A stretch of DNA of 32,515 nt. Origin: Comamonadaceae bacterium. GTDB taxonomy: Bacteria > Pseudomonadota > Gammaproteobacteria > Burkholderiales > Burkholderiaceae_C. The DNA lies in the NCBI GenBank assembly GCA_021299555.1, contig JAJTGH010000006.1, forward strand, positions 1 through 32,515. Direction: 5' to 3'. The position numbers and the translations under genes are program-made. Shown in pieces: positions 1 to 32,515 of the stretch. How positions within the stretch are numbered: position 1 is the first letter of the stretch; each line of letters starts with the position of its first letter. The notes under the pieces were generated by a model, which did no database searches, had not been told where the DNA came from, and saw only the letters and a list, made by a program, of their open reading frames with translations.

Positions 1-442
1 CAAGCGCCCCCTGGCCAGCAGCGGCTGGGCGCGCGACTGGGTGCTCACCACCAACGCCACGCTCCTGCAATCGCGCATGACCGACGGCGCGCGCGAAGGC
101 ATGGCCATACCGGGCCAGCCCAACTATACGGCCAGTGTGGGCGCGGCCAAGCCCATGCGTCGCACCGGCGGCACGTTCGGCGGCTTTTCGGTCTCGCTCA
201 ACGGACCGGCATCTCTGAGCACCCCGGGCATCAGTGGACGCGAGCGTTCGCGCATCACGCTGGACATGCACGTCGGCCACTCGGTGCCGCGCACCGGTTT
301 TTGGCGCGTGGGCATCTACAACCTGGGCGATGCGCCCATTGAGCGCACGCGCACCTACCAAGACTCTGGCAGCAGCATCAGTGAGCGCACCAAGACCTTG
401 TACGCGCCGCGCATCTACGCCTCGATCGGCGCCCAGTTCTGA
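1..442 (+). CDS. C-terminal part of an outer-membrane beta-barrel protein, probably TonB-dependent receptor (5' end outside window)
   Basis: Frame stays open from base 2 (KRPLASSGWARDWVLTTNATL...) to TGA at 442; alternating beta-strand pattern and C-terminal ...RIYASIGAQF ending in Phe, as in outer-membrane barrels. Confidence 0.6.
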   Translation, partial: KRPLASSGWARDWVLTTNATLLQSRMTDGAREGMAIPGQPNYTASVGAAKPMRRTGGTFGGFSVSLNGPASLSTPGISGRERSRITLDMHVGHSVPRTGFWRVGIYNLGDAPIERTRTYQDSGSSISERTKTLYAPRIYASIGAQF

Positions 443-468
443 CGCTGCCCCAAGGCAGAGCCCGCCCC

Positions 469-1620
469 ATGCCAGCCCTGCTGTATTTCTTCGCGCTTTG
501 CAATCTGATCATCGGCAGCAGTGCCTTTGTGCTGGGGGGCATCCTTGAGCCCGTCAGCCGAGCGCTGGGGGTGAGCCTGGCGGCCAGCGGGCAAGCCATG
601 ACCGCCTACGCCCTGGCCACCGCCTTGCTGGCACCGCTTCTGATCATGATGACGGTGCGGTGGTCCCGGCATCACAGCATCGCACTGGCCCTGGGTCTGT
701 TCAGCCTGGGCTGCCTGGTTTCGGCTCTGGCCAGTTCTCTGACCGGACTCATAGTCGGGCGGATCATCATGGGTGCAGGGGCCATGTTCAGTGCAGTGGC
801 GTCGGCCACGGCCGTCGGGCTGGTAGCGCCCCTGCAACGCGGCCGAGCCCTGTCGCTGACCAATGTCGGGCAAGGCGTGAGCTATGCGGTGGGCGTGCCC
901 GTGGGCACCTGGCTGGGGCTGGAATACGGCTGGCGCCTGCCCCTGTGGCTGGCCACCGGCGCCAGCCTGGTGATCTGGCTGCTGGCCTGGCGCTGGGTAC
1001 CACGGCGTCTGCACGACACACCTGCCAGCGGCAGCTTGCGCGCGGCCGCCGGCCAGTGGGCGGTGCTGCGGGTCTGGCTGCGCACCCTGCTGCTGTTTGT
1101 GGCCATCTTCGGTATGTTCACCTACATCGGGCCGGTGCTTGTGGCTCTGGGGCAGCTCAGCTCGACCGGACTGGCGGTGGTACTGGCCTGCTTTGGCGTG
1201 GCCGGCGTCGCCGGCACCCTCGCTGGGGGCTGGGCCAGCGATCAATTTGGATCGGTGCGGGTACTGACCTACCAGCTGGTCGTGGTCGGTCTCATGATGG
1301 TGCTGCTGCCCATGACACAAGGCCGTATCGGCCTGACCGTGGCAGCCCTGATGACCTGGGGCCTGCACAGCTTTGGCACCATGGCCCCGCAGCAAAGTCG
1401 CTTGGTGTCGCTCGCGCCCTCGCAGGCACCCATGCTCATGAGCCTGAACAGTTCCATGCTCTACATTGGCTCGGCGCTGGGCGCGATCGTCGGCGGTCTG
1501 GCCATGTCGCACGTGGGCGTGGCCAAGCTGTCATGGGTCGGTGCTCCCTTCGTGGCCCTGTCGCTGCTGACCCTGCTGCCCGACTGGCTGCAAGAAAAAC
1601 GCCGCACCGACCCCGCATGA
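469..1620 (+). CDS. MFS transporter (arabinose efflux permease/DHA1-like)
   Basis: 383 aa, ~12 hydrophobic segments, typical N-terminal MFS pattern (LYFFALCNLIIGSSAFVLGGILEPVSRALGVSLAASGQAMTAYALA). Confidence 0.85.
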   Translation: MPALLYFFALCNLIIGSSAFVLGGILEPVSRALGVSLAASGQAMTAYALATALLAPLLIMMTVRWSRHHSIALALGLFSLGCLVSALASSLTGLIVGRIIMGAGAMFSAVASATAVGLVAPLQRGRALSLTNVGQGVSYAVGVPVGTWLGLEYGWRLPLWLATGASLVIWLLAWRWVPRRLHDTPASGSLRAAAGQWAVLRVWLRTLLLFVAIFGMFTYIGPVLVALGQLSSTGLAVVLACFGVAGVAGTLAGGWASDQFGSVRVLTYQLVVVGLMMVLLPMTQGRIGLTVAALMTWGLHSFGTMAPQQSRLVSLAPSQAPMLMSLNSSMLYIGSALGAIVGGLAMSHVGVAKLSWVGAPFVALSLLTLLPDWLQEKRRTDPA

Positions 1621-1901
1621 ACACCGCCACCGAACAACTCGAACAACTGAGCCAGTTGCTGCAAGGCCTGCGCGAAGGCCGCGCCCGCCTGGAGACTTTG
1701 TGCGACCACGCCTCGGCCGCCGCGCTGCGCCAGGCCTTGCCGCCGCAGTTTTCGGTGGTGCTCGACAAGTTGATCGACAGTCTGCAGTCGTCGGCCCTGT
1801 TGACCGAAGAAAGCTGCTCCTTCAGCCGCGAAGACCTGCTCGACAGCCTGCAAACCTGGATCGACAAGGCGCGCGCCAGACTGGCCACCGGCGGGCCCTA
1901 A
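1617..1901 (+). CDS. Small conserved hypothetical protein
   Basis: ATG at 1617 overlaps the MFS stop (ATGA); MNTATEQLEQLSQLLQGLREGRARLETLCDHASAAALRQ... to stop at 1901. Confidence 0.6.
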   Translation: MNTATEQLEQLSQLLQGLREGRARLETLCDHASAAALRQALPPQFSVVLDKLIDSLQSSALLTEESCSFSREDLLDSLQTWIDKARARLATGGP

Positions 1902-1912
1902 GCGGCACAGCC

Positions 1913-2472
1913 TCAAATCTGCAATTGGCGCCAGCCCTGCAGCCCGAGATCCTCGAGCTTTCGGATGTTGTCGCGGTAAATCACATCCGGATCGGCCATG
2001 CTGGCCACCGCGCGCTCCACACTGTCCTCACGCAGCAGGTGTAGGGTGGGATACGGCGACCGATTGGTGTAGTTGCCCATGTCCTCAGGCTCGGTGCCCT
2101 CGAACTGAAAATTCGGGTGGAAGCTGGCGATCTGGATCACGCCCTCAAGCCCGTGCTCGGCCAGCACGCCCTCGGCGATCTCCAGAAAATCATTGAAATC
2201 CAAGAAATCCGGAAACAGCGTGGGGTGGACGATCAGCGTGGTGTCGATCTGCTCGGCCGGCGTGGCCACCAGCAGTTCGAGTTCACGGTCGAGCTCTTCG
2301 AGCAGGTCGTCGATGTGACGGGCCCGACTGAGCACCAGGCGCACCTGGTCGCGGGTGTAGACCGCCTTGGCAAACGGGCACAAATTCAGCCCGATGACTG
2401 CCTTTTCAAGCCAGCTTCGGGTGCGAGCGAGCACCGCATCGTCGCCCGCTGGCGCTGAATCGGCCCCTGGGC

Positions 2473-2476
<4 letters not shown>
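1913..2476 (-). CDS. DUF1415 family protein
   Basis: 187 aa with W-x-x-x-x-V-I-G-L-N-L-C-P-F-A and SFHPNFQFEGTEPEDMGNYTNRSPYPTLHLLRE, characteristic of DUF1415. Confidence 0.85.
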
Positions 2477-4134
<1,658 letters not shown>

Positions 4135-4313
4135 GGTGTGGTGAAAATGTGGTGCTCTTCAGGCCAGGGGACGCGCCGTGTACCAGGAGGCGCAAAGCAG
4201 GAACCGCCTGCTCACGCGTCAACGCGCCATTATCCCCTTTCAGTGATTCCCGCTCAGTGATCCACGTTCAGCGCGGCGGGGGCCTGGGGCGGCTACTTGA
4301 ACGCATGCACGCC

Positions 4314-4457
4314 CTACACCGGCAGCATGCCCAGCATGTGTTGCAAAAACACCTGCATGTTGGCGTGGTCACCCTCGCCGGCTTCACGCGGGACCAGCAG
4401 CAGGTACACGCCGGTTTGCTGCAGCTCGGGCCGGGTGCTGACCCTGACCCAGATTCC
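4314..4457 (-). pseudogene. Orphan C-terminal coding remnant
   Basis: Minus-strand frame reads GIWVRVSTRPELQQTGVYLLLVPREAGEGDHANMQVFLQHMLGMLPV* with protein-like composition, preceded by an in-frame stop and no start codon upstream. Confidence 0.35.
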
Positions 4458-4736
4458 TTATCGCTCAAAAGTAGGAATTTCCGAACAAATCGGCTTGTCT
4501 TAGAGAGCTCATCGTTCAACTTCTTCAATAAATGTGCCTAAGATCGGCTGCCACCCATTCCGTGTCACAATGCGTCACCGCCGGCCTCCAGTTGCCGCGG
4601 CATCAGCACTCGTGCTGGGAGATGCGGACCACGTCCGCGCAAGCCCTCCCTCCCTTGACCCCTTCGGCCTGGACTGGCGACCGCTGCAAAACGGTTGACA
4701 AGCCGAACCCTGCGCCCGGTGGGCGCTTTTAAATCA

Positions 4737-6434
4737 ATGACTTTTGAAGAACTGAACTTGGCTCCGGCCATCGTCAAGGCCGTGCGCGAGCAAGGCTATG
4801 ACACCCCCACCCCCATTCAGGCACAGGCCATTCCGGCCGTGCTCAAGGGCGGTGACTTGCTTGGCGGTGCACAAACCGGCACCGGCAAGACAGCAGCCTT
4901 TACGCTGCCGATGCTGCAATTGCTGTCAAGCCGCGAACGCACCAAGGACAGGCGCGGTGCCAATGCGGTGCGCGCGCTCATTCTCACTCCCACCCGCGAG
5001 CTCGCCGCTCAGGTTGAAGAGAGCGTACGCACCTACGGCAAATACCTGGATTTGAAGTCCATGGTGATGTTTGGCGGCGTGGGCATGAGCCCGCAGATCT
5101 CGCAACTGCGCAGCGGCGTGGACATTCTGGTGGCCACCCCCGGCCGCTTGCTCGATCATGCTGGCCAAGGCACGCTGGACCTGAGCAAGGTCGAGATCCT
5201 GGTGCTCGATGAGGCCGACCGCATGCTCGACATGGGCTTCATCCATGACATCAAGAAGGTGCTGGCGCTGGTGCCCAAACAGAAGCAGTCGCTGCTGTTT
5301 TCCGCCACCTTCAGCGACGAGATCCGCGATCTGGCCAATGGCCTGCTGCGTGATCCCGAGCATATTCAAGTCACGCCACGCAACACCACGGTGCAGCGCA
5401 TCGAGCAGACCATACACCCGGTCGGGCGCGGCAAGAAAAAAGCGCTGCTGGCACACATCATCAACGAGCGCAACTGGAGCCAGGTGCTGGTGTTCACCCG
5501 CACCAAGTTTGGCGCCAACAATGTGGCCGAGTACCTGACGAAAAACGGCATCACCGCGATGGCGCTGCACGGCAACAAGAGCCAGACTGCACGCACGCAG
5601 GCGCTCGGCGGCTTCAAGAGCGGCGATATCCGCGCGCTGGTGGCGACTGACATTGCAGCCCGTGGCATTGATATTGACGAATTGCCACACGTGGTCAACT
5701 ACGAGATCCCGAACATCAGCGAGGACTATGTCCACCGCATCGGTCGAACCGGCCGTGCGGGTAACAGCGGCCAGGCCATCAGCTTCGTTTGTCTGGACGA
5801 AGAGGGTTTCATGCAGGACATTGAGCGCTTTACCCGCCAGACCATCGAAAAAGTGGTCGTGCCGGGCTTTGAGGCCGAGCCCGATGAGCGGGCCGAGCCG
5901 ATCGCCATGGGGCGACAGACCCTGTGGGGCGGGCTGGGCAAGCCACCGAGCCGCGAGGTGATGGCTGCGGCAGCCAAAGCAGCGCGCAGTGAGATGATGG
6001 AGCGCATCCGCGCCAACAAGGGCGCAGCCGGTGGCTCTGGTGGAACAGGGCGGGGTCAAGCCAGGCCCGCTCAGGGATCGGGCGGGCGCAGTGGTGGCGG
6101 CCAGGCGCAGCGCAGCGGTGCAGGTGGGTCAAGCGGCCAGCGCTCGCCCCATGCGCCGCGACAAGGCCAAGGGCTGGGGCAAGGACATTCGGCGGGGCAA
6201 GGCGCGGCGCGCAGCGCCAATGTGGCACCGCGCCAGCAGCGCAGCCACGACGACGAGGCTCAGCCACGCTCGCACCTGTCATCGGGCTTTCCGTCGTCGG
6301 GCTTGCCGGCAAGCCGTGGCGGTTATCGGGGCGGCGGTGGCGGTGGTGGTGGTGGCCGCAGCGGCGGCGGCGGCAATCGCAGCGGCCGATCGGGCGGCGG
6401 TGGTCGCTCAGGTGGCGGCGGCTACGGCTACTGA
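4737..6434 (+). CDS. rhlE: DEAD-box ATP-dependent RNA helicase RhlE
   Basis: [59 protein letters not shown] ([13 protein letters not shown]), [13 protein letters not shown] motifs; long Gly/Arg/Ser/Gln-rich C-terminal tail. Start placed at the ATG at 4737. Confidence 0.95.
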
Positions 6435-6487
6435 GCTTGCTGCCTCTGCCTTCAGGCAGACGGTTGCGCCGAGGGCTCAGCCCCGGC

Positions 6488-7204
6488 TCACTCGCCCAGG
6501 TAGGCGGCGCGCACCCTCGGGTCGACGAGCAGGTCTTTGGCTGGGCCAGTCATGGTCAGCAGGCCCGACTCCATGACGTAGGCGCGGTCTGCGATCTTCA
6601 GGGCCCGACTGGCGTTTTGCTCGACCAACAAGACCGTCACGCCTTGCGTGTACACGTCTTTGACCACCTCAAAGATCTTGTCGACCATGATGGGCGACAG
6701 TCCCATGGAAGGCTCGTCGAGCAGCAACACCTTGGGCCGACTCATCAAAGCGCGGCCCATGGCCAGCATCTGCTGCTCGCCACCCGACATGGTGCCCGCA
6801 AGCTGATCACGGCGCTCCTTGAGCCGAGGAAACAGCGTGAACACCTTGTCAATGTCAGCGTCAACGCCTGCACCGTCTGCACGGATATAGGCACCCATTT
6901 GCAGGTTTTCGGTGATGGTCATGCGCGTGAACACGCCCCGACCTTCGGGCACCATGGCCAGGCCAGACTTAACCAAATCCCAGGCCCCCTGGCCGCGGAT
7001 GCTCTGGCCCAGATACTCGATGTCACCCTCAAGCAGGGGCAAAGAGCCGGTGATGGCTTTCATGGTGGAGGTCTTGCCCGCACCGTTGGAGCCAATGAGG
7101 GTCACCAGCTCTCCCTCGCGAACCTCAAGGTCCACACCCTTGACGGCCTGTATGCCGCCGTAGGCCACTTTCAAGCCTTTGACTTTGAGCAGTGTCTGTG
7201 GCAT
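6488..7204 (-). CDS. livF: Branched-chain amino acid ABC transporter ATP-binding protein LivF
   Basis: MPQTLLKVKGLKVAYGGIQAVKGVDLEVREGELVTLIGSNGAGKTSTMKAITG...; LivF-type ATPase; next to livG/M/H. Confidence 0.93.
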   Translation of the reverse strand: MPQTLLKVKGLKVAYGGIQAVKGVDLEVREGELVTLIGSNGAGKTSTMKAITGSLPLLEGDIEYLGQSIRGQGAWDLVKSGLAMVPEGRGVFTRMTITENLQMGAYIRADGAGVDADIDKVFTLFPRLKERRDQLAGTMSGGEQQMLAMGRALMSRPKVLLLDEPSMGLSPIMVDKIFEVVKDVYTQGVTVLLVEQNASRALKIADRAYVMESGLLTMTGPAKDLLVDPRVRAAYLGE

Positions 7205-7205
7205 T

Positions 7206-7976
7206 TCAGTGGCCCCCCGTGCCCAAGTAGGCTTCGATGACTTTTTGATCTTTCTGCACGTCGGCCGGCACGCCTTCGGCAATCTGCTTTCCGTAATCGA
7301 GCACCGTGACCCGGTCACACAACCCCATGACGAGCTTGACGTCGTGTTCAATGATCAGCACTGTGCGCTGATCGCGGCGGATGCGATCAATCAGCTCGCG
7401 CAGTTGCACTTTTTCCGTGGCATTCATGCCAGCGGCCGGCTCGTCCAAGGCAACGAGTTCGGGGTCGGTGGCCAGGGCGCGGGCGATTTCAAGACGCCGC
7501 TGATCGCCATAACTCAGGGTGCGGGCTTTGTAGTCGGCGTAGCGGCCGATGCCCACATAGTCAAGCAATTCGTGGGCGCGCTGCGCAATGGCCTCCTCCT
7601 CGGCGCGAAAGCCGGAGGTGCGCAAAATCGCCCCGACCAGGCCCGAGTGGGTGCGCACGTGGCGCCCGACCATGACGTTTTCCAGCGCAGTCATATCGGC
7701 AAACAATCTGATGTTCTGGAAAGTGCGGGCAATACCGGCCCTGGCCACCTCGTGCACAGCCGTCGGCGTGTAAGGCTTGCCAGCGAGCATGAAGCTGCCC
7801 GAATCGGGGGCATACAAACCGGTGAGCACATTGAAAAACGTGGTCTTGCCGGCGCCATTGGGACCAATGAGCCCATAGACCTGACCGCGCTCGATGCGGA
7901 TGCCGACATCGGAGAGCGCTTGCAAGCCGCCAAAGCGCTTGGAGGCGCCTTTGACTTCAAGAATGGGATGGTTCAT
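7206..7976 (-). CDS. livG: Branched-chain amino acid ABC transporter ATP-binding protein LivG
   Basis: MNHPILEVKGASKRFGGLQALSDVGIRIERGQVYGLIGPNGAGKTTFFNVLTGLY...; C-terminal VLDYGKQIAEGVPADVQKDQKVIEAYLG typical of LivG. Confidence 0.94.
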   Translation of the reverse strand: MNHPILEVKGASKRFGGLQALSDVGIRIERGQVYGLIGPNGAGKTTFFNVLTGLYAPDSGSFMLAGKPYTPTAVHEVARAGIARTFQNIRLFADMTALENVMVGRHVRTHSGLVGAILRTSGFRAEEEAIAQRAHELLDYVGIGRYADYKARTLSYGDQRRLEIARALATDPELVALDEPAAGMNATEKVQLRELIDRIRRDQRTVLIIEHDVKLVMGLCDRVTVLDYGKQIAEGVPADVQKDQKVIEAYLGTGGH

Positions 7977-7978
7977 GT

Positions 7979-9076
7979 TCAGACCCCCCCTTGACGATCG
8001 ACTTTGCTCAGCGACTGCCCGTGCTCGGGCGCAGGCCACAGACCGCGCGGTCGCACGAGCATGATGGCAATCATGGCCAAGGCGATGAGCAGTTGGCGCA
8101 AGATGGCTGAATCGAGCCGTCCGTCGGTCATGGCCTGCAAGGGCCCGGCCACATGACGCAGCACCTCGGGCAGGGCAGAGAGCAAGAGCGCTCCCAAAAT
8201 CACGCCGGGCAAGTGGCCGATGCCACCGAGCACCACCATGGCCACGATCATCACCGACTCCATCAGGCTGAAGGACTCGGGCGAGACAAAGCCCTGGAAG
8301 GCGGCAAACATGGCGCCCGAAACGCCGCCAAATGTGGCTCCCATGCCAAAGGCCAACAGCTTGAGGTTGCGGGTGTTGATGCCCATGGCCTTGGCCGCTG
8401 TCTCGTCTTCACGTATGGCCATCCAGGCCCGCCCGATGCGCGATTGCTCAAGCCGGTGACAGATGATGACCGAGACCACCACCAGCGCCAAAAACAGGTA
8501 GTAGTAGAGGCTGACCGAGTTGATGGTCACAGGGCCAATTTCCAGCGCCCGACTCATCTTGACGCCAAACAAGGTGATCCCATCAATCTGGCTGATGCCC
8601 TTGGGGCCGTTGGTCAGGTTGATCGGACGATCCAGGTTGTTGAGAAACACCCGGATGATCTCTCCAAAGCCCAGGGTGACGATGGCCAGATAGTCACCGC
8701 GCAACTTGAGTGTGGGCGCACCAAGAAGCACCCCGAACACGGCCGCCAGCACGGCGGCCAAAGGGATCACCACCCAGATGGGCAAATGCAATCCGTTGGG
8801 AAAGTTCGCTGCAATGAAGGGGAAGGCATCGGCCAGGTGGGGCGATGCGAGCAGCGCAAACAAATAACCGCCGACCGCAAAAAACGCCACATAGCCCAGA
8901 TCGAGCAAGCCTGCGTAGCCCACCACAATGTTGAGCCCCAGAGCCAGCAAAATATAGAGCAAGGCCATGTCCACGATGCGCACCCATGCATTGCCGAAGG
9001 GCTGCAATGCCAAAGGAAGCACCAGCAGCAAAACGGCTGCGACGATGAAGGTCAGGAGACGATGTTGTTTCATCAT
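7979..9076 (-). CDS. livM: Branched-chain amino acid ABC transporter permease LivM
   Basis: 365 aa multi-TM permease with GLNIVVGYAGLLDLGYVAFFAVGGYLFALLA and RGDYLAIVTLGFGEIIRVFLNN motifs. Confidence 0.94.
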   Translation of the reverse strand: MMKQHRLLTFIVAAVLLLVLPLALQPFGNAWVRIVDMALLYILLALGLNIVVGYAGLLDLGYVAFFAVGGYLFALLASPHLADAFPFIAANFPNGLHLPIWVVIPLAAVLAAVFGVLLGAPTLKLRGDYLAIVTLGFGEIIRVFLNNLDRPINLTNGPKGISQIDGITLFGVKMSRALEIGPVTINSVSLYYYLFLALVVVSVIICHRLEQSRIGRAWMAIREDETAAKAMGINTRNLKLLAFGMGATFGGVSGAMFAAFQGFVSPESFSLMESVMIVAMVVLGGIGHLPGVILGALLLSALPEVLRHVAGPLQAMTDGRLDSAILRQLLIALAMIAIMLVRPRGLWPAPEHGQSLSKVDRQGGV

Positions 9077-9088
9077 GATCGGCTCTCC

Positions 9089-10018
9089 TCAGGCTCGGTC
9101 GGCCACACGCTCACCGAGCAAGCCCGACGGTCGCAAGGTCAAGACGACGATGAGCACCATGAACGCAAAGATGTCGACATACTGGCTGCCCAGAAAACCA
9201 CCGGTCAGTGGACCTATGTAGCCCGCGCCGATCGACTCGATCAGACCCAACAAGATGCCACCGATCACCGCACCCTGCAAATTGCCTATGCCTCCAAAGA
9301 CAGCGGCCGTGAAAGCCTTCAAGCCGGGCAAGAACCCCATGGTGTGCTGGGCCGTTCCGTAGTTCGAGGCGTACATCACGCCGGCAATGGCCGCCAGCAC
9401 CGCCCCGATGATGAAGGTGGCCGAAATCACGGTGTCGGGTCGCACACCCATGAGGGCAGCAACCCGCGGGTTCTCGGCGGTGGCCCGCATGGCTCGCCCC
9501 AAGCGGGTGTGATTGACGATGTACATCAAAATGGCCAGCGAGATGGCAGTGAGCGCCAAGATGCAGATCTGAGTGACCGTGATGACCGCACCTGCAATCT
9601 CAATGGGCGCACTGGGCAAGAGCGTCGGGTAAGACTTGTAGTTGGGCTTCCAGATCATCATGGCCAGAGTCTGCAGCAAGATGGACATGCCGATGGCGGT
9701 GATCAAGGGAGCCAGCTTGGTCGAGTTGCGCAGGGGGCGGTAGGCAATTTTTTCGATTGCGAAATTGAGCGCAGCGCACACCACGCAGGCAATGCAAAGT
9801 GCGATCAGCAGAATCAGCCAGCCGGGCGTGCCAGTCATCGACTCCTGCATCCAAACGATGATGGTCCAGCTGGTCAGGGCACCGACCATGAGCACTTCAC
9901 CATGGGCAAAGTTGATCAGGTTGATGATGCCGTAGACCATGGTGTAGCCCAGCGCGATCAGGGCGTACATGCTGCCGAGCACCAGACCATTGATGATCTG
10001 CTGTAGCAATACTTCCAT
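9089..10018 (-). CDS. livH: Branched-chain amino acid ABC transporter permease LivH
   Basis: MEVLLQQIINGLVLGSMYALIALGYTMVYGIINLINFAHGEVLMVGA; start at ATG 10018 rather than the longer ORF. Confidence 0.94.
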   Translation of the reverse strand: MEVLLQQIINGLVLGSMYALIALGYTMVYGIINLINFAHGEVLMVGALTSWTIIVWMQESMTGTPGWLILLIALCIACVVCAALNFAIEKIAYRPLRNSTKLAPLITAIGMSILLQTLAMMIWKPNYKSYPTLLPSAPIEIAGAVITVTQICILALTAISLAILMYIVNHTRLGRAMRATAENPRVAALMGVRPDTVISATFIIGAVLAAIAGVMYASNYGTAQHTMGFLPGLKAFTAAVFGGIGNLQGAVIGGILLGLIESIGAGYIGPLTGGFLGSQYVDIFAFMVLIVVLTLRPSGLLGERVADRA

Positions 10019-10275
10019 AAAATCTTCTCCGACTTGGGTAGGCGATGTATTGCCAGGTCCAGCCGCGCCTTGTGGGCACCGGCCTTTCAGCTGGCAAAAA
10101 GCCCGTCTTTGAACCACCCGCGTGGGCCGGCGGTCAGACGAGCTACGCGCAAATTGTAGTGATTCAGCGCAAGCCATCCCATCAGGGCAGAAGGGGTTTA
10201 CCCGGGGAGTTTGTGATATTGCTGCTCGCAACTCGACTCCATGAGTGCTATGCCTACGGCATCAGAGCAGCTAAT

Positions 10276-10311
10276 GAAAAATTCCTCGGCTCGTTCGGGT
10301 AGGAATTTTTC
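10276..10311 (-). terminator. Inverted repeat / probable terminator of rarA
   Basis: Perfect 11-bp inverted repeat GAAAAATTCCT (10276-10286) / AGGAATTTTTC (10301-10311) immediately after the rarA stop; T-rich 3' arm on the minus strand. Confidence 0.5.
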
Positions 10312-11637
10312 TTAAGGTTGATCAGATTGTTGATCAAGTCGCCGCAGGAAAGCCATTTTCTCGGCGATCTTGGCTTCCAGACCGCGGTCGGTGGGCTGGT
10401 ACCACGACGGCTCCTGCATCCCGTCGGGCAAATAGCTTTCTCCCGCCGCGTAGGCATGAGGCTCGTCATGCGCATACCGATAGGCCCTGCCATGGCCGAG
10501 GTCCTTCATCAACTGCGTGGGGGCATTGCGCAAGTGCGCGGGCACCTGACGCGAGCCGTCCGCCTTGACGAAGGCGCGGGCCGCGTTGTACGCCTCATAA
10601 GCGGCATTGCTCTTGGGTGCGAGCGAGAGATAGACCACCGCCTGGGCAATGGCCAATTCGCCCTCGGGAGATCCCAGCCGTTCGTAGGTGCTGGCCGCGT
10701 CGCTTGCGATTTGCGAGGCGCGAGGATCGGCCAGTCCGATGTCCTCCCATGCCATGCGCAAAACGCGTCGCATCAGGTAGCGCGGGTCGGCCCCGCCATC
10801 GAGCATGCGGCACAGCCAGTACAAGGCCGCATCGGGATGCGAGCCGCGCACCGATTTGTGCAAGGCAGAAATTTGGTCATAAAACTGATCGCCGCCTTTG
10901 TCAAAGCGGCGCGCACCCTGAGCCAGACATTGCTGTAAAAATGCGGCGTCCACTGCCACAAGCCCCGCGAACCGAGCGGCAGTAGCCACCTGCTCGAGCA
11001 GGTTGAGCAAGCGCCGTGCATCGCCATCGGCCAGATCGACCAATGCATCAATGGCTGCTTCGTCGAACTGCAAGTCGGGCAGTTGCTGCTGCCGGGCTCG
11101 CTCAAAAAGGTCTTTGAGTTCGTCCCGATTCAAAGAAGTCAGCACATAGACCTGAGTGCGCGACAGCAGTGCCGAGTTGACCTCGAACGAGGGATTTTCA
11201 GTGGTCGCGCCAATCAACACCACCAGACCCGACTCGACAAAGGGCAGCAAACTGTCTTGCTGGCTCTTGTTGAACCGGTGAATTTCGTCGACAAAGAGCA
11301 AAGTGCGGGCGCCACGGGTCAGGTGCTGCTGAGCCTGATCCATGGCCGCTCGAATTTCCTTGACGCCAGAAAAAACCGCAGACAGCGCAATGAATTCATG
11401 CCCGAAAGCGCGGGCCATGAGTCGGGCCAGGGTGGTTTTCCCCACCCCAGGCGGCCCCCATAGAATCATGGAATGGGGTTGGCCCGAATCGAAAGCCAGC
11501 CTCAAAGGCTTGCCAGGTCCGAGCAAGTGGGACTGACCGATCACCTCATCGACCGCAGCCGGCCGAAGCAACTCAGGCAAGGGCGCCTGGGGCTTGGATT
11601 CGAACAAGCCCCGCATGGCTTCAGGGCCGAAGGACAT
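10312..11637 (-). CDS. rarA: Replication-associated recombination protein A (AAA+ ATPase, RarA/MgsA)
   Basis: [49 protein letters not shown]..., Walker [33 protein letters not shown]; start assigned to ATG 11637 (ORF extends to 11679). Confidence 0.93.
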
Positions 11638-12298
11638 CGGCTCCCGCCGGCGGCGTGAACTGGAACTGGCTGGCGGCAATCACGGCCTGCGCTTCAAATC
11701 GACTGAACTCGATCAACGATCGCTGGCCCAAAGCGTCCGCAATGTCGAGGCTGACCAGCTCAGCCCCTTTGGGTAAGGCGCGCAGTCCGACCCGGATGCT
11801 TTGCAATTGCCCATCGCGGTTGCGCGGGGTGGCCAGAACCCACTGCAGGCCGCCTGAAGGCGCTTGCACGCTCAAATCAAAATCCGCCTGCAAGCCGCGC
11901 AGGTCGACGGCCGAGGCAATCACCGCAGCCGGTGTGCCCTGCAAGACCTGACTGAGCTTGCGGGCCGTGACCTGATTGAGGTCGGGGTCGTACAACCAAA
12001 GGGTTTGACCGTCGGCCACCAGAGTCTGCACATAGGGCTTGGTGTAGTTAAACCGAAAACGGTTGGGCCGGGAAAATTCAAAGACACCGCTGGAGACGCG
12101 TGTGCGTGCGATCTGCCCATCGCGCGCCGGCGAGGTGACTGTCTGTGTGAACTGGGCCCGCCCGGTCTGCACAGTTCGGATGAAGTCGCCGAGCAGCTGC
12201 AAACCATCGGCGTTGCTTTGCGCGCCGGCACTGCCCACGGCAATTGTCGTGAAGAAGGCAATCCAAAGGCGTCTGTACATGGTTTTCATTTGCATCAA
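11621..12298 (-). CDS. lolA: Outer-membrane lipoprotein carrier protein LolA
   Basis: Signal peptide then [61 protein letters not shown]; located between rarA and ftsK. Confidence 0.92.
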
Positions 12299-14619
12299 TC
12301 GGCCCGAGCCGGCACCAAGATCTCGCGCTGCCCCGCGCCCGACATGGCGCTGACCATGCCGGCGTTTTCCATGTCCTCAAGCAATCGGGCCGCGCGGTTG
12401 TAACCGATCTTCAGGTGCCGCTGCACCAGCGATATGGAAGCCTTGCGGTGCTTGAGCACCACCTCGACCGCCTGATCGTACATGGGGTCTTTCTCGCCAC
12501 CGGCATCGCCCAGCAAGTCGGCACCGCCCTCGCCATCGACCGTACCGCCTTCGAGCACACCGTCGACATATTGGGGCTCGCCCTGAGATTTGAGATAAGC
12601 CACCACGCGATGGACCTCCTCGTCACTGACAAAAGCGCCATGAACGCGTATGGGCAGTCCCGTGCCACTGGGCAGGTAGAGCATGTCCCCCATGCCCAAC
12701 AGGGCTTCGGCGCCCATCTGATCGAGGATGGTGCGGCTGTCGATCTTGCTGGAGACCTGGAAGGACAGCCGAGTGGGGATATTGGCCTTGATCAGGCCGG
12801 TGATCACGTCCACACTGGGCCGCTGGGTGGCCAGGATCAGGTGAATCCCAGCCGCTCGGGCCTTTTGCGCCAAGCGCGCGATGAGCTCTTCGATCTTTTT
12901 GCCCACGACCATCATCAGGTCGGCCAACTCGTCAATCACAACCACGATAAAGGGCAAGCGCTCCAGAGGCTCTGGCTCGTTGGGCGTCAGGCTAAACGGG
13001 TTGTAGATGAACTCGCCGCGGGCTTTGGCTTCGTCGATCTTCGCGTTGTAGCCGGCCAAGTTGCGAACGCCCAGCTTGCTCATCAGCCTGTAGCGTTTTT
13101 CCATTTCGGCCACGCACCAATTGAGGCCATGGGCCGCTTGCTTCATGTCGGTGACCACAGGCGCCAGAAGGTGAGCAATCCCCTCGTAGACGCTCATCTC
13201 AAGCATCTTGGGATCAATCAGCAGCAAGCGCACATCGCGCGGGTCGGCCTTGTAGAGCAGACTCAAGATCATGGCATTGATGCCCACCGACTTGCCCGAG
13301 CCGGTGGTGCCGGCCACCAGGCAATGCGGCATCTTGGCCAAGTCGGCCACCACAGCGTTGCCGCTGATGTCCTTGCCCAAGCCTAGAGTCAGCATGGACT
13401 TGGCTTCGTTGTAGGTTTGCGAGCCCAAAATCTCGCTGAGCTTGATGGACTGCCTCTTGGCGTTGGGCAATTCAAGCGCCATGTAGTTCTTGCCCGGGAT
13501 GGTCTCGATGACGCGAATGGACACGAGGCTCAGCGCACGGGCCAGGTCCTTGGCCAGGTTGACCACCTGCGAGCCCTTAACACCGGTGGCTGGCTCGATT
13601 TCATAGCGGGTGATCACGGGCCCGGGGGCAGCGGCCACCACACGCACCTCGACGCCAAAGTCCTTGAGTTTCTTCTCGATCAGTCTGGAAGTCATCTCCA
13701 GCATCTCGGCCGATACGCCCTCCTGCCGAGAAATCGCACCATCGAGCAGATCGATCTGGGGCAAATTGGAGTCGGGCAGTTCATTGAAGAGCGGCTTTTG
13801 GCGCTCCTTGGCCACCCGCTCGCTTTTGGGAATTTCGACCGCAACGGGTTCAATCACCACAGCAATGGGATGACTGTCCTCAATGTCCACTCGCTCTTCG
13901 AGCAGCACCTCTTCGCGCTCACGTGCGGCCATGCGGCCTGCAGCCAAATCCTGGGCCACTTCACGTTTTTCGCGGCGCGTCTCGATCAAGCCGTCGATCC
14001 ACCCTCCCAGACCTTGAGCCGCCTGCCCCCAGGAAAAAGAAAATGCCAAAGAGACACCAGCAACACCCACCACGATACACACTAGGGCCGAGCCGGCAAA
14101 TCCCAGCCATTTCAGGGCGGCCGGCCCAACCCAGTAACCAAGCACGCCACCGGCATGCCCGGGCAAAAAGGCCTCAAACCGATAAAGCCGCGTCCATTCC
14201 AGCGCCGCACTGGCGACCATCAGGGCAAGCAAACCCAGGCCAACGGCCACGCGTTTGCGCCAGTTAGAAGGCGCTGCAGGTGCACCACTGAGCCATCGGC
14301 GCAGGCCGGTCAACCACAGACTGACGCCCAGAGCGACCAGCCACCAGACCGACAGGCCCAGCAAAAAATAGCTGTGATCGGCCAGCAAAGCGCCGAAACG
14401 GCCTCCCCAGTTGCGCACAGCCCCCGCCGCGCTGCCCGCAGCGCCACCCGTCGTGGACCAGGCGGGGTCATTGGCCGAATAACTCAGCAGGCAAAGCAGC
14501 CAGAACGACAATGCCAGCAGCCCGAAAATCAGGCTCAGCTCCTGGGCAAACCGACTCAGCCGCCCCGGGGCTTCGGGCCGATCGCTTTGAGCTTGTAAGG
14601 TGTCGATGGAGTAAGTCAT
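12295..14619 (-). CDS. ftsK: DNA translocase FtsK
   Basis: 774 aa; N-terminal TM segments, Walker [75 protein letters not shown]-terminal gamma winged helix ([20 protein letters not shown]). Confidence 0.97.
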
Positions 14620-14634
14620 GGATCAGACCGATAG

Positions 14635-15753
<1,119 letters not shown>

Positions 15754-15754
15754 C

Positions 15755-16660
15755 ATGCCAGTTTTCAGCATGACGGGCTATGCAGCAGTGCAGGCGCCCC
15801 TGGAGGTTCAGGGACACAGCGACCAAGGCGCAGGCTCGCTGGGCCTGGAAATTCGATCGGTCAACAGCCGTTTCCTGGATCTGGCCCTGCGCCTGCCCGA
15901 CGATTTGCGTCAGGCCGAGCCCGGCTTGCGCGAGCTCATTGGGCGCCAGCTCAAGCGCGGCAAGGTGGAGTTGCGTGCCGGTATCGAAAGCGCCAAAAGC
16001 AGCGCCTTGCCCAGAGCCTCTGTCGTCTTGCTCGAGCAGTTGCTGCAGGCACAAAAAAGCATACAAGCCCACTTGCCCGACGCCGCCGGCTTGAGCGTGG
16101 CCGAGGTGCTGCGCTTGAGCGACCAGCCAAGGAGCGCGCCGCAGGACCTGCAAGCCCAATTGCTCAAATTGGCCCAGCAGGCGCTGCGCGAGCTGTGCTC
16201 GGCCAGACAGCGCGAGGGGGAGCGGCTGGCTCAGATGCTCACAGACCGAACCGGCCAGCTTCGGGACCTGGCCCGTCAAGCCGAACCCTTGGTGCCGCAG
16301 CTGGTGGAGCAACAAAAAAATCGCTTCCTCGAGCGCTGGAGTGAAGCAATGGCGCTGACCGATGGCAGCACGCCGCCGCAAGCGGCGCAAGACCGTGCGC
16401 TGACCGAGGCAACCGCCTTTGCGATTCGCATCGACGTGGCGGAGGAGCTCACGCGCCTGGCTTCGCATCTGGACGAAATTGATCGCCTGGTGCAAGCTGG
16501 CGGAGAAATCGGTAAACGGCTGGACTTTCTGATTCAAGAACTGCACCGCGAAGCCAATACCCTGGGTTCGAAATCGCCCGCCCTGGAGTTGACCCGGATT
16601 TCAGTGGACATGAAGGTGCTGATCGAGCAAATGCGCGAGCAGGTACAAAACATCGAATAA
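15755..16660 (+). CDS. yicC: YicC family endoribonuclease-like protein
   Basis: MPVFSMTGYAAVQ..., SVNSRFLDLALRLPD, C-terminal KRLDFLIQELHREANTLGSKSPALELTRISVDMKVLIEQMREQVQNIE. Confidence 0.93.
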   Translation: MPVFSMTGYAAVQAPLEVQGHSDQGAGSLGLEIRSVNSRFLDLALRLPDDLRQAEPGLRELIGRQLKRGKVELRAGIESAKSSALPRASVVLLEQLLQAQKSIQAHLPDAAGLSVAEVLRLSDQPRSAPQDLQAQLLKLAQQALRELCSARQREGERLAQMLTDRTGQLRDLARQAEPLVPQLVEQQKNRFLERWSEAMALTDGSTPPQAAQDRALTEATAFAIRIDVAEELTRLASHLDEIDRLVQAGGEIGKRLDFLIQELHREANTLGSKSPALELTRISVDMKVLIEQMREQVQNIE

Positions 16661-16663
16661 GCT

Positions 16664-17293
16664 GTGAACGCTATGGACTACCCAGGAAACCTCTTCGTTG
16701 TTGCAGCGCCCAGTGGCGCTGGCAAGTCCAGCCTGGTCAAGGCTCTGATGGAGATCGACGCTGGAGTAGCTCCCTCGGTTTCTCACACCACCCGCCCGCC
16801 CCGCGGCCAGGAAAAGCACGGGCGTGAGTACTTTTTTCTATCCAACGATGAGTTCGACCGCATGGTGGAGCGTCAGTCGTTCCTTGAATGGGCCCATGTG
16901 CATGGTCACCGATACGGTACGTCCCGGCAGGCCATCGAAGACCGGATCAGAACCGGAGCCGATGTGATGCTGGAAATCGACTACCAAGGGGCGATCAACA
17001 TCAAGAAAATCTTCGCCAACGCAGTGCTGATCTTTATCCTGCCGCCGAGCTGGGAGGAGCTGCGCGCCCGCCTGCAACGGCGCGGCGAAGACAGCGCGCA
17101 GGTGATCGAGCTGCGCCTGAGAAATGCGGCCGAGGAAATGGCACAGGTCCAGCATTTCGACTTCGTTATAATCAACGAACTCTTTGAACGGGCGCTCTTT
17201 GACCTCAAGAGCATCGTTCACGCTCAGCGGCTCAAGTACGCGGCCCAGCGCCGCAGCCGAGCCGCGACATTTGAAGCCCTGAATCTGACCTGA
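16664..17293 (+). CDS. gmk: Guanylate kinase
   Basis: [52 protein letters not shown] at 16664 or ATG at 16673 as start. Confidence 0.96.
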
Positions 17294-17316
17294 TTTGACT
17301 GACTGGAGTTTGTGCC

Positions 17317-17520
17317 ATGGCCCGCATCACCGTTGAAGACTGCCTGGAAAAGATCCCCAACCGCTTTCAGCTGGTGCTCGCCGCCACCTACCGTGCCCGC
17401 ATGCTCAGCCAGGGGCACACGCCAAAAATTGAGAGCAGGAACAAGCCTGGGGTGACCGCCTTGCGTGAAATCGCTGCGGGACAAATTGGCCTGGAAATGC
17501 TTAAAAAAGTGCCCGGCTGA
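17317..17520 (+). CDS. rpoZ: DNA-directed RNA polymerase omega subunit
   Basis: [30 protein letters not shown]...[26 protein letters not shown], 67 aa. Confidence 0.97.
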
Positions 17521-17536
17521 CCTGATCGGCCCCCTT

Positions 17537-17564
17537 GAAAAGCACCGCCTGGCGGTGCTTTTTT
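17537..17564 (+). terminator. Rho-independent terminator after rpoZ
   Basis: AAAAGCACCGCC-T-GGCGGTGCTTTTTT: GC-rich perfect stem followed by a T-run. Confidence 0.75.
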
Positions 17565-17641
17565 GCTTTTTGGCGCGCCCGCTGTCACCCAAAAAAGCGC
17601 CCAGACGCCGCAAGCCTTGCCGCTCGCGCTACAGTCGGGTC

Positions 17642-19882
17642 ATGGGCGCCCTGCAACCGACTGTCATGAACGCTCGCTCGAGCCCGGCCGCTGCCAACGC
17701 AGCAGCGGCCAGCTTTGCGGCGCTCACTGCAAAGCTGGGGTACCTGAGCCGATCCGACGTCGAACTGGTGCGCAAAGCCTACCGGTTTGCCGATGAGGCC
17801 CACCTGGGTCAACTTCGCAGCAGTGGCGAGCCGTACATCACTCACCCGATCGCGGTGGCAGCCCAGTGCGCCGATTGGAAGCTCGACGCACAGGCCCTGA
17901 TGGCCGCTTTGCTGCACGACGCGATCGAGGACTGTGGCGTGAGCAAGCCCGAGCTGATTGAGCGATTTGGCGCGCCCGTGGCTGAACTGGTCGACGGACT
18001 GACCAAACTGGAAAAGCTGGCCTTCAACACCCGGGAAGAAAACCAAGCCGAGTCTTTCCGCAAGATGCTCTTGGCCATGGCGCGGGACGTCCGGGTCATC
18101 CTGATCAAGCTGGCCGATCGCACCCACAACATGCGCACCCTGGGCGACCTGCCCAGGGCCAAGTGGGGGCGCATTGCCAACGAAACGCTCGACATCTATG
18201 CCCCGATCGCCCACCGGCTCGGTCTGAACGCCACTTACCGCGAGCTGCAGGATCTGTCATTCAGGCACTTGCACCCCTGGCGCTACGCGACCTTGTCCAA
18301 GGCCCTGTCGCGCTCGCGCGGGCGGCGCCGCGACGTCATCCGGCGGGCGCAAAACGAGGTCGAGGCTGCGTTCGCCGCTGCCGGTATACAGGTTCGAATC
18401 GATGGCCGGGAAAAGACGCTGTTTTCGATCTATCGCAAGATGAACGACAAGCACCTGTCGTTTGCGCAAGTGACCGACATCTACGGCTTTCGCGTGATCG
18501 TCGATCAGGTCACGGCCTGCTATACCGCCTTGGGTGTGCTGCACCAGCTCTACAAGCCCTTGCCGGGCAAATTCAAGGACTACATCGCCATCCCGAAGAT
18601 CAATGGCTACCAGTCCCTGCACACCACCTTGATCGGGCCGTTTGGTACCAACATTGAATTCCAGATGCGAACCGAGGCCATGCATGTGGTGGCCGAGTCG
18701 GGTGTGGCGGCGCACTGGCTCTACAAGGCCGTCGATCCGCTGGGCGACACTTCGCAGAACCTGGGCACCCAGTGGCTTCAATCCCTGCTGGACATCCAGC
18801 ATGAGACCCGTGATGCGTCGGAATTTTGGGACCATATCAAGATCGATCTGTTTCCCGATGCGGTCTATGTTTTCACGCCCAAGAGCCAGATCATGGCCAT
18901 GCCCCGGGGCGCCACGGTGGTGGACTTTGCTTACACCATTCACAGCGACATCGGTCATCGAACGGTCGCTGCCAAGATCAACTCTGAGCAAGTGCCGCTG
19001 CGCACCGAGCTGCGAAACGGGGATGTGGTTGAAGTCATCACCGGGTCGGTGGTCAGCCCCAACCCCGGCTGGCTCGGCTTTGTCAGAACTGGAAGGGCGA
19101 GATCGAAAATTCGCCACCACCTCAAGACCATGGCCCTGACCGAGTCGAGGGATCTGGGCGAAAAGATGCTGGCTCAGGCGCTGCGCGCTGAAGGGATCGA
19201 GCAGTTGCCCAGCGAAGATGAGGCGTTCCGTAGCCTGTGGGACCGAACACTGCGCTTTTCAGGCAATCGATCCCGAGCGGACTTGCTCACCGACATTGGT
19301 TTGGGCAAACGCATTGCCAGCATCGTGGCCAAGCGCATGGCCAGCTTGTTGATTGAAAGCGGGACCAAGCCCGATGCGCTGCTCATGAGTCGCGAGCGTT
19401 TTACGGCCCACGAATCTGTTTCGCAAGCCGCATTGCTGCTCGATGGCAGCGAAGGCAGCTCGGTTCAATTTGCATCGTGCTGCCACCCCATCCCCGGCGA
19501 TGACATCGTTGGCTACCTGGGCCATGGAGAAGGCGTGGTGGTCCACACCGAGGACTGCAGCGTGGCGCAGCGCCTGCAACACCGCGACAGCGAACGTTTT
19601 ATTGCTGTGGCCTGGTCAGACGAGCTGACCCGAACCTTTGAAACCGACCTGCTGCTCACTGTGACTGCTGGCAAGGGCGTGCTGGCACGGGTGGCCTCTG
19701 CCCTGGCCGGTGCGGAAGTCAACATCACCCATGTTCAGATGCAGCCCGAAAGTGTGCAGGCCACGACCGAGTTGCGCTTTACCATCGCCGTTGAAGACCG
19801 CATTCATCTGGCGCGCGTGATCCGCAGCCTCAAGCGAACGCCAGCCGTGCTGCGGGTTCAACGCGCCAAGCCGGGACACTGA
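17642..19882 (+). CDS. spoT: Bifunctional (p)ppGpp synthetase/hydrolase (SpoT/Rel)
   Basis: HD domain (LLHDAIEDCGVSK), synthetase domain (GREKTLFSIYRKMNDKHLSFAQVTDIYGFRVIV), TGS and ACT domains; follows rpoZ as in many proteobacteria. Start at 17642 or 17666. Confidence 0.95.
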   Translation: MGALQPTVMNARSSPAAANAAAASFAALTAKLGYLSRSDVELVRKAYRFADEAHLGQLRSSGEPYITHPIAVAAQCADWKLDAQALMAALLHDAIEDCGVSKPELIERFGAPVAELVDGLTKLEKLAFNTREENQAESFRKMLLAMARDVRVILIKLADRTHNMRTLGDLPRAKWGRIANETLDIYAPIAHRLGLNATYRELQDLSFRHLHPWRYATLSKALSRSRGRRRDVIRRAQNEVEAAFAAAGIQVRIDGREKTLFSIYRKMNDKHLSFAQVTDIYGFRVIVDQVTACYTALGVLHQLYKPLPGKFKDYIAIPKINGYQSLHTTLIGPFGTNIEFQMRTEAMHVVAESGVAAHWLYKAVDPLGDTSQNLGTQWLQSLLDIQHETRDASEFWDHIKIDLFPDAVYVFTPKSQIMAMPRGATVVDFAYTIHSDIGHRTVAAKINSEQVPLRTELRNGDVVEVITGSVVSPNPGWLGFVRTGRARSKIRHHLKTMALTESRDLGEKMLAQALRAEGIEQLPSEDEAFRSLWDRTLRFSGNRSRADLLTDIGLGKRIASIVAKRMASLLIESGTKPDALLMSRERFTAHESVSQAALLLDGSEGSSVQFASCCHPIPGDDIVGYLGHGEGVVVHTEDCSVAQRLQHRDSERFIAVAWSDELTRTFETDLLLTVTAGKGVLARVASALAGAEVNITHVQMQPESVQATTELRFTIAVEDRIHLARVIRSLKRTPAVLRVQRAKPGH

Positions 19883-19918
19883 CCCAACCAAGGCCCAATC
19901 CGGGCGCAACAGCGCGCA

Positions 19919-20491
19919 CTACGGTCCAGAGGTACGGGACTGCGCTGCATCGGGATAGCTCACCTGTAGAGCCTCCAGCATTTGCACGCCGACCGGTGTG
20001 TGCAAAGGCACCTCGTCGCCCACACGCGCCTTGAGCAAAGCGCGCGCCACCGGGCTGATCCAGCTGATCTGTCCGGCCAGGCTGTCGGCTTCATCAATGC
20101 CCACGATGGTGACCGTGTATTGCCGTCCATCCACTTGAACATAGTGCACCGTGGCGCCAAAGAAAACCTGATCACTGCCATGGTGAACCGAGGGGTCACT
20201 GATTTCCGCGATTTCAAGCCGCTTGGTCAAAAACCTCACCCTGCGGTCAATTTCACGCAGACGCTTTTTCCCGTAAAGGTAGTCACCGTTTTCTGAACGG
20301 TCGCCGTTGCTCGCCGCCCAGTGCACCACCTCGACAACCCGCGGTCGCTCGTTGTCAATCAGGTCCAGCAACTCGGCTTTGAGGCGAGCAAATCCGGCCG
20401 GGGTGATGTAGTTTTTGCCGCCCACTGGCAAGGGCGGCAAGCCAAGGTCATCCTCGTCAGCGTCGGTTTCTTTGGTGAAGGCCTTGCTCAT
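19919..20491 (-). CDS. greB: Transcription elongation factor GreB
   Basis: MSKAFTKETDADEDDLGLPPLPVGGKNYITPAGFARLKAELLDLIDNERPRVVEVVHWAASNGDRSENGDYLYGKKRLREIDRRVRFLTKRLE. Confidence 0.95.
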   Translation of the reverse strand: MSKAFTKETDADEDDLGLPPLPVGGKNYITPAGFARLKAELLDLIDNERPRVVEVVHWAASNGDRSENGDYLYGKKRLREIDRRVRFLTKRLEIAEISDPSVHHGSDQVFFGATVHYVQVDGRQYTVTIVGIDEADSLAGQISWISPVARALLKARVGDEVPLHTPVGVQMLEALQVSYPDAAQSRTSGP

Positions 20492-20563
20492 GGCAAAAGC
20501 ATAGCAGTGCGAATCGGTATCGGCCACTGCAGGCCCAGGCAAGGGCCAGCGAAGAAGCGGCGC

Positions 20564-20818
20564 TCAATCAAAAATTTCACTGAGCCAAGACTTGTGCTTG
20601 CGGTGACCGTGGTGCGACTGACTCCAATTTTGGGGCGCAGTCCGCTGGGCAGTCACAGACTGAGCCGTCACAGGAACATCTGCAGCACTGCGCTCGATGA
20701 TCTTGTCAAGTTCACCGCGATCGAGCCAGACGCCGCGACACTTGGGGCAGTAGTCAATTTCCACGCCTTGGCGTTCAGCCATCGTCAGAACATGATCAAC
20801 GCACTGGGGACACTTCAT
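20564..20818 (-). CDS. zf-TFIIB-type small zinc-ribbon protein
   Basis: MKCPQCVDHVLTMAERQGVEIDYCPKCRGVWLDRGELDKIIERS: CxxC...CPxCxGxWLDRGEL. Confidence 0.88.
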   Translation of the reverse strand: MKCPQCVDHVLTMAERQGVEIDYCPKCRGVWLDRGELDKIIERSAADVPVTAQSVTAQRTAPQNWSQSHHGHRKHKSWLSEIFD

Positions 20819-20830
20819 AAGAGACTCCTT

Positions 20831-21814
20831 TCAGGACAACTTATCACCGTCGGGGCCAGGGACTGTGCCCACTGGTGCGGTGCGGGCGCTCAGAATCATG
20901 GTGATCGCAAGAATACCGACCACCGCACCGAGCGACACCACCACGGGGATCTTGTAGACATCGATGAGCACCATTTTGGTACCGATGAAGACCAGAATCA
21001 CTGCCAAGCCATAGTTGAGCAAATGGAACTTGGCAGCGACCGCCTGCAACAAGAAGAACATGGCCCGCAATCCCAAAATTGCGAATACGTTGCTGGTCAG
21101 CACAATGAACGGATCGCTGGTGATGGCAAAAATCGCGGGAATGGAGTCCACGGCAAAGATGACGTCGGTCAAACCCACCAAACAGATGACCATGAACAGC
21201 GGAGTGGCGATGCGCTTGCCGTTTTCCAGCGTAAAGAAATTCTCACCGTCGTAAGCGCTGCTCACGGGTATGAGCTTGCGCAAAATCTTCAGTGCCGGGT
21301 TGTCGCTCAGATCAGACTCCTTGCCAGCGGCCCACCACATCTTGATGCCAGTCAGGATCAGGAAGCCGCCAAACACATAAAGAACCCAATGAAACTGAGC
21401 CAGGAGCCAGCCACCAATCAAGATCATCACGGTGCGCAGTACGATGGCACCGACGATGCCGATCATCAAAACCCGCTTCTGGTAAGCCGCAGGAACGGAA
21501 AAGTAGGTGAAGATCATCAGGAAGACAACAATGTTGTCAACCGCCAAGCTCTTTTCGATCAAGTACCCGGTCAAAAACTCCAGTGATTTTTCGGAGGCCA
21601 GTTCGGAATTGCCCGTGGTGTCGCGAATTGCCCACCAAAACAGGGCATTGAAAACGAAACTCAGCGCGACCCAGACGATGGACCAGTTGATGGCCTGTTT
21701 GACGCTGACCTCCTGCGCACCTTGTTTTTTAAGGACAACAAAGTCAACGAAGAGCGCCGCCAGCACAAAGACGACAAAGACGAGCCAGAGCCACAAGGGC
21801 GCGATGGAATTCAT
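20831..21814 (-). CDS. TerC/Alx family integral membrane protein (probable metal exporter)
   Basis: MNSIAPLWLWLVFVVFVLAALFVDFVVL..., EKSLAVDNIVVFLMIFTYFSVPAAYQKRVLMIGIVGAIVLR, DVIFAVDSIPAIFAITSDPFIVLTSNVFAILGLRAMFFLLQ. ATG at 21814 with upstream GAGG Shine-Dalgarno. Confidence 0.94.
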   Translation of the reverse strand: MNSIAPLWLWLVFVVFVLAALFVDFVVLKKQGAQEVSVKQAINWSIVWVALSFVFNALFWWAIRDTTGNSELASEKSLEFLTGYLIEKSLAVDNIVVFLMIFTYFSVPAAYQKRVLMIGIVGAIVLRTVMILIGGWLLAQFHWVLYVFGGFLILTGIKMWWAAGKESDLSDNPALKILRKLIPVSSAYDGENFFTLENGKRIATPLFMVICLVGLTDVIFAVDSIPAIFAITSDPFIVLTSNVFAILGLRAMFFLLQAVAAKFHLLNYGLAVILVFIGTKMVLIDVYKIPVVVSLGAVVGILAITMILSARTAPVGTVPGPDGDKLS

Positions 21815-21843
21815 AAGCAAGACCTCGGTACGGTTTTAGCGCA

Positions 21844-21965
21844 CCCACAAGGTCTTGCGAGACCTCAAACAGCTTGGGGTCCGGGCATGCCGACAAAGCG
21901 CTGCTGCACTCTGTGTATTGACGACGCTACCCACCGGCATGGCCGGCACGCTACTCCCCTTGGGG
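21844..21965 (-). promoter_or_regulatory. yybP-ykoY-type (manganese) riboswitch in the terC leader
   Basis: Minus strand reads CCCCAAGGGGAGTAGCGTGCCGGCCATGCCGGTGGGTAGCGTCGTCAATACAC...GGCATGCCCGGACCCC...GAGGTCTCGCAAGACCTTGTGGGTGCGC; conserved GGGGAGUAG, GUCGUCAAYA, GAGnUCUCGCAAGACCUUGUGGGUG elements and P1 pairing (CCCCAAGG / CCTTGTGGG). Confidence 0.85.
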
Positions 21966-22067
21966 AAGAGAACCCGATGATAGACCGAGACGCCAAATCC
22001 CCATGGATTTAAGGAGATCTTGCGAGAGTCAGCGCATGAGCGATCGAACCGACTGGCCCATAGAGCC

Positions 22068-23297
22068 TCAGTCCTGACGCTCCACCACAAAGCTGACCAC
22101 GGTGGCACATGAGCCCCCAATGTTGAGCGTCTGTATGCGTTGAGCGCCCTCAATTTGACACGGCCCGGCCTGACCCGTGACCTGCCGCGCAGCGTCAAAC
22201 AGCATGCGCGATCCGGTAGCGCCCACCGGATGGCCGCAGCCGATCAGCCCGCCGCTGGGATTGATGGGGCAGCGGCCACCCGGTTCGATCCAGCCTTGCT
22301 CGACCGCCTGCCAACTCTGACCCGGGGCAGTCAACCCAAAGTGATCAATAGCCATGTACTCGGTGGTTGTAAAACAGTCGTGCGTCTCTATGCCCGACAG
22401 GGCCTGCGTGCCCTGTATGCCCGCACGCCGCCAGGCATGCTCGATCGCCTCGCGCACATGCGGGAAAACGTAAGCCTGATCCCGACTGCGTTCCAACTTG
22501 TCGCTCAGTCGCAGCCCCGCATTGCGATGCCCCCAACCCGAGATCCGGGCCAATGGCGCCTTGACGCCCTTGGCAGCATGCGCCTGGGCGAAGCGCGCAG
22601 AGGCGAGCACCACGGCACAGGCCCCATCGGTGATTTGTCCGCAATCCTGCCTTCGCGTGCCCGGTTCGATGACCGGATTGGCCTGATCGTCGTCGGTAAA
22701 GCTCAACTCATCAAACTGCCACTTGCGGGTTTGTGCCAAGGGATTGCGCTTGGCGTTGGCATAGTTGATCTGGGCAATGCGATTAAGATATTTGCGGTCG
22801 AGCCCGTATCGGTGATCGTATTCCTGAGCCAGCAGACCAAACGCCGCGGGCCACATGAAGGTGCAGTCTATGCCCTCATGACCCTGCCAAGACGCAGCGT
22901 TTTGATTGACCGACGCCACGTCACCGGCCGTATTCTTGAACTCCTCAACGCCCAACACAAGCACGCAGTCGTAGCGCCCGGATTCAATTTCGGCCATCGC
23001 AGTGAGCACGGCCAGGGAAGAAGATGCACACGCACCTTCATGCCGCATCGCAGGCACGCCCCACAACTGCGGCACCACCTGCGAGACCATGGCACCGAGG
23101 TGGGCCTGGTTGCGCTGCAACTCAGCAAACGCGTTTCCCACATGAATGCTCTCAATCGCCTGAGCATCAAGGCCACAGGCGTCCAAGGCGCCCAGCGTCG
23201 CCTCACGCACCATGTCGGAAATGTCTTGCCCCTGGCGAGACCAGGCTTTGGCAAAGTCGGTCTGGTATCCCCCCAACACAAAAACCGGTGCGCTCAT
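22068..23297 (-). CDS. Thiolase family protein / acetyl-CoA acetyltransferase
   Basis: MSAPVFVLGGYQTDFAKAWSRQGQDISDMVREATLGALDACGLDA, MRHEGACASSSLAVL, NPSGGLIGCGHPVGATGSRM. Confidence 0.92.
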   Translation of the reverse strand: MSAPVFVLGGYQTDFAKAWSRQGQDISDMVREATLGALDACGLDAQAIESIHVGNAFAELQRNQAHLGAMVSQVVPQLWGVPAMRHEGACASSSLAVLTAMAEIESGRYDCVLVLGVEEFKNTAGDVASVNQNAASWQGHEGIDCTFMWPAAFGLLAQEYDHRYGLDRKYLNRIAQINYANAKRNPLAQTRKWQFDELSFTDDDQANPVIEPGTRRQDCGQITDGACAVVLASARFAQAHAAKGVKAPLARISGWGHRNAGLRLSDKLERSRDQAYVFPHVREAIEHAWRRAGIQGTQALSGIETHDCFTTTEYMAIDHFGLTAPGQSWQAVEQGWIEPGGRCPINPSGGLIGCGHPVGATGSRMLFDAARQVTGQAGPCQIEGAQRIQTLNIGGSCATVVSFVVERQD

Positions 23298-23490
23298 GTT
23301 TTCTCCCAGCGTTTGATCCATCGAACCGCTCAGTATCCACCCGTCTGAGGGATATTGTCACAAATGGCGGAAGACCTCAACCCAAAGCCATAAGTGCCCA
23401 GTGCCAGACTCGCTCCAACCAGGCCGCCTGGCCCTTAAGCCGGCTTGCTACACCGTTGGCTCACTGGGTAAGAGCAGCGAGACCTGCATT

Positions 23491-24039
23491 TCACTTCTTG
23501 ACCAACGCGAGAGACCTTGCAAGCGACGCCTCAAAGGCGTCTTTGAGCGGATGGTTCGAAACGGGGAGTGCATCAACCACCTGCTTTGCCCAATCCAAAT
23601 AGTTGAGCCTGCGTTCTTCAGACCAACCCACAGCAGGTCGATCGCCAACATCTCGAACGTTTGAGGTCTTGTCTGCAAGCTTGACCAAGGCGGCTCCAGG
23701 GGACTTGTGCGGCGCGTTGACGAGCTGCATCTGTTTACGCTGGGCCTTATCCGTGATGGACTTGTCATCCGTGACCTCGGCAACCATGGACGCCACCCGG
23801 ACGCCAAAATGCGCGGCAAGCTCAGATTCGGTGGTTGCTGTGTCCTCGATGGTGTCGTGAAGCAATGCCGCGGCGATGATCTCTGGGTCTGACACGCCAC
23901 CGTCTTCAGCCAGAATTCGGGCGACCTGTAGCGGATGATTGATATACGCGGTTGACTCAGCTTCTTTTCGCAACTGACCGCGATGCTTGTCGGCGGCGAA
24001 GTTGGCCGCTTTAAGGATGAGAACGAGGTTGTTGTCCAT
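23491..24039 (-). CDS. Stand-alone SpoT/MESH1-type HD domain phosphohydrolase
   Basis: 182 aa; AADKHRGQLRKEAESTAYINHPLQVA, ALLHDTIEDTATTESEL, KLADKTSNVRDV = RelA/SpoT hydrolase HD motifs without synthetase, TGS or ACT domains. Confidence 0.88.
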   Translation of the reverse strand: MDNNLVLILKAANFAADKHRGQLRKEAESTAYINHPLQVARILAEDGGVSDPEIIAAALLHDTIEDTATTESELAAHFGVRVASMVAEVTDDKSITDKAQRKQMQLVNAPHKSPGAALVKLADKTSNVRDVGDRPAVGWSEERRLNYLDWAKQVVDALPVSNHPLKDAFEASLARSLALVKK

Positions 24040-24048
24040 ACTGGTTCC

Positions 24049-25851
24049 TTATGGTTGACTGATTGTTTTGCAGAGCTGATTGATGTAGTCGGTCGCGTCA
24101 AACTCCACTGGCTTTGCGCCGTCTATCCCAACGATGATGGGCGTTTCACCAAAGTGAAGCCACATGTCGCGTCCTGCTGCATCGCGAGACGGTAACCCGC
24201 TCTTGCAGATGCGGCGTGCTGCACCCAGCGCAGCCTCGGCGCTGCTGAAGGTGTTTTCACTCCACGATTGACCATAATCGAAGTTATCGAGCACATCGAT
24301 TCGGTACCGTGGACCCTTCATCGAACGGCGGCGGGTTGAATCCACCGCACACAGCAGCGACAGCGTGGCGTCGATCACTTCATCAAACTCCTTACCCAAT
24401 TGCCGATTCGCTGGACCAACGGCGTGTGCAAGTGCCCAATCGCCTTTCCTTTGTTCAAGGGCAATCGTGGCTCTCCGCTGCCCGCCAGCGTCTCTAACCG
24501 AAAGAACAAGGCACGTTCCTGTCTTGCAGCGCTCTCCATACAGGTCTGCGCAGTGACGCATTGCGATCGACTCCTCCCAGAGATCCCGACCGCAGGTGAG
24601 CGGCACTGCTGTGTAGTCGCCAACCGTCACCGGATGCAGAGGGACGCTCCACTGGAGCGACTCCAGCTCAAGCGCACGCCGTCTTTGCTCGGCGTGCGTT
24701 CGTGCGCTTCGAACCAAGAACGCCCAGCCTCTTTTGCGCTGCCGCGGCAAAATCTGACGCACCGCCGTATCAGCCACCCAGGCACAGATTTCATGCAGTT
24801 CGGTGATGCGCTGGTCACGGCTTCGCGGCGCCTTGCCGGTTTCCAGGAGCCGGATGATGTGCCCAAGCGTATTGCGCACTGGAGCAAGGTTATCAGCATA
24901 GCTTTCTGGGGCGCTGGCTCGGGTCCCCACCATGGACAAGATAACGCGCCAGACATCCGGGTCAATTTCGTGGCTGGGTTTGAGTTGGGCGATGACCCGC
25001 AAAAAGTCTTCTGCGGGTTCGTCAGGAGCAGCCAGCAGTCTCCACTGCGCTGGTTTGACGCCGCGCAGTAGGCAAGCTTGCTTGAAGCGGGCACTGGCTT
25101 GTGTTGAACCACGGGCGTCCGCCTCCGGCATGGTTAGCCAGCGGGCAAGCAGCGCAAATATTGGGGAGCACTCTTTCAACTGCAGGAGGACATCGCGCGT
25201 GCCGCGGTAGTTGTTGTACGCGGTCACGGTTTGGCGAGAACTACCGCCGTCAAACCTGTGACACCATCGCATCAGCGAAACGGTCTGCAGGTCGAGTGCC
25301 AGCCCGGCGCGAATACGCGAGCGCAGACGGCGCAGATCAATCGGGTCAATGATCCGCTGGCGAATGAGCGACCATGCCCATTGCGCCCATTGCTCACCAG
25401 CCGTCTGATCCCCGAGCCGCGCTTGGGCTTCGTAGACAAATGCCTGTTCCAGCTTTTGATGCCATAGCCCTGTACTCGGGAAGTCGAGGATAGGGGTCTC
25501 GAGCGGATAGAAGTCGACCAGCCAGCTCTGACAGTCATCTTGTGGGCGCTGCCAAAGGGCAGTGGTGAAGGAGCCGTCATCCTCCTGGTGGTAGACCACC
25601 ACTCCCAGAATGGCGTGAAAAACACGCCCATCAGACTCGACACGTCGGATGGGGTCAGCCACGATATCCGTAACATGCCGGGCAAAAGACACCAAATGGT
25701 GGGCGCAATGCGCCTGGGCAAGCGCGTTCGGCGGCTCTTTAGCCAGTAACTCCTGCTCCAGAGCAGACAGCTCAACGGGCAATGAGTCGATTGAGGGACG
25801 GCAGATACCGCAATGCAGCAGTGCCGGGTAAGCGCTCAATGGTTCGTTCAT
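24049..25851 (-). CDS. PcfJ-like domain protein
   Basis: 600 aa from ATG 25851 (SD AAGGAG); C-terminal SIAMRHCADLYGERCKTGTCLVLSVRDAGGQRRATIALEQRKGDWALAHAVGPANRQL resembles the PcfJ-like HC(V/A)xxY...G...hxhR core; N-terminal ~350 aa unassigned. Confidence 0.65.
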   Translation of the reverse strand: MNEPLSAYPALLHCGICRPSIDSLPVELSALEQELLAKEPPNALAQAHCAHHLVSFARHVTDIVADPIRRVESDGRVFHAILGVVVYHQEDDGSFTTALWQRPQDDCQSWLVDFYPLETPILDFPSTGLWHQKLEQAFVYEAQARLGDQTAGEQWAQWAWSLIRQRIIDPIDLRRLRSRIRAGLALDLQTVSLMRWCHRFDGGSSRQTVTAYNNYRGTRDVLLQLKECSPIFALLARWLTMPEADARGSTQASARFKQACLLRGVKPAQWRLLAAPDEPAEDFLRVIAQLKPSHEIDPDVWRVILSMVGTRASAPESYADNLAPVRNTLGHIIRLLETGKAPRSRDQRITELHEICAWVADTAVRQILPRQRKRGWAFLVRSARTHAEQRRRALELESLQWSVPLHPVTVGDYTAVPLTCGRDLWEESIAMRHCADLYGERCKTGTCLVLSVRDAGGQRRATIALEQRKGDWALAHAVGPANRQLGKEFDEVIDATLSLLCAVDSTRRRSMKGPRYRIDVLDNFDYGQSWSENTFSSAEAALGAARRICKSGLPSRDAAGRDMWLHFGETPIIVGIDGAKPVEFDATDYINQLCKTISQP

Positions 25852-25878
25852 GATTACTCCTTGTGGGATTTGGCTCAA

Positions 25879-26016
25879 CAAGGCGTCCGGCTGGATCGCA
25901 GGCAGACGCCTTGGTGAACCCCGACCGGGGTACTCCTGCTCATCGCAGGTCCTCTAGGACAGGGGACTCACCCCAACCAACCCATTGATCCAGCCCTCTC
26001 GCTGGCTTCTCCGGAG
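25879..26016 (-). ncRNA. Putative structured leader RNA / ncRNA upstream of the PcfJ-like gene
   Basis: Consecutive perfect inverted repeats: CAAGGCGTC/GACGCCTTG (25879-25887/25905-25913), CCCC/GGGG (25919-25930), CCTGC/GCAGG (25935-25949), TCC/GGA (25950-25959), GGGG/CCCC (25962-25974), CCAGC/GCTGG (25990-26005), CTCCGGAG (26009-26016), plus perfect 9-bp long-range pairing GGCTGGATC (25889-25897) / GATCCAGCC (25987-25995). Confidence 0.5.
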
Positions 26017-26075
26017 TCCAACCACTGACGGGAGCCATTGCCGATGCGCTACTTAGTGGCATAACGCATATATGT

Positions 26076-26104
26076 AATGTAGCACCGTTCGTGGTACCAT
26101 GCAA
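26076..26104 (-). promoter_or_regulatory. Candidate promoter and operator for the PcfJ/HD operon
   Basis: Minus strand TTGCAT - 17 bp - TACATT; overlapping imperfect 7-5-7 inverted repeat GTAGCAC-cgttc-GTGGTAC (26079-26097). Confidence 0.4.
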
Positions 26105-26135
26105 CTATGTCTGAAAAACACCACAAAAAAGTGTC

Positions 26136-26816
26136 ATGCCGACCTATCTAATGCCCTTTTGCAGGGTCGAAATCGCTGTTCAGAGCCTGATTGATCAGCG
26201 GCTGAACGTATTGCTGATACGAAGGGAAGAGGCGCCTTACAAAGGCTTCTGGGCGCTTCCAGGAGGGGTTCTGCGCGTAGATCTTGACCCCGATCTTGGT
26301 GCTGCAGCAGTCAGGGTTGCCAAAGAGAGGCTGGGCATCCCACCGCCGAACCTTTGCCAAATGAAAACGGTGGGCGCCAAGGGACGGGATCCCCGTGGTG
26401 AGGCTGGCTGGGGTCTATCGGTAGTCTACAGGGCGTTGATCGCCGAGGGCGCCGCGACCTTCGCTCCTGGCAAGCGGGTGACGGAATTGCGATGGGTGCC
26501 AGTTGATGAACTCCCGACCAAGATCGCATTCGATCACGCTGAATTGATTGCGCAGGCGGTAAACCAGACGCGTTCAGACATTGCGAAGCTGAGCTTTCCC
26601 ACGGGCTTTGTGCCAGAGCGTTTCACGCTCGGGGAACTCCAGGTCTTGTCGGAACAAGTGCTGGGGCACACGATAGACAAGGCGTCGTTCAGGCGCAAGT
26701 TGCGCGACCGAGGCTTGGTAGAAGCGATTGAGGGTGAACAGCTGCGCGGAAGCGCACATCGCCCATCAGCGATTTTTCGGCTAAGACGATCAGCGGTTCA
26801 GCCCAACGGCATCTGA
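26136..26816 (+). CDS. NrtR-like NUDIX domain / winged-helix transcriptional regulator
   Basis: N-terminal NUDIX fold (VLLIRREEAPYKGFWALPGGVLRVDLDPDLGAAAVRVAKERLGI) and C-terminal FTLGELQVLSEQVLGHTIDKASFRRKLRDRGLVEAIEGEQLRGSAHRPSAIFRLR, the NrtR wHTH arrangement. Confidence 0.87.
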   Translation: MPTYLMPFCRVEIAVQSLIDQRLNVLLIRREEAPYKGFWALPGGVLRVDLDPDLGAAAVRVAKERLGIPPPNLCQMKTVGAKGRDPRGEAGWGLSVVYRALIAEGAATFAPGKRVTELRWVPVDELPTKIAFDHAELIAQAVNQTRSDIAKLSFPTGFVPERFTLGELQVLSEQVLGHTIDKASFRRKLRDRGLVEAIEGEQLRGSAHRPSAIFRLRRSAVQPNGI

Positions 26817-26865
26817 AAGCAACCGGGGCGCAGCAGCCCCGTGCGGTGACTTCAGTCCCCAAACG

Positions 26866-26889
26866 AAAAAGCCTTGACGAATCAAGGCT
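26866..26889 (-). terminator. Rho-independent terminator downstream of tRNA-Arg
   Basis: Minus strand AGCCTTGA-TTCG-TCAAGGCT-TTTT: perfect 8-bp stem, tetraloop, T-tract. Confidence 0.75.
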
Positions 26890-26900
26890 CTTCGAAGAAT

Positions 26901-26978
26901 TGGCGCGGCTGGCAGGATTCGAACCCACGACCCCTTGGTTCGTAGCCAAGTACTCTAATCCAACTGAGCTACAGCCGC
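26901..26978 (-). tRNA. tRNA-Arg (anticodon ACG), CCA encoded
   Basis: Minus strand GCGGCTGTAGCTCAGTTGGATTAGAGTACTTGGCTACGAACCAAGGGGTCGTGGGTTCGAATCCTGCCAGCCGCGCCA folds as a cloverleaf; anticodon loop CTACGAA. Confidence 0.96.
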
Positions 26979-27114
26979 TGAACTACAAATTATGGCACAG
27001 ATTCAGAGCGGCACTCGGGCAGCGACCGACAAGAAGTCCGCTGCTTGGCTGTGAGTAGACATCTGGGGAGGGGCCGCAGGGCAGGACGCTCACTCGTAGC
27101 CTAAAATCTCAGCC

Positions 27115-27648
27115 ATGAGTCGACTCTCGATTTTTTGTTTGGTGGCTGGTTTGGGGGGGTGCCTCGGTGCGCAGGCCCAAGCTGTGTCTGCGCCGACGCC
27201 GGTGACGGCCGCACCGCCCCAGGCATTGGCCCAGCCTGCAAACATTCACCCGGCGGTGGAGTTGGCCAAGACCTTGTTGGGCATACCCTATCGTTGGGCT
27301 GGCGCGGACCCGACTCGCGGCTTCGATTGCAGCGGCTTGGTCTACTACGTCTTCAATCAGTTGCAGGTTAGGCTGCCACGCGTGCAGCGCGACTTGTTTC
27401 ATCGCTCAGATCAGATCAGCCTCGCAGACCTGCAGCCGGGAGATCTGCTTTTTTTCAATACCTTTGCCAAGCTGTCGCACGTGGGCATCTACATTGGTGA
27501 GGGCCGGTTTATACACGCGCCGCGCCGCGGCGATTCCGTGTCCATCGCATCGATGGACTCGAGTTATTACAAGCCGCGCTATGCCGGTGCCAGGCGCGTT
27601 GCGGGTGCCGCGCCCTGGGGTAGGCCCGCGCAGGCTACGAGTCCCTGA
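27115..27648 (+). CDS. Exported C40 family (NlpC/P60) peptidase
   Basis: Signal peptide; LLGIPYRWAGADPTRGFDCSGLVYYVF ... LQPGDLLFFNTFAKLSHVGIYIGEGRFIHAP. Confidence 0.93.
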   Translation: MSRLSIFCLVAGLGGCLGAQAQAVSAPTPVTAAPPQALAQPANIHPAVELAKTLLGIPYRWAGADPTRGFDCSGLVYYVFNQLQVRLPRVQRDLFHRSDQISLADLQPGDLLFFNTFAKLSHVGIYIGEGRFIHAPRRGDSVSIASMDSSYYKPRYAGARRVAGAAPWGRPAQATSP

Positions 27649-27673
27649 TCTTTAATCGTTTGGAAGGCTTTCG

Positions 27674-28762
27674 ATGTTTTTAGCCACCTTGGGCGCGGTG
27701 CGGCGCCATGCTGCTCCGGCCGCCATAGGATGGGCCCTGCTCACTGGAGCGACGATCGCGCCAGCTCAAAGCGGGCCTGCTCTGTCTTTGCTGGCAGGGC
27801 ACTCTGCATCCAATACAGTGCCTTCGAATCTCAACCCGGAGGCCTGGTCGAGCTACTCCAAAGCGGTACAGAGCAACTGGCAGCAATACCAAGCGCAAAT
27901 TGGGGTCCCCATGAGCGCTTGGGCCAGCAAGGAGCTGCCCGCCTCAAAAGACACCGTGTTCTACCCGTTTTCGGGCCCTGATTTTGCAACGGTCAGCCAA
28001 CTTTTCCCCAATGCCAAAAGATATGTTCTGGTGGCGATGCAAGCGGCTGAGCGACCGGTGGATCTGACAGGGCTCAAACCCGAAGCAGCGTCTCAAACCT
28101 TGGAGGTACTCACCGGTGCCTGGGAGAATTACGGACGCGATGGATTCTTCGTGACCGAATATCTGGACAAGTATTTGCACCGCAACCGGGTTCGGATCGG
28201 TGCATCCACTTTTCTCAGCTCCTTCTTCCAGCTCAAAGGCCTGAGTGTGAAAAGCGTCACGCCCATTCAGGTTAACAACTCGGGCGCGATTGAGGAGTTG
28301 CCCACCAGCGACGCCAATTGGCGATCCGTTCGATTCCGCTTGGATCGTGCCGGAGAGCCGGTGGTGGTGGACTACCTGCGCATCGACCTTTCGGACAAGG
28401 GGCTTACGAACAGCCCCAATCACCAAAAATTTGTACAAGAGGCTGCCGCCAATCCGGTACTGCTCAAGGCGGCATCACATCTGCCCCAGACCAGCGCTTT
28501 TTCCATGATCACGGGCCTACTCAACCGTCACGCACCTTTTATCGTTCAGGATGAGACCGGCATCAAATACAGCCAGCTCAAGGAGAATTTTTCTCTCACC
28601 CTCTATGGCCATTTCGAGCGCGCTCACAAGTCTTTTGGCAACTCTCAACGCGAACTGGCCAAGGCCTTCGCTGAGAGCAATGACACCAAACCCCTGGGCT
28701 TTCGAGTCGGCTATTTCAAGGGGGGCAGTTACGCCTTGATCGTGGCCAGGCGCAAGAGCTAG
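27674..28762 (+). CDS. Exported protein of unknown function
   Basis: 362 aa with N-terminal signal-like segment; intact ORF; no motif recognised. Confidence 0.7.
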   Translation: MFLATLGAVRRHAAPAAIGWALLTGATIAPAQSGPALSLLAGHSASNTVPSNLNPEAWSSYSKAVQSNWQQYQAQIGVPMSAWASKELPASKDTVFYPFSGPDFATVSQLFPNAKRYVLVAMQAAERPVDLTGLKPEAASQTLEVLTGAWENYGRDGFFVTEYLDKYLHRNRVRIGASTFLSSFFQLKGLSVKSVTPIQVNNSGAIEELPTSDANWRSVRFRLDRAGEPVVVDYLRIDLSDKGLTNSPNHQKFVQEAAANPVLLKAASHLPQTSAFSMITGLLNRHAPFIVQDETGIKYSQLKENFSLTLYGHFERAHKSFGNSQRELAKAFAESNDTKPLGFRVGYFKGGSYALIVARRKS

Positions 28763-28775
28763 CCACACCTGCGAG

Positions 28776-30031
28776 GTGATCTCCTCTAACGGTCTGCTCG
28801 CGCTGCCGATCCTGGCAGCCCTCTACCTGTCTCTGGACTCGGTCTTGCTCGGTCGGGTCGGTCAACACACCAACCGGGTCCTCGCAGGGCTGATCGTGCT
28901 GCAGGCATTGCCCCTGTTGAGCTACAAGTCGCTGATGGCCGGAGCGGCCACGTGGCTGCTGCCGGGACTCGATGGCGGCCTGTTTCAATCGCTGACGCCA
29001 CCGCTGGGCCTATCGGTGATGACCTTTCAGGCCATCAGCTACAGCGTGGACAGCCACCGCAAGCAAGTGCCCACCGGCAGTTTCTTGCATTTTGGCGTCT
29101 ACATGAGTTTTTTCCCGCACCTGGCCGCAGGCCCCATTTTGCGGGCGTCTGACTTTATTGGGCAGCTGATGGAGCGGCGCACCGTCGATCAGGAGGATGT
29201 TCGAGCCGGCCTGTGGCGCATCTTCAAGGGCTTGTTCAAAAAGCTGGTACTTGCCGATCTGATCGCCAGGGCGGGCGTGACCCCAGTATTTACCGACCCG
29301 CAGGCCTTTTCTTCTGGCGAAATCCTGATCGCCACTCTGGCTTTCACCTTCCAGATCTACCTGGATTTTTCAGCCTACACCGATGTGGTGATCGGATGCG
29401 CGCGCCTGCTAGGACTGAAGCTGCCAGAAAATTTTGACCGCCCCTACCAGGCCAGTTCGATCGCGGAGTATTGGCGGCGATGGCACATGAGCCTGTCGGC
29501 ATGGGTGGGTCAGTATGTGTATCGACCGCTCGGAGGTAACCGGGTGGTGCGCTGGAAGGTCTACCGCAACGTCAGGATCTCCATCGTGCTGTCAACTTTC
29601 TGCTTTATGGGCTCCTGCACGGGACGGCTGTCTGCTTATACCGCTGGATGCGAGAGCAGACGGCCTGGCAGCAATGGGCCCAAAAATACACAACCACGGC
29701 CTGGGCCAGCGGCTGGCTGCTGACCTTCACCTTCGTGGTCATGGCCCGCATCCTGTTCAAGACACCCACCTTCGAGGATGCGGCCACTTTCTGGAGCGCC
29801 CTGATGCACTCCGAGCTGAGCGCCTGGCCCCGCTTCAGCATGGCGTTCTGGGTCTGCCTGAGTATCGGCATCGTCTCCTGCTTTACGCCGCAGCGCTGGA
29901 AGCAAAAGATGCAGTTGAGCTTTGAGAGACAATCCCCGCTGCTCCAGGGGCTGATGATGGCCGCTGTCTTGATGCTCGCCGCCTGGTTGTCAGATGGGCA
30001 AGCCCTGGCCTTCATTTACCGACAGTTTTAA
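28776..30031 (+). pseudogene. MBOAT family O-acyltransferase, frame-disrupted and 5'-truncated
   Basis: 28776-~29593 encodes LGLSVMTFQAISYSVDSHRKQVP...FGVYMSFFPHLAAGPILRASDFIGQL...FQIYLDFSAYTDVVIGCARLLGLKLPENFDRPYQASSIAEYWRRWHMSLSAWVGQYVYRPLGGNR (MBOAT); the C-terminal part continues in another frame from ~29594 (NFLLYGLLHGTAVCLYRWMREQ...FIYRQF*, stop at 30031). Confidence 0.75.
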
Positions 30032-30034
30032 GGC

Positions 30035-31381
30035 ATGCCAGACAAGCGCGATGCGACTCCCAGCCGGGGACCCGGCAACCACCTGCTGCTGGTGCTTGCC
30101 GCGGCCCTGGGCGCATTGGTGCCGGCGTATTGGCTAGACGGCGGTACAAACCTTAGACCGAGCCGCGTGCTCGGTCCGGTGGGCCTGCCTGGAACGGCCT
30201 CAGCCGATCTGGACAACAGGGCGGCTGAGGCGGTGACACCGAGGCCGACCGCGAGGCCCACAGTCACGCCGGCTGCCGCATCCTCCTCCGCACCCTCGCC
30301 CAACAAAAAAATCGCTGCAGCAGACTCCAGGCCTGCCGCCAACCCGGCCGCCTCAAACACCGCGGCAGCGCCCGTGACTGAAGCGACAAAGGTCAAGCCC
30401 TCGCCCGCCCCCACGGCCAGCGCCTCATCGCCTGCGCCGGCAAACACGGCCGGCAACGCCGCCGGCCGTGCGGTCAAAGCGATCCCCGTCTTACCCATTG
30501 ACGGAGTTGAGCATCTGCGTCCCTTTTTCAACGCCCTGGCCCGCAGCGATCGGACGGCGCCAGTCCGAGTTTTGCACTACGGAGACTCCACGCTGGCGGG
30601 CGATGGCATTGCCAAAACCGTGCGACAGCGACTCAAAGCCGAGTTTGGCGATGGCGGACCCGGTTTTTTGTGGCTGGAATGGATCCGCGATGGATGCGCA
30701 GAGACGATGTGAGGGTGACACGCAGCGGGGAATGGGACATATTTACCATACCAGTGGGTGATCGAACACGATCAACCCATCGTCTCGAGCACATTGCAAA
30801 TCGGTGAGGCCGGGCTTGAGGTCTATGGGCTGGTGCTTGAAGCCTCACGCGGCATCAGTTGGGAAACCACCGCCGTGGTGGGCATTGCCAGCGGATCGAT
30901 TCGTCAATTCAATGCCGACCATCTGGCCGAACAAACACGCGTCCGTAATCCGGATCTGATCGTTGTGATGATAGGCGGCAACGACGCCGGTTCTGCAGGA
31001 ATTCTGGCCGGCGACGGCAAGAGCTATCGCGAGGGCTTCATGCGTGCCATCAAAGTGCTGCGCCGAGGTGCTCCGCAGGCTGCGTGTCTGCTCATGAGCC
31101 CGCTCGATCAAGCCACGCTCGGTGACGATGGTCGCATCTATTCCAAAAAGACCATGGCAAGGCTGGTAGAGCTTCAACGCCAAGCCAGCGAAGAGCTCGG
31201 CTGCGCGTTCTGGAACAGCTGGCAATTCATGGGCGGCCAAAATTCCTTCGCACGCTGGCTCGATCAGGGGCTGGCCTGGACGGACCTGATGCACCTGACC
31301 GAAAAAGGTCTGAACCGGATCGGTCAAGGCCTATCGGAGGCCCTGCTTGCCAGCTACGAACAACAGCGGAGGGGGCAATGA
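30035..31381 (+). pseudogene. SGNH/GDSL hydrolase with Ala/Pro/Ser/Thr linker, frame-disrupted
   Basis: Block I VRVLHYGDSTLAGDGI (frame of 30035), block III VVMIGGNDAGSAG and block V WTDLMHLTEKGLNRIGQGL after 30758 in the same frame, but the stretch ~30670-30750 reads sensibly only in the -1 frame (VAGMDPRWMRRDDVRVTRSGEWDIFTIP); stop TGA at 30712 in frame. Confidence 0.65.
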
Positions 31382-32515
31382 CTGGCCAAAGCCTGAGCAA
31401 GTTTTCTACGGTGGCTGTGCTCACCGCGGCACACATCATCGCAGCGGCTCAAGCACCAGTGGGCGTGCCGGCAAGCGAGCCGGTTGCACCAAAGCTGCAC
31501 CACGCGTTCACGGTTCCAGGAGGCGCGGCTATGGGCCCGCTCAAATGCAACGTGGTGCAAAAAGGCCCTGCGCCCGAGGTGCGACCAAGCGATGCCGGAC
31601 CAGCACCGGCAGGCTCGGAAGAAGAGGAACTGCCTCTGACAGATCAGCAGGAGCAGGAACTGCGGCGCCAATTGCCACCGATTCCCACCGCCGAGGAAAT
31701 ACGCAAGGGCATGCCGCACGAGGAGTGGATGCGACTGATGCACCAAAAGCTCAAAGATGCCTCACAAACGAGGATCGCTCGAATTGGCATTTGGGGCGGC
31801 AGCCACATGGCGGCAGAGTTTTTTGTCTCCGAACTGCGCCGCCAGTTTCAGGGCAGATTCGGTGCAGGTGGCGCTGGACACGTGAATCTGCTCTACGGCT
31901 TGCCGGGCATCAGACTACCAGTCAATGCCTTGTGCCGCCAAGGCAAGTGGCATCATGAACTGGCTCCGCGCGCGCCGGGTGCGCCCGCTGGCGCCACGGG
32001 TCTGGGGCTGTTTGCACTGAGCAGCCGTGAGGCGGGAGCCTCGATCGAAATAGACCCTGGAAACCCTGCTTTGGGAGCAACTGTGCACACCGTGACCGTG
32101 CACTATCTGCGCCAACCCGAAGGTGGATTGCTGGATGTGCTGGTCGATGGGGTGCTGGCCGAGGCGATCGATACCAGCGGTCCATCAGCCGTTGCCTCGG
32201 TACAAATCAACGGTGTCAAGTCCATCAGCCGGGTGAAATTGATCGCTCATGGCAGCGAGCCGGTTACCTTGCTCGGTGCGTTTGCCGACGGCGAGAAGGG
32301 CGTGGTGCTGGATAACTTCGGCATCGCCGGTGCATCGGGCAATTACTGGGCCAACGTGCGCACGGATCTACTCAGGCATGCCAGCGGCCAGCGGCCCTAC
32401 GATATGGTCATGCTGGCCTACGGCACCAACGATGTGACCGGTGCGAACTGGGATCCGGCCGACTATCGACGCCGGTTTGAGGCCACGATCGAATCGATGC
32501 GTCAAGTGCTGCCAC
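31378..32515 (+). CDS. SGNH/GDSL hydrolase family protein (3' end outside window)
   Basis: Uninterrupted frame from ATG 31378 (ATGA overlap with the previous stop) to the window end; RIARIGIWGGSHMAAEFFVSELRRQFQGRFGAGGAGHVNLL block I, VMLAYGTNDVTGANWDPADYRRRFEATIESMRQVLP block III. Confidence 0.8.
   Translation, partial: MTGQSLSKFSTVAVLTAAHIIAAAQAPVGVPASEPVAPKLHHAFTVPGGAAMGPLKCNVVQKGPAPEVRPSDAGPAPAGSEEEELPLTDQQEQELRRQLPPIPTAEEIRKGMPHEEWMRLMHQKLKDASQTRIARIGIWGGSHMAAEFFVSELRRQFQGRFGAGGAGHVNLLYGLPGIRLPVNALCRQGKWHHELAPRAPGAPAGATGLGLFALSSREAGASIEIDPGNPALGATVHTVTVHYLRQPEGGLLDVLVDGVLAEAIDTSGPSAVASVQINGVKSISRVKLIAHGSEPVTLLGAFADGEKGVVLDNFGIAGASGNYWANVRTDLLRHASGQRPYDMVMLAYGTNDVTGANWDPADYRRRFEATIESMRQVLP

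Follow-up and report, generated by a model that had tools for sequence, protein, structure and literature searches.

A predicted NrtR-controlled operon joins a divergent PcfJ protein to a MESH1-like hydrolase beside a tRNA-Arg gene

Results

Organization and genomic setting of the locus

We describe a three-gene locus that, with somewhat better than even confidence, we interpret as an accessory operon that belongs to the NAD/ADP-ribose network and is repressed by an NrtR-type protein; it would be a glycohydrolase-less variant of the predicted systems that combine an ADP-ribosylglycohydrolase, a Nudix or WYL regulator and a phosphatase. The predicted control of a divergent pcfJ/HD gene pair by a NUDIX protein, together with the family assignments, is well supported in silico. 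The new results are an operator matrix analysis of the divergent region between the NUDIX and PcfJ-like genes, and the gene pairs and neighbourhoods seen among relatives.

A sequence-only reading of the window (the whole 32,515-nucleotide stretch analyzed, from a Comamonadaceae bacterium) had placed a three-gene module between a thiolase gene and tRNA-Arg(ACG), and its coordinates and strands were confirmed. The thiolase gene (22068–23321, − strand; Pfam Thiolase_N/C) lies on one side of the module and the tRNA (26901–26978, − strand) on the other. The PcfJ-like gene (24049–25851, − strand) is the first in its operon and encodes 600 aa from an ATG with an AAGGAG sequence, its reading frame staying open upstream to a TTG at 25881. 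The HD hydrolase gene (23491–24039, − strand; 182 aa) begins nine bases (24040–24048) beyond the PcfJ stop, and AAGGAA stands 5′ of its ATG, bearing out the earlier claim that it has its own Shine-Dalgarno sequence. On the + strand, the longest form of the NUDIX ORF spans 26136–26816 (226 aa); the gene probably starts at 26151 (26151–26816, + strand), because the second Met (MPF...) is the first residue in all of the closest relatives.

The module genes have a GC3 of 0.63–0.64, compared to about 0.70–0.80 in most neighbouring genes, which fits acquired DNA. No integrase was seen, and the tRNA 3′ end is not repeated elsewhere in the window in the manner of an att site; a tyrosine-integrase island at the tRNA was rejected for lack of such a repeat. 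PADLOC had no matching defence-system model for the locus, and its assignment to a known defence system was rejected for this reason. An empty insertion site is not visible within the genus, because a search of 13 same-genus genomes did not recover the flanking thiolase, and in the same comparison the NlpC gene was only 49% alike. Pfam analysis detected no ADP-ribosylglycohydrolase between the thiolase gene and the tRNA. This enzyme is present elsewhere in the same genome as contig-end pieces, which lack NrtR operators and of which one adjoins ordinary transporter genes. NAPRT was not found in this incomplete genome.

The NUDIX protein and its predicted operators

The NUDIX protein is classed as an NrtR-type NUDIX-wHTH repressor with a decayed Nudix box. 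It scores 55.9 bits against Pfam NrtR_WHD (cut-off 27) and 44.8 bits against NUDIX (cut-off 21.1), its top PDB match is Shewanella NrtR (3gz5, E 1.6e-27), and it falls far under the cut-off of the NCBIfam NrtR equivalog (147.7 vs 400 bits). Its Nudix box, GGVLRVDLDPDLGAAAVRVAKERLGI, is degenerate, with several acidic residues missing; an impaired box, by reference to GX5EX7REUXEEXGU, is a criterion for the NrtR family, whose ligands differ and include ADP-ribose, NAD and even L-arabinose (PMC4666351). Shewanella NrtR (3gz5/3gz6) shares the domain architecture, the decayed Nudix box and a palindromic operator of the TTAGT..ACTAA type in a divergent promoter. It differs in its target, which here would be pcfJ-HD rather than NAD salvage: the locus contains no NAD metabolism genes, its NUDIX gene having PcfJ and HD genes as neighbours.

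To score operators we used a position weight matrix derived from 33 further NrtR-like loci, the window being left out of the training. The two best-scoring positions in 32.5 kb are predicted site 2 (26087–26109; GTTCGTGGTACCATGCAACTATG; 18.8 bits) and predicted site 1 (26052–26074; CTTAGTGGCATAACGCATATATG; 16.1 bits). With the next, non-operator score at 8.9 bits, there are exactly two strong sites, and both fall between the divergent NUDIX and PcfJ genes, with a spacing of 35 bp. Among 2000 intergenic shuffles, one reached the score of the weaker site and none that of the stronger. The closest NUDIX relatives (L152, L153 and L154) have the same site pair 36 bp apart, and relatives use this paired layout against a divergent phosphoesterase gene; compared with theirs, the window operators are degenerate. 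These two NrtR-type sites and their conserved spacing lend independent support to the earlier proposal that the NUDIX protein may control the PcfJ/HD pair. No consensus sigma-70 promoter was found.

The roughly 200 nt that separate the operators from the start of PcfJ (25852–26051, − strand) form a leader with several hairpins, including one with arms of 22 nt each (25872–25893/25899–25920). The minimum free energy of the leader is −84 kcal/mol, with a z of only −1.3, and no Rfam family exceeded its gathering score. The leader sequence had one 41-base match, 83% identical, in 200 genomes of the family, and a known structured RNA was rejected.

The HD protein is MESH1-like

By profile and alignment, the HD protein is a single-domain HD hydrolase of the MESH1/HDDC3, small alarmone hydrolase (SAH) type. 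HD_4 is scored at 66.7 bits (Pfam cut-off 27.2), and the 182 residues contain only this HD_4/HD domain, with no synthetase, TGS or ACT domain. Human MESH1 (3nr1) was matched at E 4e-50 by phmmer, with 87/169 residues identical (51%), and MESH1 residues H35, H61-D62, E65-D66, D122, N126, W138, R142 and Y146 are all kept. A phosphatase activity would follow from this identity and the full catalytic conservation. The single HD domain and complete catalytic set are likewise shared with XccSAH, an orphan bacterial relative that hydrolyses ppGpp, pppApp and, weakly, NADPH (PMC9765508). The HD gene here differs from both MESH1/HDDC3 and XccSAH in that it shares an operon with pcfJ, the predicted regulator being an NrtR-type protein.

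A divergent PcfJ family member in the middle of the module

Proteins of the PcfJ family are widespread on phages and plasmids and have no assigned function; the open literature searched contained only incidental mentions of them. The middle protein of the module is assigned as a divergent member. It scores 24.1 bits against PF14284, just under the cut-off of 25, but 18/20 of its aligned relatives match this profile (best 3.9e-14), and Foldseek matched it to phage PcfJ models in BFVD (E about 1e-6). The sequence-only reading had let itself stand or fall with the PcfJ assignment, which withstood profile and fold comparison; the NrtR-like NUDIX and HD hydrolase calls likewise hold by Pfam. A single-sequence scan of 84,980 genomes gave no match, and an alignment-based scan led to three loci.

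The core domain (residues 368–511; 24319–24750, − strand) was modeled by AlphaFold2 with a pLDDT of 92.3, and its Cys434 (MRHC) and Asn482 are invariant among relatives. The core weakly resembles GNAT acetyltransferases in its modeled fold: the 50 best-scoring PDB matches were acetyltransferases or FemX-type GNAT-fold enzymes, with probabilities mostly of 0.6–1.0, TM of 0.3–0.5 and E of at least 0.009. At the sequence level no credible PDB match was found, and no RelA_SpoT alarmone-synthetase domain was detected. The window protein has in common with the PF14284 family of plasmid pCF10 and phages the core with its HC...C..G...N motif and the Foldseek phage matches. It differs in its long divergent N-terminal region and in an extra C-terminal domain of about 85 residues (24049–24321, − strand), which elsewhere forms a separate 91-aa ORF (L060:3897-4172; 33% identity, E 6e-12) beside DUF1810 and ADP_ribosyl_GH genes. 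No close PcfJ relative was on a plasmid or viral contig, and the C-terminal domain was not found on plasmids.

Gene neighbourhoods of relatives

The expectation of co-occurrence in unrelated genomes was borne out for pairs of these genes and not for the trio, which was in no other genome searched. A genome of another family (G573, locus L151) has a MESH1-like HD gene (56%) directly after the NUDIX gene (54%), and in CAIVXG010000041.1 (L055/L076) an HD gene adjoins a full-length PcfJ gene (26%, E 2e-30), the PcfJ-HD order being swapped between the window and this unrelated genome. Each pair was seen only once outside the window, and PcfJ and accessory HD genes mostly occur apart from each other.

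NUDIX relatives adjoin NAD salvage, ADP-ribosylglycohydrolase/KptA/NADAR-like and macro genes, as well as SPFH/PfkB, TY-chaperone, metallophosphoesterase and HD genes. In genome G222 an HD gene is followed by an ADP-ribosylglycohydrolase, and on a Methylocalor plasmid one adjoins a TY-Chap protein gene. PcfJ relatives L077 and L104 lie within clusters of ADP_ribosyl_GH, WYL, DUF932 and UDG genes, that of L077 also having a DSP-type (rhodanese-type) phosphatase gene. By tree path the window PcfJ is nearest to those of CAIVXG010000041.1, L077 and L104. A single clade of the four ADP-ribose- or HD-linked PcfJ rows was unsupported in the tree and was rejected.

Predicted ADP-ribosylglycohydrolase-centred counter-systems (PMC9503650, section 3.8) include Nudix/WYL regulators, TY chaperones and phosphatases of the HD and calcineurin-like types; PcfJ has 0 occurrences in the text of that paper. 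The window locus resembles these systems in its Nudix-wHTH one-component repressor, its HD phosphatase akin to alarmone hydrolases and its accessory, modular gene content, and the WYL-type versions contain the PcfJ relatives L077 and L104. It differs in having neither an ADP-ribosylglycohydrolase nor a chaperone.

Discussion

Breakdown of the cofactor NAD yields ADP-ribose. We propose that, by default, a NUDIX-wHTH dimer on the two palindromic operators would repress its own gene and pcfJ-HD. A rise in ADP-ribose or in a related product of NAD degradation, as in NAD consumption or phage ADP-ribosylation, would then be the trigger, the ligand binding the catalytically decayed Nudix domain and releasing the DNA, as the characterised NrtR proteins suggest. 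The induced HD enzyme may remove ribose 2′/3′ phosphates from (p)ppGpp, (p)ppApp, NADPH or phosphorylated ADP-ribose derivatives. PcfJ, which has a weakly GNAT-like core with an invariant Cys and an invariant Asn, would take part in this response by acting on or binding a modified target or nucleotide, a role suggested only by its gene context. In this scheme we infer the ligand, the substrate, the PcfJ activity and any defence role. A broader proposal, tentative and on balance rather doubtful, is that PcfJ proteins form a GNAT-like family of enzymes or target binders in NAD/ADP-ribose conflict, which together with ADP-ribose-sensing Nudix/WYL repressors and MESH1-like or rhodanese-type phosphatases would undo or exploit phage ADP-ribosylation.

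A plain metabolic operon, in which an NrtR-type repressor tunes an NADPH/alarmone phosphatase for NAD balance and PcfJ, as a passenger or helper, plays no part in conflict, we consider unlikely. NAD salvage is the main target of NrtR relatives, and MESH1-type enzymes dephosphorylate NADPH (PMC9765508), the HD protein retaining MESH1 W138/R142/Y146; however, bacterial SAHs are slow on NADPH (PMC9765508) and one study disputes the NADPH activity of Mesh1-type enzymes (PMC7644958). An accessory module fits better with the sporadic distribution, the low GC3 and the variety of partners, and PcfJ relatives share clusters with ADP-ribosylglycohydrolase/WYL genes.

SAHs are also known antitoxins (PMC9765508), and PcfJ might make or transfer a toxic product that HD counteracts, by analogy with SAHs and toxSAS synthetases. 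A GNAT-like core would suit acyl-transfer toxins, and PcfJ and HD are neighbours, in opposite order, in two unrelated genomes. PcfJ nevertheless has no alarmone-synthetase domain of the toxSAS kind, most PcfJ genes have no adjacent HD, the HD of G573 pairs with NUDIX where PcfJ is absent, and the regulator is an NrtR rather than the HD protein; we regard a toxin-antitoxin pair as distinctly improbable. We give still less credence to a chance assembly at a tRNA hot spot, with NUDIX regulating only itself and PcfJ-HD an unrelated cassette. The genes are tRNA-proximal and low in GC3, the trio is unique, and about 200 bp of leader separate the operators from pcfJ. Both operators nonetheless lie in the divergent region, in the layout of relatives with a divergent phosphoesterase gene, and other genomes also have a NUDIX-HD or an HD-PcfJ pair.

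Overall, the earlier interpretation of a nucleotide-responsive accessory system is partly supported. The PcfJ member described here neighbours a MESH1-like phosphatase and is predicted to be controlled by an ADP-ribose-type sensor, which provides the first testable functional lead for this family; the close PcfJ relatives inside ADP-ribosylglycohydrolase clusters add to it. The same arrangement would link NrtR-controlled ADP-ribose stress to the bacterial MESH1 enzymes, which are known either as antitoxins or as NADPH/alarmone phosphatases.

Locus organization and the HD protein

The gene order in the window (contig C196 of a source genome that is 83% complete in 217 contigs) is thiolase (−), HD (23491–24039, −), PcfJ-like (24049–25851, −), NUDIX-wHTH (26136–26816, +) and tRNA-Arg(ACG) (26901–26978, −). 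The HD and NUDIX-wHTH products scored well over the Pfam cut-offs for HD_4 and NrtR_WHD/NUDIX, respectively, whereas the PcfJ-like product fell just under that for PcfJ (24.1 against 25).

Among solved structures, the HD protein is most closely related to those of MESH1 from human and fly (3nr1, E 4e-50), with 51% identity and with all catalytic residues, as well as W138, R142 and Y146, conserved. By its sequence, the HD protein is thus of the MESH1 type and not a generic HD protein. The window also encodes a full-length RelA/SpoT-type protein (17465–19882), and the HD gene is therefore an accessory copy. XccSAH, a characterized bacterial orphan relative, hydrolyzes pppApp and (p)ppGpp, and NADPH slowly (PMC9765508); another study did not see NADPH hydrolysis by Mesh1-type enzymes by TLC (PMC7644958). 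A MESH1-like HD gene (46% identical) also lies amid structural genes of Bordetella phage vB_BbrM_PHB04 (L163, 35166–35744), with a metallophosphatase gene directly after it.

The NUDIX regulator and its predicted operators

Among solved structures, Shewanella NrtR (3gz5, E 1.6e-27) is the best match to the NUDIX protein, whose Nudix box is decayed like those of other NrtR proteins; these bind ADP-ribose and do not cleave it (PMC6800001, PMC4666351). It scores 147.7 bits against a cut-off of 400 for the NAD-salvage NrtR equivalog. By the tests made, the regulator belongs to the NrtR family but not to that equivalog.

An operator matrix was built, with the window left out, from the DNA upstream of NUDIX genes at 33 other loci, where a 23-bp palindrome is shared (consensus GTTAGTTGCATAATGCAACTAAC). 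Scanning the 32.5-kb window returned 26087–26109 (18.8 bits) and 26052–26074 (16.1 bits), both between the NUDIX and PcfJ-like genes, the next best site scoring 8.9. When the intergenic region was shuffled 2000 times, a score as high as that of the weaker site arose once and one as high as that of the stronger site never. Approximately 700 kb of other retrieved DNA lacking NUDIX loci had sites above 14 bits almost entirely in an AT-rich viral contig. The same paired sites occur 36 bp apart, against 35 in the window, in the close relatives G104, G012 and G546 (loci L152, L153 and L154), where the NUDIX gene (55% identity) is divergent from a Pnkp/PrpE-like metallophosphoesterase gene. The G546 copy has an in-frame TAG. 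Of the new findings, the predicted operators argue most strongly for control of the divergent pcfJ-HD operon by the NUDIX protein, and from them we infer repression.

A leader of about 200 nt (25852–26051) separates the operators from pcfJ and contains several consecutive minus-strand hairpins (e.g. arms 25872–25893/25899–25920); an Rfam search of this leader gave no match, and its fold compared with shuffles gave a z of only −1.3.

The PcfJ-like protein

The sequence-only reading had assigned the product of pcfJ to PcfJ and named failure in profile comparison as grounds for dropping the assignment. It holds: 18 of the 20 aligned relatives, all drawn from the same order (Burkholderiales), match PF14284 at E ≤ 0.01, and the predicted structure matches annotated phage PcfJ proteins in BFVD (E ~1e-6). 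The window protein is a divergent PcfJ member. Its core (residues 368–511) was modeled at a pLDDT of 92.3 with a beta-alpha-alpha-beta-beta-beta arrangement, and Cys434 and Asn482 within it are invariant. The 50 best-scoring PDB matches to the core were GNAT acetyltransferases or FemX-type enzymes (probability mostly 0.6–1.0, E ≥ 0.009, TM < 0.5). The model suggests a GNAT-like fold, which is no proof of acyl transfer. A homologue of the C-terminal domain stands alone in G136 as a 91-aa ORF, beside DUF1810 and ADP_ribosyl_GH genes in a contig-end region (L060:781–4172). In the PcfJ tree, HD- and ADP-ribose-linked members are closest to the window protein without forming one supported clade. 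Elsewhere, one PcfJ-like protein (L113:4452–6512) carries a C-terminal HIRAN fusion (Pfam HIRAN, one member, E 1.2e-12), and a further PcfJ locus (L103:1806–2810, G676) has a WYL regulator approximately 2.5 kb off.

Co-occurrence in other genomes

Recurrence of the three families together, as expected of the module proposed earlier, was found for pairs; the full trio was seen once among the genomes searched, in the window. The NUDIX-HD pair occurs in G573 (different family, same order), where a same-strand HD gene (56% identical) comes after the top-scoring NUDIX homologue (54%), which has a near-perfect operator-type site upstream. The HD-PcfJ pair occurs in G370 (CAIVXG010000041.1), in swapped order; its PcfJ, which comes after the HD gene, is the only other one similar to the window protein over approximately 495 residues (26%, E 2e-30). 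Outside the window, each exact pair turned up a single time; the majority of PcfJ and HD genes lie beside other genes. In G260, a 96% identical HD gene lies at a contig end, the contig stopping before any partner.

The next-nearest PcfJ relatives, at L077 (JAABQW010000282.1) and L104 (G639), are 72% identical to one another and share a surrounding cluster of ADP_ribosyl_GH, a WYL regulator, and DUF932 and UDG-superfamily genes, with a DSP-type phosphatase in L077. ADP_ribosyl_GH also follows the HD gene in G222, and on a Methylocalor plasmid the HD gene is convergent with a TY-Chap1/3 protein gene. Neighbors of the wider NUDIX family include NAD salvage, KptA, ADP_ribosyl_GH, NADAR-like, macro and SPFH/PfkB genes. 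An NrtR-like NUDIX gene divergent from SPFH/Band-7 and PfkB-type kinase genes is a recurrent, apparently uncharacterized layout in Rhizobium and Burkholderiales (L067, L132, L138, L143, L144, L146, L174, L176).

Discussion

The families, operon layout, predicted operators and linkages are established in the present analysis. On the proposed mechanism, the NUDIX protein would repress the pcfJ-HD operon, ADP-ribose would induce it, HD would act as a phosphatase on its substrate, and PcfJ may act on a target. The window locus carries the Nudix repressor and HD phosphatase of the predicted ADP-ribosylglycohydrolase-centered (ARG) counter-systems; L077 and L104 carry the WYL/glycohydrolase version, and PcfJ is common to them and the window locus. 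The window locus has no glycohydrolase, and for this reason we do not file it as an ARG system; one glycohydrolase elsewhere in the source genome, in pieces at contig ends, lacks operators. PcfJ goes unmentioned in the paper describing ARG systems (PMC9503650). Most simply, PcfJ would be an unrecognized component of the predicted ADP-ribose counter-system network.

Follow-up and report, generated by a model that had tools for sequence, protein, structure and literature searches.

INTRODUCTION

SAM riboswitches normally lie before methionine and SAM genes. Elements resembling SAM-II (SAM_alpha, RF00521), H-type pseudoknots with GCUAAAG and AAU motifs, occur in relatives of the organism studied here before metK and metX and at six PcfJ loci. 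In beta-proteobacteria an RNA element has been described for metXZ, and its authors report finding no regulator for metK (PMC4239095). Control at the DNA level is exemplified by NrtR of Mycobacterium smegmatis, an autorepressor that acts on a palindromic N7 site beside the operon it controls; ADP-ribose releases it (PMC6800001).

We describe the spacer between a PcfJ-like gene and a divergent Nudix-family gene. It resembles the M. smegmatis nrtR / nadABC control region (PMC6800001) in that the regulator adjoins the operon it likely controls and the two are separated by a palindromic N7 site. It differs in that the target is a PcfJ-like / alarmone-hydrolase operon rather than NAD synthesis, in the sequence of the operator, which is putative here, and in a long structured leader. 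The SAM-II likeness belongs to the relatives; the window itself lacks such an element, most PcfJ-linked copies fall short of the Rfam gathering score, and PcfJ is not a methionine gene context. The metXZ element is likewise a pseudoknot upstream of metX, as are several of our RNA-model matches, but it is not in the window, and the available part of its description reports none for metK, where our model also matches, and no link to PcfJ (PMC4239095).

LOCUS AND GENES

The window is the whole stretch analysed, 32,515 nucleotides, and constitutes an entire contig (C196) of a 2.97-Mb draft genome. Its GreB is up to 82% identical to those of same-genus genomes, so the contig appears correctly binned. 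The genes that matter here are:

23491–24039, minus strand: HD_4 gene of small-alarmone-hydrolase type, 182 aa (Pfam HD_4, 66.7 bits), 9 nt 3′ of pcfJ
24049–25851, minus strand: PcfJ-like gene, 600 aa, first in a minus-strand operon, with ATG at 25851 after the Shine-Dalgarno (SD) sequence AAGGAG
26136–26816, plus strand: divergent NrtR-type Nudix / winged-helix regulator (NUDIX 44.8 and NrtR_WHD 55.9 bits, both above cut-off)
about 26901–26978: tRNA-Arg gene, downstream of the Nudix gene

The Pfam PcfJ profile (PF14284) scores the PcfJ-like protein at 24.1 bits, just under the curated cut-off of 25; its relatives range from no match to 28.1 bits. PDB (with the PcfJ profile) and PHROGs gave nothing usable and PADLOC no defence-family match. 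No close relative was found in plasmids, phages, GTDB contigs, the genus (87 genomes) or the order (398 genomes), the best full-length relatives being 22–29% identical and from other genera of the family (G646, G598 and G815 were aligned). The HD_4 protein is 40% identical to a PcfJ-adjacent protein in G646. An overlapping ORF with a TTG start (23448–24101) is an unlikely gene; the downstream gene is 23491–24039.

The Nudix protein scores 147.7 against the NCBIfam NtrR equivalog, below the cut-off of 400. It carries the NrtR winged helix and is therefore probably a transcriptional regulator with NrtR-type DNA binding.

From greB to tRNA-Arg (20600–26980) the gene content looks variable, and this stretch is possibly a small island. 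At E 1e-20 the genus offers no match to the alarmone hydrolase, and its homologues of nrtR are just 36–40% identical. No direct repeat of the tRNA-Arg end, of at least 12 nt, was found elsewhere in the window.

PROBABLE OPERATOR BETWEEN THE DIVERGENT GENES

26087–26109, unstranded: probable NrtR operator GTTCGTGGTACCATGCAACTATG, GTTG-N7-CAAC with one mismatch; these limits include flanks, and the one-mismatch core is 26091–26105

We scanned nine nrtR-homologue loci. Eight belong to the genus; the ninth is the G148 locus, where nrtR is PcfJ-linked and 53% identical to that of the window. GTTG-N7-CAAC palindromes, often in pairs, occur at seven or eight of the nine; locus L031 is without one. 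In G148 (L170:5074–6769) a metallophosphatase gene and the PcfJ-linked nrtR are divergently oriented, and two GTTG-N7-CAAC sites lie upstream of nrtR.

Under a matrix built from all 16 sites, the window site ranks first in the 32.5 kb, and of 445,744 positions sampled across the genome a single one reaches its score. When the G148 sites are left out of the matrix its score is modest: 15 of 446,152 positions score as high, corresponding to about 0.009 expected in the spacer, and two coding positions in the window outscore it. The spacer holds no clear second copy of the palindrome. From these matches, 26087–26109 is probably an operator for the divergent NrtR-type repressor.

The site covers TTGCAT, the −35 element of a minus-strand promoter (TTGCAT-N17-TACATT, 26104–26076) put forward in an initial annotation of this DNA. 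That promoter fails a standard consensus scan of the spacer, in which no terminator-like site was found. The same annotation considered that NUDIX or PcfJ proteins might bind the leader. RNA binding of this kind is unsupported; regulation by the NUDIX protein does find support, likely through the DNA operator instead.

HAIRPINS IN THE SPACER

The spacer had been described as far more ordered than an ordinary one, with dense inverted repeats and a long-range 9-bp pairing upstream of the SD. All of these elements, the AAGGAG included, are found where they had been placed:

25872–25920, minus strand: hairpin H1, 22-nt arms, 82% complementary; z −5.7 (minus), −4.2 (plus)
25879–25887 / 25905–25913: inverted-repeat arms CAAGGCGTC / GACGCCTTG
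25889–25897 / 25987–25995: long-range complement GGCTGGATC / GATCCAGCC, 9 bp, 89 nt apart
25918–25931: small perfect hairpin, 5 bp
25935–25949: small perfect hairpin, 5 bp
25949–25960: small perfect hairpin, 4 bp
25962–25974: small perfect hairpin, 4 bp
25990–26005: small perfect hairpin, 5 bp

The claim of exceptional order holds for H1 alone, whose z was matched by none of 300 shuffles. The whole 225-nt region has a fold z of only about −2 on both strands; cores picked after the fact reach about −2 to −3.9. As background, 125 intergenic regions of the same genome were taken from the window and from 40 further contig stretches. Of these, 16 contain a perfect hairpin whose arms measure 9 bp or longer, and 23 reach z ≤ −3 somewhere; the scan clipped the target spacer at an alternative TTG start, so that the target's own rank there means little. 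At least five non-overlapping perfect hairpins are found in 42% of 220-nt genomic windows (25% of shuffles), and a long-range complementary 9-mer pair in 8.7% (4% of shuffles). The local hairpin at 25990–26005 shares bases with one arm of the long-range pairing, so the two compete and cannot coexist. The small hairpins, the 9-bp pairing and the overall fold energy are thus unexceptional for this genome, and only H1 is clearly above chance.

Two further candidates were rejected. One end of H1 fits the GTTRRRY of an integron attC site and, judged by eye, the other does not; a 5–6-bp pseudoknot near 26050, also spotted by eye, was judged chance.

Searched with the spacer, Rfam, a check suggested by the initial annotation, gave nothing beyond chance-level matches at either gathering or permissive thresholds. 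Against 200 related genomes the spacer DNA gave only short matches (E 0.002 or worse), and a core-hairpin pattern search of the genome contigs returned nothing. The match in G042 falls inside an IscB-like coding sequence (L018:483–1952, minus strand), which came to notice in this way, and is taken as chance.

PREDICTED LEADER

25852–26069, minus strand: putative pcfJ 5′ leader, placed from the promoter of the initial annotation
26013–26017, minus strand: ACUCC, predicted partner of the SD, pairing with GGAGU at 25857–25861

With a start near 26069, the predicted fold pairs ACUCC with GGAGU and covers the start codon, the pair probability of GGAG being about 0.99. Opening the SD costs more than in most shuffled leaders, yet not decisively so, since 17 of 300 equal it (P ~0.06), and the cost varies with the stretch folded. 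Control of pcfJ translation by the leader fold is possible on this model. A regulatory leader, as first proposed, is plausible from the masked SD and from the SAM-II-type elements of relatives; the RNA classes proposed with it are unsupported.

We give perhaps one chance in a few to the spacer being an ordinary GC-rich one, in which H1 is a lone hairpin, perhaps mRNA-stabilising, the others are chance and the leader has no regulatory role. Its hairpin density, long-range pair and fold energy lie near the genomic background, and the 200 genomes yielded no homologous DNA that could show selection. H1, far stronger than in shuffles, speaks against this, as do the predicted masking of the SD and the structured RNA that relatives have at comparable loci. 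An ordinary spacer would be compatible with an NrtR operator at its upstream end.

SAM-II-TYPE ELEMENTS AT PCFJ LOCI OF RELATIVES

A conserved leader is common to relatives G646 and G598, its end lying about 50 nt short of the pcfJ ATG. The same motif stands before metK in many genomes of the family, and before metX in a form that the Rfam SAM_alpha model detects. A 34-copy alignment of PcfJ, metK and other copies gives an H-type pseudoknot (P1 and P2) with 97.9% of cells paired and seven of ten pairs changed on both sides; slid versions of the alignment all pair far less. Against RF00521 (gathering score 36), the best PcfJ-linked copy scores 35.4 bits; further values for PcfJ-linked copies are 26.6 bits and E 0.054. 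One metX copy reaches 36.2 bits.

Our covariance model R1 finds three copies at the PcfJ locus of G646, two each in G598 and G815, two in tandem in G724, and one each in G200 and G148; the G724 and G148 copies had been left out of its building. The copies lie at:

L094: 1324–1394, 1492–1565, 2884–2952
L095: 1289–1359, 1466–1539
L096: 3309–3377 (plus strand), 3086–3152 (minus strand)
L047 (G200): 3022–3095, minus strand
L170 (G148): 4726–4797, minus strand
L171 (G724): 6123–6194, 6233–6307

SAM-II-type pseudoknots are therefore present at the PcfJ locus in six of seven informative relatives. G591 is a relative without one there, and none was found at 19 loci with more distant PcfJ-like genes, some of them on short contigs. 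G543 has a G646-like arrangement on a contig that ends before the gene. The G815 copies are some 1.9 kb upstream of the PcfJ-like gene and the G148 copy precedes a 251-aa gene overlapping pcfJ; not all copies, then, are direct leaders of pcfJ. Outside the PcfJ loci, the element occurs only once or twice in each of these genomes, in most cases ahead of metK or metX. From these comparisons we take the association of the PcfJ subfamily with SAM-II-type elements to be real, with SAM as the putative ligand; a PcfJ link was not found in the literature searched, and it looks new.

Several observations accompany these elements. In G200 (L047) and G724 (L171), very short ORFs (12–15 codons) follow the element, ahead of the pcfJ start. 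A SAM-II-like pseudoknot precedes metK at L101, L107–L109, L112–L127, L134, L145 and L150; Rfam reported no pseudoknot in the metK loci scanned. The motif also stands before a short ORF, starting MHGLASFDRLL or similar, at L100, L102–L106, L110 and L111.

The genome of the window does carry SAM-II-type elements before metK and metX. Unfiltered scans of the window with R1 reach a maximum of 7.9 bits, and in the spacer the broader model R2 scores below zero.

It is improbable that the window leader is an undescribed riboswitch class that releases or masks the pcfJ SD in place of the relatives' SAM-II. The length of the leader, its predicted SD masking and the pseudoknots at relatives' loci are what such a class would lead one to expect, set against an absence of Rfam matches, homologous leaders and SAM-II similarity and a fold energy near background. 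The wider proposal, in which PcfJ / nucleotide-hydrolase modules sense metabolites through alternative sensors, SAM aptamers in relatives and a different aptamer plus NrtR here, is held to be just as doubtful. That the region encodes an ncRNA acting in trans as part of a PcfJ system is more improbable still: the region is compact, stem-rich and adjoins an uncharacterised protein, but it has no terminator-like site and no defence-family match, and no homologue was seen at other PcfJ loci. The new riboswitch class and the ncRNA both go back to the initial annotation, and neither gained direct support from Rfam, homologous DNA or fold energy, nor the riboswitch from the two SAM-II models. A degenerate SAM-II riboswitch in the window, which the six relatives might suggest, is close to refuted by negative unfiltered scores in the spacer under two models and the 7.9-bit maximum in the window.

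DISCUSSION

On balance we favour, by a modest preference, the reading in which 25852–26135 controls nrtR and the divergent pcfJ-alarmone-hydrolase operon, and comprises an NrtR operator and a structured leader predicted to mask the SD. A repressor operator shared between nrtR and pcfJ is the most economical account, given the site match, the PcfJ-linked nrtR of G148 and the NrtR precedent. The Nudix-winged-helix protein would bind 26087–26109 and repress transcription of both its own gene and the pcfJ operon, and ADP-ribose or a related ligand would release it. The pcfJ mRNA would start with a leader of about 210 nt holding one strong hairpin and ordinary small ones, whose ground state would hide the SD and may tune translation.

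The gene identities, the operator-like site, the hairpins, the predicted SD pairing and the linkage of nrtR and alarmone-hydrolase genes to PcfJ in relatives are direct observations. Against the favoured control region stand one core mismatch, the lack of a clear second site, the modest score without the G148 sites, SD masking at P ~0.06 and a promoter that fails the scan. The spacer most likely serves as a divergent promoter under NrtR control, followed by a structured leader, and its reading as a riboswitch or ncRNA is unsupported.

The hairpins by themselves are weak evidence, and the result most worth following is the association of SAM-II-type elements with PcfJ in relatives. The PcfJ subfamily is linked to nucleotide-metabolising enzymes, an alarmone hydrolase here and in G646 and a metallophosphatase in G148. 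It also appears wired to metabolite sensors, NrtR here and SAM-II-type riboswitches, often in tandem, in relatives. A possible, speculative trigger is that SAM or NAD turnover drops when the cell is stressed or attacked by phage. The function of this family is unknown, and the recurrence of SAM-II-type elements beside it offers a way to learn which signals PcfJ-like modules answer.
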